Source: Thermoanaerobaculum sp. (GTDB lineage: Bacteria > Acidobacteriota > Thermoanaerobaculia > Multivoradales > UBA5704). From it: DNA of 64,000 nucleotides. The stretch lies in contig JAJKHS010000144.1 of the NCBI GenBank assembly GCA_021154885.1, positions 62,001 to 126,000 of the forward strand, in the 5' to 3' direction. Positions within the stretch are counted from its first letter, which is position 1, and every line of letters begins with the position of its first letter. Below the pieces are notes generated by a model, which ran no database searches, was not told the DNA's origin, and saw nothing but the letters and a program-made list of their open reading frames with translations. Both the position numbers and the translations under genes were made by a program. Positions 1-64,000 of this stretch are shown piece after piece.

Positions 1-451
1 TCAGAAAGAGAGCCGCCGCCGCCAGCAGGGCGAAACCCATGCCGATCTGGATCTTGCGCCGCGGCGCGCCGGCCACGAACCCCGCGCCGAACCACGAGCC
101 GAGGACCGCGGCCCCGATCATCAGCACCAGGGTCTTGAGGTCGACAGCGACGACGGCGATGAAGATGAAAGCCTGGGCGACCGTCGGCAGGGTGTGCCCC
201 ACGTTCAGCGTGCCCGGGATCTTCTCGTCCGGGACCAGGTGCCGCAGCTTGAGCGCGGCGGTCGTGGGCGCGAACGAGCCGATCCCCAGCGTGTCGAAGA
301 AGCAGGTCACGAAGCCCAGCGCCAACTCGAAGAGGCTGGGGGCCACTCGAGTGTCGCCGCCGTCCCGGCGGGCCCGGAGCACGGCGGAGACCAGAACGCC
401 GACATAGACAGCGCAGACGATGCCGAGACCGACGAAGAGCGCGAGTTTCAT
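1..451 (-). CDS. TauE/SafE (TSUP) family permease, C-terminus cut by window edge
   Basis: About 150 N-terminal residues are visible, reading leftward from an ATG at 451 and running off the window. The protein begins with a membrane segment (MKLALFVGLGIVCAVYVGVL), followed by a cytoplasmic stretch and a conserved helix (LGFVTCFFDTLGIGSFAPT). Further hydrophobic segments follow (AFIFIAVVAVDLKTLVLMIG). The DTLGIG-S-x(3)-T stretch and the repeated small-residue helices fit the sulfite exporter TauE/SafE (DUF81) inner-membrane family, whose members export sulfonates, sulfite or related anions. The substrate cannot be told from sequence. No good Shine-Dalgarno precedes the ATG. It is divergent from the ABM-domain gene across a 471-bp spacer that holds a phased repeat array. 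Confidence 0.72.
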   Translation of the reverse strand, partial: MKLALFVGLGIVCAVYVGVLVSAVLRARRDGGDTRVAPSLFELALGFVTCFFDTLGIGSFAPTTAALKLRHLVPDEKIPGTLNVGHTLPTVAQAFIFIAVVAVDLKTLVLMIGAAVLGSWFGAGFVAGAPRRKIQIGMGFALLAAAALFL

Positions 452-670
452 GACGGGAAGGTTACATCACCGGGCCGCCTGCCAGACCGCCAGCCGTGCT
501 AGCGTATTGCTGCCTCCCATTGCGCATCGTCGGACGCGTAGCCCATAATAACGGCCGGGATGTCTCCCCGGCCGAAGATTTCGTGGACGGCGGCTACGAT
601 CGCTTGAGGGTCCACTTCTACGGCTTTTCGGTGCGGTTCGGACGATTCTTCGTGCGGAAAAAGTCGGATC
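452..670. other. Intergenic region left of the phased array
   Basis: No convincing gene was found. A short minus-strand frame at 499-708 encodes 69 residues with a plausible C-terminal half (PQAIVAAVHEIFGRGDIP) but runs into the repeat array at its N-terminus and matches no family I know, so it is not called. Ten-base blocks such as CGGCTTTTCG at 631 hint that the phased repeat decays into this stretch. Confidence 0.4.
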
Positions 671-850
671 GGGAGTTTACGGACGCGAATCGGAGTTTCC
701 GGACACAAGCCGGCGTTTAAGGCTGTTCACCGGCGTTTAAGGCTGTTCGACGGCGTTCAGGGGCATTCAACGGCGTTTCAGGACAGGAGAATGCGTCGCA
801 GGCTGTTCCAGGGATTTTTAGGACAGGAAAAGCGGGCGGAGGCTGTTCGG
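671..850. repeat. Phased array of nine degenerate 20-bp units
   Basis: Nine consecutive 20-bp units stay in exact register. The best two are CGGCGTTTAAGGCTGTTCAC at 711 and the copy at 731, which differs only in its last two bases. Other units start at 671, 691, 751, 771, 791, 811 and 831. Each unit has two 10-bp halves. The second half reads GGCTGTTC at 721, 741, 801 and 841, and GGACAGGA at 781 and 821. GGACAG differs by one base from the reverse complement of CTGTTC, so the motif may occur in both orientations. The region is the divergent spacer between the permease at 451 and the ABM gene at 923. Spacing of two DNA turns suggests sites on one face of the helix; the function is unknown. 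Confidence 0.8.
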
Positions 851-922
851 ACGAGCCATCCATGAGTCGAGGGAACGGCGTATTGTCTTGGATGGGAACA
901 TCACTGCACAAGGAGACAGAAC

Positions 923-1222
923 ATGACCAAGGTGGCGCTGCTCGTTCGCTTGGAAGCGAAGCCCGGAAAAGAAGATGAGGTCGCGGACTTCCTCCGCGGT
1001 GGTCTGGCCATCGTCCAAGAGGAGCCGGCGACGACCGCCTGGTTCGCCCTTCGCCTGGGTCCGTCGACCTTCGGCATCTTCGACGCCTTCCCCGACGAGG
1101 CCGGCAGGCAGGCCCATCTCTCCGGCCGCGTCGCCGCCGCCCTGATGGCGAAAGCCTCCGAGCTTCTTTCGCAGCCGCCGGTCATCGAGAAGGTCGACCT
1201 CCTCGCCACCAAGCTTCCGTAG
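923..1222 (+). CDS. Antibiotic biosynthesis monooxygenase (ABM) domain protein
   Basis: A 99-residue single-domain protein with the ABM/YgiN-like dimeric ferredoxin-like fold pattern. The N-terminal strand (VALLVRLEAKPGKEDEVADF) is followed by the W-F-A-L-R-L strand near residue 40 and the F-x-I-F-D-A-F-P-D-E-A-G-R segment near residue 50. The C-terminal helix and final strand (VIEKVDLLATKLP) complete the domain. Members are cofactor-free quinol monooxygenases or heme-degrading enzymes; which activity applies here cannot be read. AAGGAGA lies 7 bases before the ATG. It is the first gene downstream of the phased array at 671-850, which may therefore lie in its promoter region. The length is normal for the family. 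Confidence 0.82.
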   Translation: MTKVALLVRLEAKPGKEDEVADFLRGGLAIVQEEPATTAWFALRLGPSTFGIFDAFPDEAGRQAHLSGRVAAALMAKASELLSQPPVIEKVDLLATKLP

Positions 1223-1282
1223 GCCACCAGGCCGCACCTCCTTCCCATGTACATTGTAGGCAGGCTGAAAGGAGGAGCCGCC

Positions 1283-1951
1283 ATGCGTCGCGCCATGACC
1301 GTCATCGCCTCCCTCGGAGCCGGAGCCCTGATTGGAGCCGATACCGCGCCTGCCGTGCGGCTTTTGCAGGTCCACCCCGGCCTGCCGCCGCTCGAGGTCC
1401 GGATCGTCCCCGAACCTGAGGACACCGGCAACGAGCCCCACCGGATCGGCCAGGTCGAGCTCGCCCGGCGTGGCGAGTCGAAGCCGTTCCAGACGCTCGA
1501 GGTCACCGGCACCGGCAGCCCCCGGCAACTCGCGTCGTTCTCCCGCTTCGAAGACGCGAACTTCGACGGCTATGCCGACCTGCTCCTCGGCCATGACGGC
1601 GGCGCCAAATGGGTGGGCTACGAGATCTACTTCTACGATCCGGCGTCGGGCTCCTTCGTCCAGAACGAGCTCAGCCGCGAGATGTCCAGGAGCCTCACGG
1701 GACAGACCCTGGAGTTCCATCGCGCCAAGGGCGAGATCGAGCTGACTCATCTGCGCTTCGGGTGTCAGGACGGGTTCGTCGCGAGCGAGACGTTCGTCCT
1801 CCAGGGCTCTCACCTGCGGAAGACCGGTCAGAAGGATCATCTGCGCACGCCGGAGGGCTGCTACGCGGTGAAGCGCCGGCCGCGAGCCGTCGGCGGCATG
1901 GAGGAGGTCTCCCGCGAGCGCGTCCCGGACCTCGACCGCAATCTCCGCTGA
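1283..1951 (+). CDS. Secreted hypothetical protein, XAC2610-like
   Basis: A 222-residue exported protein. I chose the ATG at 1283 because AAAGGAGGA precedes it and the protein then starts with a signal peptide (MRRAMTVIASLGAGALIGAD); an in-frame ATG at 1247 has no ribosome site. The core holds FEDANFDGYADLLLGHDGG, the D-x-N-F-D-G-Y-x-D motif of XAC2610-related and FG-GAP/VCBS-like proteins. It is followed by an aromatic strand (WVGYEIYFYDPASGSF) and a conserved cysteine pair (FGCQDGF, EGCYAV). The function of XAC2610-type proteins is unknown. It lies 16 bases before the acetamidase gene, so the two may be cotranscribed. Confidence 0.6.
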   Translation: MRRAMTVIASLGAGALIGADTAPAVRLLQVHPGLPPLEVRIVPEPEDTGNEPHRIGQVELARRGESKPFQTLEVTGTGSPRQLASFSRFEDANFDGYADLLLGHDGGAKWVGYEIYFYDPASGSFVQNELSREMSRSLTGQTLEFHRAKGEIELTHLRFGCQDGFVASETFVLQGSHLRKTGQKDHLRTPEGCYAVKRRPRAVGGMEEVSRERVPDLDRNLR

Positions 1952-1967
1952 AACCAAGAGGGTTGAA

Positions 1968-3272
1968 ATGGCAAAGCGACTCGGCTGGCTGTTGTTCCTC
2001 GCTCCCTCACTGCTTTTCGCCCAGGGCAACCCCGCAGGCGACTGGCAGGTCATGACGGATATCTACGGCAACCCGCTGCACCAGAGACTGGTGCTGACGA
2101 GCGAGGGCGGCAAGCTCACGGGCGAGCTCGCCGGCGACAAGTTGGAGGGCACGGTGAGCGGCAAGGCCGTCCACTTCGTCGCCAAGGGGGACAACCCCGG
2201 CGACACCGCCGAGTACACCGGCACCCTGGAGGGCGACACGATCTCCGGTCAAGCCGTGCTCACCGACGGCGACGATAAGTCGCGCACACTCGGCGCGTTC
2301 ACCGCGCGTCGCCTGCCGCAGCGCCCGCCGGGTCCGCCGCGACGACACGAATTCACGCCGTCCACCTACTATCGCCAGTTCTCGGCGTCCACCCAACCGG
2401 TGCTAACGGTCTGGCCCGGGGACACGATTCACACCACGACGGTCGATGCCGCCGGCGCCGACGCCGGCGGTGTGACGCGCGTGCTCGGAGGCAATCCGCA
2501 AACGGGGCCGTTCTACGTCGAGACCGCCTTGCCGGGCGACGTTCTCGCCGTCCACGTCAACCGCTTGCGATTGAATCGCGACTACGCGATCAGCGATGAC
2601 CAGATCGTCGGCCGTGCCTTGAATTCACAGCTCGCGGTGAAAATGAAAGATACGGGCAAGACCATTCGCTGGCATCTCGATCTCGAACGCGGCGTGGCGA
2701 CTCCCGCCAATCCGACCGATCATCTGAAGCAGTACACCGTGCCTCTGCGCCCCATGCTGGGCTGCGTCGGAGTGGCGCCCGGTTTTGCCGCCGCGCCTTC
2801 TCCCACGGGCGATTCGGGCCGGTTCGGCGGCAACATGGATTTCAACGAGATCGTGGAAGGCGCGACCGTGTACCTACCGGTGCTGCAGCCCGGCGCGCTG
2901 CTGTACGTCGGCGACGCTCACGCCGCGCAGGGCGATGGCGAGCTCACCGGCAATGCGCTGGAAACCTCCATGGAGGTGGAGCTCACGGTCGACGTGCTGA
3001 CGCATAAATCCATTCTTTCGCCGCGCGTCGAATCGCCCACGCACCTCATGGCCGTGGGCCTGGCCGGCTCGCTCGACGAGGCTCTCCGCACCGCCACGGC
3101 CAGCCTGGCGCAATGGCTGGAGCAGGATTACAAGCTCACACCGCCGGAGATCGCGCAGGTGCTCGGCACCGCCATGGAGTATTCCGTCAACGAAGTCGCC
3201 GACCGCAACGTCGGCATCGTGGCCAAGATCAAGAAAGAACGGCTGGCGCCGCTGGGGGCTGCTAAGCCCTAA
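1968..3272 (+). CDS. Secreted acetamidase/formamidase family protein
   Basis: A 434-residue protein. Residues 1-20 form a signal peptide ending near LLFAQG. Residues 25-115 form a beta-rich domain of the kind often seen in secreted Acidobacteriota proteins. From residue 125 on comes the FmdA/AmdA fold: THPV-like start (ASTQPVLTVWPGDTI), GPFYVETALPGDVLAVHV, GDSGRFGGNMDFNEI near residue 285, and GDAHAAQGDGELTGNALE near residue 315. Family members hydrolyse formamide or short amides to ammonia and the acid. The H-A-A-Q-G-D-G-E motif and the Asp-rich G-G-N-M-D motif are intact, so it is probably active, but the substrate is open. The export signal is notable because well-studied relatives are cytoplasmic. 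Confidence 0.85.
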   Translation: MAKRLGWLLFLAPSLLFAQGNPAGDWQVMTDIYGNPLHQRLVLTSEGGKLTGELAGDKLEGTVSGKAVHFVAKGDNPGDTAEYTGTLEGDTISGQAVLTDGDDKSRTLGAFTARRLPQRPPGPPRRHEFTPSTYYRQFSASTQPVLTVWPGDTIHTTTVDAAGADAGGVTRVLGGNPQTGPFYVETALPGDVLAVHVNRLRLNRDYAISDDQIVGRALNSQLAVKMKDTGKTIRWHLDLERGVATPANPTDHLKQYTVPLRPMLGCVGVAPGFAAAPSPTGDSGRFGGNMDFNEIVEGATVYLPVLQPGALLYVGDAHAAQGDGELTGNALETSMEVELTVDVLTHKSILSPRVESPTHLMAVGLAGSLDEALRTATASLAQWLEQDYKLTPPEIAQVLGTAMEYSVNEVADRNVGIVAKIKKERLAPLGAAKP

Positions 3273-3535
3273 ACCTGTCTGATTTGTTCCTGAGCGATTT
3301 CCGCTTCTGTCGGAGTAGAGCGGCTGACGGCCGCGGCGACCTGCTCGCGGAGAACTTGCAGGGTCAGGTCGATCGTCCGCCGGTGGGTACGGAACGAGCG
3401 TTTCGATCTGCCGGAGGAACCGCTCGGAGGAGGCGACCACCGCGTTGCGCAGGTGCTTGCGCCGGGTAGCCCCGGGATCGAGCGGACGGGCGGGTTGGAC
3501 GGCATTGGTTGTCTCACAATAATCGGGACAGTCAA
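3269..3535 (-). pseudogene. Probable frameshifted remnant of a small gene
   Basis: Downstream of the PEP-mutase gene the minus strand shows protein-like sequence split over two frames. One frame gives ARPLDPGATRRKHL then SSERFLRQIETLVPYPP. The other continues with TIDLTLQVLREQVAAAV and ends EAEIAQEQIRQV at a stop near 3269. Joining them needs one frameshift around 3390-3410. The N-terminal piece loosely resembles the start of PLP-dependent decarboxylases/aminotransferases, but far too little remains to name it. A TTG-initiated 88-codon frame spans the region, but its N-terminal half is compositionally noisy. Confidence 0.35.
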
Positions 3536-4380
3536 TCAGGATCGGCAGGCCTCGGCTGGCTGAGCAGGAAGCCGTTGAGCTCCGCCGTGCTCAGGGAGCG
3601 GTCGAGGTAGCCGAACGTGCCCTTTTCCTTGACCTCCCGAGCGGCTTCGAGCAGGCCGTTCATGGCCGCGCGATACAGCGACCCGGCAAGGCTGATCCGC
3701 CTGACACCGGCCTCCTCGAGCTCGGCGACCGTGAAGGACCTGCCCTTGATGCCGGCCATGAAGTTGACCGGCTTCGACACCGCCGCGCAGACCGCGCGCA
3801 CGGCTGCGAGGTCGGGCAAGCCCGGCGCGAACAGCACGTCCGCGCCCGCTCTTTCAAACGCCTGCAACCGCTTGATCGTGTTTTCCAGATCCGGATTGCC
3901 GCGCAGGAAGTTCTCCGCGCGGGCGGTCAAGATAAAAGGGAAAGGGAGCGCCCGCGCCGCCCGCACCGCAGCCTCCACGCGTTCGGCCGCGTGGCCGATG
4001 TCATAGAGAGGCTTGTCCTTGTCGCCCGTCGCATCCTCGATCGAGCCGCCGACCAGCCCTGCCTGAGCGGCGAGGCGAATCGTCTCTGCCGCGGCCGCCG
4101 GCGCGTCGCCGAAGCCCTTCTCCAGATCGGCCGACACGGGGAGGTTGGTGGCCATGACGATGGCCCGGGCCTGCGCCAGCGCCTCCTCGCGCGTCACCTG
4201 GCCGTCGTGGCGGCCCAGGACGGCGGCGGAGGCGCCGCTCGACGTCGCCAGCGCCTGGAATCCGACTCCGGCGAGGATACGGGCGGAGCCTGCGTCCCAC
4301 GCGTTTGCAATCACGAAGGCACCCGGTCCCTGATGCAGCGCTGCGAAGCGGGTGGCCTTTTCGGTCTGGGTTGCGGCCAT
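3532..4380 (-). CDS. Isocitrate lyase / phosphoenolpyruvate mutase family protein
   Basis: A 282-residue TIM-barrel enzyme. The ATG at 4380 was chosen because GGAG lies 8 bases upstream; longer in-frame starts lack ribosome sites. Key segments are FVIANAWDAGSARILAGVGF near residue 20, ATSSGASAAVLGRHDG near residue 40, the metal-site strand VSADLEKGFGD near residue 85, GGSIEDATGD near residue 115, and FILTARAENFLRGN near residue 155. These match the PEP mutase/2-methylisocitrate lyase superfamily, which makes or breaks C-C or P-C bonds next to a carboxylate. The usual KKCGH loop of true isocitrate lyases is absent; the ASAAVLGRHDG segment occupies that area, so the reaction is unknown. It is divergent from the sigma-54 activator at 4508. 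Confidence 0.82.
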   Translation of the reverse strand: MAATQTEKATRFAALHQGPGAFVIANAWDAGSARILAGVGFQALATSSGASAAVLGRHDGQVTREEALAQARAIVMATNLPVSADLEKGFGDAPAAAAETIRLAAQAGLVGGSIEDATGDKDKPLYDIGHAAERVEAAVRAARALPFPFILTARAENFLRGNPDLENTIKRLQAFERAGADVLFAPGLPDLAAVRAVCAAVSKPVNFMAGIKGRSFTVAELEEAGVRRISLAGSLYRAAMNGLLEAAREVKEKGTFGYLDRSLSTAELNGFLLSQPRPADPD

Positions 4381-4489
4381 GAAGTTCTCCATGTGCTGAA
4401 GAGGCTCAGCCGAGCGTACCGCATCATAGACTGGATTCGGGCACAGGACCCTCGGCCTCGCCTTGGGTTTGACGTCCGTTGCCGGTCTC

Positions 4490-4506
4490 TGTACATTCCG
4501 TGTACA
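4490..4506. promoter_or_regulatory. TGTACA direct repeat before the sigma-54 activator
   Basis: Two copies of the palindrome TGTACA (4490-4495 and 4501-4506) are spaced 11 bp apart, one helical turn, and end one base before the ATG at 4508. This looks like a binding site for a dimeric regulator, possibly autoregulation of the downstream gene. That is inference only. Confidence 0.35.
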
Positions 4507-4507
4507 T

Positions 4508-6052
4508 ATGGCGCTGCTCAACGACAGCGAACGCGACTTCGCGACCGCGGTCTCTCACCTCGCCTACGTCAACCCGTTCCTGCCCGAGCGGATCGAGTGG
4601 GAGCGGCGGGCGATCGGCGAGGAGCACGTCCCCTTTGGCGGGGTCTGGCACGCGGGGGTCGATCCCGGGGGACCGAACCCCAATGAGGTGCGGATCGCCG
4701 CGCGCTCGGAGGCGCTCGCCGAGGGGCTGCGAGAGCGCCTGGCGGGGGGAACGCGCGCCTCCGCAGAGGAGCTCGAGCTGTACCAGGATCTCGCGCTCTA
4801 CCTCCTCTACTACCGTTACAACGCGCAGCTCTACGAGGCCGTCGTCGTGGGAGAGCGGGGCCGGAAGCCCGACCTGGGCTTCTTCGCCGATTTTGCCGCC
4901 GATTGCGAGCGCTTCCTCGCGCCTGCCGCCGGCCGGCTGCGGCCCCGCTTCGACCCGGCCCACCTGTTCGCCTGCTGCTTCCAGGTCCGCCGCGCCTTCC
5001 ACTCCATCTTCAGCTCGATCATCGGCGGCTCGATGCCGGCGGCACGGCTGCGCGCCCAGATCTGGCAATCGATCTTCACCCACGACCTGCGGCGCTATCA
5101 GCGGTCTCTCTACCTGCGCCTGGGCGATGTGACCACGCTCGTCACGGGCCCGTCAGGCACTGGCAAGGAGCTGGTGGCGCGCGCCATCGCCCTTTCGCGA
5201 TACATCCCTTTCGATCCGGCCACTCGCAGCTTCGGCGAGCGTCCGGACGAATCGTTTTTCCCCTTCAATCTCTCCGCCCTCTCTCCGACGCTCATCGAGT
5301 CGGAGCTCTTCGGTCACCGCCGCGGCGCCTTCACCGGCGCCATCGCGGAACGCGCCGGCTGGTTCGAGGTCTGCCCGCCGCTCGGCACCGTCTTCCTCGA
5401 CGAGATCGGCGAGGTGGACGTCGCCATTCAGGTCAAACTGCTGCGCGTCCTCGAGACGCGGACCTTCCAGCGCCTGGGCGACACCCGGGACCTGCGCTTT
5501 CGCGGCAAGGTCGTGGCGGCGACCCACCGCGACCTGGCGGACGAGATGGAGGCCGGCCGTTTCCGCGAGGACCTCTATTACCGGCTCTGCTCGGACCGCA
5601 TCGAGACGCCGTCGCTCGCCGAGCGCCTGCGCGACTCGCCGCAGGAGATCTCGGACCTCGTCCTCTTCCTCGCCCAGCGGCAGGTGGGGGAAGAGCCGGC
5701 TGCCGAGCTGGCGCGGGAGGTCGTCGCCTGGATCGACCGCCGGCTGGGCCGCGATTACCCGTGGCCGGGCAACGTCCGCGAACTCGCTCAGTGCGTGAGC
5801 AACGTCCTCATCCGCCGCGAGTACCTCCCCGCCGCCCGGGTCGCGGCCAGCGATCCGCGCCGGGCTCTGGTGGAGGAGATCCTCGCCGCCCGGCTGTCGG
5901 CCGAGGAGGTCCTCGGCCGCTACTGCACGCTGGTCTACGCCGAGACCGGCAGTTATCAGGAGACCGCCCGCCGCCTCGGGCTCGATCGCCGGACCGTGAA
6001 AACGCGGGTGGACCCGGAGTTGCTCGCGAGGCTTCAGGGCCGCCGGTCGTGA
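4508..6052 (+). CDS. Sigma-54-dependent transcriptional activator with novel N-terminal domain
   Basis: A 514-residue bacterial enhancer-binding protein. Residues 1-205 form an unrecognised alpha-helical regulatory domain instead of a receiver, GAF or PAS domain. The AAA+ domain has Walker A GPSGTGKELVARAIA near residue 214, the sigma-54 contact loop in ELFGHRRGAFTGAIA near residue 270, Walker B GTVFLDEIGEV near residue 298, and DYPWPGNVRELAQCV near residue 417. The C-terminus (GSYQETARRLGLDRRTVKTR) is a Fis-type helix-turn-helix. It should therefore open sigma-54 promoters in response to an unknown signal. The ATG at 4508 begins directly after a TGTACA repeat with no clear Shine-Dalgarno. 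Confidence 0.9.
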   Translation: MALLNDSERDFATAVSHLAYVNPFLPERIEWERRAIGEEHVPFGGVWHAGVDPGGPNPNEVRIAARSEALAEGLRERLAGGTRASAEELELYQDLALYLLYYRYNAQLYEAVVVGERGRKPDLGFFADFAADCERFLAPAAGRLRPRFDPAHLFACCFQVRRAFHSIFSSIIGGSMPAARLRAQIWQSIFTHDLRRYQRSLYLRLGDVTTLVTGPSGTGKELVARAIALSRYIPFDPATRSFGERPDESFFPFNLSALSPTLIESELFGHRRGAFTGAIAERAGWFEVCPPLGTVFLDEIGEVDVAIQVKLLRVLETRTFQRLGDTRDLRFRGKVVAATHRDLADEMEAGRFREDLYYRLCSDRIETPSLAERLRDSPQEISDLVLFLAQRQVGEEPAAELAREVVAWIDRRLGRDYPWPGNVRELAQCVSNVLIRREYLPAARVAASDPRRALVEEILAARLSAEEVLGRYCTLVYAETGSYQETARRLGLDRRTVKTRVDPELLARLQGRRS

Positions 6053-6057
6053 TTCGT

Positions 6058-6318
6058 TTAGATGCGACCCTCGTATAGGTCTGCCACTGGAAAGCACAGG
6101 TCGTACTCACCCCAGAGCAAGTCGCCCTGTTCGACCCGGAAGCTCGCGAATTTGTCCGGCTCGAGGAATGACCGGATGGCCGGATGGCCGGAACTACAGA
6201 GAAACGGTCCGAAGTCGACGGTTCGCTCCGTGCCATCGCTGAAGACGAGCCGCAAGCGGTACGCCCCCTCGTGTTCTGCCCGCACCACATCGATGCTGAT
6301 ACCTTCGACGAGCTTCAC
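6058..6318 (-). CDS. DUF2442 domain protein
   Basis: An 86-residue protein with the DUF2442 pattern: ISIDVVRAEHEGAYRLRLVF, then the D-G-x-E-R-T-V-D-F-G-P-F turn, and a final DLLWGEYDLCFPVADLYEG. I chose a GTG start at 6318: it has CGGAG upstream and overlaps the stop of the DUF4160 gene as GTGA, the usual mark of translational coupling. DUF2442 and DUF4160 genes commonly occur as neighbouring pairs and are suspected to form toxin-antitoxin-like modules, but no activity is established for this pair. The fold is small and beta-rich. Confidence 0.78.
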   Translation of the reverse strand: MKLVEGISIDVVRAEHEGAYRLRLVFSDGTERTVDFGPFLCSSGHPAIRSFLEPDKFASFRVEQGDLLWGEYDLCFPVADLYEGRI

Positions 6319-6620
6319 CCTAGCCTCCGACTCACTGTCACGGATGGAACCTGCTTGTGCAGGATAAAGTAATCGATCCATTTGGTGATAATATCATTGG
6401 CATAGTGCCGAGTCAAGGTCTCAAAGTCGCGCAACTGCGCGCCTTCCAGCGGGCGCCGGCCACGCACAGGGCCGAAACGGATCTCCACTACGACTCCATC
6501 CGCGACGATCAATTCGGCTTTGCTCTCACGGCCCTGGTATTTGCCGTGCACGTGAACGGGTTCATGCTCGTTGGAGTAGAAGAGCACTACCAGTCCGAAG
6601 TATTCGTAGAGCTTTGGCAT
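6315..6620 (-). CDS. DUF4160 domain protein
   Basis: A 101-residue protein matching DUF4160: MPKLYEYFGLVVLFYSNEHE, then P-V-H-V-H-G-K-Y-Q-G-R-E-S-K-A-E near residue 22 and a C-terminal helix (TLTRHYANDIITKWIDYFI). The ATG at 6620 has GGAG nine bases upstream. The next gene starts inside its stop codon, so the two are cotranscribed. The conserved H-V-H near the N-terminus is typical of the family. The pair sits alone between a sigma-54 activator and a secreted protein, which fits a small mobile addiction-type module, but that is inference. Confidence 0.78.
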   Translation of the reverse strand: MPKLYEYFGLVVLFYSNEHEPVHVHGKYQGRESKAELIVADGVVVEIRFGPVRGRRPLEGAQLRDFETLTRHYANDIITKWIDYFILHKQVPSVTVSRRLG

Positions 6621-6911
6621 ATTTTCTGTCTCCAGGGAACACCGCGCGCGCCAAGAGTAAACGCGTGCGATAGAACCATGAGAAGCAAACCGAAGTTGTT
6701 TTTCCCTTCCCGCAGAATATATGGCAGCAGAGCGCTTCACCACAACCGGCGAACCTATTGCCGTTATCGGCTAGTACCGCGCCGGCAAGGCATCGGCGGC
6801 TGTGGACGAGCTCCGGCCCCCACCGGCGCAGGGCTGTGCCCCCGGTCAGGTCACCAAATCCACCGCCTGAGGCACTGAAGATATGGAGCCCTCATCGAAA
6901 GGAGCGTCTCG

Positions 6912-8606
6912 ATGCCCCATGTCTCCCGGTCCCCCTGGTTGAAAGCCGCCCTCCCCCTCCTTGCAAGCCTCAGCCTCGCCATGCCCGGCCTGGCTCAGCC
7001 CACGGTCGGCTCGTCCAACACCGCCACGGCCGATCCGCCCGTGTCGCGGCCGCATACGACGCCTTGCGCCGTGCAGCTCTTCTCCAACTTCCAGTTCGCG
7101 GACTTCTCGCCGAAGCCGTTCACTTACACGCCGGCTGCGAGTTGCCCGGGACCGTGGGCGAAGGTCGTGCTGGAGGCGGACTTCTCCTGCACGGCGGGCC
7201 GGCAGTTCGATCGCACGGCGCAGATCGCGATCGGGCACGTGAACGTCTATTTCGGCACGACGTCCGAGCCGTCCAGCGCCGTCAGCCCGACCTGGCACGT
7301 GGAGCGCGACCTCACCGACTACAGCCCGTTGTTCCGCGCCGCGCAGGCCGGCGACGTGAACCTTGGCAACCTGGTCAACTCCACGTTCACGGGCATTCTC
7401 AGCGGCAGCGCGAGGCTGCTGTTCTACCCCCCTTCCCACTCCGAGCCGGCGCCGCGGACGGCCGACGTGGTGCTGCCCATGGCCAGTGCCCCGGGGGGCG
7501 CGGTCCTGCTCCAGACGACGGCGGACGTTCTCGCCCCCACGTTCTCGCTGCCGGCCAACGTCGAAGGCGCCTTTCTGGACGTGATCACGCAGAGTCAGTC
7601 GAGCGACGAGTTCTGGTTCACGTGCGTGCCAGATGATGTCGCGAACGAGCTCTTCAGTTGCGGCGGCACCGCCTTCCGCGAAGCGGAGGTCACGATCGAC
7701 GGGCAGCCGGCTGGCCTCGCTCCAGTCTATCCATGGATCTTCACCGGCGGCATCGATCCGCTGCTGTGGCGGCCGATCCCCGGCGTGCAGACGCTGAATT
7801 TCCTGCCGTACCGCGTCGACCTCACGCCGTTCGCCGGCGTGCTCAGCAACGGCCAGCCCCATCAGGTGGGCTTGAGCGTCTTCAATTCCAACCACTACTT
7901 CCAGGTGACGGGCTCGCTCCTGCTCTACCTCGATCACGGCGCGAGCCACGTGACGGGCGCCGTGACCCAGAACACGCTCGGCTCGGGCCCGCACCCGTCG
8001 GTCCAGGAAAATCTCGCGACGGCGACGGACGGCACCATCACCGGCACGGTGAACACCAAGGCGCAGCGGGATTTCGCGATTTCAGGATACGTCAATACCT
8101 CGCACGGCCGGGTGGACACCACGATCCTGCAGCAGGTGGGGTTTTCGAACGATCAGCGATTCGTCAACTCGGCGACGCAGTTCGTCCAGAACATCACGCA
8201 GAAAACGGATCTCCTCTCGGTGACGACGCAGACAGGCCAGCACGGCGCGGTCACCATCGCGCAGAAAACGTTTTCCTATCCGCTGACTCTCGACATCAAC
8301 TTCACCGTCAACGCGGACGGCTCCGCTGCCCAGACGACGACCAGCGATCAGAAGTTTCAGAGTCAGCAGGCGCAGGTGGGGCATGGCTTCCCCTTTCTCG
8401 GGGTCGTTTCCAACGAGGTCGCCTCGAGCGACACGCTGCTCTTCGACGCGTCCGGAAACCTCACGGGATTCCAGAATCGCAACGGGTCCCAGAGCTATTT
8501 CGCGCAGAGCACCAACGGCGACTGCTACAGCCGGTCGATAGCATCGGCAAGCGGTGTTTTGACGTCGGTGACGGATGGCAAGGGTTGCTTCGGCGGCAAC
8601 CACTGA
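6912..8606 (+). CDS. Secreted peptide-N-glycosidase A (PNGase A)-like protein
   Basis: A 564-residue exported protein with a signal peptide ending near PGLAQP and AAAGGAG before the ATG. Residues 55-330 match the PNGase A N-terminal domain pattern: FSPKPFTYTPAASCPGPW, KVVLEADFSCTAGRQFDRTA, the TSEPSSAVSPTWHVERDLTDY segment, and LGNLVNSTFTGILSGSARLL with FYPP. PNGase A enzymes, best known in plants and fungi, cleave the amide bond between N-glycans and asparagine. The C-terminal 200 residues are beta-rich with repeated Thr/Gln strands. Bacterial copies are scattered in soil groups. Catalytic residues are not well enough known to confirm activity, so I call it PNGase A-like. Confidence 0.7.
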   Translation: MPHVSRSPWLKAALPLLASLSLAMPGLAQPTVGSSNTATADPPVSRPHTTPCAVQLFSNFQFADFSPKPFTYTPAASCPGPWAKVVLEADFSCTAGRQFDRTAQIAIGHVNVYFGTTSEPSSAVSPTWHVERDLTDYSPLFRAAQAGDVNLGNLVNSTFTGILSGSARLLFYPPSHSEPAPRTADVVLPMASAPGGAVLLQTTADVLAPTFSLPANVEGAFLDVITQSQSSDEFWFTCVPDDVANELFSCGGTAFREAEVTIDGQPAGLAPVYPWIFTGGIDPLLWRPIPGVQTLNFLPYRVDLTPFAGVLSNGQPHQVGLSVFNSNHYFQVTGSLLLYLDHGASHVTGAVTQNTLGSGPHPSVQENLATATDGTITGTVNTKAQRDFAISGYVNTSHGRVDTTILQQVGFSNDQRFVNSATQFVQNITQKTDLLSVTTQTGQHGAVTIAQKTFSYPLTLDINFTVNADGSAAQTTTSDQKFQSQQAQVGHGFPFLGVVSNEVASSDTLLFDASGNLTGFQNRNGSQSYFAQSTNGDCYSRSIASASGVLTSVTDGKGCFGGNH

Positions 8607-8616
8607 GGACACGTAG

Positions 8617-8645
8617 CAGGGAGAGGGCGCGGCGTCCTCTCCCTG
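8617..8645 (+). terminator. Hairpin after the PNGase A-like gene
   Basis: A perfect 10-bp stem (CAGGGAGAGG and CCTCTCCCTG) with a 9-base loop lies 11 bases after the stop codon. There is no T tract, so it may be a weak or factor-assisted terminator. Confidence 0.5.
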
Positions 8646-8725
8646 GAGTCCTTCGTCTCGCAGTGCTTTCCTCGCGGTGTGGGTCTGGAGTAAGCTGGCG
8701 GCCGACCGGTTTCCAGAGGATCCCG

Positions 8726-9523
8726 ATGAAGTCACCCCGCATGCTGGCCTGTCTCGTCGGTCTCTGCGGTCTCTGCGCATGGGCGCTGCCGGCGCCCGTC
8801 GCGGCGGAAGACCTCAAGGAGCTCAACCACCGGGCTCGCGGCTCGGTCGTCCTGCTGAAGAACCTCGACGCCTCGGGCGACGAGGTGGCCGAGGGCACGG
8901 GCTTCGTCATCCACGGCGGCTACATCCTCACCAATCATCATGTGGTGAACGGCGCCTCGCGCATGCAGGCGGTGCTGGCGGACAAGAGCGTCCTCGAGCT
9001 GCGGGGCATCCTCGCCCAGGACGCCGATCACGACCTCGCCATCCTCAAGGCTCCCGCCAACCGCTTGCGGCCGCTCGCCCTGGTGGGCGCCGATCCGGTC
9101 GAGCCTGGGGAGCGGGTGGTGGTGCTCGGCAATCCTCTGGGCTTTTCGAGCACCCTGTCGGACGGCATCGTCTCGGCCTGGCGCGAGAACGGCATCGACG
9201 AGGACCCGGACTTCATCAAGGGGCCGCTGCTGCAGATCACCGCTCCCATCTCCGAGGGCTCGAGCGGCTCGCCGGTGATGAACCTCAACGGCGAGGTGGT
9301 TGGTGTGGCGGTGGCGTTCTATGACGGTGGCCAGAGCCTCAACTTCGCCGTGCCCGCGAGCAGTGTGCGCAAGCTCCTGGCGCGGGTCGATCCCCAGCGG
9401 CTGGAGCAGAAGTTCGGGTCGAAGGCCGGCTTCGCAGGCAACTCGGAGGCCCTCCGCAACCTGGGGATCTCCGGGCTGATCTTCGCCGGCATTTTCGTAG
9501 CGTTCCGCCTGATGCGGAACTGA
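8726..9523 (+). CDS. Exported trypsin-like serine protease with C-terminal membrane anchor
   Basis: A 265-residue protein. The ATG at 8726, with AGAGGA upstream, gives a signal peptide ending near PAPVAAED. The HtrA-like catalytic triad is visible: His72 in YILTNHHVV, Asp103 in DHDLAILK and Ser180 in SEGSSGSPV. Unlike DegP/HtrA there is no PDZ domain; after the protease domain comes a final hydrophobic helix (GLIFAGIFVAFRLM), so it is probably tethered to the inner membrane from the periplasmic side. It lies 16 bases before the carbonic anhydrase gene. The likely role is periplasmic protein quality control or signalling cleavage. A far longer open frame begins upstream inside the PNGase gene but is not the real start. 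Confidence 0.85.
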   Translation: MKSPRMLACLVGLCGLCAWALPAPVAAEDLKELNHRARGSVVLLKNLDASGDEVAEGTGFVIHGGYILTNHHVVNGASRMQAVLADKSVLELRGILAQDADHDLAILKAPANRLRPLALVGADPVEPGERVVVLGNPLGFSSTLSDGIVSAWRENGIDEDPDFIKGPLLQITAPISEGSSGSPVMNLNGEVVGVAVAFYDGGQSLNFAVPASSVRKLLARVDPQRLEQKFGSKAGFAGNSEALRNLGISGLIFAGIFVAFRLMRN

Positions 9524-9539
9524 ATCGGGAGGGTTTCTC

Positions 9540-10346
9540 ATGCAGATCTCCAGTTTTCGCCGTCTCGCCGTCCTATCCGTCGGCCTGCTGCTAGCCGCCG
9601 CCTGCGCCGGGCCTCCGGCGCCGCAGCCGCGCCCCGTCAACTGCTGCAATGTGCCGTGGGGATATCAAGTCCCGGAGAACTGGGCCTCGCTCTCGCCCTG
9701 CTACGAGGAGTGCCGGGACGGCGGCGAGCAGTCTCCCATCGATTTCGTCAACCCCAGGCAGCAATCCTTGAATGCCGTCGATTTCTCCTATGGCAAGGTT
9801 TCGGGCCTGAAGTCGAGGAACGACGGCCACAAAATCATCATCGACATTCCTCAGGCCACAGCAGGTGGGGTGCCTCTGGCCTCGCTGAAGCTCGACGGTG
9901 TGACCTACATCCTGCAGCAATTTCATTTCCACACTCCCAGCGAGCACAAGATCCGCGGCAACGAACGGCCGATCGAGATACACTTCGTCAACGTCTCTCC
10001 CGGCGGCCGGGTGGTGGCGATCGGGGTCTTCGTCAATCGTGGAACGTCCAACCCCGAGCTGGCGAAGATCTGGAGGAACCTGCCAGGCGACGTCGTCGGT
10101 GAGCTCGATCTGGCCCGCCTGCTGCCGGCTGGTCGCACGTCTTTTCGCTACACCGGCTCGCTGACCAATCCTCCCTGCGGTCAGGGCTTCCAGTGGATCG
10201 TCTACCACGACGCCATCGAGCTGAACCAAGACGACATCCAAAAGCTCCGGGACATTTTTTCCGGGCCTGCCTTCCCCGACGGCAACCGCCGGCAGGTCCA
10301 GCCGCTCAACGGGCGGGTGGTGGTGACGGACGTGCCGCGGCCGTGA
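9540..10346 (+). CDS. Alpha-class carbonic anhydrase, exported, probable lipoprotein
   Basis: A 268-residue protein whose N-terminus is a signal peptide ending AAAC at Cys22, a possible lipidation site. The family motif GGEQSPIDF is at residues 61-69. Zinc ligands are His129 and His131 in QQFHFHTPSEH and His148 in IEIHFVN; the family usually has a further His two residues on, here Asn. FRYTGSLTNPPCGQGFQWIV carries the conserved substrate-pocket Thr and the Cys that pairs with an N-terminal Cys. It should reversibly hydrate CO2 in the periplasm or at the outer membrane. The ATG follows GGGAGGG. The upstream neighbour is the anchored protease, probably in the same transcript. Confidence 0.92.
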   Translation: MQISSFRRLAVLSVGLLLAAACAGPPAPQPRPVNCCNVPWGYQVPENWASLSPCYEECRDGGEQSPIDFVNPRQQSLNAVDFSYGKVSGLKSRNDGHKIIIDIPQATAGGVPLASLKLDGVTYILQQFHFHTPSEHKIRGNERPIEIHFVNVSPGGRVVAIGVFVNRGTSNPELAKIWRNLPGDVVGELDLARLLPAGRTSFRYTGSLTNPPCGQGFQWIVYHDAIELNQDDIQKLRDIFSGPAFPDGNRRQVQPLNGRVVVTDVPRP

Positions 10347-10364
10347 GGGGGACGACCCGAGCGC

Positions 10365-10445
10365 GGTGTCTCGAAAGGGCATGCTGAATCCGGGGCGCTC
10401 CGGGTGAGGATTCGGAGGGCAGACCGGGCGGCCTTTCGAGACACC
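10365..10445. repeat. Nested palindromic element between convergent genes
   Basis: Perfect 14-bp arms, GGTGTCTCGAAAGG at 10365 and its reverse complement ending at 10445, enclose 53 bases that hold a second stem (GAATCC with GGATTC) and an inner GC hairpin. It lies between the stops of the carbonic anhydrase and YCII genes. It may act as a bidirectional terminator or be a REP-like palindromic element. Confidence 0.6.
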
Positions 10446-10462
10446 TTCTTCGACAAAGCCGC

Positions 10463-10891
10463 TTACTGCTTGGCGGCCACCTGCGCGCGTAGACGCTCCT
10501 CCTGCTCCCGCAGCTCGAGTGTGAGCTCGGGCCCGAAGTCCTCCGCCTCGAAAACCTGGCGGATCTCGATCTCCGACTCCGCGCCCGGAAAGGGGTTGGG
10601 GCAGCGCTTCACCCACTCGATCGCCTCGTCCAGCGACTTCACCTGCCAGAGCCAGAAGCCGGCGATCAGCTCCTTGGTCTCGGCGAAGGGGCCGTCGATC
10701 ACCGTCCGCTTGTCGCCGGAGAAGCGGACGCGCTTGCCCTTCGAGCTCGGCTGGAGCCCCTCGGCCGCGAGCATGATGCCGGCCTTCACCAGCTCTTCGT
10801 TGTACTTCCCCATGGCGGTCAGCAGCTCTTCGCTCGGCATGACGCCCGCTTCGGAGTCCTTGTTGGCCTTGACGATTACCATGAATCGCAT
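10463..10891 (-). CDS. YCII/YciI-related (DGPF domain) protein
   Basis: A 142-residue protein. It starts MRFMVIVKANKDSEAG at the ATG at 10891, which has GAGGAG upstream. The DGPF signature is in VIDGPFAETKELIAGFWLW near residue 68, followed by the amphipathic helix SLDEAIEWVKRCPNPF and a charged C-terminal tail. The ferredoxin-like DGPF/YCII family is often encoded next to ECF sigma factors of the SigJ type, but none adjoins it here. Function is unknown; relatives include putative dehydratases and proteins studied in sigma-factor signalling. It converges on the carbonic anhydrase gene across a palindromic element. Confidence 0.8.
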   Translation of the reverse strand: MRFMVIVKANKDSEAGVMPSEELLTAMGKYNEELVKAGIMLAAEGLQPSSKGKRVRFSGDKRTVIDGPFAETKELIAGFWLWQVKSLDEAIEWVKRCPNPFPGAESEIEIRQVFEAEDFGPELTLELREQEERLRAQVAAKQ

Positions 10892-11036
10892 CGCTGTATC
10901 TCCTCTCGGTTTCAGGTTGGGAGCCAGGTTTCCGGGCGGTTGCGACCGGGTGTGACTCCTGGCTCTACTAGGACGACGAACGAGGGGCCACGAAATCGAC
11001 ACGCCCGACGAAAGATCTTCCGGCGTCTTCCGGCGC

Positions 11037-11438
11037 TCATCGCCGCAGCGGCAGGAGCGGGCGCAGCCGGGGCTCGCGCAGGTAGAGCCCCAGCCAGAGC
11101 AGCACGCCGAAGACGACCGGGGCGAGGAAGCTTGGATCGCCGATGCGCACGTTTGTGGCGGTGGCGCCGCCGAGATAGGCGGCCAGCAGGATCGCGCCCA
11201 AGACGGAGGTGCGCGGGATGAGGTAGACGATCGTACAGGCGAGCTTGAGGATCCCGATGCCGATAATCATGCTCTCGGGATATCCGAACTGAGTGAACGC
11301 TTCCACGACGGAAGCCGGCTTCATCAGAGTCATGATGCCGCTGAAGAGCAGCCCCAGCACCGGTAGGGCGCTGATGACGTATCCAGCCCAGAGCATCTTC
11401 TTCGAGACGGGAGCGGTTGTCTCGGTCGCAGCCAGCAT
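11037..11438 (-). CDS. DoxX-like membrane protein
   Basis: A 133-residue protein with four hydrophobic segments: MLWAGYVISALPVLGLLFSG, a segment around MIIGIGILKLACTIVYLIP, VLGAILLAAYLGGATATNV, and LAPVVFGVLLWLGLYLREP. The order, with the F-x(2)-F-G-Y-P connection after helix one, fits the DoxX-like family of small quinone-linked or stress-related inner-membrane proteins. AAAGGAGA precedes the ATG. It sits between the YCII gene and a broken glyoxalase-fold gene on the same strand. YCII, DoxX-like and VOC genes often cluster in bacterial genomes, so this may be the remains of such an operon. Confidence 0.8.
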   Translation of the reverse strand: MLAATETTAPVSKKMLWAGYVISALPVLGLLFSGIMTLMKPASVVEAFTQFGYPESMIIGIGILKLACTIVYLIPRTSVLGAILLAAYLGGATATNVRIGDPSFLAPVVFGVLLWLGLYLREPRLRPLLPLRR

Positions 11439-11456
11439 GGGTTCTCCTTTCTTTGA

Positions 11457-11683
11457 CTATGCACTGATGAGATGGTGGATGTTGCCGTCCGGGTCCTTGA
11501 ACCAGGCGAGCTTGAGGTCGCCGACTCGATGGACATCGCCCTCGCGAGTGACCTGCGGCAGGTCATCGTAACGCTCAAAGGATACACCATTCGCTTGGAG
11601 GGACTGCAAGATGTCGTCGAAGTGGGGGCCGACGCTCCAGGTGACGGCCGTAGCCTGGTTCGCTGGCTGTGTTAGGGCTCGTC
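11457..11683 (-). pseudogene. Truncated VOC (glyoxalase-fold) protein fragment
   Basis: The minus strand encodes about 65 residues of the C-terminal half of a VOC-family protein: TWSVGPHFDDILQSLQANGV followed by DVHRVGDLKLAWFKDPDG and NIHHLISA at the stop. An in-frame stop lies upstream at about 11682 and there is no start codon or ribosome site, so the N-terminal half is gone. The D-P-D-G-N turn and the Trp-Phe strand are typical of the second beta-alpha-beta(3) module. It is a decayed neighbour of the DoxX-like gene. Confidence 0.65.
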
Positions 11684-11754
11684 ACAGAATGTTCCAGTTT
11701 CTCGTCCCCCACGGCCCGTTGGGCCGGACGGGGCCGGCGATGGGAAATTGGTTC

Positions 11755-12174
11755 TCACCGCCGCGGCACATACCGCCCCGGCCCCACGCGCTCGGTCTCC
11801 ATGAGGTCGGGATCGTACGGCTCGCCGAGGTTGAGCCAGCGGGCGGCGAGCCAGGCGAGGGTCAGCGTCGGGACGGGGCCCATGAAGGGGAGGATTGCCT
11901 CGACGGTCGCCACCCGGCGCAGGGATTCGAGGTTCGCCCGCCGCAGCAGGAACCAGATGATGGGGCTGGAGAAGGTGTCGAGCGCCAAGTCCAGGAGGTC
12001 GAGCCCCACCACCAGCGACAGCGGCACGGCGCGGACCGTGGTAAAGAAGTCGGGGTTCGGCGGCAGGCGGATGCGGCGCAGGCGCCGGAACGCCACCACC
12101 AGGATGAGCGCGGAGAGGACGAGCGCGATCAGGGCGATGACACCCAGCACCTCCAGGATCGTCTTCCAGTCCAT
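11755..12174 (-). CDS. Hypothetical inner-membrane protein
   Basis: A 139-residue protein from the ATG at 12174, preceded by AAGGAGGAG. It has an N-terminal membrane helix (ILEVLGVIALIALVLSALIL), a basic cytoplasmic segment (RRLRRIRLPPNP), and two or three weaker hydrophobic stretches (VVGLDLLDLALDTFSS, IIWFLLRRANLESL, PFMGPVPTLTLAWLAARWLN). I do not recognise a family. It is divergent from the secreted protein at 12256 across an 81-bp spacer. A much longer minus-strand open frame runs through both neighbours, but the ribosome site fixes this start. Confidence 0.65.
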   Translation of the reverse strand: MDWKTILEVLGVIALIALVLSALILVVAFRRLRRIRLPPNPDFFTTVRAVPLSLVVGLDLLDLALDTFSSPIIWFLLRRANLESLRRVATVEAILPFMGPVPTLTLAWLAARWLNLGEPYDPDLMETERVGPGRYVPRR

Positions 12175-12255
12175 TCCCTGCTCCTCCTTCCTGTCCATCA
12201 TAGCGGGGCGGCCCCGATCCTGCATGTTGCCAAGGCTGAGGAGAGGGGACTCGGG

Positions 12256-14106
12256 ATGTCCATCGTGCACCGAAAGCTTTCTGCGGCGCTGGCCCTGGCC
12301 GGCTGGCTGCTCGCCCCCCTGGCGGTGCGGCCCGCGGCTCCCGCGGCCCCGCCGTGGAAGAAGCTCGCGGACCGTGAGACGCGCTATCTGGAGATGGAGC
12401 TGGCCCAGATCCGCAAGCTCCAGAGCCATTTCAAGTGGATCGGCCGCCAGCCCCTGGCCGCCGGCGCGCTGGCCGCCGCGGCCCTCGCCGACCAGGGCCG
12501 GCCGGACGCGCCGCAGCTCCGGGAGGAGGCGGCCCGCTGGGTGGCCGGCGTGCTCGACTCCTGCACCAAGTGGTACAACAACGAGTGCGGACGCTCCCAG
12601 CTCCCCCTGGAGAGGCTGGTGCTCCAGTATCCGCAGGCCCTGCCGCCCGAGCTCCTCGCCCGCCTGCGCCAAGCCGTGTCCGACGCGGCGCCGCCGCCCG
12701 GCGAGGGGCAGATCCAGAATCCCTGGTCCTTCGCCGATACCGAGAACCAGCGCATGGTCACCCTGGCCCGCAGCCTGGTGGCGCAGGTGGTGGCCGGCAC
12801 TCCCGACTCGCCGGCCGCCAAGGGCTGGGGAGCCTTCGCCGAGGCGTTCCTGCGCGCCCACGACCGCGACGGCTGGTACGAAGCGGAGAGCCCGGGCTAT
12901 CTGGCCCTGTCGCTGACGGGCCTGCTGCAGCTCGCCGATCACGCGCCCCAGGCGGCCGTGCGCGATCTCGCCCGGCGACAGCTCGACCTGCTCCTCGCCA
13001 CCTGGGCCCAGAGCCAGGTGGGCGGCTTTCCCGCCGGACCGAAGAGCCGCACCAATAGCGCCTGGGCCCTGACCCCCCGCAGCACCCCCTGGGCGGCCTG
13101 GGCCTGGCTGGCCGCCGGCATCGGCAACCCCGACGACATCAATTTCATGGACCGTCCGGAGCTGCCCGTCAGCCGCTACGCGATCCCCGACGGCGTCGCC
13201 CGCCTGTTGACCGAACGGCGCAAGCAGCCGCCCTACGAGATCCTGGAACGGCGGCGGATCGAGCCGGCCAAACGCCGGAGCGTCGACGCCGCGCTCTACA
13301 CCTGGGCCACGCCGGATTACGTCCTGGGCGTCGCGCAGACGGTGGGCAACCTGGCGTTGCGGGTCTCCGGCGGCCAGGAGATCGTGGCCACCCTCTACGC
13401 CGGGAATCCCGAGTTCGCGCCGCTCTACCTCTGGAGCCGCACCCGGATGCCGGAGAATGACGAGGCGAACGAGCTCAACACCCTCGATCAGGCGGTGGCG
13501 AGCCGCAACCTGGTGGTCGCCCGCCTCGACACGCCGGGCGAAGGGGTGGGGCACGCCTACCTGGCGCCGCCGTGGTCGCGGCCGGAGGCCATCGGAGACA
13601 ACATCGTGGTCTCGCGCTGCGGTGACACCTACGTGGCCCTGGTCACCTCGGGCGGCTGGGAGGTGGCCCCGGCCCCGGCGCGCTTCCCGGACTACTACGG
13701 CCCCGCCGACAAGCCGCGCCGAGGGCTCGCCGGCTCCTGGGTGGCGGTGACGAAGCGTCAGCCGGCGAGCGTCGGTATGCAGGTGGGACGGCGGGCGGAG
13801 GACGGCGACTTCGCGGCCTGGAAGAAGAAGGTGGCGGCGGCGCGGCTCACTTTGGGAGAAGACGGGGAGATCCGCTTCACGGCCGGCAGCGGTGCCCGCC
13901 TCGATTTCCTCCCCGGCCGCCGGGCCAATATTGGCAATAAAAGCGGCAATCAAGGCGATAAGGCAGGCAAGGCGCTGGAGCCCGCGGCCTATCCGCGCCT
14001 GTCGGCGCCGTTCCTCAGCAGCCCGGCCCCGGGCCGCTGGTCGTTCTCGTTCGGCGAGAGCCGCTTCCGTTTCGAGCCTTTGGAGGTGCCCCGGCCCGCT
14101 CCGTGA
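12256..14106 (+). CDS. Large secreted protein, possible alpha/alpha-toroid plus beta-sandwich
   Basis: A 616-residue exported protein with a signal peptide (LALAGWLLAPLAVRPAAPAA) and a GAGGAG-rich leader. Residues 40-300 are helical with Trp-rich loops (NPWSFADTENQRMVTLAR, HDRDGWYEAESPGYLALSLT). Residues 340-610 are beta-rich (NIVVSRCGDTYVALVTSGGW, RWSFSFGESRFRFEPL). Helical toroid followed by beta-sandwich is the plan of heparinase/alginate-lyase-type polysaccharide lyases, but no catalytic signature was recognised, so a function is not assigned. Near residue 557 a short low-complexity insert (NIGNKSGNQGDKAGK) is encoded by GGCAAT/GGCGAT repeats. Confidence 0.6.
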   Translation: MSIVHRKLSAALALAGWLLAPLAVRPAAPAAPPWKKLADRETRYLEMELAQIRKLQSHFKWIGRQPLAAGALAAAALADQGRPDAPQLREEAARWVAGVLDSCTKWYNNECGRSQLPLERLVLQYPQALPPELLARLRQAVSDAAPPPGEGQIQNPWSFADTENQRMVTLARSLVAQVVAGTPDSPAAKGWGAFAEAFLRAHDRDGWYEAESPGYLALSLTGLLQLADHAPQAAVRDLARRQLDLLLATWAQSQVGGFPAGPKSRTNSAWALTPRSTPWAAWAWLAAGIGNPDDINFMDRPELPVSRYAIPDGVARLLTERRKQPPYEILERRRIEPAKRRSVDAALYTWATPDYVLGVAQTVGNLALRVSGGQEIVATLYAGNPEFAPLYLWSRTRMPENDEANELNTLDQAVASRNLVVARLDTPGEGVGHAYLAPPWSRPEAIGDNIVVSRCGDTYVALVTSGGWEVAPAPARFPDYYGPADKPRRGLAGSWVAVTKRQPASVGMQVGRRAEDGDFAAWKKKVAAARLTLGEDGEIRFTAGSGARLDFLPGRRANIGNKSGNQGDKAGKALEPAAYPRLSAPFLSSPAPGRWSFSFGESRFRFEPLEVPRPAP

Positions 14107-14130
14107 TCCTACTCGCAAGGAGGAACTTCG

Positions 14131-15123
14131 ATGAATCCCAAATCCGGATTCGGCCTGATCAAAGACAGCTTCAAGGAATGGCAGGACGACGACTCCCTCT
14201 CGCTCGGGGCGGCGCTCGCCTACTACGCGATCTTCTCCCTCGCCCCCATGCTCCTGATCGTGATCGCCGTTGCCAGCCTGATCTACAGCCGTGACGCGGT
14301 CCAGGGGCAGCTCGTGGGCGAGCTCCGCGGGCTGGTGGGGCCGCAGGGGGGCGAGGCCATCCAGTCCATGATCGCCAGCGCCGGCAAGCATGGCTCGGGC
14401 GTGCTGGCGACGGTGATCGGCGTGGTGACCATCCTGTTCGGCGCCACCGGCGTCTTTGTGCAGCTCCAGGACAGCCTCAACAAAATCTGGGACGTGGAGG
14501 CCAAGCCGGGCCAGGGGCTGCGAAGCTTCATCATGACCCGCCTCGTCTCCTTCGGCATGATCCTGGGGATCGGCTTCCTGCTGCTCATCTCGCTCGTCGT
14601 CTCGGCGGCGGTGACCGCCGTGGGAGCCTGGGCGACGGGACTGCTCCCGGGCGCGAAAATCCTGATTGAAGTCCTCACCTTCCTCGTCTCTTTCGGTGTC
14701 GTGACCCTGCTCTTCGCGATGATCTATAAAGTCCTGCCGGACGTGAAGCTCGCGTGGCGGGACGTGTGGATCGGGGCGACGATGACCGCCCTGCTGTTCA
14801 CCATCGGCAAGTTCCTGATCGGGCTCTACCTGGCGCGCACCAGCGTCGTCTCCAGCTACGGCGCGGCGGGCTCGGTGGTGGTCCTCCTGCTCTGGATCTA
14901 CTACTCGTCCCAAATCCTTTTCTTCGGCGCCGAGCTCACCAAGGTCTATGCCAGCCGCCACGGCTCGCACCTCGTGCCCGAGGAGCACGCGGTGCCGGTG
15001 GTGCAGGAGAAGCGGGAGGTCAGCAGGCCCGGCGAGTGGCCCCCGAATCGACAGAAAGACGGCGACAAACGAAAGGGGGCGCCGGAGCGCCCCCAGGACA
15101 GCCGCAAGCGGACCGGTGCCTAG
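14131..15123 (+). CDS. YihY/BrkB family inner-membrane protein
   Basis: A 330-residue polytopic protein with AAGGAGG upstream. It opens SFKEWQDDDSLSLGAALAYY, the YihY signature in which a cytoplasmic helix meets the first membrane segment. About six membrane helices follow, including LLIVIAVASLIYS, ATVIGVVTILFGATGVF, MILGIGFLLLISLVVSAAV and GSVVVLLLWIYYSSQILFFG. The Y-Y-S-x-Q-I-L-F-F-G-A-E segment is highly conserved. The C-terminal 50 residues are charged and disordered. Members were once called ribonuclease BN by mistake; the actual function is uncertain. Its stop codon overlaps the stop of the convergent TonB receptor gene by four bases. Confidence 0.9.
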   Translation: MNPKSGFGLIKDSFKEWQDDDSLSLGAALAYYAIFSLAPMLLIVIAVASLIYSRDAVQGQLVGELRGLVGPQGGEAIQSMIASAGKHGSGVLATVIGVVTILFGATGVFVQLQDSLNKIWDVEAKPGQGLRSFIMTRLVSFGMILGIGFLLLISLVVSAAVTAVGAWATGLLPGAKILIEVLTFLVSFGVVTLLFAMIYKVLPDVKLAWRDVWIGATMTALLFTIGKFLIGLYLARTSVVSSYGAAGSVVVLLLWIYYSSQILFFGAELTKVYASRHGSHLVPEEHAVPVVQEKREVSRPGEWPPNRQKDGDKRKGAPERPQDSRKRTGA

Positions 15124-18041
15124 AACTTGACCCGCAGACCGAGCTGCGCCAGGCGCTGCTCGCCCTGTAGCGGGCTGCCGGCGAAGGCGGTGGGGTGGGC
15201 TCCGATCGGAAGGCCGGTATTCGGATCGAAGTCCAGGGTGTAGGCGTTCGGGTTCTTCTCGTTGAACAGGTTGAACACCTCGGCGATCAGCTCGAGGCCA
15301 ACAGGCCCGAAGGTGAAGTCTTTCGAGAGCCGCAGGTCGAACTGCGAGAAGGAAGCGCCGCGGGCGGTGTTGACGCCCGAGACGCCCGGCGGCAGGTCGA
15401 GCTTGAAGCCGTCGCCGTTGAGGTCTTTCGACGCATGGATGGTGTAGGGCAGGCCGGACCGGTAGCGGAACATGCCGGCCACGTTGACCCCATAGGGCGC
15501 CTGGTAGACGCCGCTCAGGGTGACCCGGTGCCGCGCGTCGGTGTCCAGGGGACCCGTGCAGGCGCCGCACAGAGGATTGAGCGGGTTGACCGAAACGTCA
15601 CGGGCGCTCCCCAGATCGGGCTGGTGGCCGACGTCGGTGAGGCGGAACTCGTCGGCGCCGGCCAGCACGTTGCCGGTCGCCTTCGAGTAGGTGTAGAAGC
15701 CCAGGATCTCCAACTTCTGACTGGCGCGGGCGCGGAAGCTCAAGTTGCCGCCCTTGTAGTCCGCGAAGCCGCCGCCGTACCACAGCCGGAAGTTGTTGAA
15801 CTGCGGGAACCGCCGCTGGCCGGTGGCCGGATCGACGGGGTTGGCGCGGAAACGGAAGGGGATGTCGCGATAGGCGATGTTGGTGGCCTCGATGTTGAGC
15901 CCCAGCCAGGGGGTCGCCTGCCAGGAATAGCCGAGGGAACCCTGCCGTGAGTAGGGGGTCGCGAGCGTGGGCGAGGCGATCTCGTTGGGTGGCACGCCCG
16001 GGGGGAGCCTGTTCGGCGGCAGCGGTTGTCCGGGCCGGAAGAAGGAATTGTCCGGGTTGCGGATCCCATCCGGGTCACTGGCGTTGTAGACCACGCCGTA
16101 GTTGGACTGCACCGCGGTGGCCGGGAACAGGATGGTGGCGTTGGTGTAAGGGAAGTCGTAGTAGATGCCCCAGCCGCCGCGTACCAGATGCCGCCCGTCG
16201 CCCTTGGCATCGTAGGTGAATCCGACGCGAGGGGCCCAGTTGTTCTTGTCGTTCTTCAGCTTGCCGCCCCCGCCGCCCTGGAAGTCCTTGAGGTAGAACT
16301 CGTTGTATTTGGTCTGCGTCGACAGCGCCTGCCAGATCGGGTTGGCGCGCTGGTCGAGGTCGAAGCCGGTCCAGTAGTCGTAGCGCAGGCCGACGTTGAC
16401 CGTCAGCCGGTCGCCGGCCAGGAGGTCGTCCTGGAGATAGCCGCTGTACTGGTTGACGGGAGTCTTGTCACCGGCAAAGCCGCCGAAGAACGTGATGTCG
16501 GTCACCGGCGAGTTGATGTCGTCGGCTTTGAACGAGAACTGGCCGCTGGTGCCGGTGGTGAAGTCGCCGCCGAGCGTCGGCTCATGGATGTAGTTGATGC
16601 CGGCCTTGAAGTTGTTGGTGCGGCCGAACAGGTTGCGGCTGAAGCTGTAGTCGTCCTTGTACTGATACTTCGTCTGGTTCGTGCTCTGCGGCGTGTTGAC
16701 GTTCTGGCCGCTGTGGGCGCCCGACGGGAAGTAGAGATAGCGGGCGGTGGAGTCTGCCGTGATGATGTTGTTGAACTTCGTATACTGGAAGACGATCTCG
16801 TTGAGGCTGTCGGCGCCGAGTTGGACGCTGTGGCCGGCCAGAATGGAGCTGTACTTGTTGGAGACGGTGCCCAGCGAGTCGGGGGCCGCCAGCGAGCTGG
16901 CGCCATATTTGTCGGTGTTCTTCTGGTAGCCGTAGCGCACCTGGAGGAACTGCTTCGGCGAAAGGTTCGCGGTCACCTTCGCCGTGATCAGGTCGTCCTG
17001 GAACGGCGTCGGGAAGGACTTGCCGTCGAACTGCGGGAACACGCCGCCGCTGTTGACGGTGTACTCGGTCTTGCGATCGGTCTTCTCGTAAGTGGCGAAG
17101 AAATGGACCTTGTCCTTGACGATGGGGCCGCCCAGGGAGAAGCCGTACTGCTTGCGGTCGTAGGGTGACTTGCCGGGCGCCGGCTCGCCCTTGCTTCTGG
17201 CAAGGGTGTCAGCGGTCCTTTCGGATTCGGTCTCGGTGTTCAGGCTGTCTTTGCGGAAGAAGCCCCAGGCGCTGCCCGCGAAGTTGTTGGTGCCGCTCTT
17301 GGTGACGACGGTCAGCACGCCGCCGGTGGAGCGGCCGTACTCGGCCTTGTACTGCTGCGTCTGGATGTTGAACTCTTGGACGCTCTCCAGGTTGAAGTTC
17401 TGCAGCGCGCCGCCGATGGTGTCGTCCATGTTGTCGCCGCCGTCGACCAGGTAGTTGACGTTGCGGCCGATGCCGCCATTGAGCGCCACGGTGAGCTGGC
17501 CGGGCTTGGTCGGGTCGGAGTTGTAGGACAGGCTCGTGCCGGGAGCCAGGATGGCCAGGTTGGCGAACTGGCGGCCGTTGAGCGGCAGGTTCTCGAGCTG
17601 TTTCTCGCTGACCACGGCGCCGATGGTGGGCGTGGTCTGCAAGAGCGGCGCCTCGTCCACCACGGTGATCGACTCCTCCACCGTGGAGGGGCTCATGTCG
17701 ACCGTCAGCTCGCGGTCGGTGGACACGTTGAGCCGCACCTCCTGCACGGTGACGGTGGCGAAGCCGTTGAGCTCCGTCACGACGGTGTAGGTGCCGACGG
17801 GCACCGACGGCAGCCGGAAGGTGCCGTCGCTCTCGGTGACGGTGCTGCGGGTGAGGCCGGTGTCCTTCTGCGTGGCGGTGATGGTGGCGCCCGGGAGCGG
17901 CTTGCCGCTCTTGTCCTGCACCTTGCCGACCAGGTTGGCGCCCGCGGTCTGGGCCTGGGCGGCCGGCAGCAGCAACAGCGCGGCCGTCAAGGCCAGCCCG
18001 GTCGCGAGGGCGAATTTCGCCCTGAGGTTCCCTCGGTTCAT
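15120..18041 (-). CDS. TonB-dependent receptor with carboxypeptidase regulatory-like domain
   Basis: A 973-residue outer-membrane protein. The ATG at 18041 follows AAGGAGA and gives a signal peptide ending PAAQAQ. Residues 35-120 form a carboxypeptidase-regulatory-like beta-sandwich (GKVQDKSGKPLPGATITATQ). Next is the plug (ENLPLNGRQFANLAILAPG, then NGGIGRNVNYLVDGGDNMDD), and a long barrel ending LAQLGLRVKF with the expected terminal aromatic residue. This Oar-like architecture is abundant in Acidobacteriota, where it is thought to import oligosaccharides or peptides using TonB energy. The ligand is unknown. The sulfatase-TPR lipoprotein upstream on the same strand may take part in processing the ligand. 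Confidence 0.9.
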   Translation of the reverse strand: MNRGNLRAKFALATGLALTAALLLLPAAQAQTAGANLVGKVQDKSGKPLPGATITATQKDTGLTRSTVTESDGTFRLPSVPVGTYTVVTELNGFATVTVQEVRLNVSTDRELTVDMSPSTVEESITVVDEAPLLQTTPTIGAVVSEKQLENLPLNGRQFANLAILAPGTSLSYNSDPTKPGQLTVALNGGIGRNVNYLVDGGDNMDDTIGGALQNFNLESVQEFNIQTQQYKAEYGRSTGGVLTVVTKSGTNNFAGSAWGFFRKDSLNTETESERTADTLARSKGEPAPGKSPYDRKQYGFSLGGPIVKDKVHFFATYEKTDRKTEYTVNSGGVFPQFDGKSFPTPFQDDLITAKVTANLSPKQFLQVRYGYQKNTDKYGASSLAAPDSLGTVSNKYSSILAGHSVQLGADSLNEIVFQYTKFNNIITADSTARYLYFPSGAHSGQNVNTPQSTNQTKYQYKDDYSFSRNLFGRTNNFKAGINYIHEPTLGGDFTTGTSGQFSFKADDINSPVTDITFFGGFAGDKTPVNQYSGYLQDDLLAGDRLTVNVGLRYDYWTGFDLDQRANPIWQALSTQTKYNEFYLKDFQGGGGGKLKNDKNNWAPRVGFTYDAKGDGRHLVRGGWGIYYDFPYTNATILFPATAVQSNYGVVYNASDPDGIRNPDNSFFRPGQPLPPNRLPPGVPPNEIASPTLATPYSRQGSLGYSWQATPWLGLNIEATNIAYRDIPFRFRANPVDPATGQRRFPQFNNFRLWYGGGFADYKGGNLSFRARASQKLEILGFYTYSKATGNVLAGADEFRLTDVGHQPDLGSARDVSVNPLNPLCGACTGPLDTDARHRVTLSGVYQAPYGVNVAGMFRYRSGLPYTIHASKDLNGDGFKLDLPPGVSGVNTARGASFSQFDLRLSKDFTFGPVGLELIAEVFNLFNEKNPNAYTLDFDPNTGLPIGAHPTAFAGSPLQGEQRLAQLGLRVKF

Positions 18042-18143
18042 GATTCGTCTCCTTCTCTTGGATCGTATGCCATCAAAATCCATTCTCTTGTCGAACGGAA
18101 CGGTACGAAGACTGCGGCGACAGCACGGCTGTGGAGCCCTCGA

Positions 18144-20342
18144 TCACCTCCTCCCGGCCGGCGCTCCCCCCGCCGCATGGCTGGTGAGCCGGGCGAGGAG
18201 CTGCTGCGCGGCGCGACGTTGTTCCGCGAACCTCGGGTCTTCCTTCGTGGCGGCCAGGAAATCCCGGTACGCGCTCATCCCCGCGGCGGGGTCGCCGGCG
18301 AGGTCGAGCGCGATGGCGCGGTTGAGCCGAACCTCATGGTACCCCGGAGCGAGGGCGAGAGCGCGCTCGAAATAAGGAAGTGCCGCTCGCGGCTGATCGC
18401 GCTCCACCTCCAGGGTGCCGAGGCCGTTGAGCGGCTCGGCGTAGCGCGGGGCGAGAGCGGCCGAGCGCTGGTAGGCGTGCTCGGCGTCGTCGAGCTTGCC
18501 CATCGCCTTGAGCACATTGCCGAGGTTGTTCAGGGCGTGGGCGTTGCGCGGATCGAGCCGGGCGGCCGTCTCGAACTCCCGGCGCGCCGGCTCGAGCTTG
18601 CCTTCGCCCATCTCCACGATGCCCAGGGTGTTGTGCGCCTCGGGCCGGTTCGCGTCGAGCTTCAGCGCCCGCTCGATGGCGCTGCGCGCCTCCGGCAGCC
18701 GGCCCGCCTCCTGGAGGGCCGCGGCCAGGTTGTACCAGGCCTCCGGGTCCGACGGCGACGCCTCGGCGGCCTGCCGGTAGAGCGGCACCGCCCGGCCGAA
18801 ATCCCCCTGGCTGCGCCACGCCTCGGCCAGCTTGCCGCGGAACACCGGGTTGGCCGGATCGGCCGCCACCAGGGCTTCGAGATCGCCGAGGGCGGCCTTG
18901 GTGTCGCCGTCCTGGAGGTGCGTGTTCGCCCGCTCGAAGCGCTGGAAGAGGTCGACCATGGTCTTCGGATCAATTCCCGCCGCGGCCCCGGGTTTTCCCG
19001 GCGTGGGCCGGGCCGCCGCGCCGGCCACGTAGCCGAGGCTCGCCAGACGAGCCCGGGCCTCGGCGTCCGCGGCTGTCGGGCGAGGAGCCGCCACCGCGCC
19101 GGCTTCGATCTCGGCCAGCCGCGCCGCGAAGCCCTTCGCGGCTGGCTCAGGTTCCAGACGGTCCAGGAGATTGGCCGTCTCCTTCGGGTCCTTCCCCAGG
19201 TCGTACAGCTCCGGTTTCGGCGCGGCGATGTATTTGAGGTCGCGCCGGCGGAGGGCGGCGAGGGGGCTCCAGCCGAAGATGGCCGGGTACTGGCTCTCGG
19301 CGTAGACCTCGCTGGCCGCGGGCTCGCGGCCGGCGAGGAGGTCGGCGGCGAGGTCACGGCCGTCGCGCGGTCGCACGCCCGGACCGGCGAAGGCCTTGCC
19401 GAGCAGACCGGCCAGGGTGGGGGCGAGGTCCACCAGGCTCACCGGCGTCCGCACCACTCGCGGCGTGAGGTTGCCCGGCGCCCGCAGGATCAGCGGCACG
19501 TGGAGCGTCGGCTCGTAGAGGAGCAGGCCGTGGGTCAGCTCGCCGTGCTCGCCCAGCGACTCGCCGTGGTCGGCCGCCACCGCCACCACCGTGCGGCCGG
19601 CGACGCCCCGGCGGTCGAGCTCGGCGAGTAGACGGCCCACCTGCTCGTCCACCTCCGAGATCTCGCCGTCGTAGGGGCGGCCGGGGTGGCGCAAACTCCA
19701 GGCCGCCGGCGGCGTATAAGGAGCGTGGGCGTCGTAGAGGTGCACCCAGAGGAAGAAGGGGCGGTCGTCCCGGCGATCCCGGCGATCGTCCTCATTCTTG
19801 AGCCAGGCCAGGGCGCGGTCCACCACCTCGCGGCCCGGCCGCTCCGACTCCAGGGAGACGCCGGCCTTGGGGTCGCGCGGGATCTCGTCGTCGTACACCT
19901 CAAAGCCCTGCCCCAGGCCGAACCGCCGGTCCAGCACGAAGGCCCCCACGAAGGCGCCGGTGCGGTAGCCGCTCCCGGCGAGCAGGGTGGCCAGCGTGGC
20001 CGTCCCCGCCGGCAGCGCGCCGGCGCCGTTGTTGCGCAGGCCATGGTGGAGCGGCAGCAGTCCCGAGAGCACCGTGGCGTGGGACGGCAGGGTCAATGGC
20101 ACACTGGACGAGGCGGCGTCGAAGCGGAGCCCCTCCTTCGCCAGACCGTCGAGCCAGGGGGTCACCGCCGCGCGGTAGCCGTAGCAGCCCAGGTGGTCGG
20201 CGCGGACGGTGTCCACAGTCACCAGCAAGAGGTTGGGATTGCGTACCGAATCGCGCGAGCAGCCCCCGGCGAGCGGCAGGGTGAGGAGGAGGACCAGCGC
20301 CAGGGATTGCGCGCCGCGGAGTTTCGATTGGCTTCTAAGCAA
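18144..20342 (-). CDS. Sulfatase-fold lipoprotein with C-terminal TPR repeats
   Basis: A 732-residue protein. The only start that keeps the lipoprotein signal (LPLAGGC) is a TTG at 20342, with a weak GAAGG upstream. Residues 35-400 have the alkaline-phosphatase/sulfatase fold: metal-site VTVDTVRADHLGCYGYR, VPLTLPSHATVLSG, and AADHGESLGEHGELTHG. The usual nucleophile motif C/S-x-P-x-R reads TLPSH, so the formylglycine Cys/Ser is Thr and the Arg is His; it may be a phosphoesterase or transferase rather than a sulfatase. Residues 480-720 hold about six TPR units (PEAWYNLAAALQEAGRLPEA). An insert DDRRDRRDDR near residue 188 is encoded by CGGCGAT repeats. Confidence 0.82.
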   Translation of the reverse strand: MLRSQSKLRGAQSLALVLLLTLPLAGGCSRDSVRNPNLLLVTVDTVRADHLGCYGYRAAVTPWLDGLAKEGLRFDAASSSVPLTLPSHATVLSGLLPLHHGLRNNGAGALPAGTATLATLLAGSGYRTGAFVGAFVLDRRFGLGQGFEVYDDEIPRDPKAGVSLESERPGREVVDRALAWLKNEDDRRDRRDDRPFFLWVHLYDAHAPYTPPAAWSLRHPGRPYDGEISEVDEQVGRLLAELDRRGVAGRTVVAVAADHGESLGEHGELTHGLLLYEPTLHVPLILRAPGNLTPRVVRTPVSLVDLAPTLAGLLGKAFAGPGVRPRDGRDLAADLLAGREPAASEVYAESQYPAIFGWSPLAALRRRDLKYIAAPKPELYDLGKDPKETANLLDRLEPEPAAKGFAARLAEIEAGAVAAPRPTAADAEARARLASLGYVAGAAARPTPGKPGAAAGIDPKTMVDLFQRFERANTHLQDGDTKAALGDLEALVAADPANPVFRGKLAEAWRSQGDFGRAVPLYRQAAEASPSDPEAWYNLAAALQEAGRLPEARSAIERALKLDANRPEAHNTLGIVEMGEGKLEPARREFETAARLDPRNAHALNNLGNVLKAMGKLDDAEHAYQRSAALAPRYAEPLNGLGTLEVERDQPRAALPYFERALALAPGYHEVRLNRAIALDLAGDPAAGMSAYRDFLAATKEDPRFAEQRRAAQQLLARLTSHAAGGAPAGRR

Positions 20343-20453
20343 TCAAATACTGCCTTCTGAACGTGACTGGGCGGAAGGATAGCGGAATCCGAGGAGAGCG
20401 GGAAGCCCATCCACAGTGCGATAGGATGACCAAAGCCCACAACGGAGGAGAGC

Positions 20454-20987
20454 ATGACCAACGGCTACGATGAGGCCAAGGCGCAACGAAACGTCCTCGA
20501 AAAGCTCGGCGAGAAGATCCCCGGCTATCGGGGATTCCAGGACCGCGAGCTGCGGCGCGACGTCGACCGGCTGCTGCGCGAGCATCTGGCGTCGGAGTTG
20601 GGGCGCCTGAAGTCGGCCCTGCGCGACCGCACCCGCAGCTATACGGACGCCGGCAAGATCGGCGCCCTCAACGGCTTCGACCGCCTCGACCGGCAGCTCG
20701 ACGGCCTGTCGCAGGCGGTCCGCTTCAGCGACTACGGGGCCAGCGGGCTGTTCGATCCGGTGAAGATCGGCGAGGCGGAACTGCAGCGGCTCTACGAGTT
20801 CGACCTCTCGGTGGTGGAAGACCTGGCGCAGCTCGAGGCCGGCATCGCCGCGGTGCCCGCGCCGGGCGCCGAGGACCCCGCGCCGGCTCTCGACCATCTG
20901 CAGCAGGAGGTGCGGGTGCTGGACGACAGGTGGAAGCAGCGCAAGCAGGTCATCGGCACCGCCGTGCAGGGCGGGCAGAGCGCTTGA
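20454..20987 (+). CDS. Hypothetical helical protein paired with SPFH protein
   Basis: A 177-residue soluble protein with GGAGGAG before the ATG. It is charged and almost wholly helical: residues 5-60 (QRNVLEKLGEKIPGYRGFQD, VDRLLREHLASELGRLK) and residues 110-175 (LQRLYEFDLSVVEDLAQLEA, VRVLDDRWKQRKQVI) look like coiled-coil arms around a short glycine-containing middle. No family was recognised. It lies 31 bases before the SPFH-SHOCT gene and is probably cotranscribed, so a role as a partner or adaptor of the SPFH assembly is a reasonable guess. Confidence 0.65.
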   Translation: MTNGYDEAKAQRNVLEKLGEKIPGYRGFQDRELRRDVDRLLREHLASELGRLKSALRDRTRSYTDAGKIGALNGFDRLDRQLDGLSQAVRFSDYGASGLFDPVKIGEAELQRLYEFDLSVVEDLAQLEAGIAAVPAPGAEDPAPALDHLQQEVRVLDDRWKQRKQVIGTAVQGGQSA

Positions 20988-21018
20988 CGATCTCTCGGCA
21001 ACCTCAGGAGACCACGAA

Positions 21019-22020
21019 ATGGACGTGATCCAATATCAGGACCCGACCGGCAACACGATGGTGGCGCGCTGGCCGCGCGAGGGCACGGCGGCCATCCGGC
21101 TCGGCAGCCAGCTCATCGTCGAGGAGAGCCAGCAGGCGGTGTTCTACCGCGACGGCAAGGCCCTCGACACCTTCCTCCCGGGCCGCCACACACTGGCGAC
21201 GCAGAACGTGCCGATCCTCGCCAGTCTCTTCGGCATCCCCTTCGGCGGTACCTCGCCGTTCCAGGCGGCGGTGTACTTCGTCTCCACCAAGACGTTCCTC
21301 GACCTCAAGTGGGGGACCAAGGAGCCGGTGATCTTCCGCGACCATGAGCTGGCCATGGTGCGACTGCGCGCCTTCGGCAAATTCGCCGTGCGGGTGACCA
21401 ACGCCCAGGTGTTCGTCAATTCCGTGGTCGGCACCCGCGGCATCTACAGCTCCGAGGGGGTCGAGGACTACTTCCGCGACGTCATCGTCGCCCGGCTGAC
21501 CGACGTGCTGGGCGAGAACCTGACCTCGGTCTTCGACCTGCCGAAGCTCTACGACGAGCTGGCCATGGGCCTCAAGGCCCGGGTGGCGGACGACTTCAAC
21601 AAGTACGGCATCGAGCTGGTGGACCTCTACCTGGGCGCCATCACGCCGCCCGAAGAGGTGCAGAAGCTCATCGACGAGCGCAGCGGCATGGGCGCCATCG
21701 GCGACATGAACACCTACATGAAGTTCAAGACCGCCCGCGCCATCGGCGACGCCGCCGCACAGCCGGGCGGCGGCGCGGGCGGCACCGTGGGCGCAGGCCT
21801 CGGGATCGGCATGGGCGCCGGCCTCGGCGCCATGCTCCCGGGGATGATGCGCGACGCCATGGCGCCCCAGCCAGCTCCGGCTACCGCCGCGGCTCCTCCA
21901 GCGCCGGCGGCCAGCCCGACGGCCGAGAAGCTCCGCCAGTTGAAGGGCCTGCTCGACGAGGGGCTGATCAGCCAGGACGAATTCAACGCCAAGCGGCAGA
22001 AGCTGCTGGACGAGATGTAG
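21019..22020 (+). CDS. SPFH (band 7) domain protein with C-terminal SHOCT domain
   Basis: A 333-residue protein. The SPFH core spans about residues 25-225: QLIVEESQQAVFYRDGKALD, FLPGRHTLATQNVPILASLF, KWGTKEPVIFRDHELAMVRL and YGIELVDLYLGAITPPEEV. A flexible Gly/Ala/Met- and Pro-rich linker (residues 252-300) leads to a SHOCT-type helix pair at the end (LRQLKGLLDEGLISQDEF). The family resembles the so-called virion core protein/YdjI-type SPFH proteins, which form ring assemblies at membranes; there is no transmembrane helix here. It is the second gene of a two-gene unit with the helical protein at 20454. Confidence 0.82.
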   Translation: MDVIQYQDPTGNTMVARWPREGTAAIRLGSQLIVEESQQAVFYRDGKALDTFLPGRHTLATQNVPILASLFGIPFGGTSPFQAAVYFVSTKTFLDLKWGTKEPVIFRDHELAMVRLRAFGKFAVRVTNAQVFVNSVVGTRGIYSSEGVEDYFRDVIVARLTDVLGENLTSVFDLPKLYDELAMGLKARVADDFNKYGIELVDLYLGAITPPEEVQKLIDERSGMGAIGDMNTYMKFKTARAIGDAAAQPGGGAGGTVGAGLGIGMGAGLGAMLPGMMRDAMAPQPAPATAAAPPAPAASPTAEKLRQLKGLLDEGLISQDEFNAKRQKLLDEM

Positions 22021-22091
22021 GCCTCATCAGAGAGTCTGAGAGGGTGTCTCTGGAAAGTGCCTGCTGAATCGTCGGTCTATACCCCTCCGAA

Positions 22092-22140
22092 GCCTCACCC
22101 GTGTCCCTCTCCCAGGCGGAGAGGGGTTCTGGGTTGCCGC
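22092..22140. repeat. Dispersed CCTCACCC...CCCTCTCC/GGAGAGGG palindromic repeat
   Basis: A GC-rich element with arms CCCTCTCC (22105-22112) and GGAGAGGG (22118-22125), preceded by CCTCACCCGTGT. The same words occur in the larger element inside arnT at 43391-43561, so this is a second, shorter member of a dispersed repeat family. Confidence 0.55.
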
Positions 22141-22301
22141 GTAGTGCACGCATCCGCACTTTTCTATTAGACATTCCAAAAATATCGGTAGTATGCTGGT
22201 CAGTTGGCGGAAAAGGCCAGGAATCGATCGCAAACTCCTGGGCAGGTGCCGTCGCTCTGGTCGCCACCTTTGGAATGCAAGAACAAACTAGGAGCTCGCC
22301 A

Positions 22302-24575
22302 ATGAGTAAACATACTGGGAATTCGCCGATGAGTAGGCTTCTCGTCATTGGGACCGTGCTCTTCCTGAATGGTCTGGCTTGGCTGGCTGGATCGCCCGTC
22401 GGCGCTGCAGGGACCGGCGCTGGTGGCCCGTATGGCTCCACGTTCGACTTCGAGCTGCTGACCGCCGACGATACGAGGCGCCTGCACAGTATCAGCGGGC
22501 CGGGCAGCTTTACTTTGCACTTTGACGGCACCCCACAGCACCTGCCTTCTTACTGCTGCGGGCTTGATACGACGCCGTTGGTCACCGACGAGTCGTTCAC
22601 CGACAACGGGGACGGCACTTCGACCGTCGCTATCACCGCTATCTCACTCAACGGAACCGACCTGTATCCGAGCGGGCTGCTGGGAGCGGGCAATGTGCCA
22701 CAGACCGGCGCCGCACTGCGGATCGGCTATTTCTCCGGCAGCATCCCCCTGACTTGGCATTCGCCCCACCCCGTCTTATCCGCAACGGTCGATATGCAGA
22801 GGACCGACGGGACTTCGGTCTTCGGCAGCCCCATCAGCCTCGACCCAGCTACCTTCTTCGGCGCCCCGGGACCCTGGGGCGGCAATCTTGCAGTGGTATT
22901 TCCGAATCTGGCAGGCAAGGGTGTCACCCTTGTGGACTTGGAGATCGTGGTAGCCACCCCGAACAGCGAAGGAGCCTGCGTTGCCGATGCGGCGACACTC
23001 TGCCTGAGCTCCGGCCGATTCAAGGTCCAAGTGGCGTGGCAGGCGCTCCATCTCGGAACGAGCGGCACGGGACAGGCGGTGCCTCTGACCTCTGACACCG
23101 GCTATTTCTGGTTCTTCGGCAGCTCCAACGTGGAGCTCATCATCAAGGTGTTGGACGGGACGCCGGTCAACGGACAGTTCTGGGTCTTCTACGGCGCGCT
23201 TTCGAACGTTCAGTACACGATCACGGTGACCGATACGAAGACGGGGCGTTCGAAGACCTACTTCAACTCCCAGGATACGATGGCGAGCGTGGCCGACACG
23301 TCGGCGTTTTCCGCTCCTTCCACCGCGCCGATCGCAACCGATGCCATTTCCGTTGTCGCACCTTCGGCCGAGGAGCTGCTGGCGTCTGCCGCCGCGCCAC
23401 GGATCGAACCCGCCGCGAAGGCCCAGCGCGGTTGCGTCACCGACGCGACGACGCTCTGCCTGAGCTCCGGCCGATTCAGGGTCCAGGTGGCGTGGCAGGC
23501 GCTCCATCTCGGGACGAGCGGCACGGGACAGGCAGTGCCTCTGACCTCCGACACCGGCTATTTCTGGTTCTTCGGCAGCTCCAACGTGGAGCTCGTCGTC
23601 AAAGTATTGGACGGGACGTCGGTCAACGGAGATTTCTGGGTCTTCTACGGCGCGCTTTCGAACGTTCAGTACACGATCACGGTGACCGATACGAGGACGG
23701 GGCGTTCGAAGGTCTACTTCAACCCCCAGGACACGATGGCGAGCGTGGCCGACACGGCCGCTTTTCCGCCCACCGTGCCCGGTCCATTGGCCTTCGATGC
23801 TCCTACGGTGCTTAAGGACGCCTCAGTCGGGGTTCCGTATTCTTTCTCGTTTTGCACTCCCACTCCTACTGCCTTAGACCTCTGCGGCACGTTCCCTCCC
23901 ACAACAAACCCCGCTGGCGGGAATCCCCCGTATCACTTTCAACTCGGTCCTAATGTCGGCTTCCCCCCTTTCGGCATTTCTCTCAGTCTCAACGGGATCT
24001 TGAGCGGCACTCCGTCGATCCAGGGCAAACGCGACTTCTCAGTTTGCGCCTTCGATCTTTCGGAACAGTCTATCTGCCAAAACGTCTCTTTGAACGTCTG
24101 CGCCTACTCCCTTAACAGGACGAATCAATCGTTCGGGTCGAGTAGCGGCAGCAACAGCGTCACCGTCACCGCCGGAAGCGGTTGCGCCTGGACGGCCAGG
24201 AGCAACGACAGTTGGATCACCGTGGTTTCGGGCAGCAGTGGTAGTGCCAACGGCACGGTCAGCTATTCGGTTGCGGCGAATCCGGGCACGAGTCAGCGAA
24301 CGGGGACGATGACGATTGCCGGACTCGCGTTTACCGTGATTCAGGCAGGCAACACGGCATCGGGATACTCCTACGCCAATTGGAACTGCAATAACCAATC
24401 ACAGTGTATTTCCAGCCTTGGCCATAACGTCGGGTCGGCTGGACCTTTCTGTTCCCCTACCTCGTGTGCGGCCTGGAGGCAGGCGTTTTTCTTCGGGGCG
24501 ACGTGTGACGCACAGGCCAACTACACGATCTACAACGCACCGCCCCCTGGCACTTGTTCTAATTACCCTAATTGA
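22302..24575 (+). CDS. Secreted multi-domain protein with duplicated unnamed domain and BACON domain
   Basis: A 757-residue exported protein. The ATG at 22302 has AGGAG at a good distance. A signal peptide (SRLLVIGTVLFLNGLAWLAG) is followed by a 200-residue N-terminal beta domain. Next come two copies of an unnamed domain of about 105 residues, starting C-V-x-D-A-x-T-L-C-L-S-S-G-R-F and containing DTGYFWFFGSSNVEL, QFWVFYGALSNVQYTITVTD and a YFN end. A putative immunoglobulin-like domain (PPYHFQLGPNVGF) follows, then a BACON domain (CAWTARSNDSWITVVSGSSG, QRTGTMTIAGLAFTVIQAG) and a cysteine-rich tail. BACON domains often bind carbohydrate or mucin. The two unnamed domains are nearly identical in DNA, 456 bp apart. 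Confidence 0.75.
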   Translation: MSKHTGNSPMSRLLVIGTVLFLNGLAWLAGSPVGAAGTGAGGPYGSTFDFELLTADDTRRLHSISGPGSFTLHFDGTPQHLPSYCCGLDTTPLVTDESFTDNGDGTSTVAITAISLNGTDLYPSGLLGAGNVPQTGAALRIGYFSGSIPLTWHSPHPVLSATVDMQRTDGTSVFGSPISLDPATFFGAPGPWGGNLAVVFPNLAGKGVTLVDLEIVVATPNSEGACVADAATLCLSSGRFKVQVAWQALHLGTSGTGQAVPLTSDTGYFWFFGSSNVELIIKVLDGTPVNGQFWVFYGALSNVQYTITVTDTKTGRSKTYFNSQDTMASVADTSAFSAPSTAPIATDAISVVAPSAEELLASAAAPRIEPAAKAQRGCVTDATTLCLSSGRFRVQVAWQALHLGTSGTGQAVPLTSDTGYFWFFGSSNVELVVKVLDGTSVNGDFWVFYGALSNVQYTITVTDTRTGRSKVYFNPQDTMASVADTAAFPPTVPGPLAFDAPTVLKDASVGVPYSFSFCTPTPTALDLCGTFPPTTNPAGGNPPYHFQLGPNVGFPPFGISLSLNGILSGTPSIQGKRDFSVCAFDLSEQSICQNVSLNVCAYSLNRTNQSFGSSSGSNSVTVTAGSGCAWTARSNDSWITVVSGSSGSANGTVSYSVAANPGTSQRTGTMTIAGLAFTVIQAGNTASGYSYANWNCNNQSQCISSLGHNVGSAGPFCSPTSCAAWRQAFFFGATCDAQANYTIYNAPPPGTCSNYPN
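22993..23300 (+). repeat. First copy of intragenic 308-bp repeat
   Basis: Nearly identical in DNA to 23449-23756, in frame, 456 bp apart. It encodes the first copy of the unnamed 105-residue secreted domain. The near-identity, including silent positions, points to recent duplication or gene conversion. Confidence 0.85.
23449..23756 (+). repeat. Second copy of intragenic 308-bp repeat
   Basis: Partner of 22993-23300. Differences are scattered single bases, a few of them amino-acid changing (for example the IIK of copy one is VVK here). Confidence 0.85.
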
Positions 24576-24615
24576 CAACAATGACGCATACAAAGCTCCC
24601 CAAGAATCAAATCAA

Positions 24616-24649
24616 AGGCCGGAGCGCAGTCAGGCCCGCGCTCCGGCCT
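24616..24649. terminator. Bidirectional hairpin terminator between convergent genes
   Basis: A perfect 12-bp stem (AGGCCGGAGCGC with GCGCTCCGGCCT) and a 10-base loop, between the stop of the BACON protein at 24575 and the end of the ArsR gene at 24697. CGTTCCC follows on the plus strand. Confidence 0.7.
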
Positions 24650-24696
24650 CGTTCCCACGGCGCGATCATCGCCGCGGCCGGCCGGCGCACCGCGAT

Positions 24697-25041
24697 CTAG
24701 TCCTCGACGAAATGCTTCAGTCGGTCCAGGGCGTCGTCCCATTGCCGCGAGATCCGGTCGAGATACTCGCACGCGTCGGCGAACCGCTTCGGCTCCAACT
24801 CCCAGATGTGCTCGCGTCCGCGGCGGTCGCCGCGGACGAGGCCGGCTTTGGAAAGTACGTCCAGGTGCTTCTTGATCGCCTGACGGGATACCGTGGACTC
24901 CGCGCTCAGATGCGTGATCGATTCGGGTCCGCTCGCCGCGAGCCGAACGAGGAGGCGAAGCCGCGTCTCGTCCCCGAGTGCCGCGAAAAGCGGCGCCGCG
25001 TCCCGCACCTGCGCGGCTGCGATGGGACTAGCCTGCGACAT
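24697..25041 (-). CDS. ArsR-family winged-helix repressor
   Basis: A 114-residue regulator. The ArsR winged helix is plain: APLFAALGDETRLRLLVRLA, the recognition helix TVSRQAIKKHLDVLSKAGLV, and the wing GDRRGREHIWELEP. There are no metal-binding Cys pairs, which fits the PadR/SdpR-like ArsR type commonly paired with SRPBCC proteins. The ATG at 25041 lies inside the end of the SRPBCC gene, overlapping by 14 bases, so the two are translated from one mRNA. It probably represses its own operon through the two inverted repeats at 25483 and 25524. The C-terminus (DALDRLKHFVED) is a typical end for this subfamily. Confidence 0.88.
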   Translation of the reverse strand: MSQASPIAAAQVRDAAPLFAALGDETRLRLLVRLAASGPESITHLSAESTVSRQAIKKHLDVLSKAGLVRGDRRGREHIWELEPKRFADACEYLDRISRQWDDALDRLKHFVED

Positions 25042-25480
25042 GGCGCTGGATGTTCTCCATCTGTTGGGCCCAGCCGTTGTCATTCATGCGGAACGCCTCG
25101 GCGCGGCGTTCGGCCGGAATGCGATCGAAGCCGGATTCGATCACGGTGAGCCGCGTGCCGTCCGCCACCTCTTCGAGCCGGAACTCGACGAGCGTCGTCG
25201 GCTCCTGCGAGTAGTCGACCTTCGGATCGATCGCGTACGGGTGCCAGCGAAAGGAAAAGAGCCGCTCGGCATCCATCCGCTCGACGGTGACCTCGAGCTT
25301 CAAGTGCTCGTAGCCGGGGTACGTGATATTTCCCGTCACGGGCTTGCCAACGGCGAAATCTGATTCCAGCCTGGCGCCAAACCAGGAGCCGAACTCGCCG
25401 GCGTTGGTGAGCGCGCGCCAGACACGCGCCTTGGGTGCGTGCAGCAGGATGTTCTTTTCGATACGGTCTGTGTTGGTCAT
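25028..25480 (-). CDS. SRPBCC (AHSA1/START-like) domain protein
   Basis: A 150-residue protein starting MTNTDRIEKNILLHAPKARV at the ATG at 25480 with a perfect AGGAGG. The Bet v1-like/AHSA1 pattern follows: VWRALTNAGEFGSWFGARLE, then LFSFRWHPYAIDPKVDYSQE, PTTLVEFRLEEVADGTRLTV and the closing helix MNDNGWAQQMENIQRHVAG. Such proteins bind hydrophobic ligands; the ligand is unknown here. It is the first gene of a two-gene operon with ArsR, under a promoter overlapped by two inverted repeats. Confidence 0.88.
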   Translation of the reverse strand: MTNTDRIEKNILLHAPKARVWRALTNAGEFGSWFGARLESDFAVGKPVTGNITYPGYEHLKLEVTVERMDAERLFSFRWHPYAIDPKVDYSQEPTTLVEFRLEEVADGTRLTVIESGFDRIPAERRAEAFRMNDNGWAQQMENIQRHVAG

Positions 25481-25482
25481 AG

Positions 25483-25498
25483 GCAACCTCCTGGTTGC
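25483..25498. promoter_or_regulatory. ArsR operator candidate 1 (GCAACC-N4-GGTTGC)
   Basis: A perfect inverted repeat with 4-base centre (TCCT) that also contains the Shine-Dalgarno region of the SRPBCC gene. An identical pair of arms lies 41 bp away at 25524. Confidence 0.7.
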
Positions 25499-25527
25499 AT
25501 CTTACCTGTGCTCCGGCGAGAATGCAA
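25499..25527 (-). promoter_or_regulatory. Promoter of the SRPBCC-arsR operon
   Basis: On the minus strand TTGCAT (25522-25527) and TAAGAT (25499-25504) are separated by exactly 17 bases, a good sigma-70-type promoter. The -35 overlaps operator 2 and the -10 abuts operator 1, so a repressor dimer on each would block RNA polymerase. Confidence 0.65.
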
Positions 25528-25539
25528 CCCGGTGGTTGC
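25524..25539. promoter_or_regulatory. ArsR operator candidate 2 (GCAACC-N4-GGTTGC)
   Basis: Second perfect copy of the inverted repeat, centre CGGT, 41 bp (about four helical turns) from copy 1, so both would lie on the same DNA face. Confidence 0.7.
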
Positions 25540-25549
25540 GTTTTGGTCA

Positions 25550-27823
25550 CTACTTCGTCCCCAGCACCGCCGTCGCGCGGTCGATCTCCCTGGCGAAGCC
25601 TTCAATCGTGGCGGCGACGATGGGGATCTCGTCGGTGGCCTCTTTCCAGTTGCGCTGCTCCAGGGCTTCGCGCACGGCGGGGAGGGTCTTCACGCCGTAG
25701 CCGGTGTAGAAGCCGGGGGCGTAGATCTGGTGCACATACCAGGAGCGGCGCGGCAGCCCCTCGGTGCGGGTGAGGACGCGCTCCGATTTCATCAGGATCT
25801 CATTCAGGCGGTTGGCCGTCTCCGGGGGCAGCGCTCTGCCACCCGCGGTGGCGGCGGCCCAGGCCTTGTCATAGGCAGCGGTGCTCTGCTTCAGGGCCGC
25901 GGCGGCGTTCTGGAGCGGCGCGAAGTTGAGGTAGGGTGCGGGATTCAGGCGCGGCGGTGCCACCCAGGTCTGGGTGGGGTCGTCCACCGCCTGGAAGACC
26001 TTGTCGTCCAGCCGCTGATTGCGCTCCTCGGCCTCCTGGCGCAGGGTGTCCGTGAGCTTGACGACCTCGTCCACGTACTTCCCCACCGCGGCGGTGAAGG
26101 GGTCGAACGTCAGCGGCAGGACGTCGGCGTCGGCGAGGCGCAGGACGAGCCGGCCGCCGGTCTTCGCCAGGGTCACGCCGTACTCGAACTTGGGATCGCC
26201 GAAGCGGAGGAAATGGTCGAAGGAGTCGTAGGCCGAGTGGTACTGCCCGTACTCCGATTCGCCGCCGTAGCCGATGTTGAGGGCCGAGATCCCCAGATGC
26301 TGGAGGAAGGGGGTGTAGTCCGAGCCCGAGCCCAGGGGTTCGAGGCGCAGCCGCTTGCCGGTGCGCGCCTCCTGCTGGCGTTCCGCCGGTCCGGTCAGGG
26401 CGGCGCGGGCGAGGGAGCGGTCGAGGACGCTGATCCCCTTCTCCGGGTCGCGGACGTCGCGCACCACCTGGCCGACGAAGGTTTCGAGGGTGTGGGAGCC
26501 GCCGGCATTGAAGAAGCCGCGGGAGTTGCTGTCCGAGTTGACGTAGACGACGGCGTGATCGCGCAGCTCGGCGGCGTGGGTCTCGGCCCATTCCGTCGAG
26601 CCGAGCAGGCCGGGCTCCTCGCCGTCCCAGGCGGCGTAGACGATGGTGCGCTTCGGCTTCCAGCCGGTCTTCGCCAGCTCGCCGAGGGCGCGGGCCTCCT
26701 CCAGCTCGGCCACCAGGCCGCTCACCGGGTCCGTGGCGCCGTTGACCCAGCCGTCGTGGTGGTTGCCACGGATCACCCACTCGTCCGGCCGCTCGGCGCC
26801 GGGGAGCCGCGCGATGACGTCGTAGAGGGGCGCGAGGTCCCAGTTGAACGCCAGCTTGAGGTGGACGCGGGCGGGGCCGGCGCCGAGGTGGTAGGGGATG
26901 GGCAGCGAGCCGCGCCAGTCCTCGGGGGCCATGGGGCCGCCCAGAGCCTGGAGCAGCGGCAGCGCGTCGCCGTAGGAGATGGGGAGCACGGGGATCTTGG
27001 TGATCGTGGGTGCGCTCTTGACGTCCAGCCGCTTGGCGTCCTCGGTGGCGCCGACGCCGGGGGTGAGCGGGTCGCCCGCGTAGAGGGGCATGTCGGCCAC
27101 CGAGCCGCGCTGGCCGCTCCTGTCGTTGCGGTAGCCGCCCTTGGGATAGACGTCGCCCCGGTAATAGCCGTCCTCATGGGGATCGGAGAAGATGATGCAG
27201 CCGATGGCGCCGTGCTCGGCGGCCACCTTGGGTTTGATGCCGCGCCACGAGCCGGCGTAGCGGGCGATGACGATCCTGCCTTTGACGTCGATGCCCCGGC
27301 GCTGCAGCTCCTCATAGTCCTTGGGGACGCCGAAGTTGACGTAGACGAGCTCGCCGGTGACGTCGCCGTCGATCGAGTAGGCGTTGTAGAGGGGGAGCTG
27401 CTCGGCCGTCTGGCCAGAGGTCGAGTCCCCGGGCACGGGCGGCTCGGCGAGGCTCGCCTTGAAGCGGGTGGGCGCCTCCATCTCCAGCAGGCGCACCTTG
27501 GGTGTGGGGAACAGGACCTTGAACTGCTCGATCTGGGTCTGGTATCCCCACGAGCGGAAAAGGCCGGCCATGAACTCGGCATTCGCCTTATCCCAGGGCG
27601 ATCCCACGTGGTGAGGATGCGAGGTGATCCGCTGCATCCACTGGCGCAGGTTGGCGGCGTCGAGGACCGCGTCGAAGCGGGCTTCGAGGTCCCGCTCGGC
27701 GCTGGCGTGGTCATGGCTGAAGCCGAGGAGGGGCTCCGCAGCGGGAGCCGGAGCTTCGGCGGCGGCCCGGCCGGCGAGGGCCAGGGCGAGGACCGGAACG
27801 AGAAGGCGGATCTGGGTGAGCAT
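25550..27823 (-). CDS. Secreted M28-family zinc peptidase (glutamate carboxypeptidase II-like), copy 1
   Basis: A 757-residue exported protein with a signal peptide ending RAAAEAP. The order matches glutamate carboxypeptidase II/PSMA: a PA-type insert (residues 150-280, LPLYNAYSIDGDVTGELVYV), then the M28 domain and a helical dimerisation domain. Zinc-site segments are IRGNHHDGWVNGATDP (His, Asp), AAWDGEEPGLLGS (Glu, Glu), YVNSDSNSRG (Asp) and QYHSAYDSFDHF (His). It should remove C-terminal acidic residues from peptides or act as an aminopeptidase outside the cytoplasm. It directly follows a close paralogue on the same strand, 25 bp apart. Confidence 0.9.
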   Translation of the reverse strand: MLTQIRLLVPVLALALAGRAAAEAPAPAAEPLLGFSHDHASAERDLEARFDAVLDAANLRQWMQRITSHPHHVGSPWDKANAEFMAGLFRSWGYQTQIEQFKVLFPTPKVRLLEMEAPTRFKASLAEPPVPGDSTSGQTAEQLPLYNAYSIDGDVTGELVYVNFGVPKDYEELQRRGIDVKGRIVIARYAGSWRGIKPKVAAEHGAIGCIIFSDPHEDGYYRGDVYPKGGYRNDRSGQRGSVADMPLYAGDPLTPGVGATEDAKRLDVKSAPTITKIPVLPISYGDALPLLQALGGPMAPEDWRGSLPIPYHLGAGPARVHLKLAFNWDLAPLYDVIARLPGAERPDEWVIRGNHHDGWVNGATDPVSGLVAELEEARALGELAKTGWKPKRTIVYAAWDGEEPGLLGSTEWAETHAAELRDHAVVYVNSDSNSRGFFNAGGSHTLETFVGQVVRDVRDPEKGISVLDRSLARAALTGPAERQQEARTGKRLRLEPLGSGSDYTPFLQHLGISALNIGYGGESEYGQYHSAYDSFDHFLRFGDPKFEYGVTLAKTGGRLVLRLADADVLPLTFDPFTAAVGKYVDEVVKLTDTLRQEAEERNQRLDDKVFQAVDDPTQTWVAPPRLNPAPYLNFAPLQNAAAALKQSTAAYDKAWAAATAGGRALPPETANRLNEILMKSERVLTRTEGLPRRSWYVHQIYAPGFYTGYGVKTLPAVREALEQRNWKEATDEIPIVAATIEGFAREIDRATAVLGTK

Positions 27824-27848
27824 AGCGAGGCATTCTAAATGAGCTCGG

Positions 27849-30134
27849 CTACTTCGCCGACAGCACCGCCGTCGCCTTGTCGACCTCCCGGGCGAACGCC
27901 TCGATGGTGGCGGCCACGTTCGGGATCTGATCCGTGGCCTCTTTCCAGTTGCGCTGCTCCAAGGCCTCGCGCACGGCGGGGAGGGTCTTCACGCCGTAGC
28001 CGGTGTAGAAGCCGGGGGCGTAGATCTGGTGCACGTACCAGGAGCGGCGCGGCAGCCCCTCGGGACGGGTGAGGGCGCGCTCGGACTTCATCAGGACCTC
28101 GTTCAGGCGGTTGGCCGTCTCGGCCGGCAGGGCCTTGCCGCCCGCGGTGGCGGCGGCCCAGGCCTTCGAGTAATCGGCGGTGCTCTTCTTCAGGGCCGCG
28201 ACGGCGTTCTGGAGGGGCGCGAAGTTGAGGTAGGGGGCGGGGTCCAGGCGCGGCGGCGCCACCCACGTCTGCGTGGGGTCGTCCACCGACTGGAAGAGCT
28301 TGTCGTCGAGCCGCCGGTTGCGTTCCTCAGCCTCCTGCCGCAGGGTGTCCGTGAGCTTGACGACCTCCTCCACGTACTTCCCCACCGCGGTGGCGAAGGG
28401 GTCGAAGGTCAACGGCAGGACGTCGGCATCGGCGAGGCGCAGGGTGAGCCGGCCGCCGGTCTTCGCCAGGGCCACGCCGTACTCGAACTTCGGATCGCCG
28501 AAGCGGACGTAGTGGTCGAAGCTGTCGTAGATGGAGTGGTACTGGCCGTACTGCTCCTCGCCGCCGTAGCCGATGTTGAGGGCGGCGATGCCGAGATGCT
28601 GGAGGAAGGGGGTGAAGTCCGAGCCCGAGCCCAGCGCCTCGAGGTGGAGGGTCTTGCTGGCGCGCGCGTCCCGCGCCTCCTGCTGTTGGTCGGGAGGCCC
28701 GAACAGGACGTTGGCGGCGAGGGCACGGTCGAGGACGCTGACCCCCTTCTCGGGGTCGGGGACGTCGCGGATCACCTGGCTGACGAAGGTCTCCAGAGTG
28801 TGGGAGCCGCCGGCGCCGAAGTAGCCGCGGGAGTTGCTGTCCGAGTTGATGTAGACGACGGCGTGGTCGCGCAGCTCGGCGGCGTGGGTCTCGGCCCATT
28901 CCGTGGAGCCCAGCAGGCCGGGCTCTTCGCCGTCCCAGCCGGCGTAGACGATGGTGCGCTTCGGCTTCCAGCCGGCCTTCGCCAGCTCGCCCACGGCGCG
29001 GGCCTCCTCCAGCTCGGCCACCATGCCGCTGAGCGGGTCCATGGCGCCGTTGACCCAGCCGTCGTGGTGGTTGCCGCGGACGATCCACTCGTCCGGCCGC
29101 TCGGCGCCGGGGAGCCGGGCGATGACGTCGTAGACCGGCGAGAGGTTCCAGTTGAACTCCAGCTTGAGATGGACGCGGGCGGGGCCGGCGCCGAGGTGAT
29201 AGGGGATGGGCAGCGAGCCGCGCCAGTCCTCGGGGGCCATGGGGCCGCCCAGGGCCTTGAGCAACGGCAGGGCGTCGCCGTAGGAGATCGGGAGCACGGG
29301 AATCTTGGTGATCGTCGGGGCGCTTTTGACGTCCAGCCGCCTGGCGTCGTCGGTGGCGCCGATGCCGGGGGTCAGCGGGTCGCCCGAGTAGAGGGGCATG
29401 TCGGCCACCGAGCCGCGCTGGCCGCTCTGGTCGCCGCGGTAGCCGCCCTTGGGGTAGACGTCGCCCTGGAAGTAGCCGTCCTCATGAGGATCGGAGTAGA
29501 TGATGCAGCCGATGGCGCCGTGCTCGGCGGCCACCTTGGGCTTGATGCCGCGCCACGAGCCGTAATAGCGTGCGATGACGATCTTGCCCTTGACGTCGAT
29601 GCCCCGGCGCTGGAGCTCCTCGTAGTCCTTGGGCACGCCGAAGTTGACGTAGACGAGCTCGCCGGTGACGTCGCCGTCGATCGAGTAGGCGTTGTAGAGG
29701 GGGAGCTGCTCGGCCGCCTGGCCCGAGGTCGAGTCCTCCGGCAGGGCCGGCTCGGCGAGGCTCGCCTTGAAACGGATGGGGGCTTCCATCTCCAGCAGGC
29801 GCACCTTGGGCGTGGGGAACAGGACCTTGAACTGCTCGATCTGGGTCTGATACCCCCACGAGCGGAAGAGGCCGGCCATGAATTCGGCGTTCGACTTGTC
29901 CCAGGGCGAGCCGACGTGGTGAGGATGGGCGGAGAGGCGCTGCAGCCACTGGCGCAGGTTGGCGGCGTTGAGCGCGGCGTCGAAGCGGGCTTCGAGGGCC
30001 CGCTCCTCGCTGGCGCGGTCATTGCTGAAGCCGAGCAGGGGCTCCGAAGAAGGGACCGGTGCCTGGGCGGCGGCTTGGCCGGCGAGCGCCAGGGCGAGGG
30101 CCGGGATGAGATGGCGTCCGAGTCGTCCGAACAT
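27849..30134 (-). CDS. Secreted M28-family zinc peptidase (glutamate carboxypeptidase II-like), copy 2
   Basis: A 761-residue protein from the ATG at 30134, preceded by GGAGGAAA, with a signal peptide ending QAAAQAP. It is collinear with copy 1 over its whole length and most residues are identical, including all zinc-site segments (VRGNHHDGWVNGAMDP, AGWDGEEPGLLGS, YINSDSNSRG, QYHSIYDSFDHY). The main differences are around residue 500, where this copy has extra residues (QQQEARDARASKTLHLEALG). The two genes are a recent tandem duplication and probably one transcription unit, this copy first. Slight substrate differences are possible. Confidence 0.9.
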   Translation of the reverse strand: MFGRLGRHLIPALALALAGQAAAQAPVPSSEPLLGFSNDRASEERALEARFDAALNAANLRQWLQRLSAHPHHVGSPWDKSNAEFMAGLFRSWGYQTQIEQFKVLFPTPKVRLLEMEAPIRFKASLAEPALPEDSTSGQAAEQLPLYNAYSIDGDVTGELVYVNFGVPKDYEELQRRGIDVKGKIVIARYYGSWRGIKPKVAAEHGAIGCIIYSDPHEDGYFQGDVYPKGGYRGDQSGQRGSVADMPLYSGDPLTPGIGATDDARRLDVKSAPTITKIPVLPISYGDALPLLKALGGPMAPEDWRGSLPIPYHLGAGPARVHLKLEFNWNLSPVYDVIARLPGAERPDEWIVRGNHHDGWVNGAMDPLSGMVAELEEARAVGELAKAGWKPKRTIVYAGWDGEEPGLLGSTEWAETHAAELRDHAVVYINSDSNSRGYFGAGGSHTLETFVSQVIRDVPDPEKGVSVLDRALAANVLFGPPDQQQEARDARASKTLHLEALGSGSDFTPFLQHLGIAALNIGYGGEEQYGQYHSIYDSFDHYVRFGDPKFEYGVALAKTGGRLTLRLADADVLPLTFDPFATAVGKYVEEVVKLTDTLRQEAEERNRRLDDKLFQSVDDPTQTWVAPPRLDPAPYLNFAPLQNAVAALKKSTADYSKAWAAATAGGKALPAETANRLNEVLMKSERALTRPEGLPRRSWYVHQIYAPGFYTGYGVKTLPAVREALEQRNWKEATDQIPNVAATIEAFAREVDKATAVLSAK

Positions 30135-30214
30135 AGGGCGGGTTTCCTCCGGCACGGCCGCGGACCGGCGTGCGTGGTTGGGGTGGAGCGAGCGGTGGCA
30201 TTCTAGCGCTCGGG

Positions 30215-32782
30215 ATGGGGCGCATGGCGATCTGGAGAGATACGGAATTGTCGACGGAAGGTTCGGGGGCTCAGGGTGCGCGGCTGGGGGAGCGGCTGGC
30301 GAGGCTGTCGGTGGAGGTTCTGCTGTGGGTCATGAGCCTCTTCTGCAGCACGATGGGGGCCTTCCTGCTGATCGCGCCGCATCACTTCCAGACGCCGCCC
30401 TACCGGGCGCTCCTCCCTTACGGCATCGGGTGGGGGGCGCTGGCGCTGGCCTCGGGGGTGGGGCTGCTGGCGGTGGCCGTGCTGCGGCCCCGGCGCTGGG
30501 TGGCCCTGAGCGTCCACGTCATGGCCGGGCTGACACTGCTGGCGCTGGCGGCCAGCTTCGCCCGGGTGGGAGGGGTGAACGGGGTGGTCGTCTACACCGT
30601 CCTCGGTCTGGGGACGGCCCTGGGGGGACTGCTGCCGCGCGGCCGGCCGGCGGCCGGCGGAAATGGCGACCTGTTTGGATTCCTCATGGGAGTGGTCGCC
30701 ACTCTGGCGGGGCTGCTGATGGTGATGGCCCCGGGCCTGTTCCGCAGCGCGATCTATCCGGTGGAGCGTCTGCGCCTGTCGGTCCTCGGCCTGAGCCTGC
30801 TGCTCACCGGTCCCCTTCTGGTCTACGCCGCCCTCGTGCCAGGCTTGCGGCGGCGGCAGGAGTGGGCGGCCCACCTGGTGGCAGGCGCTGCCTTTCTGGC
30901 CTTCGGTTTTTTCATGGCGCTGCCCGGCCGCGCCTGGACGGGGCTGGCGCTCTATTGCGGGGGCGGGGCCGTCGTCGCGGTCCTGCCATGGCTTCGCCGC
31001 CGGCTGGCGGCGCTGGACACCTCGTCCCTGCGCGCCCGGCTCTCCCTCGCGCTGGCCATCGCCTCCTCGGTGACACTCGTCCTGGCCACGGCGCTGGCCA
31101 CGGCCCAGGAGGAGCGGCTGGCCGAGGAGCAGGCGCTGGCCGTGCGGGGGATCGAGGCCCAGGCCATCGCCCAGAACGTCTCCGACTACATCGAGATGAA
31201 CGGCGCCCGCACGCTCGCCATCGCCGCCCTGGCGGGCCGGGCGCCCCTGACGGCGGAGGCGCAGGAGACGCTCCTCGGGGCCTCTCGCCGGTCCTATCCT
31301 GACGTCACCGCCTTCCGCACCCTCGGCCTCGACGGCCGGGTGATCGCCGCCGCCGGTGCGCCCCTGCCACCCCAGCTCCTGCGGCGCCTGGCGGCGATGA
31401 TGGGCGAGGAGCGGGAGCCGCGGATCCAGGTCATGACCTCCCAGGTCGACGGCCGCTCGCTGCTGTTCCTGGGCGCTCCCGTCCGCGACGCTATGGGGCG
31501 GCTGGCCGGCCTGCTGGTGACGGCCTACGACTCCGAGGCGTTGGGCGAGCGCATCGTCCGGCCGGGGTCCAGCGTCGCGTTGAACGACGGCCATGGCCGG
31601 CCCATCGCCTCCCGTGACGCGCTGCCGCCGGATCTCGCGCGGCTCCCCAGGCTGCCGGACGGCTGGGACCGCAGGGTCCGCTCCAGCGGCGCCATGAAGC
31701 GGGAGAGCGGCGTGGTCGGTTTCGCCCGGGTGCCGGGGGTCGGCTGGATGGTGGCGGTCGAGCGGCCGCAGTCTGCCGACCTGGCCGGGGTCCGCCGCGG
31801 GCGCGACGTGGCCTGCGGGCTGCTCCTGGCTCTGATCCCGCTGGCGGTGGCGGGCGGCATCCTCGCGGCGCGCCGCATCGCCCTGCCCCTCCAGACCCTC
31901 TCCGAAGCCGTGGACGAGCTGACGGCGGGCAACCTCGCGGCGCCTCTCGGCGATGGCAGCAAGATCACCGAGGTGGCGCGCCTCTCCGCCGCCTTCCGCG
32001 AGATGCGCGACCGTCTGGCCGCCCGCACCCGCGAGAGCGAGCGCCTGGCCGGCGAGCTGCGTGCCCGGGCCGAGGCCCTGGCCGAGGCCGACCATCGTAA
32101 GGACGAGTTCCTGGCCATGCTGGCCCACGAGTTGCGCAACCCGCTGGGGGCCATCGCCAACGCCTCCTATCTCCTGGAGCAGCTCGGCCCCTCGTCGTCG
32201 CCGATGGAGAAATCGGTGGCCATCATCCGGCGCCAGATCCAGCACCTGGTGCGCCTGGTGGACGACCTGCTGGACGTGTCACGGATCACTCGCGGCAAGG
32301 TGGAGCTGCGGCGCGAGCTCCTGGACCTGGTGGAGATCGTGCGCCAAGCCGTGGATACCACCCGGCCGCTGGCCGAGGCCAAGTCCCAGAACCTGCGGCT
32401 GGACCTCTCCCGAGAGCCGCTGCCGCTGGTGGGGGACGCGACGCGCCTGGAGCAGGTGCTCTCGAACCTGCTGCGCAACGCCGTCAAGTTCACGGAGCCG
32501 GGCGGGCACATCGATATCACGGCCGGGCGCGGGGCGCCTGGCGAGGCGGTGGTCCGCGTGCGCGACGACGGCATCGGTATTGGGGCCGAGCTGCTCCCCC
32601 GGGTCTTCGACCTCTTCGCCCAGGGTGAGCAGGCGCTCGACCGCGAGGGCGCGGGCCTCGGCATCGGCCTCACCCTGGTGCGCAGCCTGGTGGAGATGCA
32701 CGGCGGCCGGGTCGAGGCCCGCAGCGACGGGCCGGGGCAGGGGAGCGAGCTCGAGGTGCGGCTGCCGCTGGCCCCGTCCTGA
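30215..32782 (+). CDS. Membrane sensor histidine kinase (dCACHE-like sensor, HAMP, HisKA, HATPase)
   Basis: An 855-residue kinase. Residues 30-270 carry about seven hydrophobic helices (VLLWVMSLFCSTMGAFLLIA and on). After another membrane helix near 285 comes an extracytoplasmic region of about 220 residues, then a helix (VACGLLLALIPLAVAGGILA), a HAMP linker, and the HisKA box EFLAMLAHELRNPLGAIANA whose His is the phosphorylation site. The ATPase has LEQVLSNLLRNAVKFTEPGG (N box), DDGIGIG (G1) and EGAGLGIGLTLVRSLVEMHG (G2). There is no receiver domain, and no response regulator lies nearby, so it is an orphan kinase. The start is uncertain: ATGs at 30215 and 30224 are both possible. Confidence 0.88.
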   Translation: MGRMAIWRDTELSTEGSGAQGARLGERLARLSVEVLLWVMSLFCSTMGAFLLIAPHHFQTPPYRALLPYGIGWGALALASGVGLLAVAVLRPRRWVALSVHVMAGLTLLALAASFARVGGVNGVVVYTVLGLGTALGGLLPRGRPAAGGNGDLFGFLMGVVATLAGLLMVMAPGLFRSAIYPVERLRLSVLGLSLLLTGPLLVYAALVPGLRRRQEWAAHLVAGAAFLAFGFFMALPGRAWTGLALYCGGGAVVAVLPWLRRRLAALDTSSLRARLSLALAIASSVTLVLATALATAQEERLAEEQALAVRGIEAQAIAQNVSDYIEMNGARTLAIAALAGRAPLTAEAQETLLGASRRSYPDVTAFRTLGLDGRVIAAAGAPLPPQLLRRLAAMMGEEREPRIQVMTSQVDGRSLLFLGAPVRDAMGRLAGLLVTAYDSEALGERIVRPGSSVALNDGHGRPIASRDALPPDLARLPRLPDGWDRRVRSSGAMKRESGVVGFARVPGVGWMVAVERPQSADLAGVRRGRDVACGLLLALIPLAVAGGILAARRIALPLQTLSEAVDELTAGNLAAPLGDGSKITEVARLSAAFREMRDRLAARTRESERLAGELRARAEALAEADHRKDEFLAMLAHELRNPLGAIANASYLLEQLGPSSSPMEKSVAIIRRQIQHLVRLVDDLLDVSRITRGKVELRRELLDLVEIVRQAVDTTRPLAEAKSQNLRLDLSREPLPLVGDATRLEQVLSNLLRNAVKFTEPGGHIDITAGRGAPGEAVVRVRDDGIGIGAELLPRVFDLFAQGEQALDREGAGLGIGLTLVRSLVEMHGGRVEARSDGPGQGSELEVRLPLAPS

Positions 32783-32844
32783 GGCCAGACGCCGACACCC
32801 GGCCTCTCTGCTATGATCGCCTTCCGTCAACCGGAAAGGAACCG

Positions 32845-33186
32845 ATGAGCGCGGATCGTATCTTCAAGATCGTTTTCCTCAATCAGGGCAACGTGGTGGA
32901 GCTGTACGCCCGCCAGGTCGCCCAGGGGAACCTGTTCGGCTTCATCGAGATCGAGGACCTGGTCTTCGGCGGCCGCTCCGAGGTGGTGGTGGATCCCTCC
33001 GAGGAGAGCCTGCGCAGCGAGTTCGGCCAGGCCAAGCGTCTCTACCTGCCCATGCATGCCGTCTTCCGCATCGAGGAGGTGGAGCAGGAAGGCGTCTCCC
33101 GGATGCGGTCGGTCAAGGGCGACGAGGCGATCGTCCGCGTCTTCCCCATACCTCTCTTCCCGCCCAGCGGTCCGCGAGGGAAATAA
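32845..33186 (+). CDS. DUF1820 family protein
   Basis: A 113-residue protein with AAAGGAAC upstream. It matches DUF1820: RIFKIVFLNQGNVVELYARQ, GNLFGFIEIEDLVFGGRSEV and VDPSEESLRSEFGQAKRLYL, then PMHAVFRIEEVEQEG. The function is unknown; the family is small, cytoplasmic, conserved in many Proteobacteria and Acidobacteriota, and beta-rich. It lies 42 bases before the methionine aminopeptidase and is probably cotranscribed with it. Confidence 0.85.
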   Translation: MSADRIFKIVFLNQGNVVELYARQVAQGNLFGFIEIEDLVFGGRSEVVVDPSEESLRSEFGQAKRLYLPMHAVFRIEEVEQEGVSRMRSVKGDEAIVRVFPIPLFPPSGPRGK

Positions 33187-33228
33187 GGCGAGGCGTTGCT
33201 GGTTGTAGAGGCGAAGGAGGAGACCTCG

Positions 33229-33981
33229 ATGTCGATCGAAACACCTGCGGACCTGGAACGGCTGCGCGAGATCGGCCGCATCGTGGGCCTGACCATCCAG
33301 GAGGTGAGGAAGTACGTGCGGTCGGGGGTCACCACGGCCGAGCTGGACGAGGTCGGCGAGCGCTTCCTGGCCGCCCACGGGGCCCAGGCGGCGCCGCGAC
33401 AGACCTACGGCTTCCCGGGCTCCATCATGATCAGCGTCAATGACGAGGCGGTGCACAGCGTCCCCGGCGACCGGCGCATCGAGGCGGGGGACCTGGTGAA
33501 GATCGACATCACGGCGGAGCGGGACGGCTACTACGCCGACGCGGCGATCACCGTGGCGGTGCCGCCGATCGAGAACCTGCAGCACAACATCATCCAGGCC
33601 GCGCAGTCGGCCTTCCGCAAGGGGGCCCGCGCGGCGCGCGCCGGCAACCGGGTGAACGACATCGGCCGGGCGGTGGAGACCGAGGTCCGGCGCCGGGGCT
33701 TCACCGTGCTGCGCGAGCTTTCCGGCCACGGCGTCGGCCGCTCCATCCACGAGGAGCCGCAGGTGCCGAACGTCTACGACCCCCGCAGCTCCCGGCGCCT
33801 CACCGAAGGGCTGGTCCTCACCATCGAGCCCATCATCGCCGCCGGCGCCTCGCACGTGAAGGTGGACGGCGACCGCTGGACCACCCGCACGGTCGATGGC
33901 AGCCTCTCCGCCCACTACGAGCACACGCTGGTCATCACCCGCGACCGGCCGATCCTGGTGACGCAGGTGGCGGAGGGGTAG
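33229..33981 (+). CDS. map: Type I methionine aminopeptidase
   Basis: A 250-residue enzyme from the ATG at 33229, which follows GAAGGAGGAG; an in-frame start at 33196 has no site. All five metal ligands are present: Asp93 (KIDITAERDG), Asp104 (YYADAAITV), His167 (SGHGVGRSIH), Glu200 (LTIEPI) and Glu231 (HYEHTLVI). The second conserved His is in RSIHEEPQVPN. It removes the initiator Met from nascent proteins in the cytoplasm. The N-terminus is short, as in bacterial type Ia forms. It converges with the PIN gene one base away. A genome often has more than one map, so this may not be the essential copy. Confidence 0.93.
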   Translation: MSIETPADLERLREIGRIVGLTIQEVRKYVRSGVTTAELDEVGERFLAAHGAQAAPRQTYGFPGSIMISVNDEAVHSVPGDRRIEAGDLVKIDITAERDGYYADAAITVAVPPIENLQHNIIQAAQSAFRKGARAARAGNRVNDIGRAVETEVRRRGFTVLRELSGHGVGRSIHEEPQVPNVYDPRSSRRLTEGLVLTIEPIIAAGASHVKVDGDRWTTRTVDGSLSAHYEHTLVITRDRPILVTQVAEG

Positions 33982-33982
33982 G

Positions 33983-34480
33983 TCAGACGATCTCTCGGAA
34001 TGAGCCGAAGGCCATCTTGAACCGGCACCGTTCGAGGAGGGTCTTCGCCTCGTCGGCTTGCTCGACGGTCAGCAGGTTCCGCCGGATGGCGAGCAGCAGC
34101 AGGCCCGGTGTGTTGAGGATGCGCTCCGGACCGAGATGGCGCTGGGCCGTGCGGAGAAAGACCCGTTTTTCATCCGATGCGATGTACCAGCCCCGCACCG
34201 AAGCGAGGGCGAGGCAGGCCGATTCGCCCTGACCCATGACCTGACGGAAGTCCGCGAAGAGCGTCAGGGTCTCGAGCCCTTCGAGGAGGGTCTCCCGAAG
34301 ATGGCCGAGTTGCAGGGCGCAGTCGAGGCGGGCACGGGCCTGAGCGCTCGTCACCTCCTGCCGGACCTCCGCCGGAGTGACGAAGTCGAATCCCTCCAGA
34401 GCTCCCAGCAGGTCGAGACGATCGAGATGAGCGAGGTTGATGAGGACATTGGCATCTACCACCACGGTGCGCCCGAGCAC
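33983..34480 (-). CDS. PIN-domain protein, partner of XRE-ImmA regulator
   Basis: A 165-residue protein with a GTG start at 34480, four bases after the upstream stop. The PIN-like core is TVVVDANVLINLAHLDRLDL with the first acidic residue, followed by TPAEVRQEV, and a later acidic site in QGESACLALASVRGWYIASD with E and D in the expected order. It resembles DUF3368/VapC-like nucleases, which cut RNA with Mg2+. Its position directly behind an XRE-ImmA/IrrE gene is a recurrent arrangement, likely a regulatory or toxin module in which the metalloprotease-regulator controls the nuclease. Activity is inferred. Confidence 0.75.
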   Translation of the reverse strand: MLGRTVVVDANVLINLAHLDRLDLLGALEGFDFVTPAEVRQEVTSAQARARLDCALQLGHLRETLLEGLETLTLFADFRQVMGQGESACLALASVRGWYIASDEKRVFLRTAQRHLGPERILNTPGLLLLAIRRNLLTVEQADEAKTLLERCRFKMAFGSFREIV

Positions 34481-34484
34481 CGGA

Positions 34485-35750
34485 TTACTCGAATCCCTCA
34501 GGCAGCAGCACGGCGCTCCCTTCGTCCTCGACGAAGCCGTCCCCCTCCAGGATCGCGGCGAGGTCGTCTCCGGAAACCCCCACGCTCACGGCCAGCTCGC
34601 GGAGCTTCCCGCGGGTGATCTTCTCCCGGCGGTAGGCTTCGAGGGCGAGGCCCAGGAAGCGGGAGCGGAACTCCTCGCGGCCGGCGGAGTGGTCGGGCGG
34701 AAGACCAAGAAGACGGGCGATCCTCTTACCGTGGCCAGCCTCCTCTTCGGCGAGCAGCTTGTCGAGCTCTCCCTGCGACAGCCGGTGCAGGTTGCGCAGA
34801 CGATAGAGCGCCGCGGTCCGGCTGACGCCGAAGTGATGGGCCAAGAGCACCACGTCGTAGATCTGTACCCTTTGCGAGCCCGGCTCGGCGCGGGTCTCGG
34901 CAGGGACGGTGGCCACGCCGTCGAAGACTTCGAGACGTTCCCGGCTCGGCTGGCCTTTGCCGAGATGGGCAAGGAAGTCGCGGATGCCCTCCTCGGGCAT
35001 GAGGAAGCAGGCCGCAAAGGAATTGGCTCGCACCTCGACCAGCTCATCCCGATTGGAGGCGCGACTCAAGGTGCCGCGGAGTTGGCGGTCGAAGAGCACG
35101 TGGGCATACTCGTGGACCCAGGAGAAACGGCGGCGCAGCAAGGAGTGGCGGCGGTTCACGACCACGAAGAGGCTCAAGGCCGGGTCCATCAGGGTGAGCC
35201 CGGAGACGTCCTCCGGCAGGTCGAGAAGGGCGGTGCGCACCCCTTCGCTCTCCAGGAGGTCGGCGGCGTCGCCCACGGGACGGACGGAGAGACCGAGGCG
35301 CCGCCGCTCGTCCGCGGCCACTCGCATCCCCTGCTCGATGGCCTGCCACTTGGAGCGCAGGACGCCCCCGGCATAGGCGGGCACGCCGAGCTGGGCGCGG
35401 TCCAGGCCGAGCAGGCCCTCCAGGCTGGCCAGCTCGCGGGCGAGCGCGATGCAATTGCCGACGGCCTTGACGACCTCATCCCGTCCGGCGACCGCGGGAT
35501 CGGCCCGGAACAGGGTCACAAGGGAATCTTCGGGGTGGAAACCGGAAGCCAGGAAGTCGCGGATGTCGCGGCCGTAGAGGTGGGCGAGACGGTCCAGCTC
35601 GAGGCTGGAGACAGCCCGGTTGCCCAGCTCGATCTGGGCCACGGAGGATCGCGAAACCTTGAGCTGCCGCGCCGCGTCCTCCTGCTTCAGCCCGGCCGCT
35701 TCGCGCGCCTCCCGCAGGCGGCGGGCCAGCTCTTCCTGTTGGATAGACAT
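34485..35750 (-). CDS. XRE-family regulator fused to ImmA/IrrE metallopeptidase
   Basis: A 421-residue protein. Residues 8-62 form an XRE helix-turn-helix (REAAGLKQEDAARQLKVSRS, SVAQIELGNRAVSSLELDRL). Residues 170-330 form the ImmA/IrrE (M78) domain with the zinc motif H213-E-Y-A-H217 in WVHEYAHVLFD and the helper region NSFAACFLMPEEGIRDFLAH. Relatives cleave repressors, as ImmA does for ICEBs1 and IrrE for DdrO. The C-terminal 90 residues are helical and unassigned. A strong promoter (35781-35809) and a GTCAA-N3-TTGAC palindrome overlap upstream, fitting autorepression. GGGGGAGA precedes the ATG. Confidence 0.88.
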   Translation of the reverse strand: MSIQQEELARRLREAREAAGLKQEDAARQLKVSRSSVAQIELGNRAVSSLELDRLAHLYGRDIRDFLASGFHPEDSLVTLFRADPAVAGRDEVVKAVGNCIALARELASLEGLLGLDRAQLGVPAYAGGVLRSKWQAIEQGMRVAADERRRLGLSVRPVGDAADLLESEGVRTALLDLPEDVSGLTLMDPALSLFVVVNRRHSLLRRRFSWVHEYAHVLFDRQLRGTLSRASNRDELVEVRANSFAACFLMPEEGIRDFLAHLGKGQPSRERLEVFDGVATVPAETRAEPGSQRVQIYDVVLLAHHFGVSRTAALYRLRNLHRLSQGELDKLLAEEEAGHGKRIARLLGLPPDHSAGREEFRSRFLGLALEAYRREKITRGKLRELAVSVGVSGDDLAAILEGDGFVEDEGSAVLLPEGFE

Positions 35751-35780
35751 GACGATTCTCCCCCTTCCTTCCAGGGAGTC

Positions 35781-35809
35781 ATGTTAGAAAATCGAACGCT
35801 CTGTGTCAA
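35781..35809 (-). promoter_or_regulatory. Promoter of the XRE-ImmA/PIN operon
   Basis: On the minus strand a consensus TTGACA (35804-35809) and TAACAT (35781-35786) are separated by 17 bases, with the ATG 31 bases downstream of the -10. Confidence 0.75.
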
Positions 35810-35817
35810 GTATTGAC
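35805..35817. promoter_or_regulatory. GTCAA-GTA-TTGAC palindrome, XRE operator candidate
   Basis: A 5-bp inverted repeat around a 3-base centre that overlaps the -35 box of the XRE-ImmA promoter, the expected place for an autorepressor site. Confidence 0.5.
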
Positions 35818-35819
35818 TT

Positions 35820-37001
35820 CTAGACGGCCGCGTCGAACTGCGTCCGCATCGGCGCGCCGTGGGTGAAGGCGGGGCGGTCGAGGGCGAAGAGGGGGAGGGG
35901 AGCGCGGTCGCCGAGGATTGTTTCCGCGGCGTATTCACCCACGGCCGGGCCGAGCTTGAAGCCGTGGCCGGAGCCGCCGCCCAGGAGCCAGACGTTGGCG
36001 GCGTGGGGGTGACGGTCGAAGAGGAGGTGGCCGTCGGGCGTGTTCTCGTACTGGCAGACCCGGGTCTCCACCAGCGGCGCCCCGGCGAGGGCGGGGAAAC
36101 GGCGGGCCATGGCGCTCCGGGCCGCGTCGAGGAGGGACGGCGTGACGGTGCGCTCGGCGGTGGTGGGATCGAGCGGCTCGCCCCGGGTGTCGTCCGCCAC
36201 CTTGAAGCCGCGGTGCTCGTTGCCGGGAATGCCGTAGTAGATCCGCTCCCCACTGAGGTCGATCCACACCGGACAGGCTCCCTCCTCGAAGCGGGGATCG
36301 CCGGCCGGCGGGCCGAAGTAGAAGACCTCTTGCCGGGTCGAGAGGATCCGGCGCTCGCCGATCACCTCGGGAAAGAGCCCGCCCAGCCATGGGCCGCAGG
36401 CGAAGACGTAGAGGTCCGCGGCGAGCGTGAAGCCACGGCCAAGCTCCAGCCGTTCCAGGCGGCCGTGCGCGATCGGCCCGGGCGCCGCGGCGGCCAGACG
36501 CACCTCGCCGCCCTCGGCGGCCACCCCGGCCGCCACGGCCTGGCAGGCGCGGCGGGCCAGGAGATAGCCGGCCTCCTCCTCGTAGAAGACGCTCGCCACG
36601 CCGGCGAAGTCGATCTGCGGGAAGCGTCGCCGGGCCTCCCGGGGGCTCAGCCCGGCGATGGCGAGACCGGCGTCCGCGAGATGGGGGAGAGAGGTGCGGA
36701 CGTAGGCGTCGTCGTCCCCGCACATCCAGAGGCAGCCGGTGCGCCGGTAGAGCGGCAGGCCCCAGCGCGATTCGGCCTCGCGCCAGAGGGGGAGGGCGCG
36801 GGCCGTCCAGTCCACGTAGACCTTGTCCGGCCCGTAGACGCCGCGGATGATCCGCGTCTCGCCCCCCGAGCTGGAGCGGGAGTGCCCGGGACCCCAGGCA
36901 TCGAGCAGCGTGACGCGGGCGCCCCGGCGACACAGCTCCAGCGCCGTCCAGCCGCCGAAGGCGCCGGCGCCGATGACCGCGACATGGAGAGGAGTGGACA
37001 T
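35820..37001 (-). CDS. FAD-dependent amine oxidoreductase (DAO/sarcosine oxidase-like), last gene of arn operon
   Basis: A 393-residue flavoprotein. The ATG at 37001 starts an FAD-binding Rossmann motif (VAVIGAGAFGGWTALELCRR), followed by the ribose-binding acidic residue in VTLLDAWGPGHSRSSSGGET. The C-terminal motif TPDGHLLFDRHPHAANVWLL with GGGSGHGFKLGPAVGEYAAE is typical of sarcosine/N-methyltryptophan oxidase-like DAO proteins that oxidise secondary or primary amines. It begins 4 bases after the arnD stop, so it is part of the arn transcript. A role in the aminoarabinose pathway is not known; it could act on an amino sugar or be an unrelated passenger. Confidence 0.85.
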   Translation of the reverse strand: MSTPLHVAVIGAGAFGGWTALELCRRGARVTLLDAWGPGHSRSSSGGETRIIRGVYGPDKVYVDWTARALPLWREAESRWGLPLYRRTGCLWMCGDDDAYVRTSLPHLADAGLAIAGLSPREARRRFPQIDFAGVASVFYEEEAGYLLARRACQAVAAGVAAEGGEVRLAAAAPGPIAHGRLERLELGRGFTLAADLYVFACGPWLGGLFPEVIGERRILSTRQEVFYFGPPAGDPRFEEGACPVWIDLSGERIYYGIPGNEHRGFKVADDTRGEPLDPTTAERTVTPSLLDAARSAMARRFPALAGAPLVETRVCQYENTPDGHLLFDRHPHAANVWLLGGGSGHGFKLGPAVGEYAAETILGDRAPLPLFALDRPAFTHGAPMRTQFDAAV

Positions 37002-37005
37002 GCTT

Positions 37006-37920
37006 TTAGATTGAGGCCGCGGGTCCCTGCGTGGACAGGACCCCGTGCCGGCCGCGGACGGGAGCGTGGTGCATCGTGCAGGCGGGGAGCGGGCCCTGGC
37101 GCTGGCGCTCGGCGAGCAGCTCGCCGAGCGGGGCACAGCGCAGGCCGGCCGCCTTCGCCGCGCGGAGGAAGACCCGGAAATCCTCGGCGTAGGGTCCGCC
37201 CTCCAGCTCGGAGTGGAGGGTGAAGACCGGCCAGGGGGAGCGCGCCGCCTCCTCGACCATGGCGGCGAAGTAGGAAGGCGCGTCGGTGAACGTATCGCCC
37301 AGCGCCTCGTCCAGAGTGGAGAGGGTGGCGGGGACCTGAGGCGTCTTCAGCGTCCGCCCCCGCACCACGGGCAGGAAGGGCTCCGTGCCGCGGCAGTCCG
37401 TGGCCATGGCGAGGCCGAAGGTCTCCTCGTGGAGCAGGGCGTCGTCGCTGGTCAGCCAGGCCGGCGCGGCGTAGGTCCTGGGCGCCTCGCTGAAAATGGC
37501 TTGATAGGCGCGGAAGCCCTTGTCCAGCTCGCCCGCCGTCTTCTCCGGCGAAAAACCGAGGAGGTGGTCCTGCCACTTGCGGTGGTCCCAGGCGTGGACG
37601 CCCGTCTCGTGCCCCGCGTCGCGGGCGCGGCGGGCGATCTCCGGAAAGGCCGTGGCAATGGGGCGCGAGGGGAGCAGGGTACCGGAGAGGATGGTGCGCC
37701 AGCCGTAGACGCGGGCCGCTCCGGTGCGGGTCATCTTGGCAAGGAAGCCCGGGCGCAGGGCGTTGAGCACGGCGAGACCGCTCCGGTCGGGCCCCATGGA
37801 GAGGTAGAAGGTGGCCTTCACCTCCTCCTTCGCCATGATCTCCAGCAGGCGGGGGACGCCGAGGCGCATGCCGTCGTGGGTGTCGACGTCGACCCGCAGG
37901 CCGAGCACGCGGGCAGTCAT
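37006..37920 (-). CDS. arnD: ArnD-like 4-deoxy-4-formamido-L-arabinose-phosphoundecaprenol deformylase
   Basis: A 304-residue polysaccharide-deacetylase-fold protein. The ATG at 37920 gives VLGLRVDVDTHDGMRLGVPR, whose D-V-D-T motif supplies the catalytic Asp and metal Asp, as in ArnD. Further on are KATFYLSMGPDRSGLAVLN, the metal His pair in HETGVHAWDHRKWQDHLLGF, RTYAAPAWLTSDDAL and the catalytic His in FTLHSELEGG. ArnD removes the formyl group from undecaprenyl-phosphate-Ara4FN at the inner membrane. The GPDRSG and HAWDH-x-W-QDH stretches make ArnD much more likely than a generic NodB deacetylase. The gene is 4 bases from its neighbours on each side. Confidence 0.9.
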   Translation of the reverse strand: MTARVLGLRVDVDTHDGMRLGVPRLLEIMAKEEVKATFYLSMGPDRSGLAVLNALRPGFLAKMTRTGAARVYGWRTILSGTLLPSRPIATAFPEIARRARDAGHETGVHAWDHRKWQDHLLGFSPEKTAGELDKGFRAYQAIFSEAPRTYAAPAWLTSDDALLHEETFGLAMATDCRGTEPFLPVVRGRTLKTPQVPATLSTLDEALGDTFTDAPSYFAAMVEEAARSPWPVFTLHSELEGGPYAEDFRVFLRAAKAAGLRCAPLGELLAERQRQGPLPACTMHHAPVRGRHGVLSTQGPAASI

Positions 37921-37924
37921 GGGC

Positions 37925-38983
37925 TCAGCGGACCGCCGCCGGGGTCTCGGTCTCGGCGCCCGTGCGCAGCCAGTCCTCGAGGAAGGCTTCGTAAGTGCGC
38001 TCCAGGGCCTCGTCGAGGGTGGTCTCGGGGTTCCAGCCGAGCAGGCGCTGCGCCTTCCTGATCGAAGGCTTACGCGCCACCATGTCCTGATAGCCCTTGC
38101 CGAAATAGTCGTCGGAGCTGACGGACTCCAGGCGCGCCGGCACGAAGCCGGGGAGGCGGCCATGGTGAGCGTCGTGGATCGCCGCCAGCTTCTTCGCCAG
38201 CTCGATCACCGAGCACTCGTTGCAGGGGTTGCCGACGTTGAAGATCTCGCTATCACAGACCCCGCCCGGGTTCTCGATGATGCGCATCAGGAGGTCGATG
38301 CCATCCTCCACCCAGGTGAAGCAGCGCTTCTGCTGGCCGCCATCCACCAGGCGGATGGGCTCGCCCGTCACCAGGTTGACGATGAACTGGGTGAGCACCC
38401 GCGACGAGCCCTCCTTGGCGGCGTAGATGTCGTCGAGCCGCGGGCCGATCCAGTTGAACGGCCGGAAGCAGGTGTAGCGCAGCCCTTCCTGCTGGCCGTA
38501 GGCGGCGATGACGCGGTCCATGAGCTGCTTCGAGCAGGCATAGATCCAGCGCTGCTTGTCGATCGGCCCGTAGACCAGCGGGCTCGAATTCTCGTCGAAC
38601 TCCGGGTCCGGGCACATGCCGTAGACCTCGGAGGTCGAGGGGAAGACGAGCCGCCGCCGGTACTTGACGCAGCAGCGCACCACCCGCAGGTTCTCCTCGA
38701 AGTCGAGCTCGAAGACCCGCAGCGGCTCCTTGACGTAGGTCGCCGGGGTGGCAATGGCGACCAGCGGCAGGATCACGTCGCACTTCTTGACGTGATACTC
38801 GATCCACTCCTTGTTGATGGTGATGTCCCCCTCGATGAAGTGGAACTGGGGGTGGCCAAGCGAGTGGTCGAGCTTGGACGAGGAGAGGTCCATCCCGTAC
38901 ACGTGCCAGTCGGTGGTGGTGACGATGCGATGGGTCAGGGCATTGCCGATGAAGCCGTTGACCCCGAGGATGAGCACTTTCAT
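37925..38983 (-). CDS. arnA: ArnA decarboxylase domain: UDP-glucuronate oxidative decarboxylase
   Basis: A 352-residue short-chain dehydrogenase/reductase-fold enzyme matching the C-terminal half of enterobacterial ArnA. It has the NAD+ motif [37 protein letters not shown] with the Ser-Glu pair typical of ArnA, the Tyr-x(3)-Lys active site in [20 protein letters not shown], and the conserved Arg in [19 protein letters not shown]. It oxidises and decarboxylates UDP-glucuronic acid to UDP-4-keto-pentose. In enterobacteria this domain is fused to the formyltransferase; here it is a separate gene. GGAGG precedes the ATG, 13 bases after the formyltransferase stop. The UDP-glucose dehydrogenase that makes its substrate is not in this window. 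Confidence 0.93.
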
Positions 38984-38996
38984 GAACGAACCTCCA

Positions 38997-39950
38997 TCAG
39001 CCGAGACGCTCGCCCGGCGCGATCCCGGTGGCCAGCGCCAGAGAGCAGGCGGGCAGCTCGGGCTGCCCATCGAGTTGCAGGGTGACGAGACGCACGGTCC
39101 CATCGCCGCCACCCGCCGCCACCGTGATGCCGTCCGCGCCGACCGCAGTGACAACCCCCGGTGTCACAGCGGGGGCACTGACTCCGGCGACCGGCAGGGC
39201 CCACCACACCAGGAGCCGGCGCCCCCGCAGGGTAGTGAAAGCCCCGGGATAGGGGTGGGTCACGGCGCGCACGAGATCATAGATCCGCTGCGCGGGCCAG
39301 GACCAGTCGATGCGGCCGTCGGCCGGCTTGCGTCCACCGCGATAGGAGCCCTGGGACAAGTCCAGGGGCGACGCGTTCGCCGTGCCGGCCGCGAGCGCCG
39401 GGAGGGCGCGGTCGAGGAGGCGCCGCGCGGCGCCCTCTAACTTGCCGTACAGCGTGAAGGCGGTGTCCGCGAAGTCGATCGCCACCCGCTCCTGATCCAC
39501 CAGGGCGCCGGCGTCCGGCTTCTCCACCATGTAGTGGAGGGAGACGCCGGTCTCGGTCTGCCCCTCGATGAGCGCCCAGTTCACCGGCGCCCGGCCGCGG
39601 TAGCGCGGCAGCAGGGACCCGTGCAGGTTGAGCGCGCCGCGGGAGGCGAGGGCGAGGATCGCGGGCGGGATCATGAACCGGTAATAAAAGGAGAAGAGGA
39701 AGTCCGGCGCGTACGAGGCTACGAGATCCTGAACGGCCGCGTCCTTCGCATTCTCCGCATAGTGGACGGGGATCCCCCGCGCCTGCGCCTTCGCGGCCAG
39801 CGACTCCCACCACACCTCCTCCCGCGGATCGTCGCGGTGGGTGAAGACGGCGGCCACCTCGAAGCCATGGGCGAGCAGGGCCTCGAAGCCGAGGCAGCCC
39901 ATGGTGTGGTAGCCCATCACCACCGTCTTCGCCGGGTGGAAGCTCGTCAC
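38997..39950 (-). CDS. arnA: ArnA formyltransferase domain: UDP-L-Ara4N formyltransferase
   Basis: A 317-residue protein matching the N-terminal half of Arn[21 protein letters not shown] is the start, then [20 protein letters not shown], the formyl-transfer motif [20 protein letters not shown] with catalytic Asn and His, and [13 protein letters not shown] with the catalytic Asp. It moves a formyl group from 10-formyl-tetrahydrofolate to UDP-Ara4N, making the form accepted by ArnC. The GTG start at 39950 overlaps the arnC stop as GTGA, so translation is coupled. The split from the decarboxylase gene is the main departure from the E. coli pattern. Confidence 0.92.
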
Positions 39951-40924
39951 CGGGCCGTCTCCACGCCGCCGCCGCCGGGAGCCGCCACGCCGTCACGGAT
40001 CGTCTGCCGCACCACGAAGCGGGGCCGGCCGCGAACCTGCTGATAGATCCGTCCCACGTATTCGCCCAGGAGACCGATGGCGAAGAGCTGCACGCCGAGG
40101 AAGAAGAAGACCAGGGCGAAGAGGGTGAAGACGCCGCTCACCGCCCAGCTCTGGCCGTAGATCAGCCGGCCGGCGATCAGAATCGAGGCCAGGAGTATGG
40201 AAAGGATCGACATGACGACGCCCACGCCCATGGTGAAGCGCAGGGGGAGCACGGAGAAGCTGGTCATCAGGTCGAACTGCAGCCGGATGAGCTTCCACAG
40301 GCTGTACTTGCTGGCGCCGTGGTGGCGCTCGTCGTGGGCCACCGGCACCTCGGTTACCCGGCCGGCGAAGAGGTCCGCGAGCACGGGGATGAAGGTCGAG
40401 ATCTCCCGCGACCCGGCGAGCACCTTCACCACCGGCCGCCGGTACGCCCGCAGCATGCAGCCGTAATCCGAGAGCTGCACGCCGGTCGCGACGGCTGTCA
40501 TCCGGTTGATGATCCGCGAGGCCACGCGGCGCAGCAGCGGGTCCTGGCGGTGGACGCGCACCGAGCCCACCACGTCGAAGCCCTCCTCCATCTTGGCCAC
40601 CAGCTTGGGGATCTCCTCCGGCGGGTTCTGCAGGTCGGCGTCGAGGGTGACGACGATCTCGCCCCGGCAGGCCTCGAAGCCGGCGAACACGGCGGCGTGC
40701 TGGCCGTAGTTGCGGTTGAAGTCCACCACCACGAGATGCGGATCGCGCGCCGACGCCTCCTGGAGGAGGGCGAGCGAACGGTCGCGGCTGCCGTCGTTGA
40801 CCAGCACGACCTCGTACGGCCTGTTCAACGGGGCCAGGGTGCCGTTGAGCCGGTCGAGGAGCTCCGGCAGGTTCTCCTCCTCGTTGAAGACGGGGATCAC
40901 CACGGAGAGGTAGGGATCGGGCAT
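39947..40924 (-). CDS. arnC: ArnC: undecaprenyl-phosphate Ara4FN transferase (GT2)
   Basis: A 325-residue family-2 glycosyltransferase with two C-terminal membrane helices. The GT-A part has LSVVIPVFNEEENLPELLDR, VVLVNDGSRDRSLALLQEAS, the metal-binding VVTLDADLQNPPEEIPKLVA and DYGCMLRAYRRPVVKVL. The helices are VGVVMSILSILLASILIAGR and FTLFALVFFFLGVQLFAIGL. This is the ArnC/DPM-like layout; genomic context picks ArnC, which attaches Ara4FN to undecaprenyl phosphate on the cytoplasmic face. GAAGGA precedes the ATG, only a few bases after the arnB stop. Confidence 0.9.
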   Translation of the reverse strand: MPDPYLSVVIPVFNEEENLPELLDRLNGTLAPLNRPYEVVLVNDGSRDRSLALLQEASARDPHLVVVDFNRNYGQHAAVFAGFEACRGEIVVTLDADLQNPPEEIPKLVAKMEEGFDVVGSVRVHRQDPLLRRVASRIINRMTAVATGVQLSDYGCMLRAYRRPVVKVLAGSREISTFIPVLADLFAGRVTEVPVAHDERHHGASKYSLWKLIRLQFDLMTSFSVLPLRFTMGVGVVMSILSILLASILIAGRLIYGQSWAVSGVFTLFALVFFFLGVQLFAIGLLGEYVGRIYQQVRGRPRFVVRQTIRDGVAAPGGGGVETAR

Positions 40925-40927
40925 TCG

Positions 40928-42106
40928 TCAGTCCTTCGCGTGCACGAGCACGTCCTTGACGGCATCCACCACGTAGCGCACGTCGTCCTCGGTCATGTCG
41001 GGGAACAGCGGTAGCGAGCAGATGCGATCCGAGGCCCACTCCGCCTTCGGCAGCGAGCCCACGACGTCCGGATACTTCTGCGCGTAGTAGGGCTGCGTGT
41101 GCACGGCCCGGAAGTGGAGGCCGGTGCCGACGTTGCGCTGCCGCAGCGCCGTCATGAACTGGTCGCGGGTCATGCCGGCCGAGTCGAGCACCTTGGCCAC
41201 GTAGAGGTGCCAGGTATGGAAGTGGTCGTAGGCGGGTGCGGCCGGCCGGCCGATCTCCGGTACCTCGGCGAACAGCTCAAGATAGAGGAACGCCAGCTCC
41301 CGCCGCCGGGCGTTGAACTCGTCCACCGAGGCGAGCTGGTGAATGCCGAGCGCGGCCTGGATGTCCATGAAGTTGTACTTGAAGCCAGGCAGCACGATCT
41401 CCACCTGCGGCGTCCCCCCCTCGGCGTAGCGATTCCAGGCCTGCTTCTCCAGGCCGTGGAAGCGCAGGGCGCGCAGCTTCCTCGCGAGGTCGGAGTCGTT
41501 GAGGGTGAGCATGCCCCCTTCGCCAGTCGTCATGTTCTTGATCGGGTGAAAGGAGAAGACGGCCAGGCGATCGAACAGCCCCACGTGCCGTCCTTTATAT
41601 AAGGTCCCGACGCCGTGGGCCGCGTCCTCGAAGATCCACAGCGAGTGCTTGCGGGCGATCTCGCCCAGGGCGTCCATGTCGCAAGGCGCGCCGCCGAAGT
41701 GGACGGGAAGGATGCCCACCGTGCGCTCGGTGACCGCCGCCTCGATAGCCGCGGGATCGATCTGCAGCGTGTCGGGATCGATTTCCACGAACACCGACTT
41801 TCCCCCCAGCGCCTCGACCATGTTGGAGGTGGCGGCCCAGGTCATGGGGGTGATGATCACCTCGTCGCCGGGCTTGAGCCCCAGGGCCATGAGACCGATA
41901 TGGAGGCCGCCGGTGGCGGAGGAGACGGCGAGCACCTCCGGCGCGCCGACGTAGGCGGCGAAGTCCTTCTCGAACCGCTCGGCCTTGGGGCCGGTGGTGA
42001 TCCAGCCCGAGCGCAGGGTATCGACGACCTCGTCGATCTCCACCTGGCGGATGGTCGGCCGGGAGAAGGGGAGGAAGGTGTCGCGCTTGACGAAAGCCTT
42101 GGCCAT
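40928..42106 (-). CDS. arnB: ArnB: UDP-Ara4O aminotransferase (DegT/DnrJ/EryC1)
   Basis: A 392-residue PLP enzyme from the ATG at 42106, with GGAGAGA upstream. The sugar-aminotransferase pattern is complete: FLPFSRPTIRQVEIDEVVDT, AVSSATGGLHIGLMALGLKP, DEVIITPMTWAATSNMVEAL, IFEDAAHGVGTLYKG, and the PLP lysine in FSFHPIKNMTTGEGGMLTLN. ArnB converts UDP-4-keto-arabinose to UDP-Ara4N using glutamate. Other members of this fold make different amino sugars, but the neighbours fix the role. It is the second gene of the operon, followed at a few bases by arnC. Confidence 0.92.
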   Translation of the reverse strand: MAKAFVKRDTFLPFSRPTIRQVEIDEVVDTLRSGWITTGPKAERFEKDFAAYVGAPEVLAVSSATGGLHIGLMALGLKPGDEVIITPMTWAATSNMVEALGGKSVFVEIDPDTLQIDPAAIEAAVTERTVGILPVHFGGAPCDMDALGEIARKHSLWIFEDAAHGVGTLYKGRHVGLFDRLAVFSFHPIKNMTTGEGGMLTLNDSDLARKLRALRFHGLEKQAWNRYAEGGTPQVEIVLPGFKYNFMDIQAALGIHQLASVDEFNARRRELAFLYLELFAEVPEIGRPAAPAYDHFHTWHLYVAKVLDSAGMTRDQFMTALRQRNVGTGLHFRAVHTQPYYAQKYPDVVGSLPKAEWASDRICSLPLFPDMTEDDVRYVVDAVKDVLVHAKD

Positions 42107-42136
42107 GGATCTCTCCAATCGATCTCTGAACAGGCG

Positions 42137-44101
42137 TCAGCCCGCGCTTCGGGGAGACGGCGGGCGGTTGGTCATCAACAGATACTTCTCCTGCCGCATC
42201 AGGATCAGCCCCGGCGCCAGCCCGTCGCTCTGCATCCTGGGCAGCTTCTCCGCCTCCAGGACCAGATAGACGGTCCGACCGGAAGCCCAGACCGGCTGGA
42301 ACTGCGCCGCACCGGGAAACCGGCGGGCCCGCTCCTCCGGCGCCAAGTGCTGGATCCCGAAGGCCAGCTCCCCCTGGTACTCGACGAGGCCGACGAGCCG
42401 CTGGAGGTAGAACGGCAGGGTCTGAGGATAGCAGCGATAGGCGTAGACCTCGTCTCCCGGAGCGAGACGGCCGGCGAGGACGCGGGCGATCGGCTCGGCG
42501 CTCAGCCTCTGGGCGGCCCGCGGCCCGAGGGAGACGAGGCAGATCACCAGCAGCACCGGACCGGCCGCCAATGCCCCCAGGCTCGGCAGGCTCCGGAGAC
42601 TCCCCCGCCGCCAGAGCCAGGCCGAAAGGAGGCAGAGAGCCAGGGTCGGCACGGCGAGGACAAGAAGGCTGGGGACGACATCAGTCGAGACCTCTCTCAC
42701 CCGGCCGAAGGAAACCCAGAGGAGGGCCGCGGCCAGCACTGCAAGCAGCAGGGCCCCCACCGCGCCGCCGGCCCGGGCCCACGAGCGGAGGCGCTCGTCT
42801 TCTTCCGCCGCCGCCAGCGCCACGGCGATCAGCACGGCGAGCGGTGGGATGGCCGGCAGGATATACGGCACGAGCTTCGACTGCGAGACCGAGAAGAAGA
42901 CGAAGACGAATCCCGCCCAGCAGGCGAGGAAGATCAGTCCGGGACGATCCCGCAGTCGCCCTGTCTTCCTCTGGAAGAGCCGCGCCGCGGCGGGCAGCAC
43001 GCCCGACCAGGGGAGGAGGCCGATCGCCAGGATGGCGGCGAAGAACCAGAACGGAGCCTGGCGTTTGGCCTCCGAGGTGGCATAGCGCTGGAGGTGCTCG
43101 TGGACGAAGTAGAACCAGAGGAAGTCCGGGCTGCGTCGGGCCGCCAGCACGTGCCAGGGCGCGGCGATGGCCAGGAACAGGAGGATGCCGCTCACCCAGG
43201 GAACCCGCAGCAGCCGCCGCCATCGCCGGGCGAACAGGAGATGGAAGAAGATCACCGCCCCGGGGATGACGAAGCCGATCAGCCCCTTGGCGAGCGTCGC
43301 GAGCGCCGCCGAGGCGAACATGCCGTACCAGAGGAGCCGCTCTCCTCGCTCCCCCGTAGGCGCTAACTTTGCCCTTGCCTCCGAGCGCCCCCGCCCGAGG
43401 GCCCTCACCCCTGTCCCCTCTCCCGCCCCCTCCCACCCCCCTCCCCGGGAGAGGGGAACCCGGTTGGAGTGGTCTTGCCGTTCTCCCTTTTCTCCCGGTG
43501 AGGGGGGTGGCGAGGGGGCGGGAGAAGAGGGCCGGGGTGATGAGGGTCTTGGGTGGGGGAGCTCTGAGTCCAAGTCAGCGCCTGTGCCCCGCTCTCCCCG
43601 CTCCTGGGCCAGCCAGAAGCAGGTCAGGGTGGCGCTGAGGAAGAAGGTCAGCGTCATGTCGATGATGGTGGAGCGGGAGAGGGCGACCCAGAGCGGCGAG
43701 CTGCCGAGGACGAGCCCCGAGACCCGCGCCACCCGCGGTCCGCCGATGGAGCGGCCGAGCGCCCAGGCGAGCCCGACTCCCGCCAAGCCGAAGATCGCCC
43801 CGGCGAGCCGGCAGAGCATCTCGGGCCGCCCGGGCAGTGTCAAGGCCGCCGCGTTCAGCCAGTAGTAGAGCGGCGGCTTCTCCAAGTAGAGGACGCCGTT
43901 CAGGTGCGGCAAAACGAAATCGCGCCCCGACAGCATCTCGCGCGGGATCTCGGTGTAGCGTCCCTCGTCCGGCTCGATCAGCGGGTAGGCCCCCAGGCCG
44001 GCGAAGAAGACAAGGAAGACGGCGAGGGCGAGGAGCAGCCGGGCGGGCCATCCCAAAGGCGCTCCAGGAGAGCGGGCGGAAGAGACGAGGGATTCGGGCA
44101 T
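42137..44101 (-). CDS. arnT: ArnT-like lipid A aminoarabinose transferase with in-frame repeat insertion
   Basis: A 654-residue inner-membrane GT39 glycosyltransferase. The first helix (LLLALAVFLVFFAGLGAYPL) leads to the ArnT/PMT motif IEPDEGRYTEIPREMLSGRD, with the catalytic Asp, then VLYLEKPPLYYWLNAAALTL. About twelve helices follow and a soluble C-terminal domain. ArnT transfers Ara4N from undecaprenyl phosphate to lipid A in the periplasm and confers resistance to cationic peptides. Enterobacterial ArnT is about 550 residues; the excess is a low-complexity segment at residues 172-252 encoded by a palindromic repeat. The start is the ATG at 44101, which lacks a clear Shine-Dalgarno. First gene of the arn operon. 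Confidence 0.85.
   Translation of the reverse strand: MPESLVSSARSPGAPLGWPARLLLALAVFLVFFAGLGAYPLIEPDEGRYTEIPREMLSGRDFVLPHLNGVLYLEKPPLYYWLNAAALTLPGRPEMLCRLAGAIFGLAGVGLAWALGRSIGGPRVARVSGLVLGSSPLWVALSRSTIIDMTLTFFLSATLTCFWLAQERGERGTGADLDSELPHPRPSSPRPSSPAPSPPPSPGEKGERQDHSNRVPLSRGGGWEGAGEGTGVRALGRGRSEARAKLAPTGERGERLLWYGMFASAALATLAKGLIGFVIPGAVIFFHLLFARRWRRLLRVPWVSGILLFLAIAAPWHVLAARRSPDFLWFYFVHEHLQRYATSEAKRQAPFWFFAAILAIGLLPWSGVLPAAARLFQRKTGRLRDRPGLIFLACWAGFVFVFFSVSQSKLVPYILPAIPPLAVLIAVALAAAEEDERLRSWARAGGAVGALLLAVLAAALLWVSFGRVREVSTDVVPSLLVLAVPTLALCLLSAWLWRRGSLRSLPSLGALAAGPVLLVICLVSLGPRAAQRLSAEPIARVLAGRLAPGDEVYAYRCYPQTLPFYLQRLVGLVEYQGELAFGIQHLAPEERARRFPGAAQFQPVWASGRTVYLVLEAEKLPRMQSDGLAPGLILMRQEKYLLMTNRPPSPRSAG
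43391..43561. repeat. Long palindromic repeat inserted in frame in arnT
   Basis: Imperfect inverted arms of about 48 bases (left GGCCCTCACCCCTGTCCCCT... near 43398, right its mirror ending near 43550) meet around a second GGGAGAGGGGAAC/GTTCTCCC pair. Near-identical 16-base direct repeats (CGCTCTCCTCGCTCCC at 43338 and CGCTCTCCCCGCTCCT at 43590) flank it. It is open in the arnT frame and encodes a Pro/Ser-rich then Gly-rich stretch. A shorter relative lies at 22092. Confidence 0.75.
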
Positions 44102-44447
44102 GAGGAGGTGGACCGTACCGGGAGCGGCGGCAGGCGGGAAGCTGGGACCCTGCCAAGCCGGCGAAAATCGGCGGGAAGTGTGTCGCATCAGAGTCGGTAA
44201 AACAACCCTGCCTCTGAGGCAGGCGAGTCGGCGTCGGCTATGCACCTCAAGGGCTCGCTTGGCCTATACGGCCCAGGATGACCTCGTCTCCGCCAGAGTC
44301 TTTCTGAGTCACCGTTCGGACACACTCCTGCTGGAGTTCTACTCACGGTGGAATAGCCCTCCGATCGGGCTGACGGCTGTCAAGAAACGCGGTCGGCGGG
44401 GCTACCCGGCGACAAAGGTCAGCTCCTTGGAGCTCGAAGAGGGGGGC
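44102..44447. other. Intergenic region upstream of the arn operon
   Basis: 346 bases with no supported gene. A palindrome CCTGCCTC-T-GAGGCAGG at 44207-44223, about 106 bases upstream of arnT, is a possible operator. Base composition changes here from the GC-rich arn genes to the less GC-rich ATPase gene. Confidence 0.4.
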
Positions 44448-46382
44448 CTACTCGAAGATCGTCAGCTGCGGCTCCTCCTCCTCTTCGCCAAGAACTTCGA
44501 GAACATCAAACCGTCTTGACGGATCGCCGGTCGCTGCTTGAATCTTCCGGTGCAGGTTGAACGTCCGAGAGTGGGCGCGGCCCAAAACGATGTCATACGT
44601 CAAGGGCGTAACCGCCACTTGGCCTTGCTGCAAAGGCTCCAGGCCGTGCTCAATCGACGCACCCATCACGAAGACCACGATGGCAGTTCCTTTCTGCACG
44701 GCGCCCACCTTGACCAGTTCCTTGGCATAGTCCCTTCCTTGATCGAGCTCCCTCTGGGTCACCTCAAAGGCGCCGCGCTTCAGCTCCAGGATCAGCAACT
44801 TGCGAATACCGATGATCTCGCCCGATTCGTCATAAGAATCAGCCGCATAGAGACCGATCGAGGAGTCCTCCCTAATCACGAAATCCATTCTCCGCTTCGA
44901 GATCTCGCCCAGAGTGTCGATCCTGAGTAATCCGCGAAGCACCTCGGCCATCCCGCGGTTGGACCTGAAGTCAACCGCCTCGTACTCTGGCCCGAAGATC
45001 CATAGCCCCTTCTCAAAAAGAGGCTGCAGATCATGAAGCTCGTCCGCTCGATCATCGCGAACAAGCTTCTGGAGCTCGTCGATGAGTCGAAGGCGCTTTT
45101 CCAACTCGCTGAGGACGATCTCAGCTTCCCGGGCAGACCACCGCTTCATGATTTCGTTCCAGGCGTCCAGATCTTCCGGAGAGCATATCAGGAGTTGCTT
45201 GAGAAGATCGTACCCTGAGCGGGCTTGCTCCAACTTCGCCAGAACCCCCACAGCTCTAGACAAGTCTCCCTCAGACATGGTCGGGCATTGCTGTTGAATC
45301 TCGTCGACGAACTCATCTACGACCAGCTTTGAAAAGCGCGGAAGCTCTTTGACGGCATCACGATTCTGCTCGAGCGCGGTCCGCTTCTTCTCTTTTCTAG
45401 CCTGTGCAAGAAGCTCTCGAAGAGACGCAATTACATGCTTCAGAATCACGTCCTTGACTTCACTGCTCCGCCTCGTTGCATGAAAACCACTCCAGTCATG
45501 CTTGACATCTTCCTTGAGGATGTCTGCCTCAATGACGAAACTGTGAGTCTTAGCCGCAGCTGTCCTGCCATCGAGAATTGCACCAGAGTCTGTCAAGCCT
45601 GACCACGAGGGCTCTCCGACCATTCTTCGGTTGACCCACCAAGTGATTCCTTTGAGATGCGTGGTCCTATCCCTGACCGTGGCATCAATCTGATGAATTG
45701 TTACCTCGCCATAAGGAGGTACTGCAATGGTCCGACTTGACAGGTGCTCAAGATCAAGGAGCTCGAGCTTTTTTCTGTTCAGGTAGATGTCAAATGTGGG
45801 ATCGACGAGAAATTTTGAGCCAAGAGCCTCTTCGACCTCTTCGGGACTGATCAATCTCCTCGTTACCGTAGCACGAACAATCGTGCCATGACCTTCGCGT
45901 CCCTCTTCCTGTTCGACTCTGAAGTGAAACGGCTCCTCGCCTCCAGAGGTCAACTCCACTCGCGCGAGCGCCCAAAGCCCGTCTCTCCACGTCTCGACCC
46001 AATATGCGTCCGCAAAGCAAAAGGCTCCATGCCGTCCCTTGCCATTCTGGCCAAATGCGGCGCGCTCCCTTTTTCCTCTCGTCCCCGCCGGGAACTCGAC
46101 TTTCACCCCTTGCTCCTCGAGACGGTTATAGCTGAGAGTACGCCAGCGGCGGTTGAACTGCTCGAGAGTCATTCCAGTACCGTTGTCCGCTATCTCGAAC
46201 TTCCCCCCTTTCTCCTCCGGCCAGACCACCCTCACTTCTGTAGCGCCCGCATCGTAGCTATTTGCTACCAGCTCCACAATCGCGATTCGCGGCTCGGTCA
46301 TGATGTAGCCGGCATGATCACGCAGGAAGCTCGACCCGAATAGCAGACCTTGCTCAGGCGAGGAGATTGTCTCAACAGTCAT
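44448..46382 (-). CDS. GHKL (MORC/Hsp90-like) ATPase fused to PD-(D/E)XK nuclease domain, candidate defence gene
   Basis: A 644-residue protein. Residues 20-175 are a GHKL ATPase: N box IAIVELVANSYDAGATEVRV (Glu37, Asn41, Asp44), G1 DNGTGM at 67, and lid/G2 FGQNGKGRHGAFCFA at 110. Residues 180-300 resemble the S5/transducer domain. A helical linker (300-450) leads to a C-terminal region with a nuclease-like pattern: WIFGPEYEAVDFRSNRGMAE, Asp500 in RRMDFVI, and Glu533-Leu-Lys535 in LLILELKRG, then an alpha-beta end (TAIVVFVMG). This resembles the Shedu/DUF4263 type of PD-(D/E)XK domain. Such ATPase-nuclease fusions are known or suspected anti-phage proteins. The gene is visibly less GC-rich than its neighbours and stands alone, pointing to acquisition by transfer. 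Confidence 0.78.
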   Translation of the reverse strand: MTVETISSPEQGLLFGSSFLRDHAGYIMTEPRIAIVELVANSYDAGATEVRVVWPEEKGGKFEIADNGTGMTLEQFNRRWRTLSYNRLEEQGVKVEFPAGTRGKRERAAFGQNGKGRHGAFCFADAYWVETWRDGLWALARVELTSGGEEPFHFRVEQEEGREGHGTIVRATVTRRLISPEEVEEALGSKFLVDPTFDIYLNRKKLELLDLEHLSSRTIAVPPYGEVTIHQIDATVRDRTTHLKGITWWVNRRMVGEPSWSGLTDSGAILDGRTAAAKTHSFVIEADILKEDVKHDWSGFHATRRSSEVKDVILKHVIASLRELLAQARKEKKRTALEQNRDAVKELPRFSKLVVDEFVDEIQQQCPTMSEGDLSRAVGVLAKLEQARSGYDLLKQLLICSPEDLDAWNEIMKRWSAREAEIVLSELEKRLRLIDELQKLVRDDRADELHDLQPLFEKGLWIFGPEYEAVDFRSNRGMAEVLRGLLRIDTLGEISKRRMDFVIREDSSIGLYAADSYDESGEIIGIRKLLILELKRGAFEVTQRELDQGRDYAKELVKVGAVQKGTAIVVFVMGASIEHGLEPLQQGQVAVTPLTYDIVLGRAHSRTFNLHRKIQAATGDPSRRFDVLEVLGEEEEEPQLTIFE

Positions 46383-46590
46383 AGCTTAGGTGCTCAGGAA
46401 CTCGAGAAATCGAGAGGACATTCTCTCTGGAGGAAATCCTAGCGCAGCTTCTCGGTACGCGTCAATGCCCGGGTTCCTCTTGGGGGAGCCGCGGGACGTG
46501 ATGCTTGGTAGCCGGCCGACCGGGGTGATGAGAGTCTTTGAGTATAGGACCCCACGCTACAGTGAGATGCTGACGCGAAAAACAGTTTTC
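46383..46590 (-). other. Possible gene remnant upstream of the ATPase
   Basis: The minus strand carries an open stretch of 59 codons ending at about 46388 (ITSRGSPKRNPGIDAYREAA, then LGFPPERMSSRFLEFLST) that looks protein-like but has no start codon, a stop at its upstream end, and no recognised family. It may be the tail of a deleted gene in the islet. Nothing else is supported here. Confidence 0.25.
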
Positions 46591-46716
46591 CTACTTCGAC
46601 ATCCGAGGGTCCGTTCCAGGCCAATCAGATCCGCGCCACTTTTCCACACTTCGGCGCCCCGCCCCCCTGGCCAAAGCCACCAAGGCTTCGGCGTCGAGCA
46701 CGACGCAACGGCTCAT
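46591..46716 (-). pseudogene. Truncated PIN-type toxin gene
   Basis: The ATG at 46716 overlaps the antitoxin stop as ATGA, the normal toxin-antitoxin coupling. The first 17 residues (MSRCVVLDAEALVALAR) are the start of a PIN-domain nuclease with its first catalytic Asp. After that the sequence loses similarity and stops after 41 codons, where a VapC-like toxin would need about 130. The toxin has therefore been deleted by a rearrangement just inside its 5' end. Confidence 0.65.
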
Positions 46717-46940
46717 CCAAGGAGTCCGACGTACTTTTCCACCAGAGATTCGTCCACCGGCCCATGCTCTGCGTCGAGCTGGTCGAGCAACTCGACGAGG
46801 AGCCGGTGGCGGCGGCGGCGCTCAAGCTCCGCACTGACTGCGGCGTTCACTTGGGCCGAGAGCCCTTCATCTTCCCGCTTGAGCTCCTCAACCAAGTCCT
46901 CGTCCAGGGATACCGAAACCTTGCGCTTGGTCAGGGACAT
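46713..46940 (-). CDS. VapB-like antitoxin, toxin partner broken
   Basis: A 75-residue protein: MSLTKRKVSVSLDEDLVEEL then a charged helix (SAQVNAAVSAELERRRRHRL) and LLDQLDAEHGPVDESLVEKY, ending LLG. The N-terminal strand and helix look like a ribbon-helix-helix DNA-binding domain and the C-terminal half is the toxin-wrapping tail. No Shine-Dalgarno precedes the ATG at 46940, and a promoter -10 sits only 6 bases upstream, so the mRNA may be leaderless. The toxin following at 46716 is truncated, which makes this an orphan antitoxin. Confidence 0.75.
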   Translation of the reverse strand: MSLTKRKVSVSLDEDLVEELKREDEGLSAQVNAAVSAELERRRRHRLLVELLDQLDAEHGPVDESLVEKYVGLLG

Positions 46941-46946
46941 ACTCAG

Positions 46947-46975
46947 AGCTTACCAGAGTAGGAATAGAGTGGCAA
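46947..46975 (-). promoter_or_regulatory. Putative antitoxin promoter, leaderless
   Basis: TTGCCA (46970-46975) and TAAGCT (46947-46952) on the minus strand, 17 bases apart. The -10 ends 6 bases before the ATG, so transcription would begin at or close to the start codon. Confidence 0.35.
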
Positions 46976-47140
46976 CGAACGCTTCACGGCTGGAGCCCCG
47001 CCCCCCGGGGTGGTCCGGGCCCGTCCGCCTTCTGCTACTATCTCATTGCTGTAACCGGTTTCATCGTAGGCGGGTGTGGTTCCTTTCAGACGCTGCAATC
47101 CCCACCGATCCTCCCTGGATTGGTCTCAGGAGGTCCTCCA

Positions 47141-50100
47141 ATGCACAGGCACGTGTTCCGACCGCGTGCGGGCTTGCTCCTCTCCCTGGCGAGCCTGCTG
47201 CCTCTCCTTGTCCTTTCCTTCCTCTTCGCGGCGCCGGCCTTCGCCAATACGCCGGCGCCGCAGAGCGTCACGCTCGCCGGCGACCTGCAGTCGGAGCTGG
47301 GCTGCGCCAACGACTGGATGCCCGACTGCGCCACGACGCATCTGACCTACGACGCCGTGGACGACGTCTGGCAGGGGACGTTCAACGTTCCGGCCGGCAA
47401 CTGGCAATACAAGGCGGCGCTCAACAACTCCTGGACGGAGAACTACGGCGCCAACGCCCAGAACAACGGCGGCAACATCTCCCTCAACCTCTCCGCCCCC
47501 GCAAGCGTCAAGTTCTACTACTCGCACGGCACTCACTGGGTCACCAGCAACCAGAACGCGGTCATCGCCACCGCGCCCGGCAGCTACCAGCACTTCCTCG
47601 GCTGCGCGGGCGACTGGCAGCCGGACTGTCTGCGCGCCTGGCTGCAGGACCCGGACGGCGATGGCATCTATACCTTCTCCACCCGCTCCATCCCGGCCGG
47701 CAACTATGAGGTCAAGGTCGCCATCGACGAGAGCTGGACCGTGAACTACGGCGCGGGCGGCGTGCAGAACGGCGCCAACATTTCATTCACCGTGGCCTCC
47801 GACTGCGCCGAGACGGTCTTCTCCTACAACGCTGCCAGCCACGTCCTCACCGTCTCGGCGGGCTCGGGCGGCGGCGGTGCGCAGCCGGCCCACGTCACCA
47901 TCCCCGGCAGCTTCCAATCCGAGCTCGGGTGCTCGGGCGACTGGCAGCCGGACTGCGCGAACACTCATCTGGCCTACGACTCGACCGACGGCATCTGGCA
48001 GGGGACGTTCAACCTTCCGGCCGGCGGCTGGGAGTACAAGGCCGCCATCAACGACGCCTGGGACGAGAACTACGGCGCCAACGCCACACCGGGTGGCGCC
48101 AACATCGGCCTCAACCTCGCCTCGCCCACGGCGGTCAAGTTCTATTACGATCACGCGACGCACTGGGTGACCAGCAACAAGAACGCGGTCATCGCCACCG
48201 TCCCCGGCAGCTTCCAGCATTTCCTGGGCTGCTCCGGCGACTGGCAGCCGGACTGTCTGCGCTCTTGGCTGGAGGACCCCGACGGCGACGGCGTCTATAC
48301 GTTCTCCACCCGGGCCATCCCGCCCGGCAACTACGAGGCCAAGGTCGCGATCAATGAAAGCTGGGACGAGAACTACGGCGCCAACGGCGTGCCCAACGGC
48401 CCGAACATCGCCTTCTCGGTGCCCCAGGCCTGCGTCGAGATGTTCTTCTCCTACAACTCCACCACCCACGTCCTCACCGTGAGCGCCAACGGAGCTCCCA
48501 AGGGGAACATCGGCCGCGCTCAAGGCTACTGGGTCACGGCGGATACCATCGCCTGGAACCCCGGCGCCGTGTCGGCGAGCTGGAACGTCTCCCTCCACTA
48601 CGACGCCAGCGGCGGTCTCACCCTCGATCCTGGCGGCGTCGCCGGCGGCACCACGATCCCGCTGACGTACGATCCGGCCGGCCTCTCGGCCGCCGTGCAG
48701 GCGAAGTTCCCGCAGATCGCCAGCTTCAAGGCGTACCACGTGCCGGCCAACCGTCTCGCCGAGGTGCCGGAGGCTCTGAAGAGCCAGATCGCCGTGGACG
48801 CCAAGGACGCCGGCAACGCCTTGGTGGACGCCACCGGCCTCCAGATCCAGGGCGTCCTCGACGACCTCTACACCTACAACGGCGCGCTGGGCACGAGTTT
48901 CAGCGCCAGCGCCACCGGCAACGTGCCCACGTTGCGCGTCTGGGCTCCCACGGCGCGCTCGGTCAAGCTCCGCCTCTTCGCCGACTCCAACCCCGTCACC
49001 CCGGCCACGGTCCAGACCATGACCCTGGACCCGGCGACGGGAGTGTGGAGCGCCACGGGCAATGCGAGCTGGTATGGCAAGTACTACGTCTACGAGGTGA
49101 ACGTCTTCGTTCGCTCCACGGGCCACGTGGAGACGAACCTGGTCACCGACCCCTACTCGGTGAGCCTGTCGACGAACAGCCAGCGCAGCCAGATCGTCAG
49201 CCTCGCCGATGCGGCCTGGAAGCCGGCCGGCTGGGACAGTCTGACCAAGCCGCGGCTCGACGCGCCCGAGGACGTCGTCCTCTACGAGCTCCACGTCCGC
49301 GACTTCAGCGCCAACGACCCCAGCGTGCCCGCCAATCTCAAGGGCACCTTCAAGGCGTTCACGCTCAATTCCAACGGCATGCGCCACCTGCGCTCGCTGG
49401 CGCTGGCCGGCCTGACGCACGTCCACCTGCTGCCATCGTTCGACATCTCTTCCGTTAACGAGGACAAGTCGACCTGGCAGAGCCCGGCCGGCGACCTGTC
49501 GAGCTTCCCGCCCGACTCCACCGAGCAGCAGGCCCGCGTGATGGCCGTGGCAAACGCCGACGGCTTCAACTGGGGCTACGACCCCTGGCACTACACGGTG
49601 CCCGAGGGGAGCTACGCCACCAACCCCGACGGCCCGACCCGCATCCTGGAGTTCCGGCAGATGGTGCAGTCGCTCAACCAGAGCGGCCTGCGAGTGGTGA
49701 TGGACGTCGTCTACAACCACACCACCGCCGCCGGACAGACCGACCACTCGGTGCTCGACCGCATCGTCCCGGGCTACTACTACCGCCTCAACGGCGACGG
49801 CAACATCACCACCAGCTCCTGCTGCCAGGATACCGCCGCCGAATTCAACATGATGGAGAAGCTCCTCGTCGACTCGGTGCTGACCTGGGCCAAGAGCTAC
49901 AAGGTCGATGGCTTCCGCTTCGACCTCATGAGCTTCCACATGAAGCGCAATATGCTGAAGCTGCGCGCGGCCCTCGACGCTCTTACGCCTGCGACGGACG
50001 GCGTGGACGGCAAGAAGATCTACCTCTACGGTGAAGGCTGGAACTTCGGCGAGGTGGGCAACAACGCTCGCGGCGTCAATGCCACGCAGGCCAACATGGC

Positions 50101-51409
50101 TGGCACGGGCATCGGCACCTTCAGCGACCGTCTGCGCGACGGCGTGCGCGGCGGCGGCCCTTTCAGCGGCCTCCAGGAGCAGGGCTTCCTGACCGGCCTC
50201 TACACCGATCCGAACGCCACCAACCAGGGCTCGTCCGCGGACCAGCTCAACAAGCTGCTGCTGGAGAGCGACTGGGTGAAGACCGGCATGGCCGGCGCCC
50301 TCGCGAGCTACCAGCTCGTGGACCGTAACGGCAACCTGGTGACGGCCAGCCAGATCGACTACAACGGCCAGCCGGCCGGCTACACCGCGGATCCGCAGGA
50401 GGTCATCAGCTACATCGAGGCCCACGACAACGAGACGCTCTTCGATACCATTCAGGAAAAGGCGGCTCCCGGGGACACCATCGCCGACCGGGTGCGGATG
50501 CAGAACCTCGGGATGAGCATCCTCGGCTTCGGCCAGGGCGTGCCCTTCTACCACGCGGGCGTCGAGCTGCTGCGCTCCAAGTCCATGGACCGCAACAGCT
50601 ACAACTCCGGCGACTGGTTCAACAAGCTCGACTTCACCTACAGCTCCAACAACTGGGGTGTCGGCCTGCCGCAGGCGGGGGATAACCAGTCCAACTGGCC
50701 GCTCATGCAGCCGCTCCTGGCCAACCCGGCGTTGAAGCCCGGCCGGACCGACATCCTCACCGCCTACGTCCACTTTCTCGAGACCCTGGCCATTCGCAAG
50801 AGCACGCCGCTCTTCCGGCTGCGCACGGCCGACGACGTGAAGAACCGGGTGCGCTTCAACAACACCGGCCCGAGCCAGATCCCCGGCCTCATCGTGATGA
50901 GCGTCGCGGACCCGGACGGCGGCGTCGACCGCGCGCACAACCTCCTGGTGGTGGTCGTCAATGCCAACAAGAGCGCCGAGACCTATGCGAGCTCCGACTT
51001 CAGGGGCAAGGCGCTGCGGCTCCATCCCTTCCAGGCGATCTCGCTCGACGCGGCGGAGCGGTCCGCCACCTTCACCAGCGGCTCCGGCTCGTTCTCGGTG
51101 CCGGGCCGCACGGCGGCGGTGTTCTGGGCGAACCGGCCGGCGACGGAGCAGGTCGGCCTGCTGATCCAGGACGTCGACACCCTGGTGACGGCGGGCAAGC
51201 TCAGCAGCAGTCGTGGCACCGCCCTCAAAGCGAAGCTCCAGGCGGCCCAGCAGCAGGCGCAAGCGGGACATGCCACGCCGGCCTCCAGCCAGCTCTCGGC
51301 TTTCGTCAACCAGGTGCAGGTCTTCGCCGGCCAGGGCTTCCTGCCGCAGGATGACGCGGACGCGCTGGTGACGAACGCGTACCTGGCGATCGGGCAGCTC
51401 TTCCTGTAG
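47141..51409 (+). CDS. Secreted pullulanase-type alpha-1,6-glucosidase (GH13) with four X25 domains
   Basis: A 1422-residue exported enzyme; AGGAGG lies 8 bases before the ATG at 47141, and the signal peptide ends APAFANT. Four X25-like domains (residues about 45-450) form two repeats of a two-domain unit, each with SELGC or HFLGC and a GDWQPDC-type motif. Next come an N2/CBM48 region (LRVWAPTARSVKLRLFADSN), the GH13 barrel and a C-terminal DUF3372-like beta domain with a helical tail. Catalytic motifs are VVMDVVYNHTT, GFRFDLMSFH (nucleophile Asp928), YLYGEGWNFGE (acid Glu965) and IEAHDNETLF (Asp1096). It debranches pullulan, starch or glycogen outside the cell. Confidence 0.93.
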   Translation: MHRHVFRPRAGLLLSLASLLPLLVLSFLFAAPAFANTPAPQSVTLAGDLQSELGCANDWMPDCATTHLTYDAVDDVWQGTFNVPAGNWQYKAALNNSWTENYGANAQNNGGNISLNLSAPASVKFYYSHGTHWVTSNQNAVIATAPGSYQHFLGCAGDWQPDCLRAWLQDPDGDGIYTFSTRSIPAGNYEVKVAIDESWTVNYGAGGVQNGANISFTVASDCAETVFSYNAASHVLTVSAGSGGGGAQPAHVTIPGSFQSELGCSGDWQPDCANTHLAYDSTDGIWQGTFNLPAGGWEYKAAINDAWDENYGANATPGGANIGLNLASPTAVKFYYDHATHWVTSNKNAVIATVPGSFQHFLGCSGDWQPDCLRSWLEDPDGDGVYTFSTRAIPPGNYEAKVAINESWDENYGANGVPNGPNIAFSVPQACVEMFFSYNSTTHVLTVSANGAPKGNIGRAQGYWVTADTIAWNPGAVSASWNVSLHYDASGGLTLDPGGVAGGTTIPLTYDPAGLSAAVQAKFPQIASFKAYHVPANRLAEVPEALKSQIAVDAKDAGNALVDATGLQIQGVLDDLYTYNGALGTSFSASATGNVPTLRVWAPTARSVKLRLFADSNPVTPATVQTMTLDPATGVWSATGNASWYGKYYVYEVNVFVRSTGHVETNLVTDPYSVSLSTNSQRSQIVSLADAAWKPAGWDSLTKPRLDAPEDVVLYELHVRDFSANDPSVPANLKGTFKAFTLNSNGMRHLRSLALAGLTHVHLLPSFDISSVNEDKSTWQSPAGDLSSFPPDSTEQQARVMAVANADGFNWGYDPWHYTVPEGSYATNPDGPTRILEFRQMVQSLNQSGLRVVMDVVYNHTTAAGQTDHSVLDRIVPGYYYRLNGDGNITTSSCCQDTAAEFNMMEKLLVDSVLTWAKSYKVDGFRFDLMSFHMKRNMLKLRAALDALTPATDGVDGKKIYLYGEGWNFGEVGNNARGVNATQANMAGTGIGTFSDRLRDGVRGGGPFSGLQEQGFLTGLYTDPNATNQGSSADQLNKLLLESDWVKTGMAGALASYQLVDRNGNLVTASQIDYNGQPAGYTADPQEVISYIEAHDNETLFDTIQEKAAPGDTIADRVRMQNLGMSILGFGQGVPFYHAGVELLRSKSMDRNSYNSGDWFNKLDFTYSSNNWGVGLPQAGDNQSNWPLMQPLLANPALKPGRTDILTAYVHFLETLAIRKSTPLFRLRTADDVKNRVRFNNTGPSQIPGLIVMSVADPDGGVDRAHNLLVVVVNANKSAETYASSDFRGKALRLHPFQAISLDAAERSATFTSGSGSFSVPGRTAAVFWANRPATEQVGLLIQDVDTLVTAGKLSSSRGTALKAKLQAAQQQAQAGHATPASSQLSAFVNQVQVFAGQGFLPQDDADALVTNAYLAIGQLFL

Positions 51410-51435
51410 GCACGCCTTCAGCGTCGCAGAAGAAC

Positions 51436-51472
51436 CCGCCGCCCCCCTCAACGGGGGCGGCGGCTTTGTTTT
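51436..51472 (+). terminator. Rho-independent terminator after pullulanase
   Basis: A perfect 11-bp stem (CCGCCGCCCCC with GGGGGCGGCGG), 6-base loop, followed by CTTTGTTTT, 27 bases after the stop codon. Confidence 0.9.
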
Positions 51473-51497
51473 GGGCCGGGGAGGATAGGATCACCCC

Positions 51498-52031
51498 ATG
51501 CCCTCCACCTCCTTCCCCTTCCGCCCCTGGGTGCGGAGCACCAGCCGCCGAGCGCTGCTGTGGGGCGTGGCCGTGGTGATCGTGATCGGCGGGATCGCCC
51601 TGTTCCTGCGCTCGGGCGATCGGGAATCGTGGGGGCGGGCGTTCGGGGTGCTGCTGGCCTACAGCCTGCTGTTCTGGGTGACGCTGATCAAGATCTGGTG
51701 GACGGCCGGGAAGCCGGCGGTGCTCCTCGACGACGATGCCTTCTCCTACCAGCCCCTCCACACGTTCCGCCCCCGCCGCGTGCCGTTCGCCCGGGTCCTC
51801 GCCTGCAATCCCCGGCCAGGCACCGAGGCCCTGCGCTTCGTGGTGGAGAAGAACGACGTGGCCCGCGAGCTCTTCCTCAACCTGGCGGTGGTCAAGGGCC
51901 AGCACCGGTTCCTCGACCTGCTGGGCGAGCGCCTGGTGGCCGCCGGCCTCGCCCCCGTCGCCGGCCGGCCCCACGCCTGGCGCCGGCCGGACTGGGAGGA
52001 CCCGGGCATCATGGCGGGGCCCCACGTCTGA
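51498..52031 (+). CDS. Hypothetical membrane protein with two N-terminal helices
   Basis: A 177-residue protein. Residues 20-75 contain two membrane helices (LLWGVAVVIVIGGIALFL and AFGVLLAYSLLFWVTLIKIW). The rest is a soluble beta-rich part (VLLDDDAFSYQPLHTFRPRR, VPFARVLACNPRPGTEALRF) that resembles the bPH/DUF304-type pleckstrin-like domain by arrangement, though I cannot confirm it. It stands alone after the pullulanase terminator and converges on the lipoprotein gene at 52054. No ribosome site is obvious before the ATG at 51498. Confidence 0.6.
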   Translation: MPSTSFPFRPWVRSTSRRALLWGVAVVIVIGGIALFLRSGDRESWGRAFGVLLAYSLLFWVTLIKIWWTAGKPAVLLDDDAFSYQPLHTFRPRRVPFARVLACNPRPGTEALRFVVEKNDVARELFLNLAVVKGQHRFLDLLGERLVAAGLAPVAGRPHAWRRPDWEDPGIMAGPHV

Positions 52032-52053
52032 CCTCCCCGCCTGCCCGATCCGT

Positions 52054-52614
52054 TCAATCGCCGGCGCCGATCTGCCGGGCCACCTTCTTCGGATGCTCGG
52101 CCACGGCCGCGGCGAAGGCGCGGTCCAGCCGGCCGTCCAGACGGACGAGGGTCAGCTCGTCTTTGTCCAGCGTCACCACGAAGAGGTTGCTCAGTCCCCC
52201 GTCCTCGGTGTTGTGGAGGAAAACCCAGGAACGCTCGTTCGCTTCCCGGGTGTGCACGGCCAGGGTCCAGCCGGCACGGGCGAGGTCGCGCTCGAAGCCG
52301 GTCTCCTTCTCCAGGCGATCCAGGTTCGGCAGCGACTTGACCCGGTAGGAGGCCACCTCGACCCGCTTGATCTCGTTGACGATCTGCCGGCCCTCGTCGG
52401 CGTCGGGCACCATGCGCAGGATGCCGTGGATGAGGCCCATGGAGATGCGCCCGAGGCGGATGTGCTCCTCCGGTTCGAAGCGGGCCTCGGGGATGCGGCG
52501 CTCGATCTCCCAGCGCACCGCGTCGACGGAGGGAGCGCCCGCACAGCCCGCGGCCAGGGCGGCCAAGATGAAGACAGCGAGCAGGCCGAGGAATGGGACG
52601 GTATGGCGGTTCAT
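52054..52614 (-). CDS. DUF4252-like lipoprotein
   Basis: A 186-residue lipoprotein with signal peptide and lipobox (LAALAAGC). The mature part holds VRWEIERRIPEARFEPEEHI, RLGRISMGLIHGILRMVPDA, a helix before VASYRVKSLPNLDR, then GWTLAVHTREANERSWVFLH and LFVVTLDKDELTLVRLDGRL. This strand order is shared with the DUF4252 protein encoded just upstream, so the two are diverged paralogues. It is the last gene of a four-gene sigma factor/anti-sigma/DUF4252/lipoprotein operon. The function is unknown; DUF4252 proteins are typically envelope-exported and tied to ECF sigma operons. Confidence 0.72.
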   Translation of the reverse strand: MNRHTVPFLGLLAVFILAALAAGCAGAPSVDAVRWEIERRIPEARFEPEEHIRLGRISMGLIHGILRMVPDADEGRQIVNEIKRVEVASYRVKSLPNLDRLEKETGFERDLARAGWTLAVHTREANERSWVFLHNTEDGGLSNLFVVTLDKDELTLVRLDGRLDRAFAAAVAEHPKKVARQIGAGD

Positions 52615-52642
52615 GTCGAAACCTCCCTGAAGAGACTGAATC

Positions 52643-53203
52643 TCACTGTGGCTTCTTGCCTTTGGACGGTACCTTCTCGAGCTGCGGCACCTTGAGCTTT
52701 TGGCCGAGGCGGCCGATCTGGGCCGGATCGATGCGGCCGGCGATGTTGATCACCGACGCCTCCTCGCCGGGCTGGAAGGTGAGCACGGTCAGCCCCACGA
52801 TCTGGCCGCCGTCCTCCTTCATGTAGATGTAGGTCTCCTCGCCCTTCTCGCGGACTCGCACGCTGGCTTTCCAGCCCCGGTCCTCCAGCCAGTGGACGGC
52901 GCGATTGATCTTCGTCTTGATCGCGTCAGCATCGGCCCCCTTGAGGGGGAAGACCTGAACGTTGATCGACTGCAGGCCGGTCATGACCTGCGAGAACTCC
53001 GGGTCGTCCCTGGTGGCCGCCGCGACCAGCCGCAGCACGGCCCCGTTCAGGTTGATCTCCGTCGAGAGCTGGTCGTTGGGGAACAGGCTCAGCTCGTCGA
53101 GGGGCACGAACCCGGGTTGAGCTGAGGGAGGCTTCTCTGCCCGCGCTGCGGTGCCTGCCAGGAGGAGGACGAGGGCGAGGCCCGGAATGAAGAGCTTGCG
53201 CAT
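52643..53203 (-). CDS. Exported DUF4252 domain protein
   Basis: A 186-residue exported protein with a signal peptide ending AARAEK. The DUF4252 pattern is VPLDELSLFPNDQLSTEINL, then VLRLVAAATRDDPEFSQVMT, LQSINVQVFPLKGADADAIK, GWKASVRVREKGEETYIYMK and IVGLTVLTFQPGEEASVINI, with the final NIAGRIDPAQIGRLGQKL. It lies between the anti-sigma gene (13 bases upstream) and the DUF4252-like lipoprotein (28 bases downstream). GGAGTC lies near the ATG. It probably is a target or an accessory part of the envelope response controlled by the sigma factor. Confidence 0.82.
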   Translation of the reverse strand: MRKLFIPGLALVLLLAGTAARAEKPPSAQPGFVPLDELSLFPNDQLSTEINLNGAVLRLVAAATRDDPEFSQVMTGLQSINVQVFPLKGADADAIKTKINRAVHWLEDRGWKASVRVREKGEETYIYMKEDGGQIVGLTVLTFQPGEEASVINIAGRIDPAQIGRLGQKLKVPQLEKVPSKGKKPQ

Positions 53204-53215
53204 GTCGGACTCCTT

Positions 53216-53800
53216 CTAAGGCTGCTCGCCGCGATCGGGGACGGGCGGCTGCGGGGCCGCGCCCCGGGAAACGCCGGAAAGGCTCAGCGACTGGGAGATG
53301 CTGCGGGCGGCGGGGAGCACGACGCGCCGGGCGAGCACCTCGTCCCGCACGTCGAGCCCGGTCCGCCGGCTCACCCTCCCGAGCAGGGCCAGGGCGTAGC
53401 GCGCCTGCGCGGTGGCCTGGGCGATTTCGGCGGCGCGTTCGCGTTGATGCTGCTGCTGGGAGCGGACGAAGAGGGCTCCGCCCCCAAGGGAGAGGGCGAG
53501 CAGGGCCGCCGCCGCCGCGACGCGGAGCGGCAGACCCATGCGGCGGGGACGGAACGGCACCACCTCCGCTCCCTGGCGGCGCACCCGCTCCACGATCTCC
53601 GGCGGGCAGTCGAGCTGGGGGAGGGAGCGCAGCTCGCGCTGGATCCGCTCGGCCAAGGCCAGCTCGGCGGCGCAGGCGGGGCAGCTCTCCAGATGAGACC
53701 GGAGGCGGGCCGCCTCGGCCGGCGAAAGGTCGCCGTCCACGTAGGGTTCGAGGAGGTCGAGAGCCTCGTTACAGGTCAGGATGTCGTCGATTCGATTCAT
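53216..53800 (-). CDS. Zinc-finger (zf-HC2) anti-sigma factor
   Basis: A 194-residue membrane protein. The N-terminal zf-HC2 domain has CNEALDLLEPYVDGDLSPAE and LRSHLESCPACAAELALAER with the H-x(3)-C-x(2)-C motif. One membrane helix follows (LRVAAAAALLALSLGGGALF), then a periplasmic part with Arg-rich helices. It should hold the partner sigma factor inactive and sense an envelope signal. The ATG overlaps the sigma factor stop as ATGA, which couples their translation. Confidence 0.88.
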   Translation of the reverse strand: MNRIDDILTCNEALDLLEPYVDGDLSPAEAARLRSHLESCPACAAELALAERIQRELRSLPQLDCPPEIVERVRRQGAEVVPFRPRRMGLPLRVAAAAALLALSLGGGALFVRSQQQHQRERAAEIAQATAQARYALALLGRVSRRTGLDVRDEVLARRVVLPAARSISQSLSLSGVSRGAAPQPPVPDRGEQP

Positions 53801-54312
53801 GATTCTGTCTCCCGAAGCCGCTCGCGCAGCTTCTTGCGGCCGCGGTGGAGATGGACCCGCACCGTGACCTCGGGGATGCCGAGCGTCTCGCCGATCTCCC
53901 GGTGGGCCAGCCCCTGCACCTCCCGCAGGATGATGACGCTCTTGTATGGCTCGCCGAGCTCGCCGAGCACCGCGAGCAGGCGGCGGCGGAAGTCCTCGGC
54001 TTCGGCTCGGGCTTGCGGGCCGGGCTCGGCGCTCGCCAGCTCCGGCGCCGCCTCGTCGTCGAGGCTCGTCGCCAGGGCCTGCGTGGCGTCCGACCGGCGG
54101 CGCCGCAGCAGGTCGTAGCACGCGTTGCGGGTCACCCGCAGCAGCCAGGAGCCGAGGCGCTCCTCGTCCACGCCGTCCTGGTGGCGCCAGAGACGGAGCA
54201 GCACCTCCTGGGTCACGTCCTCCGCTTCCTCCCGGCTGGAGAGCAGGTAGCGGGCGAAGGAGTAGATCCGGCTGCGGTACGCGCGAGCGGTGTCGTCGAA
54301 AGCCGTCAGCAT
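53797..54312 (-). CDS. ECF-type RNA polymerase sigma factor
   Basis: A 171-residue ECF sigma factor. Region 2 runs from IYSFARYLLSSREEAEDVTQ through EVLLRLWRHQ, with WLLRVTRNACYDLLRRRRSD at its end. Region 4 is YKSVIILREVQGLAHREIGE with TLGIPEVTVRVHLHRGRKKL as the recognition helix-turn-helix. It directs transcription of an envelope-stress-type regulon, probably including its own operon of anti-sigma and two DUF4252 proteins. No strong Shine-Dalgarno precedes the ATG at 54312. Confidence 0.92.
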   Translation of the reverse strand: MLTAFDDTARAYRSRIYSFARYLLSSREEAEDVTQEVLLRLWRHQDGVDEERLGSWLLRVTRNACYDLLRRRRSDATQALATSLDDEAAPELASAEPGPQARAEAEDFRRRLLAVLGELGEPYKSVIILREVQGLAHREIGETLGIPEVTVRVHLHRGRKKLRERLRETES

Positions 54313-54403
54313 CCAAAAGGGAAGACGAAGAGAGAGGCCAGAACGTTTCAGGCCGGAGCTGGAGATTTCCGAGGAAGGCCGGGAGCCGACCCCGGATCGG
54401 GCT

Positions 54404-54604
54404 TCAAGCCGGCCGCGGACCGCGGAGGAGCCGGGCCGGCAGGAACAGCAGCGCCTTCAGCAGGGAGAAGACCGCCTCGAGGGTGATCCCCACCAGCCGG
54501 AACGGCAGCGACAGCAGCCAGACGAAGGGATAGAGGATCAGCGCCAGCAGGGCCAGCGGCCAGCAGACGACGAGGAGCAGCAGCCAGACGAGGAGCTTGA
54601 TCAT
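54404..54604 (-). CDS. Small hypothetical membrane protein
   Basis: A 66-residue protein that is almost all hydrophobic: MIKLLVWLLLLVVCWPLALL followed by a second segment (LYPFVWLLSLPFRLVGITLE) and a basic tail ending LLRGPRPA. AAGGAGG at a good distance fixes the ATG at 54604. Two closely spaced helices predict a hairpin in the inner membrane. It lies upstream of the sigma factor on the same strand, separated by 91 bases. The family is unknown. Confidence 0.65.
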   Translation of the reverse strand: MIKLLVWLLLLVVCWPLALLALILYPFVWLLSLPFRLVGITLEAVFSLLKALLFLPARLLRGPRPA

Positions 54605-54723
54605 TGCCGGGAGCCTCCTTCGCTCCCTGACCTTCAATACGTGTCCGGCGGGCCGGAGGTTTGCTTGGATTTCCGGCTTTCCGGGTGGTGCGCTATGCTT
54701 GGATTCTATCGCTGAGGTGAGCC

Positions 54724-54945
54724 GTGATCACCAAAGAGTTGCTCAAGACCGAGATCGACAACGTGCCCGAGGAGAACTTCGGAGTTCTCTACAAGATCAT
54801 CAAGGCCCTCGAAGAGCCGACCGGCGAGAAGGAAAACGCCTTCAAGTCGCAGGCAGAGTGGCGCGCGTTCATTGCGGCGACCTACGGCAGCACGAGCGAT
54901 GCCCCTCTGGAGCGTGGCGAGCAGGGTAGCCTGCCAGGTTCGTGA
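54724..54945 (+). CDS. Small GTG-start protein coupled to CHAT gene
   Basis: A 73-residue soluble protein starting at GTG 54724, preceded by GAGGTGA. MITKELLKTEIDNVPEENFG is followed by VLYKIIKALEEPTGEKENAF, SQAEWRAFIAATYGSTSDAP and LERGEQGSLPGS. The layout resembles the RelB/DUF2281-like class of short antitoxin-type proteins, although no toxin follows. Its stop overlaps the GTG start of the CHAT/TPR protein (GTGA at 54942), so the two are translationally coupled. Confidence 0.6.
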   Translation: MITKELLKTEIDNVPEENFGVLYKIIKALEEPTGEKENAFKSQAEWRAFIAATYGSTSDAPLERGEQGSLPGS

Positions 54946-57500
54946 AACGCTCGGATAAAATATCAACGATTCCGCGGCGGCTCCGCTCCCTCGCCCTGGC
55001 GCTTCTCCTCCCCTCCTCCGTCCTCGCCGTAGGGCCGTCCATCGATCATGCCATCCAGCTCCACACCTCCGGCCGGCTGAAGGAGGCGCTTCAGGAGTAT
55101 CACGCGGTGGTGGCGGCCGTGGGGACGTCCGATCCGGCGGTGGTGGGCACGGCGCTCAACAACGCCTGCGTGATCCAGATGAACCTGGGAGAGTACCGGG
55201 CGGCACTGCCGGACTGCCGCGAGGCTCTGCGTCTGCGCCGCGCGGAGGGGGATCCCGAATCGGTGGCGCAGGCGCTCAATAACCTGGGATGGGTCCTCCA
55301 GGGGCTCGGGGAGCCGGGCGAGGCCGAGCGCGATTTCCGCGAGGCCCTGGAGGTCAACCGCCGGCGCGGGGACGCGGAGGGGGAGGTCATCAACCTGTCG
55401 AACCTCGGGTCCCTCGCCATCGCCACCGGCCGCTACTCGGCCGCTCTGGATCTCCATACCCAGGCCGAAGCGCTGGCGGTCCGCCACCGGGCCGAGCCCT
55501 GGGCCGCCGGGCAGGTGCGGATCGCCCGCCTCAACCAGGGAGTGGTTCTGGAAAAGGTCGGGGCCTACCGCGAGGCGCTCGACCTCTATAAAGGTCTGCT
55601 GGCCGGGGGCGGGGAGCCGGACCCCGGCCGCCGGGCCGCCCTGCTGGTCAATACGGGAGTGATCTACCGCCGGCTGGGAGACCCGGTGCGGGCCGAGGCC
55701 GCGTTCCGCGAGGGGATCGAGGCCTGGCGCCAGGCGGGGGACACGGCGGCGCTCTCGAACGCCTGGTTGAACCTGGGCCTCGCCGAGCACCTGAACCTGG
55801 AGCATCCCGGCGGAGCCGAGGCCGCCTACCGCGAGGCCCTGCGCTTGGCCGAGGAGAGCGGCGACCGCACGGAGGAGGTGCAGGATCTCTTCTATCTCGG
55901 CCGGCTGCTGCTGGAGAGAGGACGGCTGGACGAGGCGGAGGCGGTCTTCCGCCGCTGCCTCGCCGCTGCGGAGGCCAGCGGCTCGGCCGAAGGGAGGTGG
56001 TCGGCGCGGGAGGGGCTCGGCCGGATCGCCCGCGCCCGGGGCGACCTGCGGAGCGGGCTCGGCCATTTCGAGCGCGCCCTGGAGGAGATCGAGCGGGTGC
56101 GCTCCGCCATCGCCCGGCCGCGGCGGGCCGGCTACTTCGGCGACAAGCGGGCGGTCTATGCGGCCACCGTGGACACCCTCGGCGAGCTCGACCGGCGCGA
56201 GCCCGGCAGGGGCTGGGGCGAGCGGGCGCTCGAGATCGCCCAGCGCGCCAAGGCCCGGGACCTGCTGGACGCCCTGGGGGATGGCCGGCGGCCGGCGGTC
56301 CCCCTCGGCGCGGCGGCCCTGCGCTCCCGGGTGGGAGAGGGCGCCGTGCTGGAGTACTTCCTGGGCGAGAAGGATCTCTACCTGTGGGTGATCCGCCGCG
56401 GCGGCATCCGCTGCCGCGACCTCGGGCCCCACCGTCCAGTCCTGGACGCGGTGGTATCCGTCCACCATGCCCTCTCCCACGGGGAAGCGCCGCCGCCGAC
56501 CGCCGTGGCCGGTCTTTCCCGGGTGCTCCTGGGGCAGGCCGGCTCTCTCCCCCGTGGGAACGAGCCCCTGCGCATCGCTCCCGACGGCGCTCTGCGCTAT
56601 CTCCCCTTCGAGCTGCTGGAGGACCCGCGCCGACCGGGCGCACCGCTGGTGGAGGGATCGACGGTGAGCTATCTCCCCAGCGCCTCGACGCTGGCAGGGC
56701 AGTCCCGGAAAGCCACCTCGTCAGAGGTCCGCCTGCTGGGGATTGGCAATCCCCGGCTGACCCGCTCCGGGTCCGGTCCGGCGAGCCCCCGGGACCTGCT
56801 GGTGGAGCGCTTCGGCCTCGCGCCCCTCGCCGCCGCGGGACGGGAGATCGGGGCGGCGGCCCGGCTCCTCGGCGGGCGGAGCGTGGAGATCACGGGCGAG
56901 GCCGCGACCGAGCAAGCGTTGCGCGCGGCCGTGGCGCGGGGCGCGCGGGTGGTCCACCTCGCGACGCACACGGTGATCGACGAGCGGCCGGGGCGGGGGG
57001 CCGCGATCCTCCTGGTCCCCTCCGGCGACGACGACGGCCTGCTGATGCCGGAGGAGATCGCCCGCCTCGACGACCGTTCGGCGCTGACGGTGCTCGCCGC
57101 CTGCCGCACGGCGCTGGGCCCGGGCGAGGACGGGCAGGCGCTGGCCTCCCTCACCGGCTCCTTCCTGGCCGCCGGTTCGCGCTCCGTGCTGGCCACGCTG
57201 TGGGACGTGGGGGACGCGGCCACCGCCGCCTTCATGGCACAGTTCTACTGGGAGCTCGGCCAGGGCCTGACGCCCGCCGAGGCGCTGCGGGCCGCGAAGC
57301 GGCACCTGCGCTCCGACCCTCGCTGGCGTCGGCCCGACCTCTGGGCGGGGTACGTGCTGGTGGGGGAGGCGCCCCCGGTGGTCCCGCGGCGGATCCCGTG
57401 GGTCCTGGTGGGGGCGCTGATCGTGGCGGCGATCCTGGGGGCGACCGCCCTGTGGAGGGTTACTGGATCGCGATCGTCCCGTTCTGCAGTCCCACCTTGA
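54942..57500 (+). CDS. CHAT-domain protein with TPR repeats and C-terminal membrane anchor
   Basis: An 852-residue protein. A signal-like hydrophobic segment (LRSLALALLLPSSVLAVGPS) lies near the start. Residues 30-400 are about nine TPR/SEL-type helical repeats (AVVGTALNNACVIQMNLGEY, VAQALNNLGWVLQGLGEPGE). Residues 470-800 are a caspase-like CHAT protease domain with the His in RVVHLATHTVIDERPGRG and the Cys in LTVLAACRTALGPGEDGQ. A final helix (VLVGALIVAAILGATALWRV) anchors it. CHAT proteases cleave partner proteins; the TPRs would bind a substrate or ligand. The GTG start overlaps the small gene upstream. It converges with the cohesin-like gene, overlapping by 41 bases. Confidence 0.9.
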   Translation: MKRSDKISTIPRRLRSLALALLLPSSVLAVGPSIDHAIQLHTSGRLKEALQEYHAVVAAVGTSDPAVVGTALNNACVIQMNLGEYRAALPDCREALRLRRAEGDPESVAQALNNLGWVLQGLGEPGEAERDFREALEVNRRRGDAEGEVINLSNLGSLAIATGRYSAALDLHTQAEALAVRHRAEPWAAGQVRIARLNQGVVLEKVGAYREALDLYKGLLAGGGEPDPGRRAALLVNTGVIYRRLGDPVRAEAAFREGIEAWRQAGDTAALSNAWLNLGLAEHLNLEHPGGAEAAYREALRLAEESGDRTEEVQDLFYLGRLLLERGRLDEAEAVFRRCLAAAEASGSAEGRWSAREGLGRIARARGDLRSGLGHFERALEEIERVRSAIARPRRAGYFGDKRAVYAATVDTLGELDRREPGRGWGERALEIAQRAKARDLLDALGDGRRPAVPLGAAALRSRVGEGAVLEYFLGEKDLYLWVIRRGGIRCRDLGPHRPVLDAVVSVHHALSHGEAPPPTAVAGLSRVLLGQAGSLPRGNEPLRIAPDGALRYLPFELLEDPRRPGAPLVEGSTVSYLPSASTLAGQSRKATSSEVRLLGIGNPRLTRSGSGPASPRDLLVERFGLAPLAAAGREIGAAARLLGGRSVEITGEAATEQALRAAVARGARVVHLATHTVIDERPGRGAAILLVPSGDDDGLLMPEEIARLDDRSALTVLAACRTALGPGEDGQALASLTGSFLAAGSRSVLATLWDVGDAATAAFMAQFYWELGQGLTPAEALRAAKRHLRSDPRWRRPDLWAGYVLVGEAPPVVPRRIPWVLVGALIVAAILGATALWRVTGSRSSRSAVPP

Positions 57501-58500
57501 TCTTGCGGCCCCGGCTGTTGAGGAACCACGTCCCGGCGGGATCGAGCTTGAACGGCGAGGCCGCGCCGATCGACGCGCCGGCCGCGATGGGCAGGGAGAT
57601 GGCGACGATCGTTCCGGGCACGCTGTTGAAGGATGAGTCGGCGGACTTGAAGTCCACCACCAGCCGCCCGGGCCGCGAGGTGTCGGCGGTGAAGGCCGAG
57701 CGGCCGTAGCGGGGGTCCAGGCGGACGGCGGGCGGGCCGCCAGCGAGCTGCGGGTCCCAGGTCACGGTGATGCGCCCGCTGCTCATCTGGAACGGCTCGA
57801 AGGTGTTCACTCCCAATTCGGCCACGGCCCCCGGCTGGACCTTGTCGCCGTCCGCCTCCAGCAGGTAGGGGGCGGCGAGGGAGCGCACGGTGAGCACGTC
57901 GCTGCGGGGCGCCAGCGTGATGGGCTGGCCGGCGCCGTCCGTGAAGGCGGTCGGGATGGGATCGATCGTCAAGTCGAAGGTGTCGCCCGGCCGTACCGAC
58001 TTGTCGAGGCGGTAGAGGAAGACGGCGAGAGGGCCGTCGGCGGCGTTGACCGTGCCCGAGGGCGACTGGAAATTCACCTGGGTGAGCTGGCTGTCCGGCA
58101 GGCCGGTGAGCACGGCCCGGGTCACCGAGTCCCCCTGGGTGCTGTAGACCGTCGCGCTCAGCAGGCTCAGGAACGGGCGGACGGGCTGGGTGAGCGCGTC
58201 CAACGTCAGGCCGAGCTTGGCCGGCTTGGGCCGGCGGACGACGCGGACGGTGACCTGCCCCTGGCTGACGGGCCGCGGGGCGTAGGTGCGCAGCACGACG
58301 GCCACCACCCCGCCCGGCGCGCCGATGGCCGGGTTCACCCGCAGGACGAGGGCGTTGTCGCCACCTCCGCCGTTGCCTCCTCCACCGTTGCCACCACCGC
58401 CGTTGCCGCCTCCTCCTCCCCCGCTGGCGCGGGTCTGGGGCGCGACGGTGAGAAGGACGGCAAGGACAACAAAGACGTATATGCAGGGCCTGCGGGTCAT
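57460..58500 (-). CDS. Secreted protein with cohesin-like domains and poly-Gly linker
   Basis: A 346-residue exported protein. After the signal peptide comes a flexible Gly/Asn tract (residues 26-47) and two beta-rich cohesin-type halves. The first is ALVLRVNPAIGAPGGVVAVV, then QVNFQSPSGTVNAADGPLAV and FLYRLDKSVRPGDTFDLTID. The second is LEADGDKVQPGAVAELGVNT, then GRLVVDFKSADSSFNSVPGT and IVAISLPIAAGASIG. These match the G-x(5)-V-x-V pattern of cohesins, which bind dockerins in cellulosomes or occur alone in secreted proteins. No dockerin was seen in the window. It ends ILGLQNGTIAIQ-like (KVGLQNGTIAIQ) inside the 3' end of the CHAT gene. Confidence 0.65.
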   Translation of the reverse strand: MTRRPCIYVFVVLAVLLTVAPQTRASGGGGGGNGGGGNGGGGNGGGGDNALVLRVNPAIGAPGGVVAVVLRTYAPRPVSQGQVTVRVVRRPKPAKLGLTLDALTQPVRPFLSLLSATVYSTQGDSVTRAVLTGLPDSQLTQVNFQSPSGTVNAADGPLAVFLYRLDKSVRPGDTFDLTIDPIPTAFTDGAGQPITLAPRSDVLTVRSLAAPYLLEADGDKVQPGAVAELGVNTFEPFQMSSGRITVTWDPQLAGGPPAVRLDPRYGRSAFTADTSRPGRLVVDFKSADSSFNSVPGTIVAISLPIAAGASIGAASPFKLDPAGTWFLNSRGRKIKVGLQNGTIAIQ

Positions 58501-58547
58501 GAAGGCACCTCCGGATGAAGTTTACCGAGTGACATCTTACTATAACG

Positions 58548-59342
58548 TTACAGTCCACCTCCCGCACCTTCGGGCGCGGGCCGGGCGTGGAAGCGGACCG
58601 GCTCCGAGGCGCCGAGCCGCTCTCCGGCGGGGCCGAGCGCCTCGACGCTCCAGACGTAGACGACGGCGCGGTGAAGGCTCCGGGTTACCTCGGCCGGCAG
58701 GTGGGCCGGCGGCGCAGGTACCGTGGCGTTCCACAGGACCGTGTCGTCCACGGTCGACAGGCGCACCCGGTAGGAGCTCGCTCCGGACCGCGGCGTCCAC
58801 CGCAGCTCGGCGGGGATCGCGGCCACCTCGCCCAGGGGGGAGACCGCCTCCACCTCGCTGCCGCGCACCACGCCGCCGCTCTCCGGGGCGGGCAGCGGCG
58901 GCGCGCCGGGCCGGGAGAGCTGGAACGCCAGCCCCGCAGCCAGCACCAGCACCGCCGCCGCGGCCAGCCGCCAGAGGGGGCTCGACTCGATCTTGCGGCG
59001 CGTGGGGAAGGGTACGACCTTCGACTTTTCGCTGGTGCGGACGTTGCGGACGGGCGAGGCCGCCGTCAGCCGGGAGACGACGAAGGCCACGTCCTCGGGA
59101 CGGACGCCCGCCGCCTCCGGACCGGCGTCGAAGGTGCGGGCAAGGTCCCGCTCGGCGGCGCAGGCCGGGCAGTGCGCGGCGTGGGCGTCGAGGCGTTGGC
59201 GCTCTGCGGGCGTGCGGGCGGCGAGCTCCTCCTCCAGCCACGCCTCGGGGGGCGGGCAGCCGGCGGTTGGGTCGTCATACGCGGCGATCAATCCGGCGCG
59301 CAGCCACTCGTCCAGGGTCAGCCGCGGAGTGGAGTTGGTCAT
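58548..59342 (-). CDS. Zinc-finger anti-sigma factor (second pair)
   Basis: A 264-residue membrane protein. The cytoplasmic part has a zf-HC2-like motif in RLDAHAAHCPACAAERDLAR (H-x(3)-C-x(2)-C in modified spacing, HAAHCPAC). A membrane helix (LWRLAAAAVLVLAAGLAFQL) follows, then a Pro-rich linker and an Ig/fibronectin-like periplasmic domain (PAELRWTPRSGASSYRVRLS, VVYVWSVEALGPAGERLGAS). The folded domain outside the membrane would sense a ligand. The ATG overlaps the sigma factor stop as ATGA. Confidence 0.8.
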   Translation of the reverse strand: MTNSTPRLTLDEWLRAGLIAAYDDPTAGCPPPEAWLEEELAARTPAERQRLDAHAAHCPACAAERDLARTFDAGPEAAGVRPEDVAFVVSRLTAASPVRNVRTSEKSKVVPFPTRRKIESSPLWRLAAAAVLVLAAGLAFQLSRPGAPPLPAPESGGVVRGSEVEAVSPLGEVAAIPAELRWTPRSGASSYRVRLSTVDDTVLWNATVPAPPAHLPAEVTRSLHRAVVYVWSVEALGPAGERLGASEPVRFHARPAPEGAGGGL

Positions 59343-59959
59343 GACAGGGTTCCTCCGGCGGTTTGGCGGGCCAGCCAGGACCCGAAGCGACGCTTCAGCT
59401 TGCGCCCGCCGCTGACGATGAAAGCCTTGGCGCCTGATTTGTTCTGGAGATTCAGCATTTCGGTGATCCCGGCGAGGGGCACGCCGTCTACATAGTGGAG
59501 ATAGAGAACCTTGGCCTCCAGGGGCTCCAGGTCCCGCTCCATGGCGTCGCGGAAGGCGGCGAGGATCTGATCCTTCGCCACCACCTCGTCGGCGCCCGGC
59601 GCGGGCTCGACCGGCTCCGGCATCCCCTCTTCGTCCAGCGCGTCCGTCTGCCGGCGCCGGGCGGCCACGCCGCGGTTGATGGCGACGCTGCGCGTCACGG
59701 TGTAGAGCCAGGTGGAGAAGCGGCTGTCGCCCCGGAACCCGCCCAGGCGCTCGTGGACCCGGAGGAAGACCTCCTGGGCCAGGTCCGCCGCCTCCTGCCG
59801 GTCGCCGGAGATGCGCAGGCACCATCCCGCCACCTTCGGGTAGTACCGCCGGTAGAGCACGGCGAGGCAGGCGTCGGCATTGGCGGTGTTGGCGGCATCG
59901 TCGGCGTCGCCGCGCGCCCGCTCGATCAGCTCCTCGTCGCTCAGACGGTCCAGGTCCAT
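59339..59959 (-). CDS. Sigma-70 family (ECF) RNA polymerase sigma factor (second pair)
   Basis: A 206-residue sigma factor. The ATG at 59959 was chosen because it starts the conserved region 2 at the usual place (MDLDRLSDEELIERARGDAD); an ATG at 60079 gives a longer but low-complexity N-terminus. Region 2 continues CLAVLYRRYYPKVAGWCLRI and DLAQEVFLRVHERLGGFRGD, then STWLYTVTRSVAINRGVAAR. Region 4 is LEAKVLYLHYVDGVPLAGIT with NLQNKSGAKAFIVSGGRKLK. The stretch DDAANTANADA near residue 20 is encoded by GCCAAC/GCCAAT repeats. It forms a translationally coupled operon with the anti-sigma factor. Confidence 0.88.
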   Translation of the reverse strand: MDLDRLSDEELIERARGDADDAANTANADACLAVLYRRYYPKVAGWCLRISGDRQEAADLAQEVFLRVHERLGGFRGDSRFSTWLYTVTRSVAINRGVAARRRQTDALDEEGMPEPVEPAPGADEVVAKDQILAAFRDAMERDLEPLEAKVLYLHYVDGVPLAGITEMLNLQNKSGAKAFIVSGGRKLKRRFGSWLARQTAGGTLS

Positions 59960-60180
59960 GGGCACGGAAACTCGTGGGAGACGCCTCGTGGAAGGGGAAG
60001 CCTTCCGGCGAAGGATATCCGAGCCTGCATCCAGGGAGCCAGCGAAGGGGAACGGGAGGGTCGCGGCGGAGGTCATCATAGGGATTGGACAGTCGAGAGG
60101 AGCGGCGGGAACAGAAAAAAAGGGCAGGGCGCCCCCATGGGGGATGGAAGCGCCCTGCTATCGGAGGGAGCGTCGTTCGT

Positions 60181-61743
60181 CTACCGTCCGCAGGTCGCGA
60201 AGGTGGACGTATCCTGCACCGGCATGGCGGCCCGGCCGGATGGATTGGTGTACTGCTTGACGATGCCCGTCCGGGTGTCGGTCACCGTGGCGGTGAAGTC
60301 GACGTCGGTGGTGGCCGCGAAGTAGACCCAGAAGGCGTTGAAGCCGTTGCAGGCGTCGAGGACCTTGATGAGCATCTCGGCGTTCGAGGGGTCGAAGAAC
60401 CAGAAGGTGGCCGAGCTCCCGGAGAGCCGGGAGCCGTGGCCGGCGCCGATCAGGCCCTGGCTCGTGCGCCAGACGATCTCCACCTTGAAGCGGCCGCCGG
60501 CCAGGCAGAGGGTGCGGTCGTCCTCGACGCAGGAGCTGGTCGAGCCATCGTCATCCAGGATGGTGAGGGTCGCCGAGCCGCGGGTGGCGTCCACCGTGGC
60601 GCCGCCGGTGGGATCGACGAGGCTGAGGAGCACGGTCTCGTTCCCCTCGGTGGCGGCGTCGTTGGTGATCGGCACCTCGACGATTTTCCGGCTCTCGTCG
60701 CCGTTGCCCCAGGTCAGGATGGTGGAGACGGCGCTGTAGTCCTCGCCCGCCTTGGCGCTGCCGTCGGCGGTCTGGAAGCGGACGGAGACCACGCCGTGAT
60801 CGCCGCCCGAGCGCTCGACGGCGATGCGGGCCACGCCGGCGCTCTCGATCACCTGGAAGCTCCGCTCGTCGAATTTGATCGTCCCGGGCTGGCCCGGGTG
60901 GTTGCCGTTGTCATCGTCGTCGCCGTTGCGGCCGCCCTCCAGGATGGTGAGCACGGCGGAGGAGCGCTCGCCGTCGAGCGCGGCGCCGCCGGTGGGCGCG
61001 GAGAGGGTGAGGTGGACGGCCTCGCTCCCCTCGACGATCGAGTCGTTGACGATGGGGATGAGGATGACCTTGCGGCTCTCGTCGCCGTCGGCCCAGGAGA
61101 GGGTGCCGGCGGTGGCGGTGTAGTCCTGGCCGGCGGTGGCCGTGCCGTCGCTGGTGGCGTAGTGGACGGTGACGGCGCCGTGCTCGCCGTGCTCGCGCTC
61201 CACGGTTACCACCGCCTGGCCGGCGTTCTCCAGCACCTGGAAGTCGCTCTGGTCGAACTTGATCGTGCCGGCGCCGCTGCCGCCGTGATCGCCCCCGCCG
61301 TCATCGCCCCCTCCCCCGCCGCTGCCGCCGTCGCTGGCGAGGATGAGCAGGTCGGACGTGCCGCGGGCGGCATCCACCGTCGCGCCGCCGGTGGGGCTGG
61401 AGAGGGTGAGGTGAATGGTCTCAACGCCCTCGGCCACGGTGTCGTCGAGGATGGGGACCGCGAAGGTCTTGCGGCTCTCGTCGCCCGCGGCCCAGGAGAG
61501 GGTGCCGGAGACGGCGGTGTAGTCCTGACCGGCGGTGGCCGTGCCGTCGCTGGTGGCGTAGTGGACGGTCACGGCGCCGTCCTCGCCGCCCGAGCGCTCG
61601 ACGGTGATCACCGCCTGGCCGGCGCTCTCGGCAACCTCGAACGTGGCCTCGTCGAACTTGATCGCGCCGGGGCCTTTCGCCACGGCTGGAGCGGCCGTCA
61701 GGGCCAGGGCGCAGAGTGCGAACAGGGTTTCCAGTCTCTTCAT
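60181..61743 (-). CDS. Secreted protein with three Calx-beta domains and C-terminal unnamed domain
   Basis: A 520-residue exported protein with GAGGAGG upstream and a signal peptide ending APAVAKG. Three Calx-beta domains (residues 25-140, 155-270, 285-395) each carry the D-G-T-A-T-A-G-Q-D-Y-T or similar motif, preceded by AVTVHYATSD or VVSVRFQTAD and followed by SGTLSWAAGDESRK-type strands and GVETIHLTLSSPTGGAT. They probably bind calcium. The last 110 residues are the same unnamed domain as in the BACON protein at 22302 (CVEDDRTLCLAGGRFKVEIV, ATFWFFDPSNAEMLIKVLDA, FWVYFAATTDVDFTATVTDT). The intergenic region upstream holds the CAATG/CATTG array. Confidence 0.85.
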   Translation of the reverse strand: MKRLETLFALCALALTAAPAVAKGPGAIKFDEATFEVAESAGQAVITVERSGGEDGAVTVHYATSDGTATAGQDYTAVSGTLSWAAGDESRKTFAVPILDDTVAEGVETIHLTLSSPTGGATVDAARGTSDLLILASDGGSGGGGGDDGGGDHGGSGAGTIKFDQSDFQVLENAGQAVVTVEREHGEHGAVTVHYATSDGTATAGQDYTATAGTLSWADGDESRKVILIPIVNDSIVEGSEAVHLTLSAPTGGAALDGERSSAVLTILEGGRNGDDDDNGNHPGQPGTIKFDERSFQVIESAGVARIAVERSGGDHGVVSVRFQTADGSAKAGEDYSAVSTILTWGNGDESRKIVEVPITNDAATEGNETVLLSLVDPTGGATVDATRGSATLTILDDDGSTSSCVEDDRTLCLAGGRFKVEIVWRTSQGLIGAGHGSRLSGSSATFWFFDPSNAEMLIKVLDACNGFNAFWVYFAATTDVDFTATVTDTRTGIVKQYTNPSGRAAMPVQDTSTFATCGR

Positions 61744-61839
61744 GAGCGTGTCCTCCTCGCCGGTTGAGACAGCGGAGGAGGCCCGCGGGAACAGCCTTCT
61801 TCATCCGGGCTCTCTTTCCGGCCTCCTCGCCCGCTACTC
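61744..61839. other. Leader between Calx-beta gene and CAATG array
   Basis: The ribosome site of the Calx-beta gene lies here; no other gene or clear promoter on the minus strand was identified. Confidence 0.4.
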
Positions 61840-62108
61840 CATTGCGCGGAGCCTTCGCGCTCTCCGGGAGAGAATTTTCCAGACTCCGGAGGCGCTACCC
61901 CAATGTGGGAGGCGCTTTCTCATTGCGCCTGGCTCCAAGCACAATGTGAAAACGCCTCTGCACATTGGGAAATCGCCAACACAATCCTCTGGACGATTTT
62001 TGCAATGCATGGAGCTTCCAGCACAATGAGATATAACCACTTCAGCAATGCACAAAGAGTACCATCCATTGCTCGGATCTTCAGAGACATTGAAATCAGC
62101 GTTTCAGC
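61840..62108. repeat. Phased array of CAATG/CATTG motifs, about 21-bp period
   Basis: CAATG or its reverse complement CATTG occurs at 61840, 61901, 61921, 61942, 61963, 62003, 62024, 62046, 62067 and 62088, with CAATC at 61982. Successive spacings from 61901 are 20, 21, 21, 19, 21, 21, 22, 21 and 21 bases, and the 61-base gap before that equals three units in which the motif has decayed. Many sites read CACAATG. A second, weaker GC-rich block (GGCGCT, GGCTCC, CGCCTC, GAGCTTC) lies about 10 bases before each motif. Two helical turns per unit puts all sites on one DNA face. There are no open reading frames here; the region separates the Calx-beta gene from a short plus-strand transcription unit. 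Confidence 0.85.
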
Positions 62109-62176
62109 CCTTAGAACGCCCCGCAGAGCCCTGAAGCAGCCCGCGTACTACCCAAAAACGGGTCTAATCTTCCCAA

Positions 62177-62205
62177 TTGACATCCGTGTCGACCTAACTT
62201 AGAGT
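62177..62205 (+). promoter_or_regulatory. Promoter of the short transcription unit
   Basis: A consensus TTGACA (62177-62182) and TAGAGT (62200-62205) separated by 17 bases. It starts 85 bases after the last CATTG motif and points toward the terminator at 62456, predicting an RNA of about 275 bases. Confidence 0.6.
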
Positions 62206-62328
62206 ACGTCTCGACCGGCCAAGATGCAAGAGTAGGAAGGACAGTCGCGAAGTTTGCAGGCACGTGTTCTGCGGGTCTCATACCGAGGCGCGGCTGGAAC
62301 GTAGGACTACCAGAAAGGAAGGAAAGTC

Positions 62329-62423
62329 ATGAGAACGTCAACCCGCGGCCGCGGGTGACCCGCCGCAAAAAGCCGGTGGAGACGCCGACTCCTCCGCCGA
62401 CTCCGCCTCCTGCCGCCAAGTAA
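62329..62423 (+). other. Short basic, proline-rich frame, disrupted small gene or sRNA region
   Basis: GGAAGGAAAG precedes an ATG at 62329, but that frame stops after nine codons. The next frame, starting two bases later, stays open to a stop at 62423 and encodes NVNPRPRVTRRKKPVETP with a tail TPPPTPPPAAK. A one-base frameshift would join them into a 32-residue basic, proline-rich peptide. Alternatively the RNA is non-coding. A strong terminator follows. Confidence 0.35.
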
Positions 62424-62455
62424 CGCCAGGCAGCAGGACTTTCACCCTGAAGCAC

Positions 62456-62488
62456 ACCGGGGGGCCGAAGGCCCCCCGGTTTCGTCTT
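62456..62488. terminator. Strong bidirectional terminator
   Basis: A perfect 11-bp stem (ACCGGGGGGCC with GGCCCCCCGGT) and a GAA loop, followed by TTCGTCTT on the plus strand. It closes the short plus-strand unit and the convergent PIN gene. Confidence 0.85.
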
Positions 62489-62906
62489 AAGCGTTGGGCA
62501 GGAGTCGGAAGCGCTTGCAGTGTTTCGGCCTCACCGCTCCAAAGTGCCGCCGGTCCAGGGTGATCACAATCTCGGTCTGAAATCGCTCGGCCATCGCAAT
62601 GACCGAAGCATCGGTAGCACCAAGAGGGCAATTGGCGTACTGCTCGACCAGTTCGGCCATGCGGGACCAATCCTGGGGGGAGGGAGCCTGAACGTCGAAG
62701 GTCTCAAGCCCTCTCAAGAATTGCGCTTCCGTCTGGGCCCCTCGCCGCTGTTGGATCAGGTAGGCAGCCTCGGCTACGCAAAGGACCGGGATGACCAGAC
62801 GGAGCCCCGGGGTCTGGAGAGCTGTCAGGCAGGCACGGTGGGCGGGATCCGCCGAGTTCGCCACAGCGACCAGCGGACCGCTATCCACGATCGCGATCGA
62901 TGTCAT
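62487..62906 (-). CDS. VapC-like PIN-domain toxin
   Basis: A 139-residue PIN-domain nuclease. The first acidic residue is in AIVDSGPLVAVANSADPAHR, the next in VIPVLCVAEAAYLIQQRRGA (Glu), and the later Asp pair in PLGATDASVIAMAERFQTEI and VITLDRRHFGAVRP. These four acidic positions bind Mg2+ for RNA cleavage. The gene overlaps the antitoxin by 26 bases on the same strand. Toxins of this type usually cut tRNA or rRNA when the antitoxin is degraded. All expected residues are present, so the pair looks functional. Confidence 0.85.
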   Translation of the reverse strand: MTSIAIVDSGPLVAVANSADPAHRACLTALQTPGLRLVIPVLCVAEAAYLIQQRRGAQTEAQFLRGLETFDVQAPSPQDWSRMAELVEQYANCPLGATDASVIAMAERFQTEIVITLDRRHFGAVRPKHCKRFRLLPNA

Positions 62907-63132
62907 CAGCCCAGGTCTGCGCGAGAGCTTCGTCCAGGCGTTCGGCAGGCATCATGTCCGGATCGTTGAAGAGGCCCGCCCAAGGGATCTGGCGGGGCTT
63001 CTCCGCAGAGCCCACGAGCCCCTCCTCAATGAACCGGCGGGCAATGTCGGAAACGCTGGTCTGCCGTCGCCGAGCCTCGGAGCCGAGCAACTCTGCGAGA
63101 TCATCGGGGAGCGTGATCGTCGTACGCCGCAT
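62881..63132 (-). CDS. Ribbon-helix-helix (CopG/VapB-like) antitoxin
   Basis: An 83-residue protein: MRRTTITLPDDLAELLGSEA, then RRQTSVSDIARRFIEEGLVG, is a ribbon-helix-helix DNA-binding domain, followed by a toxin-binding tail (IPWAGLFNDPDMMPAERLDE, ALAQTWADDIDRDRG). The ATG at 63132 lies 6 bases from a -10 element, so the message is probably leaderless. Three GCATAC repeats at 8-bp spacing overlap the start and promoter, which fits autorepression by stacked RHH dimers. It is followed by the PIN toxin. Confidence 0.85.
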   Translation of the reverse strand: MRRTTITLPDDLAELLGSEARRRQTSVSDIARRFIEEGLVGSAEKPRQIPWAGLFNDPDMMPAERLDEALAQTWADDIDRDRG

Positions 63133-63150
63133 ACACGCATACTAGCATAC
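63129..63150. promoter_or_regulatory. Operator of the VapBC-type operon: three GCATAC repeats
   Basis: GCATAC at 63129, 63137 and 63145, exactly 8 bp apart, cover the antitoxin start codon and its -10 box (TAGTAT on the minus strand at 63139-63144; -35 TTGCTC at 63163-63168, 18-base spacer). RHH proteins typically bind such short tandem sites cooperatively. Confidence 0.6.
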
Positions 63151-63271
63151 ACTTGGCAGCGCGAGCAAGTCGATGGGCTTGCATCGTCGGTCCCGCGAGT
63201 CAAACCGGATCGACTAGGCGGGCGGCTATGCCGTCGAAAGGAATGGACTCGCCTTGCGGGTTTTGGATTCG

Positions 63272-63296
63272 CCCCGGCGGCACCGGGCCGCCGGGG
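63272..63296. terminator. Hairpin downstream of NYN gene
   Basis: A perfect 10-bp stem (CCCCGGCGGC with GCCGCCGGGG) and 5-base loop, 17 bases past the NYN stop on the minus strand. No T tract, so termination strength is uncertain. Confidence 0.45.
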
Positions 63297-63312
63297 AAAT
63301 CGTCGTGTCGAC

Positions 63313-64000
63313 CTACCGCCGCCCGACGCTCGGCGCCATCGTCTCGCCGGTCTTGGCGAAGCCGGTGACGATGTAGGTGCCGGAGCGCTGGTCCTTCTTC
63401 AGCTTGATGATGTTCTTGCGCTCGGCGTCCTCCAGCAGTTCGGAGAAGGTGCTGTAGCCGTAGTAGCCCTCGTTGAAGGAGGGCTTCTTGCGCTGCATGG
63501 TCTGCTTGATCATCGAGCCCCAGAGCACGTCCTTGTTCTCGCGCACCAGGGCCTGGATGGACTCGATCATCAGGCTGAAGGCCTCGGCCGTCTTCTTGTT
63601 CAGGCCGTCGAGCTTGGGGCCCTTCTGGGAGTCGCGCCAGACGTCCTCGTAGTAGATGAACTCGTCGCAGTTGTCCACCAGCAGGTTGGAGGACGAGTTC
63701 TTGACGCCGATGCCGATGACGTACTTGTTGTTCTCCTTGAGCTTCGACACCAGCGGCGAGAAGTCGCTGTCCCCCGAGAGGATGACGAAGGTGTCGAGGT
63801 GCTCCTTCGAGTAGGAGAGGTCCATCGCGTCGACCACCATCTTGATGTCGGCGCTGTTTTTCCCTGAGTAGAACTTCTGCGGGATGTCGATCAGCTCGAT
63901 GGCGGCCTCGTGGAAGGGGCGCTTGTAGTCGGAGTAGCGCTCCCAGTCGGCGTAGGCCTTCTTGACGATGATCTTGCCCTTCTCCAGCAGGCGCTCGAGG
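63313..64000 (-). CDS. NYN-domain nuclease-like protein with C-terminal LOTUS/OST-HTH domain, N-terminus cut
   Basis: About 229 C-terminal residues are visible; the frame stays open to the window edge, so the true start lies outside. The NYN (PIN-like) domain has DIPQKFYSGKNSADIKMVVD, AMDLSYSKEHLDTFVILSGD and SDFSPLVSKLKENNKYVIGI with the acidic residues D-x-x-M-V-V-D and S-G-D-S-D-F of the active site. The C-terminal part (MIKQTMQRKKPSFNEGYYGY, STFSELLEDAERKNIIKLKK) matches a LOTUS/OST-HTH RNA-binding domain. This LabA-like architecture suggests a Mg2+-dependent RNase acting on structured RNA, for instance rRNA or tRNA. The gene is GC-rich like its neighbours. Confidence 0.87.
   Translation of the reverse strand, partial: LERLLEKGKIIVKKAYADWERYSDYKRPFHEAAIELIDIPQKFYSGKNSADIKMVVDAMDLSYSKEHLDTFVILSGDSDFSPLVSKLKENNKYVIGIGVKNSSSNLLVDNCDEFIYYEDVWRDSQKGPKLDGLNKKTAEAFSLMIESIQALVRENKDVLWGSMIKQTMQRKKPSFNEGYYGYSTFSELLEDAERKNIIKLKKDQRSGTYIVTGFAKTGETMAPSVGRR

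Follow-up and report, generated by a model that had tools for sequence, protein, structure and literature searches.

Proteins that join a GHKL ATPase to a nuclease have been described from two directions. In 2008, Iyer, Abhiman and Aravind predicted the paraMORC3 proteins, in which GHKL and S5 domains are followed by a C-terminal RE-fold domain with an E-D-ExK signature (PMC2292703). The family was defined without experiment, and its stand-alone genes showed a patchy distribution in Bacteroidetes and Proteobacteria (PMC2292703). In 2025, the Vibrio cholerae protein VcSduA (VC_00276 of the WASA lineage), named 'Shedu type I-D', became the first protein of this class found to defend against phages, namely T1-like phages and vibriophage X29, and the defence was abolished by either an E27A substitution in the ATPase or a K557A substitution in the nuclease (PMC12137116). 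Infected cultures survive, which, together with the need for both active sites, fits a direct restriction of phage DNA (PMC12137116). In classic Shedu, an N-terminal clamp detects DNA ends, and the nick is made at a set distance from them (PMC12904381).

The locus analyzed here lies in a window of 64,000 nucleotides, the whole stretch of DNA under study, from a Thermoanaerobaculum sp. of the Acidobacteriota. From sequence, structural models and analogy with characterized proteins, we consider it very probable that the gene encodes an anti-phage nuclease of the GHKL-Shedu class (paraMORC3; Shedu type I-D), one that stands alone and was acquired horizontally. It occupies 44448-46382 on the minus strand, as do all parts of it given below, and its frame of 644 aa begins with ATG and has no internal stops. 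The ORF, Pfam, alignments and models together point to a GHKL-S5-linker-PD-(D/E)XK protein that is paraMORC3- or Shedu type I-D-like. In a Pfam scan of the 644-aa protein, GHKL was the sole domain above cut-off, with HATPase_c_3 (PF13589) scoring 48.6 bits over residues 31-137 against a cut-off of 25. This match and the fold match to MORC ATPases place the GHKL (Bergerat-fold) domain at residues ~16-190 (45813-46337). Within it are the N box E37-N41-D44 (ELVANSYDA, 46248-46274), the G1 box D66-x-G68-x-G70 (DNGTGM, 46170-46187) and the G2 box G111-x-x-G114-x-G116 (GQNGKGR, 46032-46052). The first-pass annotation had claimed a full GHKL ATPase with all three boxes, and the Pfam score and the invariance of the boxes in 65 relatives bear this out.

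The AlphaFold2 model of the full protein had a mean pLDDT of 81.4 and a pTM of 0.56, the latter leaving the relative domain placement uncertain. Residues 1-326 of the model form the GHKL and S5 module. Its best structural matches were MORC3, MORC4 and MORC2, with Z of 20-22 and 271-295 residues aligned at 3-4.5 Å; Hsp90s matched at Z 17-20, below the MORC ATPases. The alignment of residues 1-326 to the MORC GHKL-S5 modules (Z 20-22) indicates that an S5 domain follows the GHKL domain, and the S5-like transducer part was assigned from MORC2/3/4 to residues ~195-326 (45405-45800), an approximate boundary. The linker proposed earlier between ATPase and nuclease appears in the model as an all-helical segment by DSSP, at residues ~327-414 (45141-45404). 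The Shedu-type PD-(D/E)XK nuclease domain, placed by the model, the structural match to 8ti9 and hhalign, covers residues ~415-622 (44517-45140). Its putative active site consists of E448 (45039-45041), the candidate for the leading acidic position of the E-D-ExK signature in the family alignments, the predicted catalytic D500 (44883-44885), invariant in the alignments, and the ExK motif E533-L-K535 (44778-44786), seen in both the family and the wider alignments. It is followed by a Q-x3-Y552 motif, of which Q548 (44739-44741) is invariant in the family. D500 and E533-x-K535 are thus where the first reading of the sequence had put them, and the signature extends to E448, W461, Q548 and Y552.

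Motif conservation was scored across 65 aligned, divergent proteins of the GHKL-nuclease type. E37, N41, D44, D66, G68, G70, G111, G114 and G116 had no exceptions in the ATPase half (65 of 65), and D500 and Y552 were likewise kept in all 65. The other residues of the nuclease half, W461 among them, were conserved with few exceptions. E448 was kept in 63 of the 65 wider relatives and is invariant in the family alignments; E533 is replaced by Asp in three. K535 is replaced by Met in one, and Q548 by Arg in one group of six, both being invariant within the family. In the query's own clade, E533 alone varies among the nuclease motif residues, being Asp in two proteins. Such near-complete retention across 65 relatives exceeds chance by far and shows strong selection on both active sites.

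The nature of the nuclease domain was examined by structure and by profile. A separate model of residues 415-625 gave a pLDDT of 81.1 and a pTM of 0.78. Plain Foldseek of this model against the PDB returned nothing below E 0.001. When the Foldseek candidates were re-aligned, the B. cereus Shedu nuclease 8ti9 ranked first (Z 10.2, 143 residues, 3.1 Å), tied within 1 Z unit with the nicking enzyme N.BspD6I (Z 9.6), and E. coli SduA (8ps4) reached Z 9.1; all three are PD-(D/E)XK enzymes. Together with the nuclease fold, E448, D500 and E533-x-K535 constitute a C-terminal RE-fold nuclease with the E-D-ExK signature. The nuclease profile, searched against PDB sequences, yielded chance matches only, and Pfam SduA_C (PF14082, formerly DUF4263) had no match to the query protein at E ≤ 10, but it matched three of 25 aligned relatives, with a best E of 2.4e-6. 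The PADLOC SduA model gave a marginal 18.7 bits over residues 320-467, outside most catalytic motifs. With hhalign, the nuclease half matched four Shedu proteins at E 6.7e-13 and a probability of 97.8%, a comparison that is biased because three of the four had been recruited by a motif that the query also has. A less biased test used the classic SduA encoded in the same genome, which was found by PF14082 and thus recruited independently of the query motif; it gave E 1.2e-6 and a probability of 90.9, the best of 20 shuffles being 0.047. Since this match is far better than the shuffles, the C-terminal domain, judged from its profile, is a divergent Shedu-type nuclease although PF14082 does not match it. 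The resemblance to Shedu/DUF4263 suggested earlier therefore stands for the structural top rank and hhalign, but not for the DUF4263 model itself; the nuclease core expected from a structure prediction is present, with Shedu as the top-ranked solved match. The classic Shedu, a 346-aa protein, is encoded on the minus strand (L150:483-1523, G000:C45) with an SduA_C score of 69.3 bits, and two Shedu-type nucleases coexist in this genome. A PF14082 search of three relatives' genomes gave zero matches, the controls in the same search being equally silent.

The gene differs from its surroundings. Its GC is 0.554 and its GC3 0.639, whereas the four neighbors have a GC of 0.665-0.70 and a GC3 of 0.85-0.95, as the first-pass annotation had noted for GC. 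The flanking genes encode an ArnT-like glycosyltransferase and a pullulanase, which are adjacent in the congener G002 too; between them lie 3.1 kb here and ~1 kb of unrelated DNA in G002. Because the site in G002 is filled by other DNA rather than cleanly empty, the exact ends of the insertion cannot be drawn. Upstream of the gene, a toxin-antitoxin remnant holds an ORF of 75 aa for a CcdA-type antitoxin (46716-46940, minus strand; Pfam CcdA 27.3 bits, cut-off 22.4), which overlaps the start of a truncated VapC/PIN-like toxin beginning of 41 aa (MSRCVVLDAEALVALARG..., ~46594-46716, minus strand). Of the toxin-antitoxin debris claimed to adjoin the gene, the antitoxin is thus backed by Pfam, and the VapC-like fragment was assigned from its translation by eye, with no model matched. 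No homologue of the query gene was found in the genomes of two congeners and one other family member, and a search of 39 relatives gave one full-length relative at 33% identity. In a phylum sample of 297 genomes, two others had a close homologue, ~50% identical, one of them broken. Judged from the GC3 shift, the gene is foreign and horizontally acquired, and the other DNA found there in the congener, with the toxin-antitoxin remnant upstream, marks its site as variable and as one where mobile genes accumulate. The signs of a mobile islet read from the sequence at the outset are upheld by the GC3 shift, the different DNA in the congener and the patchy distribution.

The gene also stands alone, as had been proposed. 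The 25 Pfam families with the most members in the 41 window proteins included neither a methyltransferase nor a helicase, no restriction or methylase model was matched in a PADLOC scan of the window, and no other defence gene was adjacent to the query gene by the Pfam and PADLOC scans. A C5-methylase (PF00145) was absent from the whole genome, which is 96.6% complete, in a search that was positive in 10 of 14 controls. Other window proteins include a TPR/CHAT-domain protein, a sigma-54 activator, a DegT/ArnB-like aminotransferase and a pullulanase with X25 domains. Searches of the window (1-64000) for tRNAs and Rfam RNA families found none. The ArnT-like gene (42137-44245, minus strand) holds a palindromic interspersed repeat of ~200-245 bp (43353-43600; fold z-score -7.1) in frame within its CDS. 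There are ~40 copies of the repeat in the genome at 86-96% identity and diverged copies in the congeners, and the ArnT orthologues in G001 and G002 are without it at that place. It is an element of MITE-like or RPE-like character that the protein tolerates in its coding sequence.

Relatives of the protein occur in defence islands, on plasmids and in phage contigs. Species genomes, scanned once, yielded 32 loci, roughly two-thirds of them with near-full-length homologues of 31-51% identity, from Planctomycetota, Chloroflexota, Bacteroidota, Pseudomonadota and one archaeon. A plasmid scan added eight full-length homologues of 37-39% identity from Rhizobium, Agrobacterium, Azospirillum and Tritonibacter, and viral contigs (IMG/VR) added nine full-length relatives of 32-55% identity; a collection of annotated phages gave zero matches to the query protein. 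The viral-contig copies adjoin portal, terminase and integrase genes. The closest relative found (L072, ~2737-9887), 55% identical, is on a viral contig, where only a few genes separate it from a lambda-type portal gene upstream; from this position, it is phage-borne cargo of a defence-like kind. Elsewhere, one set of relatives neighbors AbiEi/AbiEii-type genes, RusA, helicases and a restriction endonuclease, others neighbor MmeI and Cas9, and a relative on a small plasmid has an AbiEii-type toxin and recombinases nearby. The 72 neighbors of genomic relatives include DISARM DrmA and DrmD, a type IIG enzyme, a UG21 reverse transcriptase, AIPR and integrases, a tally that describes neighborhoods without control neighborhoods and is not an enrichment test. 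On a Rhizobium plasmid (L037:11980-15385), a homologue is followed 10 bp downstream by an annotated Shedu immune nuclease gene, a possible two-nuclease unit from its gene arrangement. Seven Algoriphagus contigs (L007-L013) carry the match at the same coordinates, 8001-9836, with identical scores, and their flanking DNA differs, down to ~60% ungapped identity, which suggests near-identical protein copies in different species. Two copies of the family are broken: L054 is split, with one TGA and an overlap, and L077:6902-8731 is interrupted once, by a stop at codon 395 of the match.

Other roles have to be weighed against anti-phage defence. The GHKL half of the query matched the NCBIfam BbrUII/HgiDII model with 71.2 bits over residues 35-213, and PADLOC gave weak matches to GHKL restriction enzymes (REase_II, 33.8 bits), so the protein might be the restriction half of a restriction-modification system of that type, a GHKL enzyme paired with a C5-methylase that guards the host genome. 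Distant GHKL-nuclease relatives (L040, L041 and L042) do adjoin C5-methylase and Vsr genes. The equivalog cut-off of that model is 550, however, a C5-methylase is neither adjacent nor in the genome by the controlled search above, and just one of the 72 neighboring proteins of family members is such an enzyme. On the NCBIfam score, the neighbors and the genome-wide methylase search, this role is disfavored and we regard it as highly improbable. Much the same low probability attaches to a DNA-repair or chromosome-maintenance protein of the MutL type, an ATP-gated nickase outside defence. MutL likewise combines a GHKL clamp with a nicking domain, the GHKL half of the query resembles it (29.9 bits to TIGR00585), and ligD, RusA and imuA genes are found close to rhizobial relatives, all of which speaks for such a role. 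Yet the MutL models cover only residues ~24-76 and the score falls far under the NCBIfam equivalog cut-off of 180; the query nuclease domain is of the Shedu type and not the MutL type, the relatives recur beside defence and mobile-element genes, and the patchy distribution, foreign composition and variable site are at odds with housekeeping. The similarity to Hsp90/HtpG is confined to the ATPase module, the C-terminal domain of the query being a nuclease. Orthology to a housekeeping Hsp90/MutL protein, which the first reading had named as grounds for refutation, was not found, as only the GHKL part is common, the nuclease is extra and the gene is missing from two congeners; on domain content and distribution, the MutL/Hsp90 assignment was rejected.

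The close relatives in viral contigs, the nearest with 55% identity downstream of a portal gene, and those on conjugative plasmids raise a different question, that of ownership. The protein could guard mobile elements against each other by inter-phage or inter-plasmid exclusion, the window copy being a stranded cargo gene. This proposal shares its biochemistry with the main explanation and differs in the owner rather than the mechanism; with the window copy outside a recognizable prophage and chromosomal copies among host defence genes, we consider it improbable. That the gene once served defence and has since decayed beyond function could be argued from the adjoining toxin-antitoxin debris and the decay of L054 and L077, but a full-length frame with every catalytic residue intact makes this highly improbable.

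The preferred explanation, a single-gene anti-phage nuclease, takes up the candidate single-gene defence system of the first-pass annotation, and it is supported by its fit to the genomic context and to VcSduA, a characterized protein of the same architecture. The protein would act as a dimer, in which ATP binding may close the GHKL/S5 clamp around invading DNA. A closed or strained clamp would then position or release the C-terminal nuclease to nick or cut the trapped DNA, and ATP hydrolysis would reset the clamp, sparing host DNA that fails to trap it. Self-protection would thereby proceed without methylation; discrimination of the BbrUII type is unlikely because C5-methylases are absent from the genome. 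Candidate triggers are DNA ends, topology or a phage protein. A MORC-type clamp silences transposons and viruses in animals and plants. The clade of the query, with planctomycete, chloroflexi, Bacteroidetes, alphaproteobacterial, archaeal and phage-borne members, could conceivably form a separate GHKL-Shedu branch outside present defence models with a trigger of its own, such as a MORC-like DNA-compacting clamp that senses topology and not ends, which we put forward as a tentative and rather unlikely proposal. The analysis extends an experimentally supported, barely studied single-gene defence class to a broad clade missed by standard annotation. The union of a MORC-type clamp with a Shedu nuclease is a compact setting for studying how such a GHKL clamp distinguishes foreign DNA from self and gates a nuclease, and the conservation in 65 relatives supplies the residues for mutation.

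The comparison with known systems places the locus as follows. BbrUII/HgiDII enzymes also carry a GHKL ATPase and a nuclease in one chain, but the query is far under their equivalog cut-off and without a partner methylase. Classic Shedu (SduA; B. cereus 8ti8/8ti9 and E. coli 8ps4) has a nuclease domain homologous to that of the query, whereas its N-terminal domains are different and include no GHKL ATPase. With VcSduA the query shares a stand-alone gene, an N-terminal GHKL domain and a C-terminal Shedu-type PD-(D/E)XK domain, with the same N-box Glu and nuclease Lys. VcSduA was assigned to DUF4263 (now SduA_C), whereas the query has no SduA_C match, and the catalytic E-to-K spacing, compared by spacing and description alone, is 530 in VcSduA and 498 in the query, which probably puts the query in another clade. 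By the same spacing, the query's clade is set apart from those proteins that agree with VcSduA. With paraMORC3, matched by its published features alone, the query shares GHKL, S5 and an RE-fold domain with E-D-ExK in a stand-alone gene. The fusion was not recognized as a named system at first sight, but names do exist, paraMORC3 (2008) and Shedu type I-D/VcSduA (2025), and since the query has the published features of the former and the architecture of the latter, it is a protein of a known kind. The fusion itself is known; what is new here is a large, distinct clade of it, missed by Pfam SduA_C and barely seen by PADLOC.

Follow-up and report, generated by a model that had tools for sequence, protein, structure and literature searches.

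Arrays of short palindromic cores, spaced at about two helical turns per repeat and lying mostly between genes, have been found in one bacterial genus, to which the class is restricted among the samples tested. At least seven kinds of such palindrome arrays could be distinguished, and we are highly confident that the class exists as described. The array from which the analysis started lies near the end of the window, the whole stretch of 64,000 nucleotides that was analysed.

The property that unites the arrays is geometry: about 7-23 copies of a dyad-symmetric unit, each spanning two helical turns (20-21 bp), follow one another, and the core differs by array type (CAWTG, GRGAANNTTC, TACGACGG, TCGCGA, CCGCGG/GGTGACC, CAGCAG..CTGCTG, AACGC..GCGTT or CAAGCTTG). 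The arrays, their period and dyad symmetry, their presence or absence between species and the core conservation in one orthologous pair are observations; protein binding, its cooperativity and a role are inferences. It is a tentative reading, given somewhat less than an even chance, that protein binding is the reason for the arrays, which would be putative docking platforms for dimeric DNA-binding proteins. Each unit, through its palindromic core, would be the site for one homodimer, with one dimer per two turns; successive dimers would occupy almost the same side of the helix, bind cooperatively and together build a filament or a wrapped nucleoprotein body at gene borders, working in a way comparable to plasmid centromere (ParR/parC) repeats or interspersed REP/BIME elements. 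The docking reading is favoured because the two-turn unit is constant across unrelated cores, is dyad-symmetric, has independent halves and has a conserved core at one locus. Against it stand the varying periods, weak phase keeping, a conservation that comes from one orthologous pair, the turnover of arrays and some exceptions in covariation, as do spacers that contribute to the predicted fold and the exact 21-bp period of several other-core arrays, which coding repeats would share; with so many cores, binding would moreover call for a set of proteins or for a single one recognising DNA shape. A more far-reaching version, in which about a hundred arrays are unified by geometry, each core type has its own dimeric protein, phased filaments form at gene borders and cores are replaced as in an arms race, appears rather unlikely.

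Arrays that share helical geometry and not sequence across a whole genome would be a new way to organise bacterial intergenic DNA, and would be naturally available material for experiments on how proteins bind cooperatively along one DNA face. Even if the arrays are satellites, dyad-symmetric growth at one preferred two-turn length raises the question of its mechanism.

The CAWTG array of the window and its surroundings

The array occupies positions 61840-62092, with no strand assigned, and comprises ten exact CAWTG sites and one CAATC variant. The sites start at 61840, 61901, 61921, 61942, 61963, 61983 (CAATC), 62003, 62024, 62046, 62067 and 62088, a recount that agrees with the first-pass annotation, in which eleven sites of one 5-base motif, one ending in C, had been noticed. 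The steps are, in order, 61, 20, 21, 21, 20, 20, 21, 22, 21 and 21 bp, with a mean of 20.8 bp over 61901-62088. Steps of 19-22 bp, mostly 21, had been claimed, and this holds from the second site on, whereas the first step is 61 and the register lacks a step of 19. The initial 61 bp correspond to three steps and contain two unit-sized slots without CAWTG (61845-61900, no strand). Since CAWTG is its own reverse complement, the orientation of a single site is meaningless, and the reported occurrence of the motif in both orientations reduces to a variable central A/T. Roughly half a unit away from each core there is a GC block, also noticed at first, though a weak one (GC 0.8 at unit positions 12-13); the block is broader in the congener G441.

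The regular CAATG/CATTG spacing is real and beyond chance. The longest chain includes nine of the ten exact sites, compared with at most three (reached once) in 3000 dinucleotide-preserving shuffles of positions 61780-62160, in which the mean CAWTG count was 1.06; the excess of the spacing over shuffled sequence, proposed earlier as a check, is thus present. When all 5-mers were considered, CAATG was the only one with at least six phased copies in the 64-kb window, and none reached this number in three block shuffles. In the whole 8.2-Mb genome (161 contigs), a pattern of three CAWTG with gaps of 14-18 gave 42 matches and the same pattern read backward gave none.

A divergent intergenic region with a promoter and a short terminated transcript had been described around the array, and this was confirmed at the level of pattern matches. 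A sigma-70-like promoter match (TTGACA-17-TAGAGT) lies at 62177-62205 on the forward strand (one found, shuffle mean 0.1) and a terminator-like hairpin of 11 pairs at 62456-62480 on the same strand (two overlapping found, shuffle mean 1.2). The stretch at 62329-62480, from promoter-like site to terminator-like hairpin, contains no clear long reading frame, only a possible 22-residue frame with a GTG start near 62352. Three neighbour genes are found on the reverse strand. The first, at 60181-61743, encodes a protein with three Calx-beta stretches (PF03160, 4.8e-74) and starts 97 bp from the array; the second, at 62487-62906, encodes a toxin-like PIN-domain protein (PF01850, 4.2e-10); and the third, at 62881-63132, encodes an antitoxin-like ribbon-helix-helix protein (PF01402, 3.3e-6), lies upstream of the PIN gene and overlaps it. 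Gene calls were frame choices by codon-position GC, with a Pfam check on ten proteins.

The link to a promoter and a short transcript is not general. Elsewhere, arrays were found within an operon, in what look like gaps between convergent genes (loci L013 and L018) and within a repeated element, and an operator function at promoters was dropped as an overall explanation. A reading as toxin-antitoxin operators was likewise reduced to a mere observation, PIN or other toxin-like genes being located on either side of arrays. Of the seven PF01850 matches in the sampled contigs (63 in the whole genome), three are no more than 1 kb away from an array. The PIN-gene loci near arrays are 62487-63132 in the window, C143:49407-50062 and C80:79050-79520 in the same genome, and C24:58837-59166 (within 1.4 kb); further arrays have other toxin-like genes, recognised by eye, in their vicinity.

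Distribution within and beyond the genus

The genus is represented by three draft assemblies, the window's own genome (G000) and its congeners G441 and G442; G443, G368, G108 and G386 lie outside the genus, and L numbers denote fetched loci. The 42 matches in the own genome fall into 11 loci, and a more decayed array at C94:33687 brings the CAWTG arrays to 12. A strict 20-bp form, with mostly A/T-rich triplets flanking the core, is found at seven loci (on C16, C24, C34, C42, C94, C100 and C143), and a 20-21-bp form at five (on C70, C80 and C89, at C144:123840, which is the array of the window, and at C144:274462). Comparable arrays in related genomes, also named at first as a check, were found in G441 and G442. 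Nine arrays, three of them from the own genome, went into a profile of the strict form that used sequence alone; at E 0.01 or better it retrieved seven loci from the own genome, five from G441, one from G442 and none from G443. Among 72 genomes of the order, CAWTG triples with gaps of 15-16 occur 40 times in the own genome, 30 times in G441 and four times in G442; the other 69 genomes yielded matches in two cases, one match in the first (a single match) and two in the second (a tandem repeat of like units). The six congener arrays that were fully read adopt an exact 20-bp grid of eight slots each. All eight slots are CAWTG in four of the six, L091 has one slot CCTTG and L204 one slot CAGAA, and CAWTGTTTCAG ends five of the six.

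Phylum-wide, CAWTG triples with gaps of 14-18 match 127 of 396 genomes, mostly one to three times, and the backward controls are partly similar in size. The larger counts come from G291 (22), G307 (15), G286 (14), G254 (11) and G051 (11); among the matches listed, those of G307 and some of those of G291 are repeats of like units. G254 and G286, from another family of the same class, have 11 and 14 loose triple matches compared to 4 and 3 in the backward controls. A scan of a genome-contig collection returned at least 119 stretches. Among the matches listed, arrays with varied units were confined to four congener contigs and locus L074, and the remaining stretches were, by unit identity, repeats of like units or single matches. 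The CAWTG pattern had no match in a plasmid collection and occurred in 29 stretches of viral contigs, two of them of low unit identity with a single match each. Locus L074 (positions 3082-3365 of the fetched sequence; CALJOK010000024.1) belongs to a Saprospiraceae MAG, an unrelated bacterium of another phylum, yet has the same core letters and step. It keeps a strict 20-bp grid on which, beginning at 3102, CAWTG fills 12 of 13 consecutive slots, the exception being TAATG at 3262, and its core AAACCAWTGGTTT comes with about seven variable bases.

Arrays with other cores were revealed by a search for chains of any 6-base core, with one mismatch allowed, on both strands, at a score of at least 6.5, a threshold that was fixed before the controls were seen and used in a single run. 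The own genome, sampled over 793 kb (contigs C144, C143 and C80 and C100:1-100000), had 12 clusters at steps of 19-22, compared with 0, 1, 1, 0, 1, 0 and 0 at the control steps of 11-14, 15-18, 23-26, 27-30, 31-34, 35-38 and 43-46. At the stricter scores of 7.5 and 9, the clusters at 19-22 numbered 11 and 4, versus 1 and 0 for three control ranges together. Three of the 12 clusters have a CAWTG core and nine have another. These include a GRGAANNTTC array (19 units, period 20.4), a TACGACGG array (19 units on 23 slots, period 20.7) and TCGCGA arrays at two loci (period 21.0), and further cores are CCGCGG, GGTGACC, CAGCAG..CTGCTG, AACGC and GTCGC. The density of about 15 arrays per Mb corresponds to about 120 in the own genome, extrapolated from a tenth of the genome. 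G441 (98 kb) contributed three clusters at 19-22 and none at three control ranges, one of the three being on a contig that had been chosen for holding an array; the array on that contig has the TACGACGG core known from the own genome. The TACGACGG arrays of the two species (C144:182085-182545 in G000 and L362 on C171 in G441) reside at loci that look different.

Outside the genus, no cluster was found at steps of 19-22 in samples of G368 (400 kb), G443 (389 kb), G108 and G386 (200 kb each); all other step ranges together gave four clusters in G368, two in G443 and none in G108 and G386. There was likewise no peak at 19-22 in 941 kb from 144 diverse bacterial and viral-contig records (4 versus 6, 6, 2, 2 and 2), which had been fetched for matching a CAWTG pattern that was masked before the count. 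No description of such arrays was seen among the open-licence papers listed. Since the phenomenon is confined to one genus in the sampled genomes, its origin may be recent and traceable.

Most of the 13 arrays examined for their setting lie in gaps between predicted genes. At C144:182085, C144:292570 and C144:306582, reading frames with some support run across the array or overlap part of it, and coding is possible for these frame-covered arrays, as an exact 21-bp period is also expected of seven-residue coding repeats.

Symmetry, conservation and turnover of the units

Of 14 arrays tested against permutation of the unit columns, five of them with the CAWTG core, 13 showed dyad symmetry of the whole unit (p 0.033 or less, uncorrected); the GTCGC array at C143:3906 failed this test (p=0.55). 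In a periodic array, one dyad per unit entails a second dyad half a unit, or one helical turn, away, and pairs of axes are therefore no second finding. The two halves of the unit do not covary in 39 pooled CAWTG units or in most other arrays when right halves are permuted among units, as expected of two half-sites each read by a protein. Exceptions are the array at C144:233814 on three axes and the GTCGC and CCGCGG arrays on one axis each.

The first-pass annotation had taken the step for exactly two turns and had suggested a protein array on one DNA face. The former is not supported, as periods run from 20.0 to 21.0 bp among arrays and thus do not keep to one helical phase. Phase keeping exceeded that of random order in one of seven arrays (p=0.026; 0.065 to 0.83 in the others), with double steps split by hand in four of the seven, which favours regularity. 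What stands of the latter is that the two-turn geometry recurs with different cores, which fits contact on one face.

The main rival to protein docking is a functionless burst of bacterial satellites, in which dyad-symmetric units were multiplied by slippage or unequal exchange favouring 20-21 bp and then decayed. In the two arrays given to Tandem Repeats Finder, units are grouped into longer repeats, with three units in 61-62 bp, six in 122-124 bp and, in one array, a further repeat of 186 bp. These show growth by block duplication, and an exact 21-bp period in several of the other-core arrays also speaks for a satellite origin. The preference for 20-21 bp is unexplained by it, and both the dyad symmetry and the constant grid of eight 20-bp slots in the congeners argue against it. 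The initial statement that the array is no satellite of identical units, and no CRISPR, is supported. The evolution of the core bears on this alternative from both sides. The arrays of locus L156 in G441 and locus L091 in G442 both precede one and the same gene, and the eight units of each match those of the other one to one. Only one of 40 core letters has changed, compared to 27 of 120 spacer letters (Fisher p=0.003), with spacing and unit number kept, and all differences fall at unit positions 7-17 save three single changes; the adjoining sequence is 8.1% diverged over 949 bases. Such a core, far better kept than the spacers, argues against a satellite. In four paralogous copies of a repeated element, pairwise comparison gave 13/210 core versus 84/630 spacer changes (p=0.004; the pairs are not independent), whereas the count of variable columns, 4/35 in the core versus 24/105 in the spacers, was not significant (p=0.22) and is in line with a satellite; one extra unit in two of the four copies was left out. 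Purifying selection on the core is suggested by good evidence at the orthologous locus and by weak evidence in the paralogous copies.

Comparison of gene junctions points to array turnover. A regulator gene and a kinase gene, identified by Pfam (other gene names in these comparisons were assigned by eye), overlap in two other genera (L209 and L210, the two resolved of five fetched loci); in the window's genus they are separated by an array, which has the 20-bp form in G441 and the 20-21 form in the own genome. Although these two genomes have regulators that are 88% identical, the intervening arrays share little visible likeness. After a GvpK-like gas-vesicle gene, an array is present in G441 and none in the own genome; just after the gene next to it, the own genome has an array and G441 has none. 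At the junction next to queG, G442 carries a CAWTG array; in G443 this junction has no array and its length is less by about 160 bp. In G441, the orthologue of this array has a different left neighbour, and the own-genome junction with that neighbour holds a different array of about 400 bp, in which CAAGCTTG-like cores fill 13 of about 20 slots of a 21-bp grid. Where the own genome has its GRGAANNTTC array, G442 has none. Arrays may thus be gained, lost or replaced between congeners, one junction having an array, none, or another core. Presence, absence and core change at one junction are also expected of a satellite, and weighing both sides we regard a satellite origin as possible, though on the unlikely side.

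A different working would be that of a single strand, RNA or ssDNA, in which units pair with one another to form long hairpins. The best stem of the window array, if single-stranded, is a long imperfect hairpin at 61895-61975 (no strand) in the predicted fold, and the fold of 61895-62040 has z-scores of -5.6 and -6.0 against dinucleotide shuffles. Predicted folds of this kind are very stable throughout (z -5.6 to -11.9 for eight strands of four arrays). Relative to permuted unit order, the two strands of the window array (taken as 13 slots) gave z -2.3/-2.9, L163 -2.2/-2.1 and L017 -1.8/-2.2, and the effect was seen mainly on one strand in L014 (-2.5/-1.1) and L018 (-2.0/-0.5). In 11 of 16 arrays, however, unit order was irrelevant (both strands in the range of z -1.5 to +1.3), which means that much of the stability of the fold comes from the dyad-symmetric unit itself. 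Shuffling the middle of the spacers weakened the fold in nine of 16 CAWTG arrays (both strands at z -2 or below, the lowest value being -7.5), and the spacers are therefore not free. Neither effect was observed for the species-conserved pair L156/L091, and the lack of covariation within the units of most arrays likewise argues against pairing, as does an Rfam scan of the window that returned no match. Overall, a single-stranded function appears improbable. The sole Rfam match in the loci of four relatives, an Acido-Lenti-1 RNA at L203:1859-1905 (38.5 bits, gathering 37), lies away from the array.

The arrays could also be bodies or binding ends of non-autonomous mobile elements. Four CAWTG arrays of the own genome, all of the strict 20-bp form, lie inside an element of about 700 bp whose copies (L011:5784-6545, L014:5718-7084, which is longer, L018:5857-6545 and L019:5922-6523) are 74-81% identical. 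Inverted ends of about 120 bp are present on both sides in three of the four copies and on one side in the fourth, and the end sequence has nine matches in the genome. The greater length of the queG junction with an array and the overlap of regulator and kinase genes where no array parts them are also what insertion would produce. MITE-like inverted ends or shared flanks were not seen for the other fetched CAWTG arrays of this genome (12 in total), which have few common spacer letters, and the non-CAWTG arrays vary in length. Y1 transposase genes (PF01797) occur in all four genomes searched, including G443, whose sample shows no arrays, and one weak match lies about 0.8 kb from the array at C143:104354; transposase genes do not appear to track arrays. 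On balance, a mobile-element origin for the arrays is quite improbable.

Comparison with known systems

CRISPR arrays consist of near-identical repeats of about 25-36 nt and unrelated, newly acquired spacers. The arrays described here have a short constant motif and variable 15-bp spacers, which would suit guide-RNA arrays of the CRISPR or TIGR-Tas kind. CRISPR was ruled out, as the core is 5-11 bp long and the spacers are orthologous one to one between G441 and G442 and evolve by substitution, with 27 of 120 letters changed. TIGR arrays have two alternating repeats of 8-12 nt, 9-nt spacers and a Nop-domain Tas protein, and resemble the present arrays in combining a short repeat with a short variable segment in 5-15 units (PMC12045711). 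The present arrays differ in a single palindromic core in place of two alternating repeats, in spacers kept by descent and in the absence of a Nop protein (PMC12045711). The Nop family (PF01798) was detected in none of the three draft genomes of the genus, compared with six of 14 controls, and with one core repeated throughout, TIGR-Tas was ruled out as well. A guide-RNA array of either kind therefore has next to no chance of being the explanation.

BIMEs are bound by gyrase, IHF or other proteins. REP, BIME and REPIN elements are similar to the present arrays in being mostly intergenic palindromes with many copies per genome, several families and regular spacing (PMC2817692; PMC3733652). Compared with these elements, the present arrays are long tandems of two-turn units whose sequence differs between arrays, and lack the constant GTAG or CGTC tag. 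No constant tag was seen when 14 unit consensus strings were read by eye; CGTC occurs in the TACGACGG consensus and in one TCGCGA consensus, a weak gtag in the GTCGC consensus, and neither in the five CAWTG ones. Bacterial minisatellites, or VNTR loci, are tandem, mostly intergenic and variable between species, and have higher-order repeats. The present arrays differ in that the core is kept while the spacers diverge (in one orthologous pair) and in that one unit length is shared by many unrelated sequences.

In plasmid ParMRC centromeres, the parC site consists of tandem repeats of 10-20 bp bound by dimeric ParR, those of pSK41 being 20 bp long (PMC9426499). The likeness lies in tandem repeats read by a dimeric protein, with the DNA wrapped in a solenoid, the protein and the wrapping being proposals for the arrays described here (PMC9426499). 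The difference lies in many chromosomal loci and in dyad-symmetric units with 9-15 variable bases. No parM or parR gene was recognised next to arrays among the ten neighbour proteins given to Pfam, three of which matched no family. ParR centromeres would thus be the nearest known system in supposed working, not in membership.
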